64,000 bases of DNA from Candidatus Altimarinota bacterium (GTDB lineage Bacteria; Patescibacteriota; Gracilibacteria; BD1-5; UBA6164). The first letter of the stretch is position 1. Every line of letters starts with the position of its first letter. This document shows positions 1 through 64,000 of the stretch, piece after piece. The stretch lies in contig JAQVFO010000003.1 of NCBI GenBank assembly GCA_028697205.1, positions 1 to 64,000 of the forward strand, read 5' to 3'. The translations under genes and the position numbers were made by a program. The notes beneath the pieces are model-generated. The model was not told the DNA's origin. It saw only the letters and a list, made by a program, of their open reading frames with translations, and searched no databases.

Positions 1-214
1 CTCAATTATCTGGTGTTGGGTAGAATCATTTCTCTGTTAGGAATAGTTCTAGGTTTTTTCTTATATTATTTATATCTGACAGTCTTTGTCCGTCTCTTGC
101 ATTTTTTGTGTATGATTGTAGTGATATGAAGGCTATACTTCATAGTATTGCTAGTATTGTTATTACTACTATTAATTCTACTAGGGTGAAGGCTTTTTTT
201 GAGTTTTTTTGCAT
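1..214 (-). CDS. Type IV pilin-like / pseudopilin, partial (runs off the left edge)
   Basis: The first 71 codons of a prepilin are visible; the rest lies left of the window. After a short basic leader comes the prepilin methylation motif AFTLVELIVVITILAIL, followed by an alpha-helical stretch with many charged residues and then a motif ending in FYPTPDN, as in GspG/PilA-type pilins. In this family a prepilin peptidase cuts before the phenylalanine, N-methylates it, and the subunit is polymerised from the membrane. The glycine closing the hydrophobic helix is a TGA codon. It lies 50 nt downstream of the amidase/SpoIID gene on the same strand. A second pilin is at 40122. The start ATG is the only one that gives a normal leader. 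Confidence 0.9.
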
Positions 215-264
215 ATTAAAATTTATTTAAATAAGTAATTTTTTTTGTAAAATAAATAAGGACT

Positions 265-2154
265 TTATATACTTTTAATTTTAACTCATTTTAGGTAATA
301 CTTAATTATCATATCTGAAGTCCATCATTTCTTAGCTAAATAAGTTGCTCATAATCAAGAAATTCCAACTCAATGTCAAAGTTTTGTCTTACCAACTGAA
401 CCAGGATCAAAAACTGATGATAAATATGGATAATTTACACTTTTACAATCAACTACTTTTTCTTTACAATAATCAGAAAAACTTAACGTTTTTCATTCAC
501 TCTGGGAAAAATACCAAGGTTTTATAATATCTGAGTTATAAGTTATTACTTGGTTTTCAGTTTGATCAACAATTCTATTTATATTTGGACTTCTTAATTC
601 TAAGCCATATCAAAGATATCTTTGAAATTCATCTGGATTATCAGATGCTTGATATAACTCTCATGGAAATTTATTTGATTTTGTCATATACCATCTAGCA
701 TAAGTCCTTGCAGCAATTATAATTGTTTTTATTTTTTCTGGATTGTCAGTGTCACTTACTTCTCATAATCATTTTAAATAATCAGATAAAGGAAGTTCAT
801 TAACTACAACTAATTTTCAGTTTTCTATATATAAATATATATTTCATCTAAACTTATTATCATTATATTTGTTTTCCTTATCCCAAATAGGAACTCTATT
901 CCATGAAGCGATTTCTAAATATGATCAAGTTAAAGATTTTATTGTAACTTTATCTAACTCCAATTTATTATTTATTAAAAGCTTTCAAGATGATACTTTT
1001 ATATCATAAATATTTTTTCATTTTTTTATACTTATACTATCATCATAAGGATAAGATAATTTAACTTTAATATTAGAAATTTTATCATAATCAAATTTAC
1101 TAATATTTAATTTACTATTATTTTTTTCATTAATTTTTGTATAAACTATACTTCTAAGTTTTTTTAGATTTTTATCATCTGTTTTATCTAATTTATAATC
1201 AATTATCGCTAATAGTTTAAGTAAATTATATTCTCATAACTTATCAAGTTTAGAATCCAGATCACTTTTTACAAGATTTGATGACCCTTTATTTTTTATA
1301 TATGTGAATCAAGCAGTATATTTTGTTAAATCAGTTTTTAAAATTTGCAATTGTTTATATAGTTCTTCTCAAGGACAATTTGTATGTCATACATCTCTAT
1401 GTCATACAATTACATCATCTTTGTAACTTTCAATATAAAAAGAACAATTGTTTCAATTACAATCTCTATGATAATCATATTGTTTACTTACATCTATTCA
1501 ATATTTATTAGCAAGAAAAATAATAAGTTTTTTAAGTGATTCATATTGTTTATCACTTATTTTTTCATGTTCATATTTTCAAATTATTGAAATTCAAACT
1601 GTTGAACGATTATTCCGTAATGCATGAGCTCATACAACATAATCTCATCAAGCTCTTCATTCAAATATTTCTCAATCAAATCAAATAAGATAATTATAAC
1701 CAATATCTCCCCATCATCTTGTTAATGTGTGATATTTATAAATAGATCTAATTGCTTCAATTGAGGTCATTCAAGTAGCTGTATCAGTGTGATGAACAAC
1801 TATAGCTTTTACATAATTTGTTTTTTGAATAGGCCAAAAAAGTTGGTGTCAATTCTGCTCTTTTATAACTTCAGATAAAGTATTATCATCTTTATAATTA
1901 GTTGATAAATAATTATTTATATCTTTAGTTCTTTGCTTTTGTTTTAATTCTGCTTCTGTATCTTCTTTCTCTGATTCATTATATATTCTGTCAAAATAAT
2001 TTTTCCATACATCACTATCAGCATATCTCCAAGTTTCATCTGCCCCCCATTCGCTTCTAGTAATAATTTTTATATCATCAGAAGCTGAAACAATATGAAA
2101 AAACGTAAAAGTTACAAAAAAAATTAACAAAAACCTAACAAATATTTTACTCAT
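265..2154 (-). CDS. Secreted PGRP/N-acetylmuramoyl-L-alanine amidase fused to a SpoIID-like domain
   Basis: A 629-residue protein. Residues 1-24 form a signal peptide (hydrophobic run then VSASD). Around residues 31-270 is a peptidoglycan-recognition (amidase_2) fold: TRSEWGADE near 31, the zinc-ligand region VVHHTDTA near 121, and GHRDVGHTNCPG near 255 carrying the second histidine and the cysteine. From about 425 to the end is a SpoIID/amidase-enhancer domain: NELPLSDYLKGLGEV, IIAARTYARWY and GHGVGLSGLGA. SpoIID proteins strip or cut glycan strands, PGRP amidases remove stem peptides, so one polypeptide could attack both parts of the wall. The start at 2154 gives a clean signal peptide; an in-frame ATG at 2190 is the alternative. 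Divergent from the 2202 gene. Confidence 0.85.
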
Positions 2155-2201
2155 ATCAATTTTTATGTTAGAATAATACAAATACGTCATATTATTAAAC
2201 T

Positions 2202-3215
2202 ATGAATAAAACAATTATAAAATCATTTACAAAAATTACAATTTTAACTTTGATATTTTTTATCTTATTTAATTTATGAAATCAAGCCCTTAATGCTTGG
2301 TGGTGGAGTAATGATAAAAAAACAGAAAATGCAGATAATTTTACATCAATTGATAGTACTTGATTAAATGAAATTTGAGTTGCTTTAAATGTAAATATTT
2401 GAACTAAATTTTATGAATGAAAAGTTACTTCTGATAATTGATTATATAACGACATAGTTCCTATTTCACTTATAAGTACTGACCCAGCAAAAACAAAAGA
2501 AATACTTATAACAAAAAACATAGATGCAATAAAAGACTATGTAAATATTTCAAAAATAAATATAAAATGATATCTTGATTCATGAGAAAATAAACAAGAA
2601 ACTTACAATAGTTTAATTAATCAATTAAAAATAAGATATATAACATGATATGCTAATAGTAAAAATTTAAAAATACAAATAGAATCTTTAGTAAACACAT
2701 TAAATGGGTTAAATCAATCTATTGAAAATACAAAGCAAAGTATTGATACAAATATGAAAAGTTATAATTCAAAGGATTTAAATAAAAACATTGATGATTA
2801 TATGACGTTAAAAAATCAATATACTCAATTAAGAACATATGCTGTCATTTGTAATCAATTTTTAAAATATTATACTGCACTAAATGCATATAACAGAGAT
2901 GTACTTACAACTCTAAAATTAAATGAAAATGCAATAGTTAACAATTCTTATGTTGTTATTCCTAATTCATGAACAGATTTAATAAAAAGTTTAAACTTAA
3001 TATATGATGAAAATGCTCTACCAGAGAATTTAAATTCTATATGATCAACTTGAATTCCACAAACAACTTCCGATACATCTATAAACTCATGAACAAGCAC
3101 TTCTGGTTGATTATTATGAGATCCATTTAATTTACAAAATAAAGATTCTGAAATAATAAAACAAACGTGAGATATAAATTTTTGAGCTGATAAATTAGAT
3201 TTAAATAAAAAGTAG
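2202..3215 (+). CDS. Secreted or membrane-anchored helical protein, unknown function
   Basis: A 337-residue protein read through many TGA glycines. Residues 1-32 carry a basic N-terminus and a hydrophobic segment that looks like a signal peptide or a single anchor, followed by AWWWSND. The remainder is rich in Asn, Lys, Ile and Thr with long heptad-like helical stretches around residues 90-240, and a Gly/Ser/Thr-rich stretch near 285-310. No enzyme motif was recognised. It is divergent from the amidase/SpoIID gene, with only 47 bp between the two starts, so the two may share a control region. The stop TAG lies inside the terminator stem. Confidence 0.75.
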
Positions 3216-3235
3216 TAAATTCTTTACTACTTTTT
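3207..3235. terminator. Bidirectional rho-independent terminator
   Basis: A 13-bp perfect stem (3207-3219 with 3223-3235) closes on a 3-nt loop and has A-rich and T-rich flanks, so it can serve the + gene ending at 3215 and the - gene ending at 3240. Confidence 0.85.
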
Positions 3236-3239
3236 ATTT

Positions 3240-4307
3240 TTATACACTAACAAACGGAGCAAAAACTAATCTATTATTTTCATTTTTTATAAAATTTTCA
3301 TCTAGATAATCTAAATTAACCTCACTTCTATATCATGCATTTCATCTTTGTAATAAATTGTATCAAACTGTTTTAATTTTATAAAAAACATCAAATCTAT
3401 TACATGTTCTAGGACAAATATCATCAATAGCATAATATCATCTTGCAGGATTTTCAACAGCAGAAGTATCACAAAGTCTTCATGTAAAAACTAGCGCCCA
3501 AGGATAATATAAATCGACTCAAATTGAATCAAAATTTCATTCATATAATCATTCCCTTTTTTCCATATAATCTATTGCTACTCTTTTTACATTGTACTTT
3601 TTCAAAAAATTTTGATAAATATCTAAACTTACCTCAGAGCTGTTATAAAATTTTAATTGCCACTTAATTATCTCATCTTTTAGAAGTTTCTTTTCTTGTT
3701 CTGATTTATTTTTGATTAATTCTCAGGCAGGATGAACTTCATATCAAAAAGTGTCTATAAGTGGAGTTTTTAAAAGTTTATGAATAACTCTACCAAAAAC
3801 AGGTTTTAAGTTTGTATATTTTTTATGAAGTAAATTCAAAACTCAGAAATCATTTACAACTACTTCAATTGGATTTTTTATAGATAAATTATTTAGATAA
3901 TCTAAACTTTCTTCCAAAAAAGAAAGCATTTTATCTCAAACATAAGGCGTTACAAGTGTAAAAGTACGAACTTTATGTGGAGGATATTTTTTGTTAAATT
4001 CTTTAAATTCTTCAATAGCTTTTTCTACTTCATGTTTATAAGGAGCCAAATATTCACAATTATCACTTCAATAATAAATTCAATCAATTTTATTAAATGC
4101 ATCTTGTCATAGTTTTCTTTTTATTTCTCTTATAGAAACAAAATTTACTTCATATTGTGGACTTATATTTTCAGCTAGTTCTCATGGATAATTTTCATTT
4201 ATAAAATTTGCAATTTCTCTATCTTGTTTTCACATAGATAGTAAAAATCATTCATTTAATAATTTAAAATACTCAAGATTAGTTCAAATATGGATAAATA
4301 GTTGCAT
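3240..4307 (-). CDS. Possible U32-peptidase-like / UbiU-UbiV-like protein
   Basis: A 355-residue soluble protein, not firmly recognised. The middle has VRTFTLVTPYVGD and, about 45 residues later, EVVVNDFGVLNLL followed by a PVFGR motif, a pattern seen in U32-type TIM-barrel proteins. Three cysteines cluster near the C-terminus (GRLCDTSAVEN and ICPRTCNRF), which could bind an Fe-S cluster as in UbiU/UbiV. It sits 9 nt downstream of the small gene behind metG and is probably co-transcribed with both. A metal or iron-sulfur protein is the best guess; the assignment rests on motif resemblance only. Confidence 0.55.
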
Positions 4308-4316
4308 AATTATTTT

Positions 4317-4904
4317 TTACAGAGTAAATCAATGTAATGGTCATCATGATTTGCTAGCTTCTGCTAATTCTACAGATGTAGGAGTTTCTAATAATTTATC
4401 AACTTCTTGTTTTATTTCTCAAATTTCTATTGGGTTAAATTCTCATAAATCTACTTTTTTAGTTTTTGCAAAAACTACTATTGTTTCATTTAACTTTTTT
4501 CAAGGTAAAAATCAAAAATATAAATTTCAATTCCTAGCTTCTTCTAAAAAAGTTTTTAAATCAAAGTCATCTCAAAATTCACTATAATTATCCAAGACAT
4601 AATTACCCCTTACTTTTTTAGCTTTATAATTCATGGTTTTAGTTCAAACTATTTCAAATCACTTAAAATCTATATGTTTTCTTAAATCTCAGTTTCTACA
4701 AGTAAGTAAAATACTTTGAAATACATCAAAATTTTCAGTCCAAATACTATCATTTGAATTAAATCAAAACTTACCTAAAAATGGTTCAAGTAATTGATCC
4801 CTGAAATGACAATACAATCACCTCCTTAATTCAAAATTTCATATAGTCCAAGGAATTCATACTAAACTATCTCAACCTGAGATAACATCATATCTATCTC
4901 ACAT
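4317..4904 (-). CDS. Unknown protein translationally coupled to metG
   Basis: A 195-residue protein whose ATG lies one base after the TAA of the methionyl-tRNA synthetase gene, implying translational coupling. It begins MGDRYDVISGGDSLVGIPWT and has a short motif with three Cys/His/Arg residues (YCHFRD). No known domain was recognised. Its start and end agree with the tight spacing to both neighbours (1 nt upstream, 9 nt downstream), so it is probably a real operon member. It might be an appendage of the synthetase operon or cooperate with the U32-like protein that follows. Confidence 0.7.
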
Positions 4905-4905
4905 A

Positions 4906-6477
4906 TTACACTTCAAATCTAGAAAATAAAGGTTTTCATTTTTCTTTTATTTCAAAAACTGTAGTTTCAGTTATAAGTGCCTGAAGTTCTCAATTTTCAA
5001 GTCTTTCTTTATAATTTTGTAAACCTAGTTTTACAAACATTTCTAACATTTTTTCAGGAAAAAATGGATACAAAGCAAGTCACACCTGCCTAAGTCACTC
5101 GGCAATAGTATACAAAACTTCTCTAGTTTCATCTTGTTTTAAATCATCTTTTATCATTTGCCATGGTTCTTTCTGAGTTGTAAAATCATTTAATTTATCA
5201 AGAAATGAAAAACTTTCATCAAGAACTCATTTAAGATTGTAATTTTTAAAATATAGTTTTGTTTTATTAATAAAATCATCAGCCTTTGCATCTCAAATAA
5301 CACTTTTTAATTTTCCACTTTCTTTTTGTAGCTTTAAACTTAATACCACTACCCTATTTACTAAATTTCATAGATTATTTGCTAGTTTTGCATTGTAAGT
5401 TAAAATTGCTTGTTTTTCATCAAAATCTCCATCTTGTCAGATATTGAAACTAGAAAGAAGATATAAAGTAAGTAAATCTTTACTATATTTTTCACTAAAT
5501 TCTACTGGATCTATTACATTACCTAGAGATTTTGAAATCTTTTGTCAGTTAACTGTAAAAAATCATGTTGTAAGTATTTGTTTTGGTAATTCATATCATG
5601 CTGAAGCTAGCATTGCAGGCCAATAAATTGCATGAAAACGAATTATATCTTTTCATACTACATGTAAATCTGCAGGCCAAAAATCTTCTTGTCAGTTCTG
5701 ACAAACAGTAACATAATTAAAAAGTGCATCGTACCAAACATATGCCACTTGTTCTTCGTCAAAAGGAAGATGAATTCAAAATTTATTTGTTTCTCTTGAT
5801 ATAGAAAAGTCTTCAAGTCATCTCTCAACAAAAGCTATAACTTCATTGAATCTATCCTGTGGAATTACAAAATTTGGATTTTTTTTGTAATGATTTAATA
5901 AAAAATCACCATACTTTGAAAGTCTAAAAAAATAATTTTTTTCTTTAAGTTTCTGAGGTTCTACTAGATGATCTGGACAAACTTTTATGATATTGTCAGT
6001 TAATTCTACTTCTTTTGTAATAGGAAAAGTTTTTTTTGTAGTCTTGTTCATATATACCAAATCCTCTTCTTTTTTAAATGCTTCACATCAAACACAATAC
6101 ATTCATTCATAAACTCATTCATAAATATCTCAATTATCCCAAGATTTTTGCAAAACTTCTCTCACTAATTTATGATGTCTCTCTTCTGTAGTCCTTATAA
6201 AATCAGTGTACTCTATTTTAAGTCAATCCCAAACTGCTTTGTGTTTTGCTGCCATCATATCAAGATATGGCATTATTTCCATACCTTGTTCCCCGGCTTT
6301 TTGTACTGCTTTTTGGCTATTTTCATCAACTCAAGTTGAAAACTTAGTTTTTTTTCAGTTAATCTTTTCATAACGAGCTATAGAATCAGCAATTATTGAG
6401 CTATAACTATGTCAAATATGTGGAATACCATTTGTATAATAAATTGGAGTTGTAATAAAAAATTTATCGTTTTGCAT
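4906..6477 (-). CDS. metG: Methionyl-tRNA synthetase
   Basis: Charges tRNA-Met in the cytoplasm. 523 residues. The N-terminus reads FFITTPIYYTNGIPHIGHSY, containing the HIGH-type signature. A zinc-binding-like segment follows near residues 125-150 (YCVGCEAF, later CPDHL). KISKSLGN near residue 295 is the KMSKS-type loop. The helical anticodon domain follows. There is no C-terminal tRNA-binding EMAP domain, as in shorter bacterial forms. It is the first gene of a three-gene - strand operon, with a promoter at 6511-6538. Confidence 0.95.
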
Positions 6478-6510
6478 ATTGTAATTAACTATTAATCTCT
6501 AATAGAATAC

Positions 6511-6538
6511 ATTTTAAAAAGGTTTTTCTTATTTGCAA
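6511..6538 (-). promoter_or_regulatory. metG: Candidate sigma70 promoter of metG
   Basis: On the - strand TTGCAA (6538-6533) is followed after 16 nt by TAAAAT (6516-6511), giving a transcript start about 25 nt before the ATG. Confidence 0.55.
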
Positions 6539-6552
6539 ATAAAAATGAAAAC

Positions 6553-6580
6553 TTGCTTAGTTTATATTTTTGATTATATT
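6553..6580 (+). promoter_or_regulatory. Candidate sigma70 promoter of the GT2 gene
   Basis: TTGCTT at 6553-6558 and TATATT at 6575-6580, spaced by 16 nt, 27 nt before the glycosyltransferase start. Confidence 0.5.
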
Positions 6581-6607
6581 TTTAAAAATTTAATAATAGA
6601 GTCAAAA

Positions 6608-7555
6608 ATGAAACTAATCATACAAATTCCTTGTTTAAATGAAGAAAAAACGCTTCCTTTAGTAATAGCTGAAATTCCTACAAAAATCGAATGAATTGAT
6701 GTAATTGAAACTATGATAATTGATGATGGTTCAACAGATAAAACCATAGAAGTAGCAAAAAAATTATGAGTAAATCATATAGTAAAACACATCTGAAATA
6801 AGTGACTTTGAGTTGCTTTTAAATCAGGGCAAGAAAAAGCTCTTGAATTATGAGCCGATATACTTATAAATACAGACTGAGATAATCAATACCCTGGAAT
6901 TTATATACCAGATTTAGTAAAACCAATTATTGATTGAAAAGCTGATATAGTTATATGAGACAGACAAACAAGTAAGATTAATCATTTTTCACCTATAAAA
7001 AAACTATTTCAATGGCTTTGAAGTGGCCTTGTTAGATTCCTTTCAGAAACTGAAGTTCGTGATACTGTAAGCTGATTTAGAGCTTATAATAAAGAATCTT
7101 TATTACAATTAAATGTTTCATCAAGATTTAGTTATGTACTTGATACTATAGTTCAAGCTTGAGCAAAATGATTAAAATTGGAAAGCATAAAGATAACAAC
7201 TCACGCACCAACACGTGAATCAAGACTATTTAAGTCTATCTGGCAACATATGAGAAAATCCCTAGTAAATCTTTTTAGAGTTTATTCTATGTACAATCCT
7301 ATCAAGATTTTTTCACTTTTTGCCTTGCCTTTTTTATTAGTTTGAATTGTATGAATCACTAGATTTCTATACTATTTTTACTTAAATCCTGAAAATACTT
7401 GAAAAGTACAATCACTTGTACTTTCTTGAGTTTTTCTACTTATCGCAATACAATTTTTTGCTATGTGAATTATTTGAGATTTAACTGCAAAAAATAGAAA
7501 ATTAACTGAAGATAATCTATATTATACAAAAAAGATGTATTTTGATAAAAAATAA
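6608..7555 (+). CDS. Family 2 glycosyltransferase, polyprenyl-phosphate sugar type
   Basis: A 315-residue enzyme. The N-terminal GT-A domain has IIQIPCLNEEKTLP at the start, the nucleotide-binding aspartates in IIDDGSTDKT near residue 40, and INTDGDNQYPG near residue 93. Residues from about 235 contain two transmembrane helices. This arrangement fits dolichol/undecaprenyl-phosphate mannose or glucose synthases of the DPM1/GtrB kind, which load a sugar onto a lipid carrier at the inner membrane for later transfer outside. The sugar cannot be read from the sequence. The large surface nuclease starts 6 nt after its stop, so the two are likely co-transcribed. Confidence 0.88.
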
Positions 7556-7561
7556 ATTTCT

Positions 7562-10500
7562 ATGCTCAAAAAATTTATATCTATCATACTTATCTATACT
7601 ATTTCTTTTTCAAATATTTCGCCTCTTTTCGCCGACAACTTAACTATAATTCCAGACTTAATCATTTCATTTCAAAATCCAAGTTACCTAACTGATAAAA
7701 ATCAAATTCTTGATATTTATAATTGTGACTCAAGTAAAACTGAGTGTAAAGTAAACTTTGACTTAAGAGATACTTTTTGATGATATATTTGAACTGACTT
7801 TGCTTGTGAAAATACTTTTCCATTTACAACTTGAGAAGAAACAAATTGTAATCCTAATACTATAATCTTTCCTACTTGAACAAGTGAAGTAAGATTTAAA
7901 ATATATGAAGTTGCAAACCCAAGTAACTTCAAAGAAAAAGTAATTAATATTGTAAATACTTCTATAGATTCTGGATTAAGTCAGGAATGACAAAATAGTT
8001 TTGAAAGTTGAAGTACTGATACAAATTCATGAACAATAGATTTCACTGATACTTGAAGTTTAGATACTATTTCTGGAAGTTTAACAGAAAGTTGAAGTGT
8101 TGATTTTTGAAGCTGAAATATTGATACAAGTAGCTGAATTTTAGATTGAAGTTGAACCACTGATAGTAATTCATGAAGTCTAAGTGAATTATGAACAACA
8201 TCTGAAAGCTGAACTTTTGACAATTCAATAAATTCCAAAATACAATCTAGTTTAGAGATACCTGATGTAGAAATAGAAATCCAAAGTTGATTAGAACTAA
8301 TTGATTGAATTTATAATTGTAAAAATGTAGAATGTAAACTAAATCTAAATCTGGAAAATCTTTTCACATGAACATATAGTGCATCAAACTATGCTTGTAG
8401 TTGGAACTTTTGAAGTTGAACTTTTACAACTATTGATACAGACAAAAAATGTAATCCATGATACATAAATTATAGTACTTGAAACTATGTAATTGAAGCT
8501 AAAATTTATGAGAAAAACAATGAATTAAATTTTAAAACTTGAAGTTTGAGTTTTGTAAATTGAATAGAAATTGTTACTAATTATGAAAGCTGAGTTTTAG
8601 ATTGACAGGATAGTATCAAAAATACTGAAACAAGTTCAGGATGACAACTTATTAATTTTCCAGAAATAAAAATATCTTTTCAAAATCCTTCATATTTACT
8701 TGATAAAAACTCAGAATTGGAAGAGTTTATTTGTGATACAAGTAAAAATGATTGTAAAATAAACTTTGATTTAAATGAAAGTTTTTCATGATTTACAAGT
8801 TCAAATTATGAATGTAGTATAGATTTTCCTTTTGATTCAACAGAAAAAGAAAAATGTAATCCAAACACAATAACTTTTCCAGTTTGAAAAACTGAAGTAA
8901 ATTTTAAAATATATGAAATAACTAATCCAGATAATTTTACTACAAAAGTTATTTATATAAATAATACTCAACATACATTATCATTATGATGAAATAATAT
9001 TTGATGATGAAGTTTTTGAGGAAGTTCTAACTATCTAATTCCTCAAAAAGAAATAATTCTACAATCATGAGCATCAAAAGATATATACTGAAATTTTATT
9101 TGTTATGATGAAAAATGTAAAATAAACTTACAATATGAAAATTCATCAAATGAGAATTGTATATGGAACTTTGCTTGATGAGAGTATAAAGAAAATTACA
9201 CTAGTACATGTAATCCTTGATATATTTATTATTTGCCTTGAAATTATGAAGTAAGCTTAAAAATATATAGAAATTGAAATCTAGCTGAAGAAAAAAAAGT
9301 AAATATAGAAAATAGATTTAAATGAGAAAATTTAGAAAATGTTAAAAAACCAATAGCAAAAATAAATCTACAATGAATAATCTCAAAAAACAAAGAAATA
9401 AGTTGAAATAAATTAACTTGTAAAAACTCAGAAACTTGCTCAGTTAACTTAACAAGTGAAGAAAACGATAAAAATTTTACATATCTATGGGATTTTTGAA
9501 ACTGAGAATTTAGTGATACTTCAAATCCAAAAAGCATAAATTATACTCCTTGAAAATATAAAATAACTCTAAAAATAACTGATAAACTATGAAATTCAAG
9601 CTTTGATTATTTTTATATTGAAGTATTTGAAAAAGAGCAAGAAGTACTGACTATTAATAGTGATATACTAAAATATATTCAAATTATTGAAACTCTTCCA
9701 AACCCAGTTTGAAAAGAGGACTGAGAATGGATAAAAATAAAAAATAATTCAATAAATTTTATAAATATAAAATGATTAGAAATAGATGATGTGATTTGAA
9801 GCTGAAGTAAACCTTATAAAATTACTGAAAATACAATAATACTTCCATACCAAGAAAAAAAGTTTTATAAAACAGAAACAAAGATAAATCTAAACAATAG
9901 TTTTGATGAAGCAAATTTAATTTACAATTGAAAAGTTATAGATTCTTTAGTTTGGAATTATGAAGTTCCTGAATGATTTATTGTAAAAAAAGACAAAAGT
10001 AGAGAAAAGGTAAAAGTTGAGAGTGTTATTGATTGAGACACTATTGTTATAAGATTTAAAGATTGAACAAAAGAAAAACTTAGACTTATATGAGTTGATA
10101 CTCCTGAAACAAAGCATCCAATAAAAAAAGTAGAATTTTTCTGAAAAGAAGCATCAGAATTCACAAAAAATAATCTACTTTGAAAAGAAGTAGAACTAGA
10201 ACTTGATATTGATAACTATAGAGATAAATATGGAAGATTACTTGGCTATATATGGGTTGAAAACAATCTATTCAACAAACTTTTAATAGAAAAATGATAT
10301 TGAAGAGCTTATTTGTATTTTCCTTTTAAATATAGTGCAGATTTTGCAAAAGTTGAAAAAGAAGCTAAAAATAATAAGTTATGAGTTTGGTGAGATGAAG
10401 AAGTAAAAAACGAAATGTTAAATTTAGAAAAATATGATGAGAAAGAAAAAGATTTTAAAAATCTAAAAAAGGAAGAAAATTTAAAATTTGAAGATATTAT

Positions 10501-11179
10501 TTCAAAGGTAAGTAATTTATTTGAATGAAATTATAATAAAACTTCTACATCAAATGATGAAAAACAAACATTTTGATTATTAAACATAAGTTTTTGGCAA
10601 CAAGAAAAATTAAGTGAAAAAGAATTAACAAAAACATTTAATTTGCTTTTAAATGATTTACAAGATTGAAATCCAAATCCTAAAATAATTACATATAAGA
10701 CTTCAAAATTGAAATCAGGATTAAAAATAACATGAAACACATTTCCAAACTCACAAATAACATTAATTTTTGAAGAAAGTGAACTAAAAACTAATTCAAA
10801 TGAAACTTGAAATTATATTTTTTTAATTACAGATAACCTAAAAGTATGACAACATAATATACAATTTTTAGTTTCAAATTGAGAAGAAAATTATAACTAT
10901 GAAGTACCTAAAACTATAGACTTAACAAAAGAATATATTTATGATTTACAAGACTATAAAGTAAAACAATTAAATAAAAAAGTAACATCAAAAAAAACTA
11001 CTACAAAAAATAAACTATTAGCAAAATGAGTTACAGAAAAAAGTTTAAAATTTAATATTGAAAATACAAAAAATGAAGTTTCAAACAATGAAACTTCAGA
11101 TAATAAGTCAATAATAATATTTTTAATAATGTTACTTATTTGAATTTTATGAGTAGTTTTAATTAATAAAATAGATTAA
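7562..11179 (+). CDS. Surface-anchored multidomain protein with PKD-like repeats and a thermonuclease domain
   Basis: A 1205-residue protein. Residues 1-25 are a signal peptide (ending LFADN). Residues 30-690 hold several beta-rich modules: two begin with SFQNPSYL (about 36 and 374), others resemble PKD domains with Cys pairs (WDFGNGEFSDTSNP near 640). A Gly/Ser/Thr linker lies at 143-230. Residues 700-800 resemble a lamin-tail domain. Residues 815-950 are a staphylococcal-nuclease domain: VIDGDTIVI, RLIGVDTPETK and YGRLLGYI supply the calcium-binding and catalytic Asp, Arg and Glu. A transmembrane helix (IIIFLIMLLIGILGVVL) ends the protein. It would hold a secreted DNA/RNA-cutting enzyme at the cell surface. 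Confidence 0.88.
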
Positions 11180-11184
11180 TTTAA

Positions 11185-11955
11185 TTAATGAATATATGAT
11201 TCTATTCAAGACATAGTAATAGTAATTTTACTAAGTTTTAATTTATTTGTTAAATCATTCAAGATTGGTTGCAAATACATAACTATAGATCTAGATCATA
11301 GTCACTTCCCTTTAAATGAACTTAATTCACAAGAATAAAATGTTTTTAGTAAGTAATTACACTTTTTTGCTGAACTCGTTAATGAATTTAAATATTTAAT
11401 GTCAAAATAAGGATCTTCAACTTCATTTAAATTTGCAATCATCCATGTTAAAAACTTTATTCTACATTCTTCAGACTTCTTTTTTGCAGATTCTATTGCC
11501 TTATCTGGATACATAACTTTTACTTTTTTTGTTCATTGTCTTTCCTCACATTCTTTTAACTTCCATCAAAATCTTTTTAATAATTTTTCAAGTCATGATT
11601 TATCTTTATAATTTAATCATTTTTCATTTAGCCTATTAAAAATAGTTTCTAGAGATAATGGTTCTTTTCAAAAATATAGTTCAATAATATAATGTATAGG
11701 GTCTAAATTTGTTACTCTTAAATCTGTTTCTAGTGATTTTTTTAAATCTAACATTTTTTTAAGAACTATTCACATTTTATTTCCTCTTCATCATTTATTT
11801 ACTGCATGTACTAGTAATCATAAGCTAGTTACAACTCATTCTCATTGTAAATTTGGAAGATTTAATAATTTTCTATCAAAAATATATTCTCTTTCAATTT
11901 CTCAAATATATCAAAAAGAAGAAGAAGAACAAAATATTGGATTACTAACTAGCAT
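11185..11955 (-). CDS. Unknown soluble protein, possible winged-helix segment
   Basis: A 256-residue protein ending 5 nt from the stop of the convergent nuclease gene. It starts MLVSNPIFCSSSSFGYIGE. A segment around residues 95-140 (EPLSLETIFNRLNEKGLNYK then GLEKLLKRFGWK) has the helix-turn-helix rhythm of small DNA-binding domains, followed by a Lys/Glu-rich region and a Cys pair. No family was recognised. No terminator is visible between it and the convergent gene. A regulatory or DNA-binding role is only a guess from the helix pattern. Confidence 0.65.
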
Positions 11956-12071
11956 AAAGATAACATATTTAATATATAAATCTTAAAATTATTATAATAT
12001 ATTTAATATATTTGTAAAGTTTTTTATTTTATGATATACTTTAATTAGAAAATATAAAATAAATATAATAT

Positions 12072-12671
12072 ATGTTTACATTTATAAATTTATCTTGGGA
12101 AGCAATATGATTTATTGCCCTAATTATACGGCTAGCAGCATCATTTGAAAAAGATGATAGAAAATTATTTCTACTTCTAGCTACTTGTTCTTTTTTTTAC
12201 TGAATTCATTTCTTTTGATTATGACTTTTTACTGCTTCATTTATAAATTTCTTTGATGTTACCAAAAATTTAGTAGCTTTAAAATTTAAAAAGAATTTAT
12301 ATGTATTTTTCTTTTATATAATAAGCTATACAATAATAGGGGGATTAACATCTCACTGACATATAATACCTTTTATGTTTGTAATTTGATCTATGATTTC
12401 AATATATGCAGCTTTTTTCTTAAAAGGTATTTATCTAAGACTATGTTATTTGATTACTAACTTATTATACTTAAGTTATTCAATTTATGGTTGATCTATT
12501 GCATGAAGTGTATCAAGTATATTATTTTCTATAAGCTTATCATTTTCAATATATATTCTTTTTAAAAGAAAATGATTTATATGAAAAATAAAATATTATA
12601 ATTCACTGGCTTATAAAAAAGTTGTTAAGTTTTTTGAGATAAAAAAACTTAAAATTAAAATGATAAAATAA
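12072..12671 (+). CDS. YgjV-like inner membrane protein
   Basis: A 199-residue polytopic membrane protein with about six hydrophobic helices. It has the look of the Imp-YgjV family: an opening with an Arg-bearing first helix, SFEKDDRKLFLLL, then FFGLGLFTASFINFF, with paired short helices to the end. The role of YgjV proteins is poorly known. The C-terminus is a basic tail rich in Lys. The next gene begins 4 nt downstream, so both are probably in one transcript. Confidence 0.65.
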
Positions 12672-12675
12672 AAAT

Positions 12676-13170
12676 ATGAAAAATAAACCATCTTGATTTG
12701 AATGAATTGAAGAAAAACTTCTTGAAAATCTAACATTTATAATAAATGATTATATACTGCTGGCTAATAATTTTTATTGTTTTGAACAATGATGAACAAG
12801 TTGAAGTTGAATAACAGTAAAAACTTTACATAAACATAATCCATATAAATATCCAGATGTTTTAAAACTTTTATTTAAATGAAAAAGTGAAGAATATCCA
12901 GAAGAATTATTATCAGAACTTGAAAAGCTAATCACTGAACTTAGGAATTTATCATATGAAGTAAGAAAATATGATGACATAAAAAAGTGAAAAGTATTAA
13001 ATTTTACACAAAATTGAATTGAAGCAAAACAAAAAGAAATATGATTTGTCCTTCCAAATAATTTTAAAGATATATTTTTAAAAGCTTTACAAATAGATAA
13101 AGTAGAATATATTCCTAACGATGTAGTTGATAGTGCAAATAAAGCATTATTAAAAATAATGAGAATGTAA
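12676..13170 (+). CDS. Unknown protein
   Basis: A 164-residue soluble protein starting MKNKPSGFEGIEEKLLENL, with nearly all glycines encoded by TGA. It is mostly helical, with a Gly/Ser/Thr stretch (EQGGTSGSGI) near residue 37 and an acidic helical centre. No motif was recognised. It lies 4 nt after the YgjV-like gene and ends at a strong terminator, so it closes a two-gene unit. Confidence 0.7.
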
Positions 13171-13176
13171 AAAAAT

Positions 13177-13207
13177 AAAAAAGAATGATTAATAATCATT
13201 CTTTTTT
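13177..13207 (+). terminator. Rho-independent terminator
   Basis: A 14-bp stem (13177-13190 with 13194-13207) with a 3-nt loop and T-rich 3' arm, 6 nt after the stop of the 12676 gene. Being symmetric, it could also end RNA coming from the reverse transcriptase on the other strand. Confidence 0.85.
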
Positions 13208-13257
13208 ACATCATTTTTCACTAAATTGTAATTGAAAGATAAAACTTTTCATAAATA

Positions 13258-13366
13258 AAAAATATGCTCTGTGAAACTGACTCAAACTTACCACCGCTTC
13301 AGGAATTTTTAAGGGGATGAAATCCTTTAAATTCTTTTGTTACTTTTAGAGGGGAAAGTAAGGATA
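13258..13366. ncRNA. Candidate structured RNA next to the reverse transcriptase gene
   Basis: This stretch has no ORF, is clearly richer in G and C than its surroundings and can fold into at least two good hairpins. One pairs GAATTT with AAATTC around 13303-13333, with an inner GGAT/ATCC helix closed by GAA. The second pairs TTACTTT (13340-13346) with AAAGTAA (13355-13361) around a TAGAGGGG loop. It begins directly after the RT stop codon (on the RT strand) and ends before a terminator. Many defence RTs work with a neighbouring non-coding RNA. Strand and exact ends cannot be decided from sequence alone. Confidence 0.4.
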
Positions 13367-14995
13367 CTAAAAAGAAATATCTGTTTGAAACTTTTTTCAA
13401 TTTAATCTATCAAGAATAATTAAATTGAAAAAAGAAATATTATTATTTAATAAATAGTTATAAAAATCAAGATATTCTATTGGGGAATAACTATTGTAAC
13501 CATTAGCATATTTCTTAGTAAGTCTATAATATTCATATATAAGAATCCAATTTTCCCTTTCATCAATTTTACCTATATATTTATTAAAACTAAATAACGA
13601 TATATTATTTATATATGAGTAATTTAATGCTAAAAGAATTGGAATTGTATCATTCTCTTTAATTAAATTATCTCTAATATTTGTAAAATTATTAATCTTA
13701 ATTGAATATTTAATTGCTAAATATATACTCCAAGTTAAAGTATCTGAGCGATGAAATTTTAAGTGTTCTTTAATGATTCAGTTTAAAAACTTCTCAACTT
13801 GTTCAGTAATTTTATGAGCATATGCAATTGATGAATATCACTTTTCAATAAAAGAATCTAATGAATCAATTAAATATGGGTGAATAAAAGTAATATTTAG
13901 TATATATTTTAGAATTTTAATGTAACTTTCATCATCTATAGAATTTATTTTATTTAATGATTTTATAGCAAACTTAAAAGGTGAATATTCATCACTTTTA
14001 TTTGATAAATCAACAGCATAATCTAAATAATTTAATAAACTATCTATATTTTCATAATCAACTTTTTCTGGAATGTTATAATTGTTTAATTTTGAGTATA
14101 CTAAATCATTTAATTCTTGTGGCAATAATTTTATAAATGTTTTTTTAGTATTTATTGTAAGATTATACTTTTCAAGTTCATGACTCAAATCTTGAATAAA
14201 TGTCTCTGCTTTTTGTTTATTATCACAATAACATTTATAATCATCTATATATCTGATAAAATTGTAACCTTTTTTTATTAATATATTATCAATCCTAGAT
14301 AATATAATTTCAGATATTAAGTTTGATGTATCTGGTCAAATAGAAATTCAATTAGTTTCATTATTTTTAATCATCCTAATTGCTTTATCTAATTTATTAT
14401 ACCATAATTTTTTATTATTAGAGTTATTCTTTGCTATATCTTTTCAAACAATTGCCCATGGAATTGAATGCGTATAAATACTTGAAAAAAAATTTGCAAT
14501 ATCACTAACCACAATATATTTTTTAAGAAATTGTTTATCAAGAATAATATTATTACTATTACTATTTCATCTATTAATAAGAAGTCTAAATTCATCTGTT
14601 TCTACCTCTATATTATAATTTCTTAAAAAAATAAGCCTTTCTTCATCATTATCTTTTAGTGTAATCATTGAAGTATCCTCATAAGAATCATAATCATTTA
14701 ATATTAATGAAGATATATTTTCCCAATTTTCTTTAATTAAACTACATAAATTTAGGTAAACTAAAGGATTAGGAATTTGTAAATATCTAGGGGCATTATT
14801 ATTTCTAGTAAGTTTGTAATTTACAGGAAAAAATACCATATCTTTTGTAATTTTAAATGCTTTGTTTACTGAATCGCTTAGTACTAAGTATCTAAATCAA
14901 CTTGAATTAAATATTGGATCTAATGATTCTGGAAACATTCAAAATCAAATTAATTTATCAAAAACAATATCTGATGTAAGATTTTTAAATCACAT
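13367..14995 (-). CDS. Reverse transcriptase of the Abi/DRT (unknown-group) type
   Basis: A 542-residue protein. RT motif A is VVSDIANFFSSIYTHSIPWA (about 175), motif B GISIGPDTSNLISEI (about 228), and motif C FIRYIDDYKCYC (about 257) with the catalytic YIDD. The YTHSIPWA and GPDTS forms are those of the AbiA/AbiK/Abi-P2 and other defence-associated RT groups rather than group II introns, retrons or DGRs. From about 330 to the end it consists of alpha-helical repeats, as in Abi-type RTs. It stands alone: no intron, maturase, Cas1 or target gene is seen beside it. Such RTs give phage resistance, some by making non-templated or RNA-templated DNA. A structured non-coding stretch follows the stop. 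Confidence 0.85.
13391..13434. repeat. 16-bp perfect inverted repeat inside the RT 3' end
   Basis: CTTTTTTCAATTTAAT (13391-13406) is the exact inverse complement of 13419-13434, with 12 nt between. It lies in the last 22 codons of the RT gene. It lacks a U-tail after either arm, so it is not a plain terminator; it may be an RNA structure at the RT mRNA 3' end. Confidence 0.7.
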
Positions 14996-15020
14996 ACTTC
15001 TTAATTAATTTCTAAACATC

Positions 15021-15050
15021 AAAAATCCCCCAATAAATTGGAGGATTTTT
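15021..15050 (-). terminator. dnaK: dnaK terminator
   Basis: Stem 15021-15034 with 15037-15050 (one A/C mismatch), rich in G-C pairs at the core, ending in a T-run on the - strand just after the dnaK stop. Confidence 0.85.
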
Positions 15051-15056
15051 AAAAAA

Positions 15057-16958
<1,902 letters not shown>

Positions 16959-16989
16959 ATTTTTTTAGTTAAAAATTAAATATGGTAAG

Positions 16990-17017
16990 ATTTTATTCAT
17001 TTTTTTTTAGCTGTCAA
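16990..17017 (-). promoter_or_regulatory. dnaK: Sigma70 promoter of dnaK
   Basis: On the - strand TTGACA (17017-17012), a 16-nt spacer, then TAAAAT (16995-16990), about 31 nt before the ATG. Confidence 0.7.
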
Positions 17018-17024
17018 ATTTATT

Positions 17025-17051
17025 TTAGCACTTTTTTATACTAAGTGCCAG
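17025..17051. promoter_or_regulatory. CIRCE-like operator upstream of dnaK
   Basis: TTAGCACTT, 9 nt, AAGTGCCAG: the 9-9-9 layout of the HrcA operator CIRCE (TTAGCACTC-N9-GAGTGCTAA). The left arm agrees at 8 of 9 positions, the right at 6 of 9. It sits 7 bp upstream of the dnaK -35 box and between two divergent promoters. HrcA itself is not in the window. Confidence 0.5.
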
Positions 17052-17096
17052 ATTTATTATTTTTGGCTACTTAAAGTAAAAATTAATATAATTTTC

Positions 17097-17125
17097 TTGA
17101 CTTTCTTATAAATAAATACTATAAT
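17097..17125 (+). promoter_or_regulatory. Sigma70 promoter for the 17152 gene
   Basis: TTGACT (17097-17102) and TATAAT (17120-17125) with a 17-nt spacer, 26 nt before the ATG. Confidence 0.75.
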
Positions 17126-17151
17126 ATAAATACATAAATAATATCAAATAT

Positions 17152-17430
17152 ATGTGAAATAATTTAGAAAAAGAAAATTCTATTAATACCCCTATTTCTT
17201 CAGAAGCTTCTAATGATGCTATTTTTGACGTACAAGAAAAAACTTGATGAGATATCTTAAAAATCACTAAACTTTGATGATTTACTCAAATTATATTAGC
17301 AACTTTAGAAAAGATAAAGGACCCCGCTTCAAAAATCAAAGAACTTCAAGAAGCTAGAGCAAATATTTGTAAAGTTAATCCCGAAGATTGTGAAAATGAT
17401 GATTTATATGAAATGTCTGCAAATAAATAA
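17152..17430 (+). CDS. Small unknown protein
   Basis: A 92-residue soluble protein starting MGNNLEKENSINTPISSEAS. The first 25 residues are Asn/Ser/Glu-rich and likely disordered; the rest is helical with KIKDPASKIKELQEARANI. Two cysteines (NICKVNPEDCEND) are near the end. It has its own good promoter and terminator, so it is a separate transcript divergent from dnaK. No family recognised. Confidence 0.8.
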
Positions 17431-17450
17431 GAGATAAGAAATTATCTCTT
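17429..17450 (+). terminator. Rho-independent terminator
   Basis: AAGAGATAA paired with TTATCTCTT around a GAAA loop, followed by a T-rich run; overlaps the stop of the 17152 gene. Confidence 0.8.
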
Positions 17451-17516
17451 TTATTTTTCTTGTATTTTTTAAAATTTATGTAAAATATAGTAAATTACTT
17501 TTTAAACTTAATAATT

Positions 17517-17951
17517 ATGGAGAATCAAGAACAAGAAAATAAAGTTGATGAATCAGATATAAAATGTTGTCAAAACTCAAAAAAGATTTTAAACATAGTT
17601 TATTTAATTATATTTTTATGTATTGCAATATGAATTGCTTTTTACATAAACCAAAATAAATCTACTTTAATAAAAGTACAAAATAATGAGAAAACATTAT
17701 CAGGAGAAACAAATTTAGCAACATGAAGTCTAAATGTTACTTCAGATAATAACACTTGAACAACTTCAAATTCAACTTGAAATATTACAAGTACATGAGA
17801 AACAAATCTAAATACAAATAATTCTTGAACCATTTCAGCTTCTTGAACAGTAAAAACTGAGGAAGATAAAAAAAATGAAGAAGCAATTATAAAAGATTTT
17901 GAAAAGGAACTTGATTCATTATTTGATGTAATTGACCAAAATGCAAAATAA
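17517..17951 (+). CDS. Single-pass membrane protein with Thr/Ser/Gly-rich external segment
   Basis: 144 residues. A short acidic cytoplasmic part carrying a CC pair is followed by one transmembrane helix (residues 25-43, ILNIVYLIIFLCIAIGIAFY), then a segment of about 60 residues made of Thr, Ser, Asn and Gly, and an acidic helical C-terminus (KDFEKELDSLFDVIDQ). The low-complexity part looks like a flexible surface linker. Function unknown. Its last 11 nt overlap the delta'-like gene start, which suggests coupled translation. Confidence 0.78.
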
Positions 17952-18639
17952 TATAGTAGAATTGATATTATGAAAGATAAATAAAAAGGAAGAAATTTCT
18001 CCTTTTTTATTTTTATGAGCGCCAATTCACAATATTAATTCACAAGTTGAGGAACTAAGCATAGAATTATTAGAAAAGCTATGAATAAATAAAAACTTTG
18101 TTTTTGATTTTAAAGATAATAATGAAAAAATTAAAGTAAAAGATATAAAAGATTTTTTAGATAAAGTTTATATTACTCCTAGTTTTTGATCTCAAATTTT
18201 TATAATTGAAAATATATCTAGAATGACAGAGGAATCTGCTAATTCTTGCTTAAAAATATTTGAAGAACCTCCAATCTGAAATATAATTCTTTTAACAAAT
18301 GAATCAGAATCATGAATTCTTGAAACAATTCTTAGTAGATGTACTACCATAAATACAAAAGATTGAGAATTATGAGAAAAAAATCATTTTTATTATGATA
18401 TGATTGACGATTATATAAGATGAATAGACCATGATTTAGCTTCATTTATATTTAAAGAAAAACTAGAAAAAGATGATTATATAAATTTATTAAAGACATT
18501 AATATTATATTTTAAAGAAAAAAATATTTTTCTTGATTTAATAGAAGAAATTAATGATGATATAAATTGAATACAAAAAAATAATCTCCTTCCAAAATAC
18601 ATTGTTGATAAATATATAATTAAAATTTGACATAAATAA
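17941..18639 (+). CDS. DNA polymerase III delta'-like (HolB-type) clamp-loader subunit, short form
   Basis: A 232-residue protein. The centre reads FIIENISRMTEESANSCLKI, then FEEPP, then NIILLTN, and ILETILSRC: the pattern of delta' subunits around the EEPP and SRC motifs, which contact the neighbouring subunit. Delta' helps load the sliding clamp. It is about 100 residues shorter than usual and the N-terminal P-loop is replaced by FLFLGAPIHNINSQVEE, without the GK[ST] signature, so it cannot bind ATP in the usual way; delta' of E. coli also lacks ATPase activity. The ATG at 17941 overlaps the previous gene. Confidence 0.75.
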
Positions 18640-18679
18640 TAATTTGCATAAAAATATATAGTTTATTAATAAATATATT

Positions 18680-18964
18680 ATGCTTGACGACTTATCTTAC
18701 ATGTGATGATCATTATGATGATCTTATGAATCTACTTCAAGAAAAGACACTTTAAAAACAATATATGATCTTAATCTTTCAAAAGAAGTTATGGATATAC
18801 TTGAAAACTGATTATATACTTGTTTGCTAGATTTAGCTGAAGTTTCTCCTAAATGAGTACCTTGATTATCAAATGATGATATAAATAACATACATTCTTC
18901 TTTATCTTTATGTGATGATATGTATAAACCACATTGGTGAAAAATTAGAAAAAAGAATAGTTAA
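18680..18964 (+). CDS. Small unknown protein
   Basis: 94 residues, starting MLDDLSYMGGSLGGSYEST and ending in a basic tail KIRKKNS. It has a Leu-rich helix (LENGLYTCLLDLAEVS). No family recognised. It follows the delta'-like gene by 40 nt and overlaps the stop of the convergent K+ channel gene by 4 nt. A weak hairpin with T-run (about 18950-18986) covers its 3' end. Confidence 0.7.
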
Positions 18965-19824
18965 TCAAAACCATTCTCTTTTTTTTGTAACTTAAATTTT
19001 CTTCAACAGTTTACACAATAATTTGCATCAATTACATTGTCTTTTTCACAATAAATGCAGATTTTTGTTTTTCCTTTTTTTAATTTATCTTGAGTATTTG
19101 CCACATCTGTAAAAACTAATATTGTTATAGCTCATATAACAGATAGTAAAACTGGCCCTAATAAAATAACTATACTTCAAATTATTTTTCACATAGGAGT
19201 TATTGGAACTATGTCTCCATATCATACTGTTGCAGCAGTAACAACACCCCACCATAAGGATATTCAAACAGAACTAAATTGAGGATTTACAGGATTTTCT
19301 ATTTCATAAACAAAAACAGAAACTACAAATATAATTATTGAGAAAAGCATAAAAACAGCCTTATATTCATCTCAATATATTTTTAATGCTTTTACAAATC
19401 AAATAGTTATTGGAATATTTCTAACAAGTCTTAAAACTCTAAATACTCTCATTATTCTAAGTATTTTAAGTGTATCTCAATACCTAAATATAGAAAAAAT
19501 CATTCATAAAAAAAATGGTAAAAATGACATCAAATCTATAAAATTAAATCCTGATGATATAAAAGTTCTTTTTTTCCTAGCTCTTAAAAAACGATATAAA
19601 TAATCAATTAAAAAAATACTTGAAATTAAGAAATTACAATAAAATAACTCTTCTTTATATATTATATCTATAGGATTTATAGTTTCCAAAACTATAATTA
19701 CTACTGAAAATATAATAAATAAATTTATTATATGATTGAATATTATACCAGATCTACTTTCTGGATCATCAAATATATTTTCATACTTTCTTCTATCATA
19801 AGAAAAAATATTTTGAAATGACAA
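18961..19824 (-). CDS. Voltage-gated-type K+ channel with C-terminal zinc ribbon
   Basis: A 287-residue membrane protein with six helices. S4 carries regularly spaced arginines (KILRIMRVFRVLRLVR). The pore loop holds TVGYGD near residue 200; the first filter glycine is a TGA codon and the second is GGA, strong evidence for the recoding. After S6 comes a short cytosolic tail with two CxxC pairs (CIYCEK and YCVNCGRKF), a zinc ribbon. It would conduct K+ across the cell membrane as a tetramer. No ATG fits; the start is probably the TTG at 19824 (LSFQNIFSYDRRKYEN if read literally). Confidence 0.88.
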
Positions 19825-19883
19825 TCTTAAATTATTAAATAATAAATTATTAAATCACTATTTGATTTAATATTTTTATAATT

Positions 19884-21257
19884 TTATCATACTTTCTTAA
19901 ATTTTTCCAAAAAAGCAAGTCTTTTAAGTACTGTAGGATGTGAATAATAGAAAAATTCATAAGCTTTATGTGGTCTTAAATTCGAAAGATTATTTAATGA
20001 TAACTTTTTAAGAGCACTTTGAAGTAACGATGCTTCATTATTTATTCAAGCAAACTCGTCAGCTTGATACTCATTTCTTCTAGAAAGTATATTTCAAAAT
20101 AATGATAAAATAATTGAAACTGGAGTAAATAAAATAGTGAAGGCAATAAGTCACATATGAAAACTAGGTAATTTTGCTCATAGAGATAATGATATTTCAG
20201 GAATTTCTAAAGCTAAAGAAAAAAGATACATAATAACTCAAGTTTGAATAATAGAAAAAATAAGCATTTGTAAAGTATGCTTTCTTTTATAATGTCATAT
20301 TTCATGAGCCAAAACAGCAACTATTTCATCTTGTGATAAATCTTTTATCAAAGTATCAAATAAAACTATTCTTTTTTTAGATCAAAAACCTGAGAAATAT
20401 GCATTTCATTTACTAGATCTTTTTGAAGCATCCATTTCATATATATTATCTAGCTTAAATCATACTTTTTTTGCAAATTCTTCTATTTTTTTCTTTAACT
20501 CTTGATCTTGAAGTGGAATTTGTTTATTAAAAAGTGGAACTATTAATGTGCTATAAAAAAGCATAAAAAACAAAGAAAAACTACTCATAATAATCCAAGC
20601 TATCCACCAAAAATTATTTCAAAGTTTATTATAAACAAAAACCAATAATGCAAGTAAAGATAATCAAATTACATATCCTAATACTAAAGACTTAATAGAA
20701 TCTATGAAAAACAATTTTTTTGTTGATTTATTAAATCAAAATTTTTCTTCAATAACAAAAGTTGAATAATATGAAAATGGTAAATTTAACAAAGTTTGTA
20801 AGAAAACAATCAAAGCAAAAAAAGTAATAGTTAAAATCATAGGATTCTGAACATAATTCCTAAGAAAAGCATCTATAAATCAAAATCCTCAAAAAATAAT
20901 CATAAGTAACATTACAATAAAAGAAAAACTTGTTGTAATTATAGAAAATTTATGTTTTTCCTTCTCATAACTTTGTGATTTCTTATATTTTTCTTCATCA
21001 TAAATTCATTTTAATTCTGTAGGTAACTCATCTGACCAATTAAGAGTATTTAAATAAGCTAAAACTTTAGTTAAAATAAACTCAAAAGTCAAAAATCATA
21101 TAATATAAATCTCAATCCAAAAAGTAAATTGTGAATTATAAATAGGTCATACACAATTAGTCAATCAGTCTGTTAATCATGAGGTATCTCAAATACAAGC
21201 ATATGAAGTTGAATATAATAAAAAAAGTGTACTAATTAAAAACAATAACTTTTTCAT
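19884..21257 (-). CDS. M48-family membrane metalloprotease (Ste24/HtpX-like)
   Basis: 457 residues. A signal-like N-terminus (ending STSYACIGD) is followed by several transmembrane helices. The zinc site VAVLAHEIGHYKRKH (HExxH) lies near residue 315, and the third ligand is probably the glutamate of RRNEYQADEFAG about 70 residues later. The domain order and the length fit Ste24/CAAX-protease-type M48 enzymes rather than short HtpX. Such enzymes cut membrane proteins, often in quality control. The substrate is unknown. It lies 60 nt downstream of the start-proximal unknown gene at 21322 on the same strand, separated from it by a terminator. Confidence 0.88.
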
Positions 21258-21270
21258 AAAAAAAATTAAA

Positions 21271-21308
21271 AAATAAAGTCTATATATATTTTATATAAGA
21301 CTTTATTT
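21271..21308 (-). terminator. Rho-independent terminator
   Basis: Eleven paired bases (21271-21281 with 21298-21308) with a T-run on the - strand; ends transcription from the 21322 gene ahead of the M48 gene. Confidence 0.75.
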
Positions 21309-21321
21309 TTACCAAAAGATT

Positions 21322-21645
21322 TTACCCTTTATAAACCATATGAGTATTCCACACATCAGTATTTTGTTCAGATTTAGGTATTCAATATACAAACCTATTA
21401 AGATCTCTTAACATTGATATATCACTCAATGCCTCTAATGAAAATCATTTTCTTCATTGTCAATCTAAAAGTAATTCTGGCTCTATTAATAATATAGAAT
21501 CAACATATTTATTAAATTCTTCTTTATCTCACCATAATACCATAATTTCTTTAATAACACGTTCATATCATTCTATTGCTGATGAAACTCTAAAATCAAA
21601 GTCAGGAATAATTATCTTTTTTCAAAATTTATAAGCTTCTATCAT
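21322..21645 (-). CDS. Small unknown protein
   Basis: 107 residues, MIEAYKFGKKIIIPDFDFRV at the start, then acidic helical sequence with VLWGDKEEFNKYVDSI and a C-terminus rich in aromatic residues. No signal peptide, no known domain. It starts 59 nt downstream of cysS on the same strand and ends before its own terminator. It might be an antitoxin-like or regulatory protein, but nothing in the sequence decides this. Confidence 0.65.
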
Positions 21646-21704
21646 ATATAAATTTAAATAATATTTTTATATATTATAATTTATATTATAAATTGTCAAG
21701 ATAA

Positions 21705-23213
21705 TTATTTTATTTCTAATCTACTCCCTTCTCTACTGTCAATTATTTTATATCAAAGTGAATCAAGTTCATCTCTAAGTGCATCAGCTAACATAAAATT
21801 TTTTTCTTTTTTAGCAACATTTCTTATTTCAAGTTTTTTTTGTATTTCTTCTGGAATTTCAATATTTGTATTATCAGTAAAATCTACAATTCAAAGTATC
21901 TCATTAAATGTTTTAAACATATCAATTATAGCATTGAATTCTTCTAAACTTATCTTATTTATTTCTTTATTTACAAAAGTTACAAAATTAAAAAATACTG
22001 CTAATGCTTCCGGAAAATTGAAATCATCTTCAAGTTTTTCTATAAAATCACTTACAAAAATTTGTAATTCTTCCCTAAATTCTCTTCTAACTCATTTTAC
22101 TTTTAACATACCTCATTTTTGAGTTGTTATATCTTTCTCTGACTTTAATGATTTTTTTGTTAAATAAAGATTTTTAATAGTTTCATCAATTTTTGAAATT
22201 GTATTAAATGATTGTTCTAATTTAGAGAAACTAAAATCAATACTATCTTTATATTTTCAGTTTATAAATGATAACCTAATTCACCTATAAAATACACTTT
22301 TATTTTCAGCTTTTATTTTTCAACTTTCTAAAAAATCTTCTAAATCTTTCAATCTATAAAAATTACCTAAACTCTTACTCATCTTTTTTCAATCAACCAT
22401 AAGATGCCCTGAATGTAACCAATATCTACAAAATTGTTTTCATGTTATGCTTTCAGTTTGTGCTATTTCATTTTGATGATGAGGAAATATAAGATCTACT
22501 CATCACATATGTATATCTATTTCAGGTCAGAAATTTACCATATTACATGCACTACATTCTATATGCCAACCTGGACGTCATTTTATTAAAACTTTTTTAT
22601 CATTTATAATAAACTCCTCTTCCCAAAAATTATCTCAGTCTTCTTTTTTCCATGCTTTCCAAAGAACAAAATCTGCAACATTATCTTTTTCATATTCGTC
22701 ATTATCTATCCTTACACTTGATTTCATTCATGAAAAATCAAGATGAGCAAATTCTCAGTAAGTTTTAAATTTAGAGATATTATAATAAACACTATTATCA
22801 TCTCAAATATAAGCATATCATTTTTTTATCATAGTATTTATCATTCTTACCATTTCACCAATAAGATTTGATATAGGAACTATTTTATCTGCTTTTTTAA
22901 TTCAAATTTTTTCTATATCTTCTAAAAAAATATTTGTAAATCTTTCTGTAAAATCTTTTAGTTTCTCATTTGCTTTCTGACTATCTCTTATTGTTTTATC
23001 ATCAATATCAGTTATATTCATCAAAGTTGTAACATTGTATCATAAAAATCTAAGAGTTTTAATTACTAAATCCTCAAAAATAAATGTTCTTAGATTTCAA
23101 ATATGTGCATAATTATAAACTGTAGGTCAACAAAAATAAACCTTAACATTATCTTGTCTTTTTGGTTTAAATACTTCCTTTTGTCTTGTTAGAGTATTAT
23201 ATAGTTTCAGCAT
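21705..23213 (-). CDS. cysS: Cysteinyl-tRNA synthetase
   Basis: 502 residues. Class I signature VYFCGPTVYNYAHIGNLRT near residue 25, with the zinc-binding Cys; GWHIECSACN near 205 and HHQNEIAQTE supply further zinc ligands; KMSKSLGN near 270 is the KMSKS loop. The C-terminal DALR-type helical domain follows. It charges tRNA-Cys. The ferredoxin-like gene ends 9 nt upstream, so the two likely form one transcript. Confidence 0.96.
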
Positions 23214-23222
23214 AAAAATTCT

Positions 23223-23537
23223 TTAATTAAATGTAAATGAATGTGTAGCCTCTCCATTATCGCTTTCTTTATGTTTTTTTTCATTTGATGATTTATGTCA
23301 TTTTTTTTGATTGATTTTATCCATCATCATCTTTGAAGCTTTTGAAGGATCCATATGATGTTCTGTATGCTTATCAAACATAACATTTGGCCCTTCTTTA
23401 CAATGTCACATACACGCACAACTATTAACTAAAACATTATCTAGTTCAAATTTTTCCTTATCTCTTTCCAATCTTTTCAAAATATATTCGCTAAATCTTT
23501 CTTTACATATCTTTCCATTACAAACTTGTATTTTCAT
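23223..23537 (-). CDS. Thioredoxin-like [2Fe-2S] ferredoxin
   Basis: 104 residues. Cysteines at 5 and 10 (IQVCNGKICKER) and the later pair in NSCACMGHCKEGPNV give the four-cysteine layout of thioredoxin-like [2Fe-2S] ferredoxins, related to NuoE. These small proteins carry electrons between redox enzymes. The C-terminal third is a His/Lys/Asp-rich tail (HTEHHMDP then KKGHKSSNEKKHKE) that may bind metal. No partner redox complex is seen nearby; its neighbour is cysS, 9 nt downstream. Confidence 0.75.
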
Positions 23538-23659
23538 AAATATTGTTATTAAAATATTACATAGAATTAGTAATGATACCTATTTATCATTTAAAATTTA
23601 ACTAATTCTACTTTTTTTATTAATTTTTACAAAAAAATTTGATAATTTATTTTTTTTCA

Positions 23660-23665
23660 TATAAT
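23660..23665 (+). promoter_or_regulatory. Candidate -10 box of the tRNA-Phe transcript
   Basis: TATAAT at 23660-23665, with TTGATA at 23639-23644 as a possible -35 box (15-nt spacer). A transcript from here would carry a leader of about 105 nt before the tRNA. Confidence 0.55.
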
Positions 23666-23689
23666 ACAACACGCAACAAGATAAAATAC

Positions 23690-23752
23690 TGAGATAGCTA
23701 CTGTGATATCGCAGAAAACTGAAAATCTATTGTAACAAGGATTTTCATACAG
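23690..23752 (+). other. Degenerate tRNA-Phe-like leader with an antisense hairpin
   Basis: TAGCT at 23695-23699 and GCAGAAAACTGAAAATC at 23711-23727 copy the D-arm start and the anticodon arm of the tRNA-Phe that follows. ACAAGGATTTTCA (23735-23747) is the exact inverse complement of 13 nt of that tRNA's anticodon arm (23809-23821), and also pairs with the leader's own copy. It looks like a tRNA relic turned into a hairpin, or a leader that folds against the tRNA. Confidence 0.5.
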
Positions 23753-23777
23753 TTAACTCTTTAAATTTTATATTTTA

Positions 23778-23852
<75 letters not shown>

Positions 23853-23861
23853 CTACAATAA

Positions 23862-23897
23862 AAAAAAGAGTTTATTATTTTAATTAAACTCTTTTTT
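23862..23897. terminator. Terminator after tRNA-Phe
   Basis: A 13-bp stem (23862-23874 with 23885-23897), A-rich on the left and T-rich on the right; it can also serve the - gene ending at 23925. Confidence 0.85.
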
Positions 23898-23924
23898 ATA
23901 TATAAAATTTACATAATCAAAATA

Positions 23925-24569
23925 CTATAGTTCTATAATAGTTTTAACTCAAACACTTCATAAACACGCTCTTATTAAATATCAAGCATCAATTAATGAA
24001 AGACTAAAAGTCTTAACATCTCATTCAATCGGGTGAAATTCTACTTCCAGTCAATTTCTTGGTTTTATATCTTTTATTAATAACTTAGTTTTAGTTTGTT
24101 CTTTAGAAGCTTCACTTAAAGCTTTATTTTTTGCTGCAAGTTCATCAATTTCATTTTGATTAGTAATAGTTTTCCCTTTAATAAAAATAAGCGATCATTT
24201 AGGTAGTACTTCTCATAACTCATTAACCATATTTTTTCTATCATTAGAAGAAATATAGTGTGCCAACGAATTATTTTTAGAAAAATAAACATCCCTAACA
24301 ATAGGCAAAAACTTTCATATTAATCAATCACACTTTATTATAAATGTCCTATCTTCTTTTTTTCATTTAAATTCTCATCAATAATTTTTACTATAAAATT
24401 TTATTCTATTTTCTCATACTCTTTTTGCATGAGAATGTCTTCCTGATAAATTATCCAGAATACGTGATGCAATACCTCTTCTTTCTTCTAATACTCTTAC
24501 ATTTACTCATTCAGGAGTGAAAAGTAAATTTAATTCTTCTAATCATGGCTTCTTTCTTGAACTATTCAT
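23925..24569 (-). CDS. Unknown protein
   Basis: A 214-residue soluble, basic protein. It begins MNSSRKKPGLEELNLLFTP, contains an Arg/Lys-rich stretch (VRVLEERRGIASRILDNLSG) and ends in a beta-rich region with EFHPIEGDVKTFSLSLIDAG. No known domain. It starts 26 nt downstream of the penicillin-binding protein gene on the same strand, so it is probably the last gene of the MurL-PBP unit. The basic N-terminal third could bind nucleic acid. Confidence 0.7.
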
Positions 24570-24595
24570 AATTTAAACTTAAAAAATATTTTTGT

Positions 24596-26902
24596 CTATT
24601 TTTTAAGTTTACTCGGAATTCAATAATAGTCAAGAAGAAATTTTGATATTTCGGAAAACATATATGCCGAACTTTCTCAACCAAATGCTGTAGTTCTAGG
24701 TCTTTCTATTTTCATTATAATTACAAATTTTGGGTCTTCAGCTGGTCAATATCATGCAAAAGATCATACAGTACTTCATACTCAATCTTCATATCATCCT
24801 TTATAAGCAATTTGAGCTGTTCAAGTTTTACCTGCCATATTGTATCATTCTACTTTTCAGTTTTTTGCAAATCAATTATCAACACTATCTACTAACATAG
24901 AAGTAATTGTTTTTGCAGTTGATTCTTTTATAACCCTATGTGTTATTTCTGGATTAAAAGAAATAACTTTACCACTTGGCATTTTTATTGATTTTACAAT
25001 ATTTGGCTTAACATATAATCATCAATTTGCAAGAACACTATATGCTGCTGCCATTTGAAGAGGAGTAACACTAATTCATAATCAATAAGACATAGTATAC
25101 ATTTGTGCTTTTGACCATTTCTCATAATTTGGTAATACAGAAAAAACCTCTCAATCAAGTGTAATTCAGGTTGGCTTTCAAAATCAAAATGCATCTAAAT
25201 AATTATATAATAATGATTTTCAAATTCTTTGAACTATTCTTATCATTCAAACATTACATGAAAAAATTAAGGCGTTATTAAAAGATTTATATCATCTACA
25301 TTGTTCTCAAACATTTCTAATCGTAAAATTATCAATTGTTAATTCCATATTATCTTGATACATATCATATCTATTTATTTCTCACGAATCTAGTCATATA
25401 GCAACTGTAAAAGCTTTCATAATGCTTCAAGGTTCATAAAGTCAAGAAATTGCATCATTTTGATAAACTCAAGCTCAGAAATCATTTCTATATTTATATT
25501 TTACCAAAAGTGGATCTCATAACTCCTCTCTTGTTGCTAATCTAAGCATAATTTTTTTTCAATCATATGTAAATTCTTCTCAATTTTGATTATCTTCAAC
25601 AAGTACCACTTTTCATAATAAATCTGTTGCTGGATTAGGATACTTTGCTCCAGTTACTTTTTCCATCTCATAAACTGAAGAAGGATCATTTAAATCATTA
25701 TTTGGATAAGTTGCCATTGATAATATATCTCAAGTTTTAGGATTCATAACAACTATAGTTCATTTATTTGCTTCAAATCTTTTTACTCATTCTTCAATTG
25801 TATCTTCAACTTTTTTTTGTATATTTCTATCAATTGTAAGAGTTATATCAGCTCATGCAGTATTTAAATCGTTTTGATCTAAACTTAATGGATCAATTGT
25901 TCTTCATTGTATATCTTTTTTTACAAGTATTTTTCATTTATTTCACTTTAATATATCATTAAAATATCACTCTGTTCAGTAATGTCATACTCAATCTCCG
26001 TCAACAAATCACACAACAGATGAAGCAACAGATTTTTCTGGGTAATATCTGCTTGGATTTCATGTTAAAATAATAAAATTTCAAATTGAATTTTCTACAT
26101 CTAGTACTCATTTTTTCATTGCATCTTTCTCATCTTTTATATACTTTTCTATTTCCTCTGAAAGCGTAATCGTTAATTTATTAATTATTGGAATATACCT
26201 TATTGTTCTCTTCTTTAACATATTCTCAATACTCCCTAAATCATATTCTAAAAATGAATTTAGTTTTAATGCTGTCCCCTTTATATCACTTATTTCCTCA
26301 GGATTTGCATAAACATTTAATCAACTTACATATATTCATGCTAATCTTAACTCTTTTATTTTTTCAGCTTTATCAATATCTAAATTTTCTGCAATTACGA
26401 CATTTGTAACTTTTGTCTTACTAAGCTTTTCTTGAACTTTAGTTAAAATTAAACTTTTTATATAGTCTTCATTAAATGTGAAATCTGATATTTCCAAAAC
26501 ATGCATAAATTTTAACATATTATCATAACAATCATCTTTTGTTCTCAACTGACAAACCTGTTTATAAACAATATCTCTTAAAAATATTGCTAACCTATTT
26601 TTATCTCATACTACTTCAGGATCAATTGCTAAGTCATTTAAACTAAGAGATGTTGCCAAAACTGTTTGCGATCAGTTAGTAGATGAATATATAGTTCATC
26701 TATTAACTGGAATTTCTATTTCTCAAAGTTGTTGTTTATCAGCTAATTTTTTATAATAATCATAATTTAATACAGTATAAGAAAAAACTTTTGAGATTAT
26801 AAGTAATGAAAACAAAACAAAAAAACCAAGTACATAATATTCTCTTGGGTATTTATCAAAAAATTTAAAGAAGATTTCTAAATAATTTTTTTGTTTATAC
26901 AT
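24596..26902 (-). CDS. Class B penicillin-binding protein (FtsI/SpoVD-like transpeptidase)
   Basis: 768 residues. One N-terminal transmembrane helix (about 22-42) is followed by the PBP dimerisation domain (EIPVNRGTIYSS near 67) and the transpeptidase domain. The active-site serine is in EPGSIMKAF (SxxK, near 491), SCN is in LIFSCNVGM, and KTGT in NMAGKTGTAQIAY near 690. It cross-links peptidoglycan stem peptides outside the membrane; the FtsI-like domain order suggests septal synthesis. There is no PASTA domain. It is 32 nt downstream of the MurL-like gene, which supports a cell wall operon. Confidence 0.93.
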
Positions 26903-26934
26903 AAGTAAGATTAAAAGTAAATTCTTTCTATCTT

Positions 26935-28299
26935 TTAGTTGTTAGTTATTATTTTACTAAATTTTTCTGGAATCAAAGTCTCATCATTATAAATTTTGAA
27001 AAGTTTCTCTTTTATATCTTCAAAATTAGCATTATCATACTTATTTTTTACTTCTTTTTCAAAAATTTGCAAGATAAATGGTATGTTTTCCATTTTATTT
27101 TTAAGATTTTTTAAATGTAAGTCCATAGCATAAATCATCTCTTCTTCTTCTCACACACACTCAAATGGTTTTATTCAAGATATTCAAAGTAATTCTCTAA
27201 AAATTTGTTCTAAGTTTTTATCTTCATAAAGCTCTTTTCAAAAAATTGCTAAATTTTCTTTATCTGTAATAAATGGTCTTAAAATAGAGTAGACAAATGC
27301 ACATTTTGGACAAGAATTACACCATATTCAAGACTTAATTGAAACTTTTTTCTTTATTCTAAAATTATTGTTACAACTACTAAAAAATCAAAAATATTTT
27401 TTTCATATTTTTGAAAAAATCTCTGCAATTTTTATTTCATACATTCATCTTAAAAGAGAAAAATATTTTATAGTTGAAGTTAAATTTTTTGTCACATAGT
27501 TTGCTAAATCTTGTTCAAATTCTAGGCTCTTACTATATTGATGATTCACCTCTAAATCTCATATATTTGTATTTCAAGTATTTGCTGATTTTTCATTACT
27601 TAATATTATGTATTTATAATCATATAAATATGCTGTTGCAAAAAGTACAAATGAAATTATTCAAGTTATTGGAACATGTCAGTTATAATACCCATTATCA
27701 AGCATATTAAATAAAGTCTGGCTCATATATCTTTTAATCAAAATAGCCTTTTCTCACATAACTTTTAAACAATTCTCTTTTATTTGATCTGATTTTCAGA
27801 AAATAATTGGAGTAAATTCTAAACTATTTTTTCTTAAAATTTCAGCACTAACTATACTATCTTTTCCTCATCAAAGTGGCAAAAGTGATTTTTCACTAGT
27901 TTGAAAATCAATTTTTTTATAAATTTTTTCAGAATTAGATACAAAGTTAAAAAGTCATTCTGGATTTAAATTATTTGTATACAAAAACTCACCTAATCAA
28001 TTTCTATAAAATTTTTGCCAAAATAGTTTATCATCATCAGATAAAAATCATGATTCAACTATCAGTTCTTTTGTAGGATAAGCTTTATAATAACTAACTC
28101 AAACAGCTAAAGATAATGAAAAAAGCATATTTTCAAATATATTTTCATCAAAATCTTTTCTTATATTTAAAAAATCACAGGAAAAATCAATTTCTTCTTC
28201 AAAATCTACTTTTTTATCAAAACTATAAAAAAACTTAGCTTTCAAAGTAAGTCTATCAAATTCAAATCACTCAAAGTAAAATCTATCAAATTTTTCCAT
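26935..28299 (-). CDS. murL: MurL-like UDP-MurNAc-L-Ala-L-Glu epimerase
   Basis: 454 residues. LLPLGGGKDSIVSAEIL near residue 135 is a PP-loop-like nucleotide motif, and IWCNSCPKCAFVYSIL near 345 is the Cys-rich signature; both are typical of MurL. MurL turns the terminal L-Glu of UDP-MurNAc-L-Ala-L-Glu into D-Glu with ATP, so D-glutamate need not be made by a racemase (MurI). Its ATG overlaps the end of the terminator at 28304. The PBP gene follows directly. Main doubt: the related PP-loop families share the GGGKDS motif. Confidence 0.8.
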
Positions 28300-28303
28300 A
28301 AAA

Positions 28304-28334
28304 ATAAAATCATTTAAAATTTAAATGATTTTAT
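28304..28334 (-). terminator. Terminator between the 28359 gene and murL
   Basis: Fifteen complementary bases on each side (28304-28318 with 28320-28334), all A-T except one pair, followed on the - strand by a T-run that touches the murL start codon. Confidence 0.65.
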
Positions 28335-28358
28335 AGAAAAGTAAGGAAAAAGCAAAAA

Positions 28359-29726
28359 TTATGTTTTTAAAACCTCATATGCATAATTATATGGATTTTT
28401 ATGTTTATCCTTTCTTTTTTCTTTTGGGTTTAAAAGTGCTTCATTAGGAACAGCTTTAGTTCATAAAATTCATTTATTATAAATATCTAAAGCTCTAGCA
28501 ATTTTATATTTTCATTTTCAATATGATTCTTTATAACTTGCTCTTAAAAAATATTCAGTAATTCATAAAATAGCTTCATCTTTGTTAAATGGATTAAAAT
28601 GAATTCATAAATTATCATTATCATACGCAAACCTAGTTGCTTGTCATGCACCCCAAGATCATGTACCTGATCATGAAAATAATTTTATTTCCTCTTTTCC
28701 TTTTATTCATCATGATTCATGAATAGAAAGTTTCTTTATTAATTCTGGAACAGATCATACATCTGGGTAATACTTACTTAAACCAGTTTGTAATTCTAAA
28801 TATAATTTTCTAGTTTCTTTCTCATTTTCAGTCATTACTTCATTTTTACTTTCCTTTTCATCTAAAACTCAAATAAATGTAAGTACTTTATCTTTTACTT
28901 CTTGTCATGTCATAGTTATATCTCACAACTTCTTATCCAATATTTTTTTTAATTTTTTAATTTCTCACTTAGTTCTTGTTAACATATTTATTGCTTTAGA
29001 ATCCAATCAAGTTATCCAATCTTTTATTATTTCTGGCTCTAAATCCATAGCACTTTTAAAAAAACTTGTCTTTAATTCTTTAGTTATTTCTATTCATGCT
29101 CTTACATATGATAAAAATTTATCTTTATATGATACATTTTTAGTATCAGAATCATTAAGTTTTTTTATTTGTTTTTCTTTAGTAGCAACTTTAGGATTTT
29201 CAAGAATAGTTCTCTTGTTATCTAAGAAACTATCTATTAATTGTTTTAAATTAGGTAATTGCACTGAATTACTATCTTTTATATATGATATAAAAGTTTT
29301 TTTATATTCATTAGGTAACTTAAGCATTAACTTAGAAAATGTATTTGGTCAAAAATCTCAATCTTGTTTTGTTCAAATAATTTCTTGAAACTTTCTTATT
29401 TCATCTACTGATATTACCTCTTTTTCATACATTTTATATATTTCTAAAAGTGATTGTTTTACTTTGTCTTCTTCCATCTTATCTTTATAATCTACTCTTA
29501 TGATACTTATTTCTCACTTAAGATTAGATAATGAATATTTTGATTTTGAGATAATTTTTGATTTTAAGTAATCAGCTAATACATCAGGTTTAATTACATT
29601 ATCAAATGCAATTTCTGTTGTATTATCTTCAATTCATGATGCAAATGCTTTTAATCATCATATATCATTTTTATTTCATGAATATTTAGTTTCTAGTGTA
29701 GAACTTTGCAAAAAATCTAATGACAT
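28359..29726 (-). CDS. Protein with a peptidoglycan-binding-like repeat, unknown function
   Basis: 455 residues, no clear signal peptide. Around residue 110 the segment IRKFQEIIGTKQDGDFGPNT matches the PG_binding_1 pattern (FQ...DGxFGxxT). The rest is Lys/Glu-rich helical sequence, then a Gly-rich motif FSGSGTGSGGAGQATRFAY and a short conserved-looking end with NEALLNPKEKRKDKHKNPY. It may act on or near the wall, in line with the murL and PBP genes downstream, but without a signal peptide this is uncertain. Confidence 0.65.
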
Positions 29727-29801
29727 ATATTTAATTTAAGTAATAATTCATTATTAATTGTATCATAAAAAATATGTATATGCAAAAAATGTAAAGTTTT
29801 T

Positions 29802-29828
29802 TTGCTTTTTCATTTTTTTCCATATAAT
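29802..29828 (+). promoter_or_regulatory. rpsO: rpsO promoter
   Basis: TATAAT at 29823-29828 with TTGCTT at 29802-29807 as a weak -35 box (15-nt spacer). Confidence 0.6.
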
Positions 29829-29830
29829 AA

Positions 29831-29870
29831 GGTCGCTTTAAAAACCTGGTGTATTTTCCGGGCATTAATA
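29831..29870 (+). promoter_or_regulatory. Possible S15 leader structure
   Basis: A GC-richer island just after the promoter: GGTCGC followed by CCTGG and CCGGG that can pair around an 8-nt loop. S15 controls its own mRNA in several bacteria through such leaders; this one is unproven. Confidence 0.35.
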
Positions 29871-29891
29871 TTTAATTTTTAAAAATACAAT

Positions 29892-30161
29892 ATGGCAATA
29901 ACAAAAGAAGAAAAGAAAAAAGTTATAGCAACTTTTGCAAAATGAAAATCAGATACTTGATCTGCTGAAGTACAAGTAGCAATACTTACTTCAAAAATTG
30001 AGAATTTAAAAGCTCACTTAGATGAACATAAAAATGATAACCATTCAAGAAGATGAATTTTATTAATGGTTGCAAAAAGAAGAAAAATGCTTAACTATTT
30101 GAAAAAGACAAATCCTGAAAAACATGAAGAAGTTATAACAAAATTAAATTTAAGAAAATAA
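29892..30161 (+). CDS. rpsO: Ribosomal protein S15
   Basis: 89 residues, the normal size. Reads MAITKEEKKKVIATFAKGKS with SAEVQVAILTSKIENLKAHL and NDNHSRRGILLMVAKRRKML, all typical of S15, which binds 16S rRNA and helps assemble the platform of the small subunit. Its glycines are TGA codons. It forms its own transcript between a promoter and a shared terminator. Confidence 0.97.
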
Positions 30162-30162
30162 T

Positions 30163-30192
30163 AAAAAAAATCTCCAATTGGAGATTTTTTTT
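30163..30192. terminator. Shared terminator of rpsO and the RelA/SpoT gene
   Basis: Thirteen-bp stem (30163-30175 with 30180-30192): eight A-T pairs plus TCTCC/GGAGA around an AATT loop; symmetric and usable in both directions. Confidence 0.9.
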
Positions 30193-30196
30193 ATTA

Positions 30197-32410
30197 TTAA
30201 ACTGCTATTTTTTCGATCAACACATCTAATAAAACAGCTCAAAATCTAAGTCTAACTCTATCAACTAGTCTATCAACAAGCAAATAATCATAATCCGGAA
30301 TTTCAAGTTTTAATTTTATTTCATGTCTTCTTAAATCTATTTTTTTTGAAGTAATCTCTTCAACATTTATTCACATAGAAAAAATTATTTCACTTAAATC
30401 TTTCAAAACTCAAATCTTATCCAAAAATATAAATTTTAAGGCAACAGTTATATTATTATCTTCATCACCTTCTTTATATGCTGTTAAAAGTCTTTCTTTA
30501 TTTACATTATTCAAAATAGGACAAGATCTATCATGAATTGTTATATGTCATTTTGAACTTATATGACCAACTATTTTATTTGGAATAATAGATCATCAAA
30601 TACATTTCTTACATATTTTAAATTCAATTCATTTTTCTCATCAAATGATTATATTTTCATTTTTATTTCATTTATTTTCTGCATTTAAAATATTTCTAAT
30701 ATCTTCCCTAACTTCTTTTTTTGTTATTAATTTTTTAGATTTTAGTATTTTTCTAACAACAGCAGATGGATTTACAGAGAAATTTCATACTTGTTCAAGT
30801 AAATTTTGTCTATCATCAAAATTATATTCCCTATCATCCATTACTTTTAATATTGATAGTTCCTTATCTAATTGTGGTAAAGAAAACTTTTCTAAATATT
30901 TGTTTAATATATCTTTCCCTCTTTCTATGTGTATATCCTTATTTTCTTTTTTTAAAAAACTTCTAATTCTATCTTTTGCTCTTGTTGTTTTTACAAAAGA
31001 CAACCAAAAAGGACTAGGTCTTTTAGAATTATCTGTTATTATCTGAACTACATCTCAATTTGATAACTCTTTGTCAAGTGGAAAAATCTTTCAATCAACT
31101 TTTGCTAAAACTGTATGATTTCATATTTCGCTATGGATTGCATAAGCAAAATCAATTGGTGTAGATCATGCTGGAAGATTTACCGAAAGTCATTTTGGAG
31201 TAAATACAAATATTCTATCTCTAAAAACATCTATTTTAAGAGAAGAAATAAAATCATTATTTCATAAACTTTCTGTTAATTCTTTTAATTCTTTAACCCA
31301 ATCTATGTCCTGAGAAGTATTTCAACTTCATTTTTCTTTATATTCAAAATGCGCTGCAACTCATATATCAGCATACTCATTCATTTCAAAAGTCTTAATT
31401 TGAATTTCTGTCGGTTGTTGTCTATAATTTTTTAAAAGTCATATGATAGTAGTGTGCAAACTTCTGTATCAATTTGGCTTTGGAAGTGCTATATAATCCT
31501 TAAATCTCTTAGGAATTGGATTCCATTCATTATGGATAACTCAAAGAACCTTATAACAAGTTGGCACATCTTCAACTAAAATTCTTATACCAAATAAATC
31601 ATACATAGATTCAACATTATCAAAACCTTTTTTCTTCATTTTTTTATATATTGAGTAAATTGATTTAACTCTATAAGTTATCTCATACTTGTCAACAATT
31701 GGATCAAGAACTGCTTCAATTTCTTTTTTAGCATTTTTATAAAAATAATCAATACTATCTTTTAAACTATCTAATTGTTTTTTTACATTTTTATATTCAT
31801 TGGCTTCTAGTATCTTAAAACACTCTTCTTCAAGTGCATTTTTTAATGAAAATAATCAAAGTCTATCAGCAATTGGAGCATATATGTTTAGTGTTTCTAG
31901 TGATATTCTTTCTTGTTTATCTTTTTTTGGATGATATCTAAGCGTCTTCATATTATGAAGTCTATCAGAAAGCTTGATAAATATAACTCTTAAATCTTGA
32001 GCCATAGCAACAAACATTTTTCTTAAACTTCAAACATTTCTATCTTCTCATATATACTTAACTTTTGAAACTTTTTCCATTCATTCACATAAAAATGCTA
32101 CTTCATTTCAAAAATTTACTTTTATATCTTCAATACTTTTTAAAGTATCTTCGACTACATCATGAAGTAAACATGCTTGAATAGTTGGAATATCTGGCTT
32201 TAAATTAAGCAATATAATAGTCGCTTCAACTGGATGAATTATGTATGGATCTCAAGATAATCTTACCTGTCACTCATGAGCATCACGAGCAAAAATATAT
32301 GCCTTAAAAATATCTCTTTCGATTTCTTCAAAAGAAACATTTGTCATATATTTAGATACTTTTTTTGCTATATCTTTTACTTTTTTATCTATTTTTGAAT
32401 AATCATACAT
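30197..32410 (-). CDS. RelA/SpoT-family (p)ppGpp synthetase/hydrolase
   Basis: 737 residues with the full RSH layout. HD hydrolase domain about 40-190 with HPVEATI and LLHDVVEDT intact; synthetase domain about 235-330 with [12 protein letters not shown] and ALPKPNGYRSLHTT; TGS domain about 395-460 (VFTPKGLSVNLPAGSTPIDF); C-terminal ACT domain from about 655. It makes and degrades the alarmone (p)ppGpp on nutrient stress; because the HD residues are present both activities are likely. No other RSH gene is in the window. Confidence 0.95.
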
Positions 32411-32574
32411 AAATTCATTATTAAGGATTAATACATAGTAGATATTTTTAAAACTCTACAATTATAGCAAAAAATACTTAATTTGTAAAAAGAAAATATA
32501 ATTTTAAAGTTGTCATACTAAAGCCATTTTTATATATTAAATTCCAAATCATCTAAAAAAATTTAGAAATTAAT

Positions 32575-32602
32575 TTGACATCACTTGTATAAAAAATATA
32601 AT
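32575..32602 (+). promoter_or_regulatory. Strong sigma70 promoter of the NAD salvage operon
   Basis: TTGACA (32575-32580), 16-nt spacer, TATAAT (32597-32602). Both hexamers match consensus fully. The start would be near 32609, about 265 nt before the first gene. Confidence 0.85.
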
Positions 32603-32872
32603 ATGTGTGTAGATATAACACTTATTAAATTATTTATTTAAATTTGTTATAATAAGCACACCATTTAAATATAAAAGGTCACCTGCAAAATATAATAAAT
32701 CAATATTAATTTACTACTATAATACCCTATCTACATATTAACTTTTATTAGTATAAAATGATAGATCTTCAAATAATTTATTTATTAGAAATTACATACA
32801 AAATATAAATATTTTTTATTTGAATCATAGTAAGTGTATATTTTACATATATTATTTCTTAACTATATAATT
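32603..32872 (+). promoter_or_regulatory. Long leader of the NAD salvage operon
   Basis: About 265 nt without an ORF. Its first part can form a long hairpin: GTGTG near 32605 with CACAC near 32659, and CTTATTA with TAATAAG inside. A slightly GC-richer patch (GGTCACCTGC) lies near 32682, and an 18-nt element with a palindromic core sits 24 nt before the nicotinamidase ATG. The space and the folds would allow an RNA control element or repressor sites. The left part of this intergenic gap (32411-32574) shows nothing beyond the RelA/SpoT upstream region. Confidence 0.5.
32831..32848. promoter_or_regulatory. Candidate NrtR operator, copy 1
   Basis: TAAGTGTATATTTTACAT, containing TGTA-N5-TACA. An identical 18-mer is at 33620. 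Located between the operon promoter and the first gene; the NrtR-type repressor is encoded in the same operon. Confidence 0.45.
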
Positions 32873-33622
32873 ATGGAAAAAGAAGCCGTAATAGTAGTAG
32901 ACTACCAAAACTCATTTGCAAATCCTGAAACTGGTAGCTTATATGTAAAATGATGAGAAAAAATAGCTCCAGTAATCAATGAAGTTGTTGCATGAGTAAA
33001 AAATAAATGATGAATCATTATAAGTTCAAGAGAACTTCATCCTATATGACATATATCATTTGCATCAAGTTTTGTTTGAAAAGAATCAATAACTGAAGCA
33101 TTCAAAAATTGAATTTCGCCTTCTGAAATAAATTTTATAACAAAAAAAGAAGTAGCAGAATGGACAGAAAAAAATAATTGAATCGCGAAAAATGCTAGTT
33201 TCTCTGTAAAAGAACTTAAAGCATATTTAGATACAGTTTGAGATCAAGCACTTTGGCCAGAACATTGTGTAAAATGAAGTGAAGGGGCAGAATTTTTTAA
33301 AGAATTTGATTCAACTAAAGTCGATATAGAAGTAAAAAAATGATTTAAACCTGATACTCACCCATACTCAGCATTTGAAGCAAAAACAATCGATGAAAAA
33401 GAATCTACATTTGAAGTTCTTAAAAGATTATGAGTAAAAATAGTAAAAGTTGTATGATTAGCAACTGACTACTGTGATATTGCAACTGTACTTGATGCTA
33501 GAAAATATGGAATGCAAACTGAATTTATAGAGAAAGCTTCTGCATGAGTAGATCCTGCTTGAACAATAGAAGCATTAAAACGCATGAGAGAAGCATGAGC
33601 AAAAATTATTGACTGAAAATAA
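32873..33622 (+). CDS. pncA: Nicotinamidase
   Basis: 249 residues. Starts EAVIVVDYQNSF with the catalytic Asp; QALWPEHCVKGSEGAEF matches the family's WPxHC segment with metal-site neighbours; GLATDYCDIATVLDA holds the active-site cysteine. It hydrolyses nicotinamide to nicotinate in the cytoplasm, the entry step of NAD salvage. It is the first gene of the operon. The last codons overlap the second 18-nt operator-like repeat. Confidence 0.95.
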
Positions 33623-33637
33623 GTGTATATTTTACAT
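33620..33637. promoter_or_regulatory. Candidate NrtR operator, copy 2
   Basis: Exact copy of the 18-mer at 32831, overlapping the pncA stop codon and 15 nt before the next ATG; flanks AATAA and TTATTA extend the inverted symmetry. Confidence 0.45.
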
Positions 33638-33652
33638 TATTAAATAGTAATT

Positions 33653-33976
33653 ATGAATGATATTTTCGAAAAAATCCCAAGTGCACAAGATGTACAAAGG
33701 TGAATAAATAAAGATATTCAAGATGCTATTGAAAGCTTTGTAGTAAGAGCTTCTAAAGCAATTGAAAGAATGAATGAAAGGAGTGTTAATATTCAGGCAA
33801 ATTGAGATTGAAGATTATTAAACTGAATTCACTCAGAAAAGATAAAAGAAGCCTTTAGAAAAAAATGATGGGAGATTAAGTATACATCAGATCAAAGAGA
33901 TTGAGATTATATAACGATTTCTATGAAAAATTATGAATGATCATATTGAAGTTCATGACATCAATGGGATAGATAA
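33653..33976 (+). CDS. Unknown small protein in the NAD operon
   Basis: 107 residues. MNDIFEKIPSAQDVQRGINK leads into a helical half (AIESFVVRASKAIERMNERS), then a beta-rich half with Trp and Gly (KKGWEIKYTSDQ, YGSSGHQWDR). It looks like a small soluble alpha/beta domain with a C-terminal Trp-containing end. No family was recognised. Its place between pncA and the phosphoribosyltransferase gene suggests a role in NAD metabolism or in its regulation. Confidence 0.7.
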
Positions 33977-33997
33977 TTTAAAATTAATTTAAATATT

Positions 33998-35446
33998 ATG
34001 AAAACTCCAGATTATAAACAATTTCCTGAAATAAGTTTTGCAGAATTTCAAGCTATTCCATATTTAGATGAAAGAATAGAAATAGCCAAAAGAAACAAAA
34101 TTTTGAGAACAGATGCTTACAATAGAACTATGGATTATATAAAGTGAGATAGATGAAACTGAAATGAAGTATTTTATTTATCTTTAAGAAAATCGCCTAA
34201 CTCAAAGTTCAATGTAATCTATGGAATAAGAAATATAGTTGATGAAGTTTTAAGAACTCCAGTATCTCAAAGTGAAATTGATTTTGCAAAAGATTTCTAC
34301 GAATACCAAGCATCAAAATGATGAAATGGGAAATTCAATCCTGAAAGGTGGCAGAAAGTAGTTGATGAACATAATTGAATGTTACCTATAAAAGTATCAT
34401 GAGTTGCTGATTGAACTATTTTAAAACCTTGAGAACCTGCTTTGAGAGTTGAGTGAGAAGCTGAAATCGCAGCTATATTTGAACCTATATTTATGAGATT
34501 ATTTTATCAATCTGTAGTAGCAACAAATGCAAGGATAATAGAAGAAATAATTTCAGAGTGAAGAATTGTAGAGTTTGGTTATAGATCTGCAATAAATGAT
34601 GATATGCATATAAAAGCTATGGAAGCCTTGGTTGTTTGATGAGGAATATCAAGAACTAGTAGTGATGTAACTGCTGCAACTTTGGATATATATGCTGACT
34701 GAACTACCGCTCATAGATTCTTTACTGCATACCCTACTGAAGATGAAGCTATGCAAGAAGCAGTAGAAAAAAATGATAAAATAGCTTTGCTTGTAGATAG
34801 CGTTGAAGCTTATGCTTGAATAGATAAAATTATTGCTTTAAAGAAAAAGTATCCTGGAAAAATAATAGCTCCAAGATTGGATAGTTGAGATTTAGCTAAT
34901 CAAGCAGTTTATGCATTACAAAAAATGAAAGAAAACTCAATGTTAAATCCAATGACAAACAAGATAGTAGTTGCAGATATAAGCACTATTGAAGATATAG
35001 TAGAAGTAGAGTTAGCAGTAACTGAGGCTTGATTTAATCCAAAAGATTACATAGTTTATGGATTGTGAGGATTATTGATAGCAAGAGAAAAAACAAGAGA
35101 TATAGTTTCAGCTTGATACAAGTTATCAGCTACAGAAAACTGATGAACTATGAAATTTTCAAATGACAAGTGAAAACAATCGATTCCAGGTAAACCAAAT
35201 GTAGAGATAAGAAACTGAAAAAGGTATATAGTTCAAGAAGATGAAGAACAAATCTGAGTAAGGTTATTAACTCCTATGTATGATATGTGACAATTCTTCT
35301 ATGATAAACCAAAAGTAACTGATATGTATGAAGCAAGAGAAACTATGCGAGACTCAAGAAAATGGGCAGATTATGAAAGTAAGATAAGTGAGGAAACAAA
35401 GAGGTTAATAGATGAGATAAAGGAAAAAGTTGGGATAGATGTTTAA
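33998..35446 (+). CDS. pncB: Nicotinate/nicotinamide phosphoribosyltransferase family enzyme
   Basis: 482 residues. Features of the family: LRTDAYNRTMDYIKG at the N-terminus, VEGEAEIAAIFEP, FGYRSAIN, SRTSSDVTAA, IIAPRLDSGDLANQA (the PRPP-binding region) and YIVYGLGG. The enzyme joins the base to PRPP to give the mononucleotide. After nicotinamidase the expected substrate is nicotinate (PncB), though the length and some motifs would also suit a nicotinamide-using homologue. It lies 21 nt after the unknown gene. Confidence 0.85.
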
Positions 35447-35465
35447 TATTTTCTAAATTTTACTT

Positions 35466-37256
35466 ATGAAAACTAATTCCATACATTTATGACAGATTCA
35501 AGTTGAAGCTGGCAGACCAGACATAAATATGCAAAATGCAATATCTAGAATGAAACAAGTTCCTACAGGTTGAATCATAGTATTTCCAGAAATGTTTATA
35601 AGTGGATATATGATTTGAGACGACTTTTTGAGAGATAGTTTCATAAAAGATTGCAGAGCTAAAAATGATGTCATAGTAGAATTATCAAAAAAGTTAGATA
35701 TAACTATAGTATGGTGAAATATAGATATAGATGAAAGCAAAAAAAATGAAGATTGAAGTGTAAGAAAGTATAACACAGCCTACATTGCAAGTAGAGGAAA
35801 ATTATTAAAAAAACAATACAAAACTTTGTTACCAAACTATAGAATGTTTGATGACAAGAGATACTTTACATCTTTAAAAACTTTAGCTGAAGAAGAATGA
35901 ATTGATATAAGCAAGTACTATGAGCCTGTGGAAGTAGTAATAGACTGAGTCAAAACAAAAGTTTCACTTTTGATCTGTGAAGATATCTGGAACATAAATT
36001 GAGATTACAATTTAGATCCAGTTGCGATGACAAAAACACATATGCCTGATTTAATTGTAGTTCCATCTTGCTCTCCATTTGGTTTAGAAAAAGCAAAGTT
36101 TAGAGACAGATTATTACAAATACAAAGTCAAAATACAAGCTTAGCTTATGTAAATCCTATTTGAATTCAAAATAACTGAAAAAATATATTTAACTTTGAT
36201 TGAGGAAGTGCATTTTATCAAAATTGAAGCTTTGTAAAATGAGTTAAAAACTACTGAACTGAGGAAGTAAGTGAATTAGTCCATGAATTAGAAATTGAGC
36301 AAATTTATGAAGCATTGATAAACTCAGTTAAGGAATTTTGGAAACAAAGTGATATGAAAAAAGCAATTATATGATTGAGCTGAGGAATTGACTCAGGAGT
36401 AAACGCAGCACTTTTAACTATTGCTTTATGAAAAGAAAATGTAACTGCTATAAATATGCCATCAAGATTTAATTCAAATACAACTAAAAATTTAGCAGAA
36501 AAATTAGCAAACAACTTGTGAATAAATTACTTAGTTTCCCCTATACAAGATGCTGTTGATTTGACAATAAAGATGATTGAAATGACAACTTGAATTCCTC
36601 CAAGTAGTTTTGAGATAGAAAACATACAAGCTCGTGAAAGATGAAAAATGTTATCAGATTTAGCTCCTAGATTTCAAGCATTTTATACAAATAATTGAAA
36701 CAAAGATGAGATAATGACTTGATACGCAACTTTGTACTGAGATGTAAACTGAAGTATTGCTTTGATTTGAGATTTAACAAAGGAACAAGTAAAAGCTTTG
36801 GCTAGGTATATAAACAAAAAAAATTGAAAAGAGATTATATCAAATGAAATGATTGATATGAAACCAACTGCTGAGTTAAGTGACTCACAAAGCCCTGATA
36901 ATTGATGATGAGATCCATTTAATTACAGATTTTTATGAGCAGTAAATAAAGCTTTTATAGAAAAACAAAAATCATTAATAGACTTAGTAAACGCATTAAA
37001 AAACTGAAACTTAGAACAGGTTTTATGATTGCATAATTGAGAGTTAGAAAGAAACTTTAACTCAAAAAAAGTAATAGTTGAAGAATTAGAAAAAATCTGG
37101 AGATTAAAAAATAACAATATCTTTAAAAGAATCCAAGCTCCACCTATTCCAACTATAAGTAAGAGAAGTTTCTGATTTGACTTTAGAGAAGCACAGAAAA
37201 AAGTTTATTTTTGAGAATGATATGAAGAATTAAAAGAAGAAGTTATATGTAGTTAA
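35466..37256 (+). CDS. nadE: Glutamine-dependent NAD synthetase
   Basis: 596 residues. N-terminal nitrilase-like glutaminase (1-280) with FPEMFISGY (Glu), LLKKQYKTLLPNY (Lys) and LLICEDIW (Cys) of the catalytic triad; C-terminal synthetase (300-590) with the ATP P-loop GLSGGIDSGVNAALL. It amidates deamido-NAD to NAD with ammonia channelled from glutamine. SDSQSPDNGGGDPF near 480 is a substrate-loop region. Spacing to pncB is 19 nt. Confidence 0.96.
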
Positions 37257-37313
37257 TTTTAGCTTTTTAAAAGAAAAAATGATAAACTTATACTATACCT
37301 TAATAAAAATCAT

Positions 37314-38105
37314 ATGGAAAACTTAGAATTAAATTGAAGTTTAGTCTGTTATGACAACTTCTGACTCCAAAATAATCCAGAATTAAAAGATTTTCTTAAT
37401 AGTCAAGAATTAAAAAATATAATTGATTCATTTGCTTACGAAATAATTGTAGTACTTGGATGAGACTGAACAATGCTAAGAGCAATAAGAGAAAACTATG
37501 AAAGAAATCTTCCATTTCTTTGAATCAACTTTTGACATAAATGATTTCTACTTAATTCAAAAGAAAGTATTCACTCAGGGTTTAGTCCAATAGAAAGAAA
37601 ATACCCATTACTCGAAGTTGAAGTAGGAACTAATTGAGAAAAAAGAAATGATATAGCTATGAATGAGATAGATATAAGAGCAGCATGATGAAGATCTATA
37701 TGACTCGAAATAAGTTTATCAAGAAGACAAAAAATAAACATATCTTGAGATGGTATAATTATATCCACTCCAGCATGATCTACTTGATATAATAGATCAC
37801 TAAATTGACCAATTATTCCTCACACTATAAACGCTTTTTCTATCACTCCAAAGGCTCCATGGGCACCAAGATGACAATGACCTATCTTGATTCAAGATAA
37901 TGAAGTAATATGAATAAAAAACACTTGAAGATTAAATCCTGTTAATATTTATTGTGACTGAAGAGAATTCCTAAAAGTAGATGAAAATAATCAATTAGAT
38001 ATAACAATTAAAAAATCTTTAAAAAGTGTAAAACTAATAATTTCATGAGATTATCTAGATACTTGGGATAATAAAGTTCTTCAAGAACAAGGTTTTGAAG
38101 TTTAA
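37314..38105 (+). CDS. nadK: NAD kinase
   Basis: 263 residues. VVLGGDGTMLRA carries the GGDGT motif, where two glycines are TGA codons; NEIDIRAAGGRS and ISTPAGSTGYN form the NAD-binding core. The enzyme phosphorylates NAD to NADP. Being in the salvage operon, it links NAD supply to NADP. The C-terminus is a short beta region. Confidence 0.94.
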
Positions 38106-38147
38106 AAAATCATTTTTTTCAACATTTTACTTACTAAATAATAAACT

Positions 38148-38741
38148 ATGGAAACAATAGCTATTTATTGAGGCTCATTTAATCCTCCTACAAGAGCTCA
38201 TGCTCAAGTCATAACATCTGTTTTAGATATGACACAAATAGAAAAAATTATTTTTACACCAGATTGAGAAAGAGATGATAAAGATCATAAAATTTCTTTA
38301 GCCCATAGAAAAAAAATGATTGAAATATTTTATGAAGTACTTAAATGACAATGATACAATATAGAATTTGATACACATTTCTTAGATTGAAATAATTGAA
38401 ATAAAACTACAGCAATGCAAGTAAGAGATTATTTTAAAAAAAAATTATGATTTTATCCTTGGCATATATTTTGAACTGATGTTGCACCAGCTATGCCAAA
38501 TTGGAGTTGAAATTATAATAAAATTATAGAAGAAAAACTTAAAAAAATATTTGTAAGTAGATGATGATATTCATTTAATCCTAATTTATTTAAAAATTTT
38601 ATGTTATTAGAAATTCATGATATACCAGCAATATCAAGCTCTATGGCTCGTGAAATGATAGCAAACAGATTAAAAGTTGATAGTATATTATTTCCTGAAA
38701 TAGTTGATTACATTGAAAAAAATAATTTATACACTAATTAA
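38148..38741 (+). CDS. nadD: Nicotinate-mononucleotide adenylyltransferase (NadD-like)
   Basis: 197 residues. IAIYGGSFNPPTRAHAQVI is the (H/T)xGH-type nucleotidyltransferase signature; ISSSMAREMIANRL near the end is the second ATP motif (ISSTxxR in the family). It adenylates nicotinate mononucleotide to deamido-NAD, the step before NadE. The start sits 42 nt after nadK. Confidence 0.92.
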
Positions 38742-38747
38742 TTAATT

Positions 38748-39308
38748 ATGAAAATAACATGAGAAAAAGTTGTTTTTGAGTGAAAACATTTAAAATTTGT
38801 AGAACAAGGTATAATAAAACCGAACTGAAAACCTTGAGTCTGGGAAAAAGTTTCAAGAAAACATCCTTGAGTTGTCTGAGCATTTGTAGAACACATAGAT
38901 AATAATACATTTATCTTTGTAGAACAGTTTAGACCTCCAGTAAATGCTAAAGTGCTAGAATTAGTAGCTTGAGTTATTGATAAACCATGAAAAAGTTATG
39001 AAGAAATCATAGTTGAAGAAATAAGAGAAGAAACTTGATATATTGCAAATCATATAGAATTTGTTATGAGCTGACCAAAATCACCATGAATGACAGATGA
39101 AATAAGTTATGATTACTATGCTCAAGTTAATTGAGTAAAAAAGGAACAACAACTAGGAGATAGTGAATCAATTGAAGTAGTTGAGTTTGATAAAAAAGAT
39201 TTAGATAAAGTAATCAAAAGTAAAGAAAAATCTTGAGTACTTATCTCACCTTGAATCTATGTAGTACTTTATAAACTTTTGACAATTTGAAAGTTTGGTA
39301 TAAAATAA
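38748..39308 (+). CDS. NUDIX hydrolase, ADP-ribose pyrophosphatase-like
   Basis: 186 residues. The NUDIX box is AGVIDKPGKSYEEIIVEEI followed by REETGY; the first arginine of the usual REUxEExGU is Glu here. FVEQFRPPVNAKVLELVAG upstream and GMTDEISYDYYAQV downstream fit ADP-ribose pyrophosphatases. It would recycle ADP-ribose, a product of NAD breakdown, to AMP and ribose 5-phosphate. It starts 6 nt after nadD. Confidence 0.85.
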
Positions 39309-39349
39309 ATGTAATTCATACAATTACTAATTTCTAACCATAAATTATT

Positions 39350-40051
39350 ATGTGACACCTCATCCCAGAACAAAAATTTTCAAATTTATGGAGTAAAGAT
39401 TTAACAATTCCCGTTCCAGCTCTTGATATAGTTATATTCACTATTTATAGATGAGAAGTTTGTGTTATTTTACTTAAAATGGAAAATTGAAAGGATTGAG
39501 TAGTATATACTCTGCCTTGATGAATTATTGCTGCGTGATATTCACTTGAAGATAATTTTGATTCTATATTAGAAAGAAAAACTTGAATTACTTGAGTTTA
39601 TAAAGAGCAAATTTATACTTTTTGAAATCCAAGTAGAGATAAAAGAGGTCATACATTATCTGTTGTTTATCTTGCACTTCTTTGAATTGATAAATTTTTA
39701 AGCCAAGTTGATTTTACAAAAGTAGAAATAGTTAAATATAATGAAATAGATAAAATAAAATTATGATTTGATCACTTAGATATAATAAAATATACAAAAC
39801 AGAGACTAAGATGGAAAATGGAATATACAAATATTGCAAAAGACATATTAAGTGATGAATTTAGAATAAGCCAACTACAAGAAGTTTATGAGATAGTTTT
39901 GGGAAAAACTATTGATAAAAGAAATTTTCAAAAAAAGATTTTTAAACTTAATATGATAAAAGAAACCTGAAATTTAGATAAAACAACAAATAGACCTGCA
40001 AAACTTTATAGCTTTGTAGATAAACAAATTAAGATTTATGAAGTTATATAA
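39350..40051 (+). CDS. nrtR: NrtR-type transcriptional repressor (NUDIX domain plus winged helix)
   Basis: 233 residues. The N-terminal NUDIX-like domain (20-150) has VPALDIVIFTIYRGEVCVIL and RGHTLSVVYLALLG, but its NUDIX box is decayed (ILERKTGITG) as in NrtR. The C-terminal winged helix contains FRISQLQEVYEIVLG, IDKRNFQKKIF and a final NRPAKLYSF. NrtR binds ADP-ribose or NAD products with the NUDIX part and represses NAD genes with the other. Located last in the operon it probably controls, 41 nt after the NUDIX gene. Confidence 0.88.
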
Positions 40052-40121
40052 CAAAAACTTTACAATAAAAAATTTATATATAAAATACTTTTGTTAAACA
40101 TTTATATTTAATATATATCCT

Positions 40122-40916
40122 ATGAAACAAAATAATAAATTTTGATTTACGTTAGTTGAACTACTTGTAGTTATCACTATTCTTGCTATTATATCTGTAG
40201 TTGCTTACCAAAGTTTTTGATGAGCAGTAAATAAAGCATATAGTTGAAGAAAAATAAGTGATGTATCTACTATAGAAGCAGCTTTACAACAATACAAATC
40301 TGATAATAATTTTTACCCTCAAACTGATTCATCATGAACAACAAATTTATGGTGATATAACTCATCTGTAATGGCTAGTCCTTCAAATAAAATAAGAGTT
40401 AATTATAACTGAGAAGCAATCTCAAGTATAATACCATTATCTACTAATTGATGATGAAAAATATATTGAAGTTGAACTCTTGCTACAGTTCAAATATGAG
40501 CAAAATGAACAATTTCTATTGATACTTTATGAAAAAAATATTTAAGTAAAGATTTATACGATCCAGAATTATGAGATATTAAAGTATGAACTTGAAAAAT
40601 GATAGATTCTTGAATATGAAGATATGTTTATGCAGTTTTTAAAAAATGAACTTCATGAGTTTGGTCTCCTACAAATAAATCATGAACTAATTATAATATT
40701 GCATATACTGTAAAAAAAGATTGAACTGATACTTATGTAACAAAAATAGTATGAGACTATGACAACACTTCTTGTAATGTTGATTCAGATAAGTGTCCTG
40801 ACACTCTTATATGAAGTTGAAGTGTATTTCTAGTTGACTGACAAGAAATCACTACATCTGTTACAACATCAGATAATCAATGAATTCCTTATGCACTAAC
40901 TGACTTTGCTCCTTAA
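40122..40916 (+). CDS. Type IV pilin-like / pseudopilin
   Basis: 264 residues. After the short leader KQNNKFG comes FTLVELLVVITILAIISVV, the prepilin motif with the glycine before the cut site coded by TGA. The helix is followed by AYQSFGGAVNKAYSG and by a long beta-rich, Gly/Thr-rich globular domain with a Cys pair (DNTSCNVDSDKC), the kind of disulfide loop seen in pilins and GspG-like proteins. It may be part of type IV pili or of a secretion/DNA-uptake pseudopilus. Separate from the NAD operon by a 70-nt gap. Confidence 0.9.
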
Positions 40917-40920
40917 TTAA

Positions 40921-40981
40921 TAAGCATAATAAAAAAATAAACTCTTGATTTTCTCAAGAGTTTATTTTTTTATTATGCTTA
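40921..40981. terminator. Very long bidirectional terminator
   Basis: A 28-bp perfect stem (40921-40948 with 40954-40981) with a 5-nt loop, containing T-runs on both strands. It lies between the convergent pilin and methyltransferase genes and covers the last codons of the latter. Confidence 0.85.
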
Positions 40982-41627
40982 TTATATTTTTTTCTGTATC
41001 AAAAAGTCTATTTTCAATAATTTTAAATTCTAATTTTTCAAATATAAATTCAAGCTCACTAATAGAAAAAGAGTGATAAAATCTACTAAATTTTCATATT
41101 TTTATATCATAATCATAACTTCAGAATTTATTTTCAGTATTTTTAATAATAGAGTCTTTATACTTTCCTTTATTTTTTCATATATTTAATGCCCAATTTG
41201 TCATAAAAATCAATCAATTATCATTAAGTAGATCTTTTGCATTATTTAAAACATCAAGTCTTTCTTCAAAAGTATGTAAATGATGAAAAGATGCAATAAA
41301 AAAAATAATATCAAATCTTTTGTTAATTTTTGACAAAGAAGTCATATCTAATTCTAAGAACTCATATCAATTGTGCAATTCCCTAGCTTCATTTAATAAC
41401 TCAGATGATAAATCAACTCATAAATAATTTGAAAATTTAAAACTAGAATTTTTAAGTGAATCTAAAAGTCTTCAATTTCAACATCATACATCAAGAATTG
41501 ATATACTTTTATCTTTAGTTTTTTGTCTTTCATCTAGATAATTTATAAAATAGGTTATTTCTTCCCATTTCATATTTTTTCTACTATTTGAAAATGTTTT
41601 AGCATAATTGTTATAATCTACTGTCAT
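40962..41627 (-). CDS. Class I SAM-dependent methyltransferase
   Basis: 221 residues. ISILDVGCGNGRLLDSL near residue 43 is motif I; NYLGVDLSSELL follows with the ribose-binding acidic residue; FDIIFFIASFHHLHTFEERL corresponds to motifs III-IV. The FHHL motif recalls tRNA-modifying methyltransferases such as Trm9-like and ubiquinone-like enzymes, but the substrate cannot be told. It is 14 nt downstream of argS, so they are likely co-transcribed. Confidence 0.82.
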
Positions 41628-41641
41628 ACATTTTTATTATT

Positions 41642-43426
41642 TTACATTCTTTCAGGCATATCAATCCCAATAATATTAAAAGAATCATTTAAAACTTCAA
41701 TAAATTTAAAAACAAGGTTAAGTTTTAATTTCTTTTTATCATTATCTTCTTCACTAAGAATATGAACTTTATTATAAAATGAATTAAATTTTTTAGTTAA
41801 ATTATATGAATAATTACAAAGTATATGAGGACTACAAGTTGAAGCTGTTTCAAGTAATATACTTTTATAGTTAAATAAAGATGAAACTAAATCAATTTCT
41901 TCATCATATTCAAAGCTTAATGATTCGATATTTTGATTAATTGATAAATCAGCTAATCAACTTTTTTCAATTATTTGTTTTGCTCTTACATAAGCATATT
42001 GTATATATGGTCAACTATTCCCTTCAAAGGTCATAAACTCATCCCAATCAAAAACAACATCAGTAATTCTATTTTTGCTTAAATATCAATATTTTATTGC
42101 TCAAATTCATATAATTTTTGATAATTCTTTTAATTCATTTTCTTGTAAATCTTGTCTTTTTTCCAAAATTATTTTTCTTGCTCTTTCTTCTGCTTCATCA
42201 AGTAACGCTTCAAGTTTGATAATTCTTCATTTACGAGTACTCATAGCTCAGTCTTTAAGACTAATAAATCAGTTATAAGCATGAAATAATTCAGTATTGA
42301 TGTTTAACCATCAAGCAAGTTTTGAAATTTGAAAAACCTGCTTTAAATGTAGTTGTTGCCTTACATCTACAAAATAAAGTATTTTTTCTGGATTCCAGTT
42401 TTGCATTCTGTATTTTACTGCTGCTAAATCAGATGCTAAATAACCATGAGTTCAATCTCTTTTTTGCAATATACAACTTGGAATTTTTAAATTTTCATCA
42501 AATATAACTCATACACTTCAATCATCGTTCTTACTAGCAATTCATTTTTCTATAAGTTCTTTTACTATGTCCTTCATACTATAAGTTAAATCTGGATAAT
42601 TTCACATTTTTGGAAATCAAAGTCACTCATAAAAACTCTCTCCTATATCATAATCTGGTTTAACATAAAGTCTATCAAGTTCCTTTTGCATAGCATCTAT
42701 CGAATATCTAGTAAATTTTTTCCATAATTCTATTGATTTAGAATTTCACTCAGAAAGGTTTTTAAATTCATTTCTAAATTCTTCATCAAGATGTGAATGA
42801 TTTTCAGATTCATTTGTTGCTTTTACATATAACTCAAGTAAATAATCAATAGGATTTTCTATCAATTTTTGTTCATTTCACCAAAGTTTATAAGCACATA
42901 TTAGTTTTCAAAATATAATTCACCAATCTCAAATATGACTATCTCAGATTACATCATATCATAATTTTCTATATATATTAATTATTACTTGTCATTGATT
43001 TGGAGTACACATATGTCATATATGTAATGGTTTTCAAACATTAGTTCAAATATAATCAACAACAATTTTTTTAGATTTATTCTTTTCGTCTAATATTTTT
43101 GTAATTTCTTCCAAGCTTTCAATAAATATTTTTGATAAAAATGATTTATTTATTTTGAAATTTAAATATGGTCATGCTAATTGAAAATCAAAGAAAATTG
43201 AATTTTTATTATAGTTAACATTAACAAAATTAATAATTTCTTGTCATATTTGAATAGGATTCTTTTTTAAAAGTTTTGAAACTCAAAAACAAGGAAAAGA
43301 ATAGTCTCATAAATCTTTTTTTGGAGGAATCTCTAAAAGTAAGTCATTATCATTTACTTCTATATTATATAAGTTTTTAAGTAGTTGTTTAAATTCTTTC
43401 CTTAAATATAAATCTAAAATATTCAT
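41642..43426 (-). CDS. argS: Arginyl-tRNA synthetase
   Basis: 594 residues. N-terminal ArgRS-specific domain, then TNVGKPLHIGHM with the HIGH signature (about residue 130), MSTRKG near 395 in the place of KMSKS, typical of ArgRS, and a C-terminal DALR anticodon domain ending GIDMPERM. It charges tRNA-Arg. The start is the first ATG of the frame, preceded by a 147-bp gap to the divergent ATPase gene. Confidence 0.95.
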
Positions 43427-43503
43427 AAATTTAATCATTAATATTAGTTATAATTACATATATTTTACTTATTTTAATTAAAAAATAAAGTTTTTTAATT
43501 AAT

Positions 43504-43534
43504 TTGACTTATTTAAAAAAATATTTATTATACT
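43504..43534 (+). promoter_or_regulatory. Candidate promoter of the DUF4143-type ATPase gene
   Basis: TTGACT (43504-43509) and TATACT (43529-43534), spacer 19 nt, 39 nt before the ATG. Confidence 0.45.
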
Positions 43535-43573
43535 TAAAGTTTTATATTATTTCACTTTAACAGAATTTAAATT

Positions 43574-44746
43574 ATGATTAATTTAATTGAAAAAAATTTA
43601 GAGTTTATTAAAAACTATCCAATATTTCAAGATAACAATGAATTTATAAAAAAAATTGTTTGAAAACTTAATAATGATCGAATAGTAGTAATAACATGAA
43701 TGAGGTGATTACATAAAACAAGTATAATTAAAGAATTCTTAGATAAAACTTGAAATGAAAACTTTATATATTTCAATGATGATTTAGATACTGAAAATTT
43801 AGTCAAAGATGATAAAGAATTCTTTAATTATGTAAAAACTTTTGAAAATAAGTATAATAATTGTAATATTGTAATATTACAAAATATAAATAAGTTACAA
43901 AATATTAAAAATATAATACTTGAGTTATACAAAAGAGGAAATTATAAAATACTAATAATATGAAATAATATTCATATAGATAAAACTAGAGAACTTGAAG
44001 TCTCAAACAATCTTTTTCAAAATGATATAGAATATAGCTATGATCTATTAAGCAATTATTTAGAGTATTGAATTTTACCAGACATAAAACTATTAAATAA
44101 TAATTTTTTTAAGAAATCATTACTTGAACATATAAAAAATAAAATAGTTCTAAAAGATATAATTAATAATTATTCTATTAAAAGTGATTTTTTATTTAAT
44201 CAAGTTATAACAAAAATAGCACTTTTAGAAAAAAGTTTATCAATAAGAGAGCTTCATAGAAATATTAAAGATCAATGAACTGATATATCTCTTATAACAC
44301 TTATGGATTATCTTGATTTTGCAGTAAATGCAAAAATAATAAAAAGATCTTTTACATATGACTTAAAACTTGATAAAGTAATCAGTACTAAAGTTAGATA
44401 TTACTTTACTGATATAGGAATAAGAAATACTTTTGCATGAAAAAAACTTGATAATAAAATCTTAATTGAAAATTTAATATATAATGATCTAATTACAAAA
44501 TATTCTGATATATATAATTGATCTAATTGAAGATTTGATTTCAGTTTTTATATAAAAGATAATTCAAATTTTATACATATATCAAATAAAAGTATAACAA
44601 ATGAGATAAAAAAAGAAACAAACAAGTTAGACAAAATTGAACAAAAGTGAAAAAAAGTTATGATTTTATCTAGTTTAGATATAATAAATTTTGAAAAAGA
44701 GATAAATTGAGTGAAAGTTATATGAATTTGAAGATATAAAAAATAG
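43574..44746 (+). CDS. AAA ATPase with a DUF4143-like C-terminus
   Basis: 390 residues. VVITGMRGLHKTSIIKEFL near residue 42 is the Walker A region with a variant P-loop (GMRGLHKTS instead of GxRRxGKT). The acidic FIYFNDDLDTEN follows. The Walker B-like position reads IVILQNINKL, so the second acidic residue is missing and the ATPase may be weak or inactive. The C-terminal half (about 205-385) has a winged-helix-like part and a nuclease-fold-like end, as in DUF4143 proteins. Role unknown; such proteins are common and variable in bacteria and archaea. Confidence 0.78.
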
Positions 44747-44764
44747 GCTGTAAGCCTATTTTTT
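44738..44764 (+). terminator. Rho-independent terminator
   Basis: AAAAAATAGGCT paired with AGCCTATTTTTT, 3-nt loop (44738-44749 with 44753-44764), overlapping the stop of the ATPase gene. Confidence 0.9.
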
Positions 44765-44790
44765 AATTATGTTTTTTCAATAATAATTAA

Positions 44791-47014
44791 TTATTTCTTA
44801 TTTTCTTCAATAATTAATCATTTATATTCTTCTTTTTTTGATAAACTTTCCATTTCATTTAATATTGCATCAACATCTTTTACTTCTCAAGCTGACTTTA
44901 ATTCTTCTTTAATCTTTTCCATAGTCATATTAATTCATGAATTCTTCATTTGACTTATATATTGTTCTGCTCTAATCTTTACATCAGTTCATTGATTTGT
45001 AACTTTAAAATCAAAACTATTATTATTTACAGTTCATCAAACATCATTACTTGAAGATTCTTTCAAGTCTCTAATCAACTGCTGCATATTATAATTTCCT
45101 TCTGGTTTAATTCAATCTCATATAATATTTAATCAATTATACAATGTTCATCAATTTTCATTTACTTTTTGAATTTCAGCTATAGTTTTAGCAAATCAAT
45201 CATAATCTCAAACTTTTAAGTCTTTTGTAGAATTTTTATATAGTTCTATTGATTTTAATTTTTCAATAAATTCACTATTATTTGCTAACATTCTAGGATC
45301 TTGTGATCTTAATATATCTTTTAAAGCAGAAGCCCTAGCAACATCTGTTGTAGCAGAATTAATAGTTGCTGTAAATTTATTAATTGATTTTTGTAAATCA
45401 GCTGTATCTTGAAATAAATTATGTTGTTTTAACCAATCTTGAGTTTTTAAATTACTTCTTTGTTCAAAATTACTAACAGCAGTTTGTCATACTTGAGATA
45501 ACCCTTGAGCACTCAATCAACCAGTTCATGGAATTGGTATGTATTTCGGAGCACTCATAGCAAGACTTCAAACACTTTTTCAAAATTTCTCAATAGGTTC
45601 AACAATAGATTTAGTAACATTTGAAGCATTAAGCGCTGCCATAACTGCTATCCAAAGTAGTGCTAATCAAAAAACTTGTAATATTAATTTTCAAATAAGA
45701 CTTCAAGTTCATCATAATAATAAATCTAAGAATGTTTTATCTCAATCTCAAGATTTTCAACTACTTGCTCATGCTCAAGTTCATAAAATCTCTATTGTTA
45801 TAGGTCAAACTTTTATTCATTTATCAGTAATTATTTGATTAGTTGAATTTGAGTTATTTGTATTTGCAACCATTCATTTTCATGCAACATATAGAAATAA
45901 TAGTCAAAATGATAATGCTGCAGAAACATATACAGGAACCATAGCTAAGGCAAATAATTCTTTGAAGTTAAACTTTTTAAGTGTTTCTCATCATTTATCT
46001 CACAAAAAATACATAAGTCAAAAAAGTGGTGAAAGCATAGCATATAACCATAACCAAACTCACCTAATAAATAAAGCTAAGAATAATGCTACCATTAAAA
46101 TTACATATATTATTATAAATAACAAATCAAATAAAACCTTAACTCATAAATCAAGTAATTTAGTTATTACTCATAAATCTTTTCATTTTAATTCATCTAA
46201 ACTTTGTAAATTTAATACTCCAAAAGAATATATTGATATAATTCAATATAAATTTTGACTACCTCAATTATCTCAAGATAAAAAATCATTTAAAGAAATC
46301 TTCTCACTTCAACATAAAAAGTTTTTTCATAAATTTGATTTATCATTTAAATTATAAATATCATTACTTTGATTACTATCAATTGAATTTTGTAAAGTTC
46401 AAGTTGATGATGATTGTAAAACTAACATCCGATTTTTACATATTATAGGGTCACTAAATGCTGGAGTTGTCTTCATTTCTGGGAAAGTATCATATGGAAT
46501 TGTTAAAACTGATACTGTAAGTATGGCAGATATGGAAAGAATAAACTGTACTATAAACCAAGAAAAAGGAACTATTAGTATTCCAACAATAAATTTTGGT
46601 AATGCTTGTTTTAATTCAAATTTATCTCATCATTTTCAAACTATATTCATAAATGCTATAACAATAAGAATTCAAGCAAAAATGAAATAAACTACATTTG
46701 AAACTAGTATCCATAAATCTTTCAAAGGTTTTGTAAGTCAGAATATTTCTCAATTTATCCATCATGGATTTAAGAATAATGATACTGCTGACGTAAGTAC
46801 ACCTAACAATGCTCATAATATAGCTACAACTGAGTCTCATGCTATAACTGTTCAATTAACTACTTTATCAACTGAATCAGCAGCAAAACTCACATCAAAT
46901 CAGAAAGTTAAAATTAAAAATGAAGAAATAGCATAAAGATATGACTTTTTAATAGTTCTGAATCAAGTCCAGAATGATATTAATTTTGATTTTATTTTTG
47001 TTTTATTTTCCATA
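44791..47014 (-). CDS. VirB6/TrbL-like polytopic membrane protein, apparent frameshift near the start
   Basis: About 740 residues. A signal sequence (KKSYLYAISSFLILTFGF, then VSFAAD) leads into several membrane helices in the first 450 residues, e.g. LWILVSNVVYFIFAGILIVI and the AMVPVYVSAALSF region, then a soluble Gln/Asn/Lys-rich C-terminus to the end. The layout resembles VirB6/TrbL subunits, the membrane channel of type IV secretion systems. The ATG at 47014 (MENKTKIKSKL) is one frame away from the main ORF, which has a TAA at 46981-46983 and no ATG near the signal sequence. One extra A near 46981 would explain this; otherwise a rare ATT start at 46953 would be needed. Confidence 0.65.
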
Positions 47015-47097
47015 TTTTTGTTTAAGAAATTTGTAAAACTTTGTATTAGTTTATCATATATTTTTTTAAATAGCAAAAAATAGTCTCTTTGAAAAAC

Positions 47098-47136
47098 AAA
47101 AAAAATTCCTCTTATAATAAGAAGAAAATTTTTTTA
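47098..47136 (-). terminator. gatB: gatB terminator
   Basis: On the - strand an A/T-rich stem with a TAAGAGGAA/TTCTTCTTA core (one G-U), short loop and a T-run, 28 nt after the gatB stop. Confidence 0.7.
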
Positions 47137-47163
47137 TATTTAATTATTAATGAAATAAAAATT

Positions 47164-48606
47164 TTATCATAACTTTTTTTTCAATAATTCAGTAAAAATC
47201 TTTGGATTTCAAGCTCATGCTGATGCTTTCATACATTGTCATACAAAAAATCAGAATACATTTTGATTTCATGATTTATAATCTGCAATTTGAGTTGGAA
47301 GTTTTGCAATTACTTCATCTACTATTTTTTCAAGCGCTCCTAGGTCATTTTTTTGTCTTAATCATAATTTATCAACTATTTCTTCAGTATTCCCTCAATT
47401 TTTAAACAACTCTTCAATTACAGCTTTACTATTAGTAGAAGATAATTCATCTTTATTTACAAGTTCAATAACTTTTGCTAATTCACTAGCTTTAAATTTC
47501 AAATTACAAATTCATCATTTATCATTACAATCATTTAAAATTGCGAGTAAAATAGTTGTTATGTAAGAACAAGATTTTTTAGGATCATTTGTTAATTTAA
47601 CCATCTCCTCAAAATAATCTGAAAGTTCTTTATCTGCTGTGAGTATTCTAGCATCATCATCAGATAACTTATAATCATTTAAATATCTAATTCTTTTTTC
47701 TATTGGTAATTCTTCAACTTCTGATTTTATTTCATTTATATATTTATCATCTAATTCAATTGGTAATAAATCTGGCTCAGGAAAATATCTATAATCCATA
47801 GCATCTTCTTTACTTCTTTGAGTTGTACTAATTCATTTATCATCATCCCATCATCTAGTTTCTTGCTCAATAACTCATCATGAATCAAGAATTCTTACTT
47901 GTCTTAAAAATTCACTATCTATAGCTCTACCTATTGAGGAAAATGAGTTTATATTTTTTAGTTCAGCTCTAGTTCATAGTTTTTTCTCTCATTTTGGTCT
48001 AATAGATACATTTACGTCACATCTCAATTGTCATTTTTCCATATCAGCATCCGACACTCCCCCAAATCTAAACATTTTTTGAAGTTCTTTTAAAAATTCC
48101 ATTACTTCATCTTTATCTCCAAAAACAGGTTCAGTAACTATTTCCATAAGAGGACTTCATGCTCTGTTATAATCTGCAAGAGTTTTTCATCATGCATGAA
48201 TCAATTTTCAAGCATCATTTTCAAGATGCATATGATGTATTCAGAATTCTTTAACTTCTCAGTTTACAATAACTTTTACACTTCATTTTCATGTAATTGG
48301 TTCATACATTTGAGTTGTTTGAAAGCTATTCGGCAAATCTGGATAAAAATAACTTTTTCTATCAAATCTTGATAATTTGTTTATTTCACATTTCATAAGT
48401 AATCATGCTTTAACTCAAAGTCTTACTACTTCACTATTTAAAGCTGGTAGCATTCAAGGAAATCACATACAAACAGGACACACATTTATATTTGGATCTG
48501 AAGCTAAATCAACGGCATTTTTACAACTACAAAACATCTTTGTTTTTGATTTTACTCTCACATGAATCTCAAGTCATATAACTTTTTCATAATTTTCTAC
48601 TGGCAT
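47164..48606 (-). CDS. gatB: Aspartyl/glutamyl-tRNA amidotransferase subunit B
   Basis: 480 residues. Opens [18 protein letters not shown] with a zinc-type Cys cluster ([19 protein letters not shown]), then [32 protein letters not shown] and ELKNINSF, all signatures of GatB. The C-terminal YqeY/GatB helical domain ends TELLKKKLG. With GatA and GatC it amidates Glu-tRNA(Gln) or Asp-tRNA(Asn); gatA and gatC are not in the window. Confidence 0.96.
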
Positions 48607-48871
48607 TTTTAAGAATTTTTAAATTATAATATTAAATCAATTAGTTAGATTTTATTAACTTATTTTATTTATTATATTTTTTTTCTTAAAAACTCAACTT
48701 GATTTTAAAAAATTAAAGACTAAAATGATTTTGCAAAATTTTTAAAAGATTTACGTTAAAGCCTTAAAAAACAAAAAATCTAATAAAAATTGAACTCTAC
48801 GAAATAATTTAATTTTATTGTCTATTAAATATTATGACAGTTATTTTGTATTGCTTTAAATTTATACCATA

Positions 48872-49192
48872 ATGAAAATAAAAATGAATTTACAAGTAAA
48901 AATACATGTATCTCAAGATTTAGAAGTATCTAAAGAAGTTGTAGAGAGACTTGTAAGTGAAAATACTTCTACTAAATTGGATCATTATTTAGCTAAATTT
49001 AGCAAAAATGATGCAGAATGAATGCTTGAAGTTAAAATAGATAAAAACAAAAAATGATTATTTGATTGAGTAATTCATGCAAAATTAGATTGAAATGCTT
49101 ACAGATCTGAAAGAGAAGATTTCAAAAATTTAGATGATTTAATTAATCATTTATTCGAACACTTAAAAGAACAATTAAGTAATAAAAAATAG
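48872..49192 (+). CDS. Ribosome hibernation promoting factor (HPF/RaiA-like), short form
   Basis: 106 residues. MNLQVKIHVSQDLEVSKEVV and the following alternation of strand and helix, with LDHYLAKFSKNDAEGMLEVK and DNLDDLINHLFEHLKEQL-type end, match the S30AE/RaiA fold. Such proteins bind the small ribosomal subunit in slow growth and block or dimerise ribosomes. The C-terminal dimerisation domain of long HPFs is absent. Either of two near in-frame ATGs (48872, 48884) could be the start. Confidence 0.72.
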
Positions 49193-49215
49193 TATGGAAA
49201 ACCATACTATTTTTT
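49184..49215. terminator. Shared terminator
   Basis: AAAAAATAGTATGG with CCATACTATTTTTT and a 4-nt A loop (49184-49197 with 49202-49215). It ends the + gene above and covers the stop of the - gene at 49207. Confidence 0.9.
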
Positions 49216-49950
49216 ATTTATTTCATCTATAAACTTTTCTTTTGTTAAATCTTTATTATTCTCAAAAAAGTCTTCAAAACTAAGTCAATAAGCTAAAAAT
49301 TTATTGTAATTTCTTTTTAATATTTCATATTCTGAAAAAGTTAATTTAAAATATTTTTTATAGAAACTTAAATCTTTCTCAACTTCTTTAATATTTCTTT
49401 CTAAATAATTTTGTATTTTATCAAATAATTCTTTATAAGGAAATGTTAAAAAAGATTCTTCAAGTTTTTTCAAATCTACTTGTTTACTTTTCACTCATAC
49501 TTCATCAAATGGAATTTTTAATATAATATATGGAATCTTTTCTTTTGATGCAATAAAATCAACTCAAAAACTTTCCATATCTACATATTTTTCATCTAAT
49601 AATTTATTATTTTCAGAAACTATTTCTTCAGAGGAAGTAATACTTTCTAAATCTCAAAAATCAATATATACAGGACAAATCTTTTCTTTATTATCTGACA
49701 AATTTTTTATTCTATAAACTTGGATAAAATCATGGGTTATTTTTTCAATTTTTCAACAAACTCATAGATTCACTATGAAATCAGGTTTTCAGCTTCTTTC
49801 TATATATTCTTTCAAATTATATATTGTATTATAATTCCCTACTCCTGATAATAAAAAATCTACTTGTAATTCTCTTATTTCAAGTTTTTTTATTTCTTGT
49901 TTTATTATTTTTAATTCAAGTGGTAATGCTACAACAAATAGTATTTTCAT
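49207..49950 (-). CDS. Nucleoside phosphorylase-like protein (MTAN/futalosine-hydrolase fold)
   Basis: 247 residues. MKILFVVALPLELKIIKQEI, FLLSGVGNYNTIYNL, DFIVNLGVCGKI and MESFGVDFIASKEKIPYIIL match the nucleosidase/phosphorylase fold, with the ESFG acidic site. The C-terminal third (from about 175) is a Lys/Glu-rich helical extension that is not part of the fold. Substrate unknown; in this fold purine nucleosides, MTA/SAH or futalosine are usual. The start at 49950 is 2 nt after the HemW-like gene stop; an earlier ATG at 49995 lies inside that gene. Confidence 0.72.
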
Positions 49951-49952
49951 AA

Positions 49953-51029
49953 TTAAAGTATTTCTTTTATAATATAATCTAGTATTACAACTCATATATC
50001 TTTGATTATAAGTTTATTATTTTTAATTTCAAGCATTTTACCGTTAATAAATTCATTTATTTTAAGCATATTTAATTTTTCATAAATATCTTTTTCTAGT
50101 CAGTTTGTTCTCAGTCAAAACATAACTTTTTCTAAAAATATATCTTTTTTACTTAATTTTTCATCAAATTCAATTAATCAAGTATAATATTTACTGAAAG
50201 TATTTGGGTATGTATATCTAGTATTATTTAAAAATCAATGTGCAGATAATCAAAAAGCAATAAGTTCACTATGATTCCAATATGCTTTATTGTGCTTACA
50301 TTGAAAATCTTTTTTTGCAAAATTTGATAGTTCATACCTATAAAATCCTTTTTCTTCTAAATAATTTTTACACATAACATACTCCCCTAAAAAATCTTCT
50401 TCTTTTATACTTAGTTTTTGCCATGATTCTGGGTAATCATAATAATCTTCAAGCATATAAAGTGATATATGTTTTACAAAAGAATAATTATCTAAAATAT
50501 AAGAAATATCTTTGAAAGTTTCTCATTTATTAACATAAGGAAGTCAAATTATAAAATCCACACTAATGTTTTTAATCTTTGAAAGTCTTAGCAAATTTAA
50601 TTTCTCAAAAATTTCATTTTTATCTATTCTTCAAATCTCATTTAAAGCATTATTATTCAAAGTCTGGATTCATAAACTCAATCTATTAATTCACATTTTA
50701 TCCCATTCTTCAAGATTTTTTGATGTTATATTATTTGGTGTTGTTTCAAGAGTTATTTCTATATTATGTGAAAAATTGAACTTCTCTTTTAAGGTTTGAA
50801 TTATGCTTAATAATTGAATATTTGATAAACTTGTTGGGGTTCATCATCAAAAATAAATAGACTTTAAGTTACTTTCTTGTATTTTAAAGCCTAAATTGTT
50901 GTTTTCAATACTTTTTACTAAAAAATCAACATAAAACTGCTTCTTTAAATTATCATTCTCAACAAAAGTCGAAAATCTACAATACTTACATCTACTTTCA
51001 CAAAAAGGTATATGGATATAACAAAACAT
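49953..51029 (-). CDS. HemW-like radical SAM protein
   Basis: 358 residues. CYIHIPFCESRCKYCRF holds the radical-SAM CxxxCxxC motif, with the aromatic residue before the last Cys typical of HemW/HemN. SIYFGGGTPTSLS and GINRLSLGIQTLNNNAL follow; the end has the HemW C-terminal domain with YELSNFAKKDFQCKHN. HemW inserts or carries heme; no heme biosynthesis gene is visible here, so in this organism it may have another job or use host heme. Two nt upstream of the nucleoside phosphorylase-like gene. Confidence 0.85.
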
Positions 51030-51065
51030 TTGTAAAAATTTATGTAATAGCTCTCCTATATATTT

Positions 51066-52433
51066 TTAATTATCACAACTAACTGATAAATTTTGAAGAT
51101 TATATATTTTATTGTATTTACATTGAATAAATTTTTGAAGTTTTTTAACTTCTTCTATATATGTCATAGTGTTATCTAATATTTTTACCATTTCAGTATC
51201 ATAATAACTTGTTATTCATTTATCAAAAGACGAAAATAATCAATCATCTCATTCTTTATAAAAATCTCAAAGAACAACATTATATGAGTCATGAATTCTT
51301 TCTCAGAGTTTATCTTGTTCCAATGTAACCAATGCAGGAAGTAAATATGTAAATTTACTTAGGAAATTTCTTGCTCATTTTTCATCTGATAAATATTTCA
51401 AAAAATCAAATGCTAAAGTTTCATCTTTTGTATCTTTATTTACAACAAAATAACTATACCTAACTAAAGTCTTTCCCTTAGAAGAAAAATAATGAGGAAA
51501 AGGTTCTGCAAATAGAAAACTTTTATTAAATCAACTTCAATTTATTTTATCAATCATACTAGGATAACCAATAATCATAGCTAAGTCTCATGCACTAAAT
51601 AATTCAAGATTTGTTTTTCAATCTTTTTTCATTTCATTATATTTTGTATCATATGCATTTGGATCTTTTTCATCTGCATAAGAGTAATATGTTGAAAAAG
51701 CTTCTTTTAATCATACATCAGTTACCTGATCAAATGAATTTACTCATGAATCTCATGATAACATAAAAAATTGAGTAATTATATCTTGAGAATCATTAAC
51801 AGTTGATCAATTTCACATTCAAAGAGGAATTATATCAGGATTTCTTTCTTTTATAATATTTACAACTGTACTTACTCAAGCCCAAGACTCTAAATCAGTT
51901 GATTTTATTCAAAATCTTTTATTATAAAATATTCATAAAGTTTCATATCATACTGGGACTCAAGTTACAAAATCAATTGTTTGTCAGCTTCAATCAGAAG
52001 TTTTTGAAATTAAATCATCTCAAAAGAAAGTTTTATAATTTTTTCTAAAATCATTAGGATTAATTAAAGTTGGATTTATTCCGGCTGTTTGATTTTCTAA
52101 ATAAGATTTTTCAAAATTATTAAGCAAAAATACATCAGGAGCTTTTCACTGAACAATTGATGCTAATAAAGAATCTTCATAATCTTTATAATCAGAAAAA
52201 TTCTCTACGGTTATATTTTTATTTTCATATGCAGTATTTGTTTTTTTAAAGTCTTTAACTATTTCATCTAATTTTGCTTTATCTAAATTATATGTCCAAA
52301 TCTTAAAATCTTCTGTTGATAATCTAGGTCTTTTTGTTGTATTTCAAGATGAATTTAAAAGTGATATTCACCAAAAAATAGCTCATAAAACCAAAACTCA
52401 TATAATTGCAAATATTATTTTATTTTTGTTCAT
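51066..52433 (-). CDS. Extracellular solute-binding protein, family 1-like
   Basis: 455 residues. An N-terminal membrane helix (IIFAIIGVLVLGAIFGGISLL) without lipobox Cys anchors it. The body reads like an ABC-transporter binding protein: ENFSDYKDYEDSLLASIVQGKAPDVFLL is typical of family 1 sugar-binding proteins, then TGVPVGYETLGIFYNK, IPLGMGN and DTKDETLAFDFLKYLSD. It would bind a sugar or peptide outside the cell. No permease or ATPase gene is adjacent. The start at 52433 precedes the hydrophobic helix. Confidence 0.85.
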
Positions 52434-52462
52434 AGAAATTTAATTAATAATTAGTTTAATTT

Positions 52463-52780
52463 TTATTTATCAGACATAAGATGCATATGCAAATGCATGA
52501 TTTCTTGTCATCAATCTTTTCATACATTAAAATGAAGTTGGTAAGATCATTCAATTCATAAATCTTTTGCTAATTTTTTAGCTACAAGAAACATTTCAAA
52601 AATTAAATCTTTATCTTCATAAGTTATATGATCTACTGAAATTATTTCTTTTTTTGGAATAATAAGCAAATGTGTCTTTGCTCTTGGATAAATATCTTTA
52701 ATAACAATTATATTATCTAATTCAAATACTATTTCACTTGGAATTTCTCTATTTATTATTTTTGTAAAAATTGAACTCAT
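52463..52780 (-). CDS. HIT-family nucleotide hydrolase
   Basis: 105 residues. IFTKIINREIPSEIVFE at the start and HLHMHLMS near the end (HxHxH) are diagnostic of the histidine triad family (HinT/Hint-like), which hydrolyses adenosine phosphoramidates. It is 29 nt upstream of the solute-binding protein gene on the same strand, and probably shares its transcript. Confidence 0.94.
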
Positions 52781-52826
52781 TTTAGAAATTTTAAATTATA
52801 TAATTAATATTTAATATTTTAAATTT

Positions 52827-53084
52827 CTAGTAACTTTCTTCATCAATTATATTATTAGTACCAACATTTATTTCAATTTTTTTACTAACAATGTCTCAAA
52901 CTGAAAAAATTACTATATAACCAATTATAGTTAATGCAAGTAAAGTAAAAAATAAAAACCTTGTAACAATTGTTATATGATGACTAAAACTTTTAAATTT
53001 ATATGAATGGATTCTAGCAACAGCAAAAAAACCCCAAATAATAATTATAAAAAGCGTATATATCCCTAAATATAAATAAAACAT
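52827..53084 (-). CDS. Small membrane protein
   Basis: 85 residues, with a start at 53084 (an ATG at 53114 is also possible). Two transmembrane helices (LYLGIYTLFIIIIWGFFAV and VTRFLFFTLLALTIIGYIVI) are followed by a short tail with NVGTNNIIDEESY. No family recognised. It is 46 nt upstream of the HIT gene on the same strand. Confidence 0.65.
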
Positions 53085-53198
53085 TTTAAAAAAATTATAA
53101 ATTATTATCAACAACTTTTATTTATTTTTTACATTCTGCATTTTGTAGTTTCTTAGTCAATTATATTTTTTTATTTTTTTTTGCAAATTTTTACTTTT

Positions 53199-53204
53199 TA
53201 TAAT
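53199..53204 (+). promoter_or_regulatory. Candidate -10 box
   Basis: TATAAT 63 nt before the 53267 gene; no good -35 box. A 7-bp hairpin (ACGAATT with AATTCGT, about 53219-53239) follows in the leader. Confidence 0.4.
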
Positions 53205-53266
53205 ACAATATAGATAGATACGAATTTATTATTAATTCGTTATTCATAATTTGTAATTTAAATATT

Positions 53267-53647
53267 ATGTCTCAAATAACATATAAGTGAAAAAATTTTC
53301 AACTTTCTGATGAAATACAAGCCCAATTTCCTGAGCTAATCAAACTTATATTAAACACTGAATCAATGGATGATGATGAAAGACAATATTGGTTTGATAT
53401 AATGCCAAGTATGACTGATAGTCAAATTGATAGATTATTTAACATACTTGATACAGAAAAAAAGAAACTTGAAGAACTTGAAACAAAATATCAAAAAGAG
53501 ATTAAATCATTAAATGAAAAACATTTAATTGAATGGCAAGAATTTCAAGTAAAAGATAATAAACAAAAAATAGCTCAAGCACAAGCAGAAGAAAGTAAAA
53601 ATGACCAAGATCCTGATGATATATTAAAAATGTTAAACAACTTATAA
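53267..53647 (+). CDS. Unknown coiled-coil protein
   Basis: 126 residues. MSQITYKGKNFQLSDEIQAQ, a short helical domain with DDDERQYWFDIMPSMTD, and a long coiled coil (about 58-105) rich in Glu, Lys and Leu (KKKLEELETKYQKEIKSLNE). The end is acidic (DPDDILKMLNNL). Its size and coiled coil suggest a structural or adaptor protein. It has its own terminator. Confidence 0.75.
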
Positions 53648-53660
53648 TTTAAAATAAATA

Positions 53661-53696
53661 AAAAAGTAGTATGGAATAAAATCCATACTACTTTTT
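53661..53696 (+). terminator. Rho-independent terminator
   Basis: A 15-bp stem (53661-53675 with 53682-53696) and T-run after the coiled-coil gene. Confidence 0.9.
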
Positions 53697-53721
53697 TATT
53701 GTTTCAATTTAAATTAATATT

Positions 53722-55716
53722 TTAAAGTCTAAAATTATAATCATCAGGAATATATTTTTGTTTTATTGCTGACATACATTTTGTTACATTGTTATGCCAA
53801 TTATAATCACTTGATGCATAAATAGATCAATCTTTATTCCCAAATCTACTTAAATCCTTTAATTCATTATATTTTCATAAAAATTTATTGTTTAAAGTAA
53901 AGACTATTCATCTTACTCAATCTCTAGCACTCATCATAGTTTTTGTATCTCATGAATCTGTATTTCATACATTTCACACATTGTTATCTGTTTTTGTAAA
54001 TCTTCATAATCATGTTTCAGCAACACCTATACACATTATAAATGTTGGATCTATATTTCAGTCAAGAGATTCTTCTACCCACATATTCCAATCTTTAAAT
54101 CATCAAACTGCATATTGATCTAATAAGCTTTTTTGTCTTTCTACCTCTGTTAATCAATCAAGTTTTAACCCTCTTTCATTTGCAGCAACTTCTTGATATT
54201 CATATCATTTTCTAATTTTGAAATCATTATAAAATTTGTATTTATATTTCTCTGGTAATTCTCAAAATGCTAGATATGATGTATCTAAGAAATCTAAAGG
54301 ATCAACATAATCTTTATTTTGAAATACTTCAAAATGTAAATGTGGTCAAGTAGTTAATAATCAAGCTCATTTAGTTCAGAATTCTCATCAACTTTTTGCA
54401 AATACTTCTCATTCTTTTACATAATCATATTGTTTAACAAACACTTCATTTAGATGACCATATACTGTAACAAATCAATCACTATGTTTTATTGCAACGT
54501 ATGAGTAATCTTCGCTATCAGGTGGATTTAAAAATATAACATATCAATCAGCTGCAGCTTTTACAGAAGTTCATTGTGGACTAACTATATCTATTGCATT
54601 ATGGTCAGCTCAGATTTCTTTTTTATAATTTTCATCATGAAAATATGCACTTATACCATATGCTGGAGTAATTGGCCATTTAAATGGATTATCTCAAATG
54701 TAATTTAATTTTTGAAGTTGTGATTCTCAAAATATAATTTTATTTAACTCAATACATTTATCTGACATTTTATATAATTTTTCTTCATCTGTTGTTAAAT
54801 CAACATATTCACAATTATATTGTTTTAATAATTTATTTTTAGTATTTTTAAAAACAATACTTTCTTTTAATTCTTTTAACTTAATATTTTTTTCTATAGC
54901 TAATTTGTCTTTTATATATTTTTGATACAATCATTCTTTTCATTTTGTAATCTCTAAAACCCTTTGTTTAAACTCTTTTTTATCATCTAAAACTTTTTTT
55001 TCTATCATTAAGTTTTTTCTTAGATTTTTTAATTCTTTTTCATTATTTTCTAAATTTATTTTTTGTACATATAAAGCTCAAACATATTCTCTATGTTTTT
55101 CTATAAGCTTTTGCCCAGTAATCTCAATCATAGATTTAAAATGCAAATCATTTATAACTTCTCATATATCTTCTCAATTCAAAATTATACTTTTTATATT
55201 ATCCATTTTTCATTCATCAAAAGTATAATTTCATTTTTTATATATATAAGTTATATAATCTAGCATAACCTTTCTATTATCTTCTATTTTTTGTTTTAAA
55301 GAATCAATTGTTTTTTTACTTTCATCAATTTCTTTCTTTGTTTCTATTACTTTTAGATTTATACTGTTTACATCAGTAATTTTATCCTGTATATCTTTAT
55401 CAAGTGAAGCAATTGAATTTTCCAATGAACTTACTCTTTCTAATAACATTTCATTTTGTTGTTCTAAATAAAGTCTTTTTGTTTCTGTTTTTGACTTTAA
55501 AGTACTATATAAGTCAACTTTATTTGAAGAATTTATTAAAGCTGCACTATCATTTTCGTCAAAAAAATCATTATTATCAAAGATATTTTTCATTTGTTCA
55601 TTTTGAAAATTTTCCAATATTGTTTTCTTTTGATCTGTTGATAAGGTATCTGCAAATGCGCTATTTGAAAATAATAATATATTTATTAAAAATACTGAAA
55701 TTATTTTATTTATCAT
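53722..55716 (-). CDS. Secreted M23 peptidase with coiled coil and a lysozyme-like C-terminal domain
   Basis: 664 residues. Signal peptide 1-24 (ending NSAFADTLS). Residues 70-330 are a long coiled coil of the EnvC/PcsB kind. Residues 360-465 are an M23 (LytM) domain: the first zinc His/Asp in HNAIDIVSPQGT near 369 and HLHFEVF (HxH) near 459. Residues 545-655 look like a lysozyme-fold or GH73-like domain (IDPTFIMCIGVAETGLG, then NVGNTDSG and RDGVRGIVFTL), with a plausible catalytic Glu. M23 cuts peptide cross-links; the second domain would cut glycan. Together they could open a wall for division or for attack on another cell. Start at 55716 gives the signal peptide; an earlier ATG at 55779 is not needed. 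Confidence 0.85.
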
Positions 55717-55837
55717 TTTTGTTTTTGTTTTAAATAATTTATCTACTAGTATTTTAACATATATAAAAAAAAATATCAAAATTTTAGCTTGACAAGTATC
55801 GCTTAGTTTTTAAAGTTAAATGGTATTTTTATAAAAA

Positions 55838-55864
55838 AATAAGCTTTATTTTAAAAAGCTTATT
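55838..55864 (-). terminator. Candidate terminator
   Basis: AATAAGCTTT with AAAGCTTATT around a 7-nt loop and a T-run on the - strand, 23 nt after the membrane protein gene at 55887. Confidence 0.65.
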
Positions 55865-55886
55865 AAATATAATTTTATTACAAATA

Positions 55887-56264
55887 TTATTTTTCTTCTA
55901 AATTTTTTATAAATAATTCTAGAAACAAAAATAATACAAATATTACAATAAAATTTACAAAATTAAATATTTCAAAATAATAAAAAATGATGTTTAATAA
56001 ACAAAACAAACTGATAAAAAACCCTTGTCTAAAACTCGTATAAACATGATATAAGAATACATCTCCCCTATAATAAATTTTTTTAAAAAAATAAAAAGTT
56101 AATGATAAAAATGTTGTTAATGATAAAACAAAAGAAATAATTATTGAAAAAATTCCTATTATTTGGCTTGTATAAGGATCTACAAAGTTTAAAACTAATA
56201 CAAAAGATATGAAGCTAATAATAAATACAATAAATATTAAAAATAGTAGAAATCTTTTTTTCAT
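55887..56264 (-). CDS. Small polytopic membrane protein
   Basis: 125 residues with four hydrophobic helices and short basic loops (MKKRFLLFLIFIVFIISFI at the start, FKKIYYRGDVFLYHVYTSFR in the middle). Unlike its neighbours it has no TGA codon at all, so it reads the same under any code. It is 32 nt downstream of the larger membrane protein gene at 56297, and the two are probably a unit. A small bacterial conserved membrane protein of the candidate-phyla kind; function unknown. Confidence 0.75.
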   Translation of the reverse strand: MKKRFLLFLIFIVFIISFISFVLVLNFVDPYTSQIIGIFSIIISFVLSLTTFLSLTFYFFKKIYYRGDVFLYHVYTSFRQGFFISLFCLLNIIFYYFEIFNFVNFIVIFVLFLFLELFIKNLEEK

Positions 56265-56296
56265 AAATTAAAAAGTTTAATTAAAGATTATAAATT

Positions 56297-57397
56297 TTAT
56301 CAAATTATACTTTTAAAAACAGATTTTTTTGACAAGATTTCATGTTTATAAAAAGATACAACAACCATTTCAAGTAAGCCAAAAATAAGTAAAAAATTAA
56401 TAATAACAAATAGGTATGTAAGATAAAAATAAGTAGTTTCAAGACTCTTTAAATCTTGAGATAATAAATTTGAATAATCTAGTTTTATTTTATTTATATA
56501 ATAATTGCTTGAACTATTCTCTAAAGTCTTTTTCTGATCATCTGTTAAAGTTTGAAAATCTTGATAATTTCTAACATCTTGTAATGATGATGAAAAATGA
56601 TCACCTAAAGATCAAAAAGGTAAAATAATTATAGTAACTATTACAATCATAGTTATAAATCTAAGCAAAGTAGTTAATGATTTAGTATGTTTATATGATT
56701 CTTTTAAATAAAAAGATATTTTTTCATCTGCATCATATTTTTTATTATCTGATAACATAACTACAGCAAAATATAGCCTATATCAAATATATAGAAATGC
56801 TAATAAACATATAGTAAATAACGTAAATGTTACAATAGTAAAAGGATTAAATCTACTTGAATTTATCATAGTTTGGACTCAATCACTTCATCAAAACATA
56901 AAAAATATAATTAAAAATAGTACCAAGAAAATAAGTACAGGAATAAGCATATATAACGCTACCATTGATATTACTCACATAAACTTTTTTATAAGTTTGA
57001 AATCAAAATAACTATTCTTCAAATATGACATTTTTTCTCAATCCAAATAAGTAAGGTTCAATTTTGTAAATAACACTTTTCTATAACTATAAGCAAATAA
57101 CATAGTTAATCATCAAAGTAAAGAAAATAACATAAATATAATAAATATTACTGGATGTTCTCCTAAAAATGATAACATTGATAATATATTTATTTGAAGT
57201 CAATCAAAATATACTTGTAATCAAAAAGAAAAATATAAAATTATCAAAACAATTATGAATGGTAATGCCATTAAAAATCAAAGTAAAATTTGAGCAATAG
57301 AAATAACTATCTTGCTTATATTCCAATGAATAAAATTTTTGTAAGGAATCAATACATCTTTTGAAATATTTTTTATTAATTTAATTGTAGATTTCAT
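56297..57397 (-). CDS. Polytopic membrane protein
   Basis: 366 residues with about six transmembrane helices in pairs (IVISIAQILLGFLMALPFIIV, and LAFLYIGYRLYFAVVMLSD). A cytoplasmic loop rich in charged residues (DNKKYDADEKISFYLKESYK) precedes the last helices. Its organisation recalls the DUF975-like or glycerophosphoryl-diesterase-membrane families, but the identity is not certain. First gene of a two-gene unit. Confidence 0.65.
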
Positions 57398-57548
57398 ATA
57401 GGTTATAATTATTAAATTTTTAGAGTTATAAAATTATAGATAGAAATTTTATTATAATTTTATTTTCAAATTTTAATTAAAAATACTTAATTTGCAATTC
57501 CAAAACAAAAAAATAAAATATATAAAATTAAATATACTTTTTTTGTAA

Positions 57549-57568
57549 ATTCCTATCTTCGCAGGAAT
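57549..57568 (+). repeat. Leader hairpin ATTCCT-N8-AGGAAT, copy 1
   Basis: Six-bp stem with an 8-nt loop, 20 nt before the sugar transferase start. A matching element lies at 63709. Confidence 0.5.
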
Positions 57569-57587
57569 AAGAATAATAAAAACATTT

Positions 57588-59054
57588 ATGAAAAAATATG
57601 AAATTACATTTTCAATTGTAAAAATCCCACTAGACTTTTTAATCGTGTTTTTGTCTTTCTTTATAGCTCGTGAACTCAGATTAATAACTGATTGAATTCC
57701 ATGAGTTGTTTTACCTATACAAACTATATGAGATGATAGTTTAGCTAAATTTGCGCTCTTTGGAAGTTTTTTATATATATTTATTCTTGCTAGTCATAAG
57801 CTTTATCAAATAAAAATCTCAAATTCAAAAATAAAAGAAATTTTAGAACTTGTTAGGTACTGAATTTATGCTTTTATATTTTTCTCTGTTTTTGCTTATC
57901 TTTGAAAATGATTCATATATGAAAAAAATGAGATTCCAAGACTTATAATCCTTTATTCCTTTATAATTGCTACTTTTTTTAATATTTTAACTAGGCTAGT
58001 TTTAAATAAAATACAAAACTATTTACTAGAAAATAAAATAATTCCTAAAACAAAAATTCTTCTAATAAGTAACAAAAGTGAAAATGAGCTTCAAGAAATT
58101 ATAAATGATATTAAAAATGCACATATCTACAAAATAATTTGATATATAAATAAAAAAAACATTAATATAGAAAATTTAAAGTACTTATGAAATTTAAATA
58201 AGTTAGAAGAGAAATTAAAAGATATTGATGAAATACTATTTATTGATAGTGATTTCAATAATAATGAGTTGTTTAAGATTTGGGAGCTATGTAAAATTTA
58301 TTGAATAAGATATAGGTATATAACAAACTTATTTGATATTACAAAGTTAAACACTGAACTAACTCTTATAAATAATATTCCAGTTATAGAAATAAAAAAT
58401 ACCTCTCTAGATAGTTGGTGAAGAGTTATAAAAAGGTCTTTTGACTTAATCTGAAGTTTTATATGAATAATTGTTTTATTACCTGTCTTTATAATTATCT
58501 GAATACTTATAAAAATAGAAGACCCAACTTGACCTGCAATTTATAAAAACAGAAGAATATGACAAAAATGAAAAGAATTTAATTTATATAAGTTTAGGTA
58601 TCTTAAATGGAAATATTGTGTAAAAGATTGTTATTGAGTTAATCCAAATGAAGATGAAGCATTGAAATATGAACAAGAACTTATAAAAGAAATGTCAGTA
58701 AGAAATTGACCTTTATACAAAATTAAAAATGATCCTAGAAAAACTAAGATATGAAATTTTATAGAAAAATATTCAATAGATGAACTTCCTCAACTTTTCA
58801 ATGTTTTTATATGAAATATGAGTTTAATATGACCAAGACCACACCAACCAAGAGAAGTTGAAAAATATGAAACTCATCATAAAAGAGTACTAACTATAAA
58901 ACCATGAATTAGTTGAATGGCTCAAGTAAATGGAAGAGAAACTAATTCTTTTGATGATGAAGTAAAGCTTGATACTTTTTACATAGAAAATTGGAGTTTA
59001 CTTCTTGATTTAAAAATTCTTTTCAAAACAATTGGTAGTGTAATAAAAAGATAA
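57588..59054 (+). CDS. Undecaprenyl-phosphate sugar phosphotransferase (WbaP/WcaJ-like)
   Basis: 488 residues. N-terminal membrane helices (1-130) and a CoA-binding-like region; helix before residue 305; then the bacterial sugar transferase domain (from about 310): YKNRRIGQKGKEFNLYKFR, IEKYSIDELPQLFNVFIGNM, SLIGPRPHQPREVEKYE and KPGISGMAQVNGRE, all signatures of this family. It moves a sugar-1-phosphate onto undecaprenyl phosphate, the first step of a surface polysaccharide. It is well separated from neighbours, with a hairpin in its leader. Confidence 0.93.
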
Positions 59055-59098
59055 TAGAATAAAAAAATACAAATATAATTTGTATTTTTTTATTCTAT
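59054..59098. terminator. Bidirectional terminator
   Basis: 20-bp perfect stem (59054-59073 with 59079-59098) and 5-nt loop between the convergent sugar transferase and tsaE genes. Confidence 0.88.
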
Positions 59099-59491
59099 AG
59101 TAATTTCCCTCTCATCTTCATTTTTAGTCTTTTTTAACTTTATACTTATATCTGGTTTATAATATTTTTCAATTACCTCAGGCCATTCAATAATTATAAT
59201 TCAATCATTATTATCAAGTATCTCTTCTCATCAAATAGCAAAAAATTCATCATAATTTTTAAGTCTATATAAATCAAAATGGTAAATATTATTATTTCTT
59301 ATTTTATATTTATTATAGTATGTATATGTTGGACTTGTAATATCTCATTTAAATCATAATAAATCATTTACTATATGTTTTGCTATAGTTGTTTTTCAAG
59401 CTCATAAATCTCCATATAAAAATATTATACTTGGAATTTCAATTGTAATATCTATTTTCTTTATGTCATCAATAAAATATTTTTTTACCAT
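59090..59491 (-). CDS. tsaE: tRNA threonylcarbamoyladenosine ATPase TsaE
   Basis: 133 residues. FLYGDLGAGKTTIAKHIV is the P-loop, DITSPTYTYYNKY and HFDLYRLKN are TsaE signatures, and WPEVIEKYYK-like EGPE follows. TsaE drives the TsaB-TsaD step in making t6A at tRNA position 37. Other tsa genes are not in the window. Confidence 0.94.
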
Positions 59492-59582
59492 TTCAAGTTA
59501 ATTAATGTCTAAAAATTTGATTTAATAAAAATTTTAGTATATAATATTTAAAAGTTAATTATTTCCTAATAAAAATAAAAAC

Positions 59583-59936
59583 ATGGAAACTTTAATAGAA
59601 ATAAATAAAAAAGATGTAGACTGAGTTATAGTATTTGAATTTAGCTGAGAATTAGATGAGACAAATGCTGATAAAACATTTTCATCTATTTATGACAATA
59701 TATGAAGTTTTGAATGAAAAAAAATAATTCTTAATTTTGCTTGATTAAAATATCTGAATTCTAAATCAATTGGTTATATAGCTGATATATTTTCAAATAT
59801 TGATGAAAATAATGGTAAAATGTATATTTGCGAATGCAAAGAATTAGTAAAAGATGTTTTAGAATTAGTTGGTATAACTACTATTGTTCCAACAGTTACT
59901 ACTGAGACTGAAGCACTTAAAGCAATTAATTCATAA
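59583..59936 (+). CDS. STAS-domain anti-sigma-factor-antagonist-like protein
   Basis: 117 residues. VDGVIVFEFSGELDETNADK at the start and NFAGLKYLNSKSIGYIADI give the SpoIIAA/RsbV fold, with the phosphorylatable serine in SKSIG. Such proteins switch anti-sigma factors or other partners in a phosphorylation-dependent way. No anti-sigma kinase or sigma gene is adjacent. Confidence 0.87.
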
Positions 59937-59949
59937 TAAACAAAAAATA

Positions 59950-59978
59950 AAAAAACGAAGGATAATCCTTCGTTTTTT
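59950..59978 (+). terminator. Rho-independent terminator
   Basis: AAAAAACGAAGGA with TCCTTCGTTTTTT around a TAA loop, 13 nt after the STAS gene. Confidence 0.92.
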
Positions 59979-59984
59979 TATTTC

Positions 59985-60326
59985 TTATAATAATTTTAGA
60001 TACCTACTTTTAAATCATTCTTCAATTTCTTTTAATGATTTTAATTTAGATTCAAAAACAGATAATAATTCTAAATCATCTGAAAATAAAACTCATAAAA
60101 ATATTAAAAAAGTATCATAAGATGTACCTGAATTTAATGATTCATATTGGTTAGCAAAATCTAATAATCTATTATTATCTAATCATAAAATAAAAGATTT
60201 AATATCAAAAACTTCATCTGGTGTGAAATCTATAAATCTTTTTTTTCTTAATAAATCTATAGAATTATTAAAAAGATAATCTCAATTTTCTATTCAATTT
60301 TCCTGTCATTCTAAATTTAAAGCCAT
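59985..60326 (-). CDS. Small acidic protein, unknown
   Basis: 113 residues, MALNLEGQENGIENGDYLFN at the start, acidic and Leu/Asp/Phe-rich, all helical (LLDFANQYESLNSGTSYDTF). No motif. It is followed at 60333 upstream by a similar-sized acidic helical protein; both sit on the same strand, 6 nt apart, and the pair might be partner proteins. Confidence 0.6.
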
Positions 60327-60332
60327 ATATAA

Positions 60333-60650
60333 TTAGTTACTTAATAATAAATCAACTTCTCATCAAATATTATCTTCATTACATCTTGATATAAAAATAA
60401 GTTTATTAGTTATTTTTATAGATATTTCTCTTTCATCTAGAAAAAGCCACTCAACAAACTCAAAAAAAACAAGACTCATATTTTCAAGAGTATTAAATTT
60501 ATCAGCAAAATTTACCAAAGCACTATCTGATAATCATTTAACATAATTTTTTAATTCTACCTTTTCAATATTAGATAAATTTATAAGTCATTTTATTCTT
60601 AATAAAGCCATCCAATCATCAGAATCCATAATTTTTAAAAACTCTCACAT
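60333..60650 (-). CDS. Small acidic protein, unknown
   Basis: 105 residues, MGEFLKIMDSDDWMALLRIK at the start; helical, acidic, ending EDNIGGEVDLLLSN. It starts 2 nt downstream of the glycosyltransferase stop at 60653 and ends 6 nt before the gene at 59985. No domain recognised. Confidence 0.6.
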
Positions 60651-60652
60651 AT

Positions 60653-61750
60653 TTACTTATTATAAACTAAATTTTTTAATTTTTTACTAAAATTATCTAA
60701 AGAAAAATCTTTAGCTCTTGATTCACAATCACTTCTCATTTCAAGACATTTTTTTGGAGTTAATAACTCTATAGCATTTATTATATCCTCAACTTTGGCA
60801 TCTTTATCAATCAAAATTCAAGTTTTTCAATCAATTATACTTTCTTTTAATCATCAATCATTTACTCAAATTACAGGCTTTCCTGCTGCCATACTTTCGA
60901 CTGGACTCATCCCAAAATCTTCATCAATTGGTATATAAATAGTTGCTATACTATTACCTATATAATCTGTAAAACCTATATTTCATGGAAGAGTTACAAA
61001 CTCTATATTTTCACAACCATATGCAAGTGTAAAAATCTTTTGTCTTTGTGGATCATTTTCTCCATAAATTACAATAAGTTTCTTTGATTTTAGTATCTTA
61101 AATGCTTTTACAATTTTGTCAACTCTTTTTGCATCACTTAATCTAGCAAAACTTAAATAATAATCTTTTTGTCATAAAAATTTAAATTTTTCTAAATCAA
61201 CTGGTGGATAAAGTACAGTAGCATCTATTCATAAAAAATTTTTTATTCTTCTTTTTGTATTTTCTGAATTTGTAAGAATTAAATCCATAGATTTAACATC
61301 TCTTTCATACATATTTCTAAAAACTTTACATGCAAGTTTAAATAATCATCTGAGAAAATAAGGAGTTTTTTGTAAATATAAACTATGTAAATCATATAAG
61401 TACCTTGGTGGAGTATGACAATAATAGATTTTTTTCTGAATTTTTGAACAATTTCTAACAGCACTTATACAGTCTCATGAAAAAATAATAGTTTCGTAAT
61501 CCCTTAAAAAACTAGTTTTGAATAAAAAAGCAAATTTTAATTTAATATGTCTAAATCATTTTTTAAATATTTCACTTGAAACTGTGATCATCTTTCATTT
61601 AAATCATTCTTTTCTTAGATCAAAACTTCATTTACTAAAAAATCCTGAAGCTATATCTGCTTCAAGAGATTTTCACATCATCATTATAAGCCTTTCTCAT
61701 CATCATTTATAGAGAAAAGTATCATGTAGAATTATTGTTTTATTTTGCAT
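60653..61750 (-). CDS. Family 1-like (GT4) glycosyltransferase
   Basis: 365 residues. The C-terminal GT-B domain shows YLSFARLSDAKRVDKIVKAF, FVTLPGNIGFTDYIGNSIATIYIP and DEDFGMSPVESMAAGKPVIG, the EX7E region of GT4 enzymes. The N-terminal half has KTIILHDTFLYKGGGERLI. It would transfer a sugar from a nucleotide donor onto a surface glycan. It overlaps the NUDIX gene upstream by 11 nt, and two small genes follow. Confidence 0.88.
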
Positions 61751-62204
61751 AATCTAAATTTAAATACATTTTAGTTGCATCAAGACATCAACTGAAAAAG
61801 TAATCTTCTAAAACTATTTCATTTAATTTTACCCATTTAAAAGCCTGATGTTCTTTTGATATTTTTATCTCTTCATTATGTTTCAGTTCTCATTCAAAAA
61901 ATAAATAAAATATATAATTATCTTCTTTTATTATTTTCCTTTCTAAAGCTGAAACCTTGTGTTTTCCAATTCAAACTACTTTATTTATTATATCTACTTC
62001 TTTAATTCATGTTTCTTCAAATATCTCTCTTTTAAGTATATCTATATTATTTACTTTAAACTCATCTTCATTAATTCTTCATCATGGAAAATCATACATT
62101 CAATGAAAACTTGAATCATCTGGTGCTTTTAAAATCAAGATTTCTCAATTTTTGTTTTTTAAAAAACATTTCAATGATACATTATAATTAGCTATTTTAC
62201 TCAT
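61740..62204 (-). CDS. NUDIX hydrolase
   Basis: 154 residues. The NUDIX box spans INEDEFKVNNIDILKREIFE plus ETGI, with the REIFEETGI core intact. FPGGRINED before it and ISKEHQAFKGV after it fit MutT/NUDIX proteins that clean up nucleoside diphosphate derivatives. Substrate not clear. It lies between the MutS-like and glycosyltransferase genes with short overlaps, so the three form one transcript. Confidence 0.88.
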
Positions 62205-62207
62205 AAT

Positions 62208-63593
62208 TTATACTTTTTCTTTTAATTCACTTAACTTATTTAGTGCTTCAATTGGTGTGAGCGAATTTATATCCAGATTTTTTAAATTTTCAAGTACTTC
62301 TCAATCTTTTTCTATATAAACTATTTCTACTTCTTTTTCTTTTTTATCAATTCCAAGTGATAATTGTTTTGTATGTGAATTATTATGACTTAATTCAAGT
62401 TTCTTAAGCATTACCCTTGCTTCATTTATTATACTTTTATTTATTCCTGCAAGTGATGCTACTTCTAGTCAATAGCTTTTCTTCATTCAACCTGGAACTA
62501 TTTTTCTAAGAAATACTATATTATCTTCATTTTCCCCTACTGCAACAGAAAAATTTTTAACTCAACCCAAAGTTTTTGATTCATCTACAAGTTCATGGTA
62601 ATGAGTTGCAAATAAAGTTTTTGCTTTTATCTTATCATGATTTTCTTTAAGAATTGCCCAAGCTAAACTCATCCCATCATAAGTAGAAGTTCATCTTCAA
62701 ATCTCATCAATTATAACAAAACTATTTTTTGTGGAATTATTCAATATATTTGCCATTTCTTGCATCTCAACCATAAAAGTTGATTGTCATAGATACAAGT
62801 TATCTGACGCTCAAACACGAGAAAATATCTTATCTGTTATAGGAATTATAGCTGATTTTGCTGGAATAAATGATCATATATGTGACATAAGTATAATAAG
62901 TGCATTTTGGCGAAGAAATGTAGACTTTCATCACATATTTGGCCCAGTAATTATATGCACATAGTCATTTGATGTTAATTCTAAATCATTTGAAATAAAG
63001 TCAGTCGTAATTTTTTCTATTATTGGATGTCTTCATCACTTGATTTGCAAATCATAATTCTGACTTATTTGTGGTTTTGTATAATTTCACATATAAGCAA
63101 CTCTTGATAGAGATGTTATAAAGTCTACTTTTGAAATTTTTTCACTTAATTCTTTAATATCTTTGAAACTATCAAGAATCTGCTCTCTAATTCTCAAAAA
63201 TTCTTTGTATTCTAAATCTGCTAATATTTGTTCTCACTCGATTATTTCTTTCTCAAATTGTTTTAATTCTTCAGTTATATATCTTGAAGCATTTACCAAA
63301 GTTTGTTTATATACAAAATCATCTGTAATTTTTCCTGTTTGATTTTTTGAAATTTCAATAAAATATCAAGTTATATTTGTATATTTGATTCTAAGTGTAG
63401 ATATTCAAGTTTCATTTATCAATCTTGCTTGATAATTAGCTAACCATTCACGAGAATTATTAATTTTATTTCTTATTTTATCTATCTCACTATTAAATCA
63501 ATCTTTGATAATATTTCATCAAGTTATAAGATTTTCTGGATCTTCTTTTATAGACTGGTCAATCAAACTTATAAGTTCTTTGATTTTTTGCAT
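62208..63593 (-). CDS. MutS-family protein lacking the N-terminal mismatch-binding domains
   Basis: 461 residues, about half the usual MutS. It starts [20 protein letters not shown], which already corresponds to the core/lever domain ([44 protein letters not shown]). The ATPase follows: [17 protein letters not shown] (Walker A, near 217), SVAS-like IFSRVGASDNLYLGQSTFMV, FVIIDEIGRGTSTYDG (Walker B) and ATHYHELVD. It lacks domain I with the Phe-x-Glu wedge and the connector. The region upstream is non-coding, so the missing part is not next door. It may act in recombination like MutS5-type proteins, or with another protein. Confidence 0.85.
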
Positions 63594-63708
63594 AATTTTT
63601 AAAACTAAAATTGAAAATATTGTTTTTAAGATTATAAATATAACAATAGAAAATACAAAATAAAAAATTTAAAAATTTTGTATTAGCATTATTAATATTC
63701 TTTTATAA

Positions 63709-63728
63709 ATTCCTGATTTTGTAGGAAT
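63709..63728 (+). repeat. Leader hairpin ATTCCT-N8-AGGAAT, copy 2
   Basis: Same stem as at 57549 (TAAATTCCT then AGGAAT), 44 nt before the start at 63772. Confidence 0.5.
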
Positions 63729-63771
63729 TATGAATTACAAAAAAACTAAGTACTAATCCCTGCTTTAATTT

Positions 63772-64000
63772 ATGATAAAAGTAAATAACAATGACTCAAT
63801 AATTGATGTAATACAAAAAATATGAGAGGAGCATAAAAACGAAGTAATTATTGAATTCCCTTTTTGACATCCTATATTACATAATTATTTATCTTTAAAA
63901 ATTATTAAAAACAAGGCTTGAACTAAGCCTTTGACAATAATTACAAAAGATATAACAGCTAGAAAAATCTGAAAAAAACTTTGAATAAATTTTTCAATAA
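63772..64000 (+). CDS. Unknown protein, partial (runs off the right edge)
   Basis: The first 76 codons are seen. MIKVNNNDSIIDVIQKIGEE is followed by NEVIIEFPFGHPILHNYLSL and a beta-rich KPLTIITKDITARKIGKK. No motif could be assigned from this fragment. It starts after the second leader hairpin and is divergent from the MutS-like gene. Confidence 0.65.

Follow-up and report, generated by a model that had tools for sequence, protein, structure and literature searches.

An intact, divergent DRT4 (UG15) reverse transcriptase gene with TGA-encoded glycines in a code-25 candidate-phylum bacterium

DRT4 has been described as a single-gene, tyrosine-primed and template-independent polymerase, the random single-stranded DNA (ssDNA) of which turns toxic when it is protected by phage ORF55 (reviewed in PMC13213688 and PMC13314766), and this phage protein reportedly activates DRT6 as well (PMC13213688). 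Protein-primed, template-independent synthesis is also known from AbiK and AbiP2, and in AbiK the helical domain occupies the place of the template strand (PMC9508834). The gene considered here, on the minus strand at 13367..14995 of the window (the whole 64,000-nucleotide stretch of DNA that was analysed), encodes an intact, divergent member of DRT4 (UG15); the family is known, while the host and the recoding are new. With the solved DRT4/UG15 proteins (PDB 21ou, 9vdo, 9vdv and 9l9s) it has in common the single-gene layout, a reverse transcriptase (RT) domain joined to a helical-repeat domain, the catalytic Asp triad, the tyrosines that are invariant in the DRT4 clade, and the clade and fold themselves. 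It differs from them in being about 28% identical and TGA-recoded, in scoring under the NCBIfam cut-off and in residing in a reduced Patescibacteria-type lineage, and it carries an extra insert of about 14 residues near aa 130-146 compared with most relatives. With this gene, a defence polymerase of resolved mechanism is now also recorded from the code-25 branch of the candidate phyla.

The source organism belongs to a code-25 group, in a class that also includes genomes with TGA-less RT genes. Read with code 25, the ORF comprises 542 aa, contains 11 in-frame TGA codons and ends with a TAG stop, whereas the code 11 reading yields a longest piece of just 116 aa. Thus, it takes TGA as glycine to keep the frame open over all 542 codons, in line with the original prediction of an RT in a code-25 bacterium. 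TGA encodes 11 of the 14 glycines, a share similar to that in the other genes of the window (1001/1196, p = 0.71), 48 of which hold these 1001 in-frame TGA codons. Three glycines of the active region (G184, G216 and G220) are encoded by TGA, and the corresponding positions are Gly in 30/30 aligned DRT4/DRT6-clade proteins for G216 and G220 and in most of the 30 for G184. Because homologues conserve glycine at these positions, the code-25 reading is backed by homology and amounts to more than an open frame. A tRNA-Gly(UCA) was sought in the draft genome (G000), but none of its 29 tRNA genes has the anticodon UCA, so the code assignment rests on the genes of the window and on the conserved positions. 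With active-site glycines rewritten to TGA, such genes are fragmented by standard-code annotation and are missed.

Profile searches place the protein in the UG/Abi class, as had been proposed when it was called DRT/Abi-like, and together with trees and the predicted fold they sharpen this to DRT4/UG15. Pfam RVT_1 matches it at E 1.8e-12, the PADLOC profile Drt4 scores 413 bits (aa 5-524), followed by Drt6 (306), UG30 (218) and AbiK (143), and the E value against the solved UG15/DRT4 chains is 3.5e-50. By a wide margin, the best NCBIfam family is also Drt4 with 369 bits, under an equivalog cut-off of 450 bits that is one library's naming threshold and denotes no biochemical trait; given this score, 'divergent DRT4' is the proper wording. 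In two trees, one of them a maximum-likelihood tree, the protein lies inside the DRT4 clade with the UG15 protein from the PDB (support 99/100 and 100/100), on a fairly long branch (0.83-0.94) and away from group II intron, retron and diversity-generating (DGR) RTs. Its sister group consists of four Bacteroidota DRT4 proteins (Salibacter halophilus, L001; G914, G983 and G784; support 98/94 and 99/97), which are 37-42% identical to it end to end and are single genes too in the stretches read, but which use the standard code and have no TGA glycine. Among the sampled genomes, its closest kin are in Bacteroidota; the survey went into depth for Patescibacteria, Bacteroidota, plasmids, phages and viral contigs only, and the sampling of donors is limited.

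An AlphaFold2 model (m5727bd10acec) built from 22 sequences reached a pLDDT of 82.6 and a pTM of 0.85, superseding a poor earlier model from two sequences (pLDDT 46). Its best match is the UG15 crystal structure 9l9s (TM 0.77 over 546 columns), the next ones being DRT4 9vdo (0.76), DRT6 (0.75) and AbiK (about 0.75), and TM drops to about 0.3 for AbiA, DRT9, DRT2, retron, group II and DGR RTs. With values of 0.77, 0.75 and 0.75, the predicted fold by itself does not part DRT4 from DRT6 or AbiK. DRT6 indeed resembles our protein in fold and architecture, but it trails in the PADLOC scores, forms a separate clade and for the most part does not have the Tyr127 motif discussed below. AbiK, AbiP2 and UG14, as class 1 UG RTs, belong to the same class as our protein, but give far lower scores and fall into separate clades. 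The model also contains the predicted helical-repeat C-terminus, an alphaRep-like domain whose helices would extend from about aa 314 to 530 (13406..14056, minus strand). Identity as a group II intron RT (54 bits against a cut-off of 300), a retron RT (St85, 37 bits against 235) or a DGR RT was rejected by profile, tree and fold.

The three motifs on which the original prediction was built are all present on the minus strand. YTHSIPWA occupies aa 174-181 (14453..14476), where Y174, H176 and W180 do not vary among 30 proteins; GPDTS lies at aa 220-224 (14324..14338) and starts with the invariant, TGA-encoded G220; and the catalytic motif YIDD at aa 249-252 (14240..14251) contributes D251 and D252, the pair that is changed to Ala in PDB chains 9luj and 9vdv, the latter deposited as catalytically inactive DRT4. 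Asp165 (14501..14503, minus strand), the first metal-binding Asp of the palm, is invariant in 30/30 DRT4/DRT6-clade proteins. The catalytic triad D165/D251/D252 is intact in this RT and invariant in the clade alignment, and far from having been lost in relatives, the catalytic residues persist in every full-length relative of the alignment. By analogy with Tyr44 of AbiK (PMC9508834), Tyr127 (14615..14617, minus strand) is a candidate for the DNA-priming tyrosine. It is invariant in 14/14 DRT4-clade proteins, most DRT6-clade proteins do not have it, and in the predicted model it borders a loop of low confidence. Since Y80 and Y487 are likewise invariant in the DRT4-clade proteins covering those positions, Tyr127 should be taken as a lead.

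What the protein does in the cell may be proposed from its family. We consider it probable that the product of the gene is a defence polymerase of the DRT4 (UG15) kind that acts solo, needs no RNA cofactor and confers abortive defence through random ssDNA. The palm/fingers domain, fused to the helical-repeat domain, would work without an RNA cofactor, presumably assembled into a hexamer as in other members of the family, and would prime DNA synthesis on its own tyrosine, with Tyr127 as the best candidate. Its product would be random ssDNA made with no template. In uninfected cells, exonucleases would clear this product, while upon infection a phage DNA-binding protein might shield the 3' end of the DNA, such that toxic ssDNA builds up, the infected cell stops and its kin are spared. 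That the protein acts in defence at all is an analogy with its family, and other fates of such a gene have to be weighed.

It is possible that a polymerase derived from DRT4 has been kept for a role other than phage defence, such as DNA synthesis linked to stress or to housekeeping. The gene follows dnaK in the same orientation, 61 bp away, has a codon usage in full agreement with that of the genome, and lies outside any defence island: within about 12 kb (20 neighbouring genes), no known defence system was found besides a surface protein with SNase and LTD domains, the sole PADLOC match among these neighbours (PDLC01096, 7562-11179) and a weakly relevant one. The gene had indeed been predicted to lie away from known defence cassettes. 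Against another role speaks a strong terminator-like hairpin (15021..15050, minus strand; fold z = -4.0) that fills most of the 61-bp gap 5' of the RT gene and parts it from dnaK. Moreover, what lies 3' of dnaK varies from species to species, and the RT gene is missing from the four other species of its genus and occurs sporadically in the class, as an accessory defence gene would be. We therefore regard a role outside defence as unlikely. The hairpin was left unflagged by a simple terminator scan, and the surface-type protein at 7562-11179 is 1205 aa long, with PKD, LTD and staphylococcal-nuclease domains.

A second scenario is that the gene is a passenger in slow decay, its activity already lost. 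Decay is seen in related genes, since the one relic in the family, found in a different genus (G031) and closest to this RT, is a C-terminal fragment with two TGA and one TAA inside, and a DRT8-type RT in G005 is frameshifted. Our ORF, however, is full-length and has kept all invariant catalytic residues while 11 of its 14 Gly codons became TGA, indicating that selection has acted on the protein since its arrival; to us, a decaying passenger seems improbable. The G031 relic (L052 9059-10560, the C-terminal part of a DRT4) adjoins a recombinase-like fragment and an apparent tmRNA, a neighbourhood that suggests an integration site. The G005 gene (L051 8567-12458) contains TGA codons and is followed by a 627-aa gene.

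The defence polymerase proposed above would act without RNA, and it could be argued that an adjacent RNA has been overlooked and that the enzyme is RNA-templated, as a class 2 DRT, retron, group II intron or DGR RT. A dispersed, non-coding intergenic repeat does lie directly 3' of the gene (13213..13364, minus strand), but copies of it occur in two sister species without the RT (G003 and G004), which speaks against an RT-specific ncRNA; the repeat is no more stably folded than shuffled sequences (z = +0.5), an Rfam search returned no family at its gathering score, and the fold sides with UG15 rather than with the RNA-templated RTs. An RNA-templated enzyme is thus very improbable. The cis-encoded structured ncRNA of the class 2 DRTs (DRT2, DRT3a and DRT9) is not seen at this locus, which has instead the single-gene layout without ncRNA that characterizes DRT4. 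The description as stand-alone holds, and the gene is the only RT in its genome. The repeat measures about 130-150 bp, contains small hairpins and has partial copies elsewhere in its own genome, along with seven matches in G003 (78-86%) and one long match in G004 (86%). In G003, copies flank a 377-aa gene (with a weak match to sigma-70 region 2) after dnaK, and one copy follows dnaK at the equivalent place. Finally, although the draft genome consists of 19 contigs, a contaminating contig or assembly artefact is refuted in practice by 11 in-frame TGA codons at the rate of the neighbours, by dnaK on the same contig and by the synteny of the genes 5' of dnaK with the sister species.

The gene does not look like a recent arrival, a possibility that was rejected as its codon use and TGA share match the genome. 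GC and GC3 are also typical of the genome, indicating that the acquisition was not recent, and a share of TGA among the glycine codons like that of the other window genes points to a long stay in the genome during which the active site was kept. Nor does it share ancestry with the RTs of G666, G663, G428 and G497 from the same class, as AU tests reject grouping with the DRT6-type (p 8e-11) or the UG14/AbiP2-type RTs (p 1e-58). The notion that defence RTs are rare in such bacteria stands insofar as they are uncommon, but they are not unique: 13 of the 353 genomes of the class have matches at E<=1e-10, among them TGA-recoded UG14, AbiP2 and DRT8 RTs, and the classified ones are of types other than DRT4. 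DRT6-type RTs occur in G666 and G663, and AbiP2-type RTs in G497, where the gene is TGA-recoded, and in G036, where it is nearly TGA-free. The latter (G036:C26; L050, 3.7 kb; 591 bits) contains no more than one in-frame TGA, its neighbours are free of TGA in a family that uses code 25, and the contig may be a contaminant or the gene newly arrived. The TGA-recoded UG14 RT of G428 (L099 3116-12126; 576 bits) lies among apparent type I restriction-modification subunit genes, judged as such from sequence starts alone. Within a literature coverage that was incomplete, defence RTs of the code-25 branch of the candidate phyla turned up in no publication.

How a DRT4 reached this lineage may be linked to its phages. 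CRISPR spacers of Bacteroidota match some putative Gracilibacteria phages (PMC10746230), and the Bacteroidota kinship of the RT fits an exchange via shared phages or hosts; transfer by way of shared phages is thus a route that can be tested. Searching Cas1 in the RT's own genome yielded none. A more daring scenario, to which we give a small chance, is that DRT4 crossed the code boundary to serve as a solo defence in a Cas1-less lineage, and that its trigger changed, becoming tuned to code-25 phages or to phages that link code-25 hosts with hosts using the standard code, for instance Bacteroidota. Single-query searches of viral contigs returned no direct relatives, and a search with an alignment gave 32 loci, none closer to this RT than the Bacteroidota proteins. 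Two of the viral contigs (L124 and L127) carry a DRT4 that is nearly identical to the solved UG15 protein.
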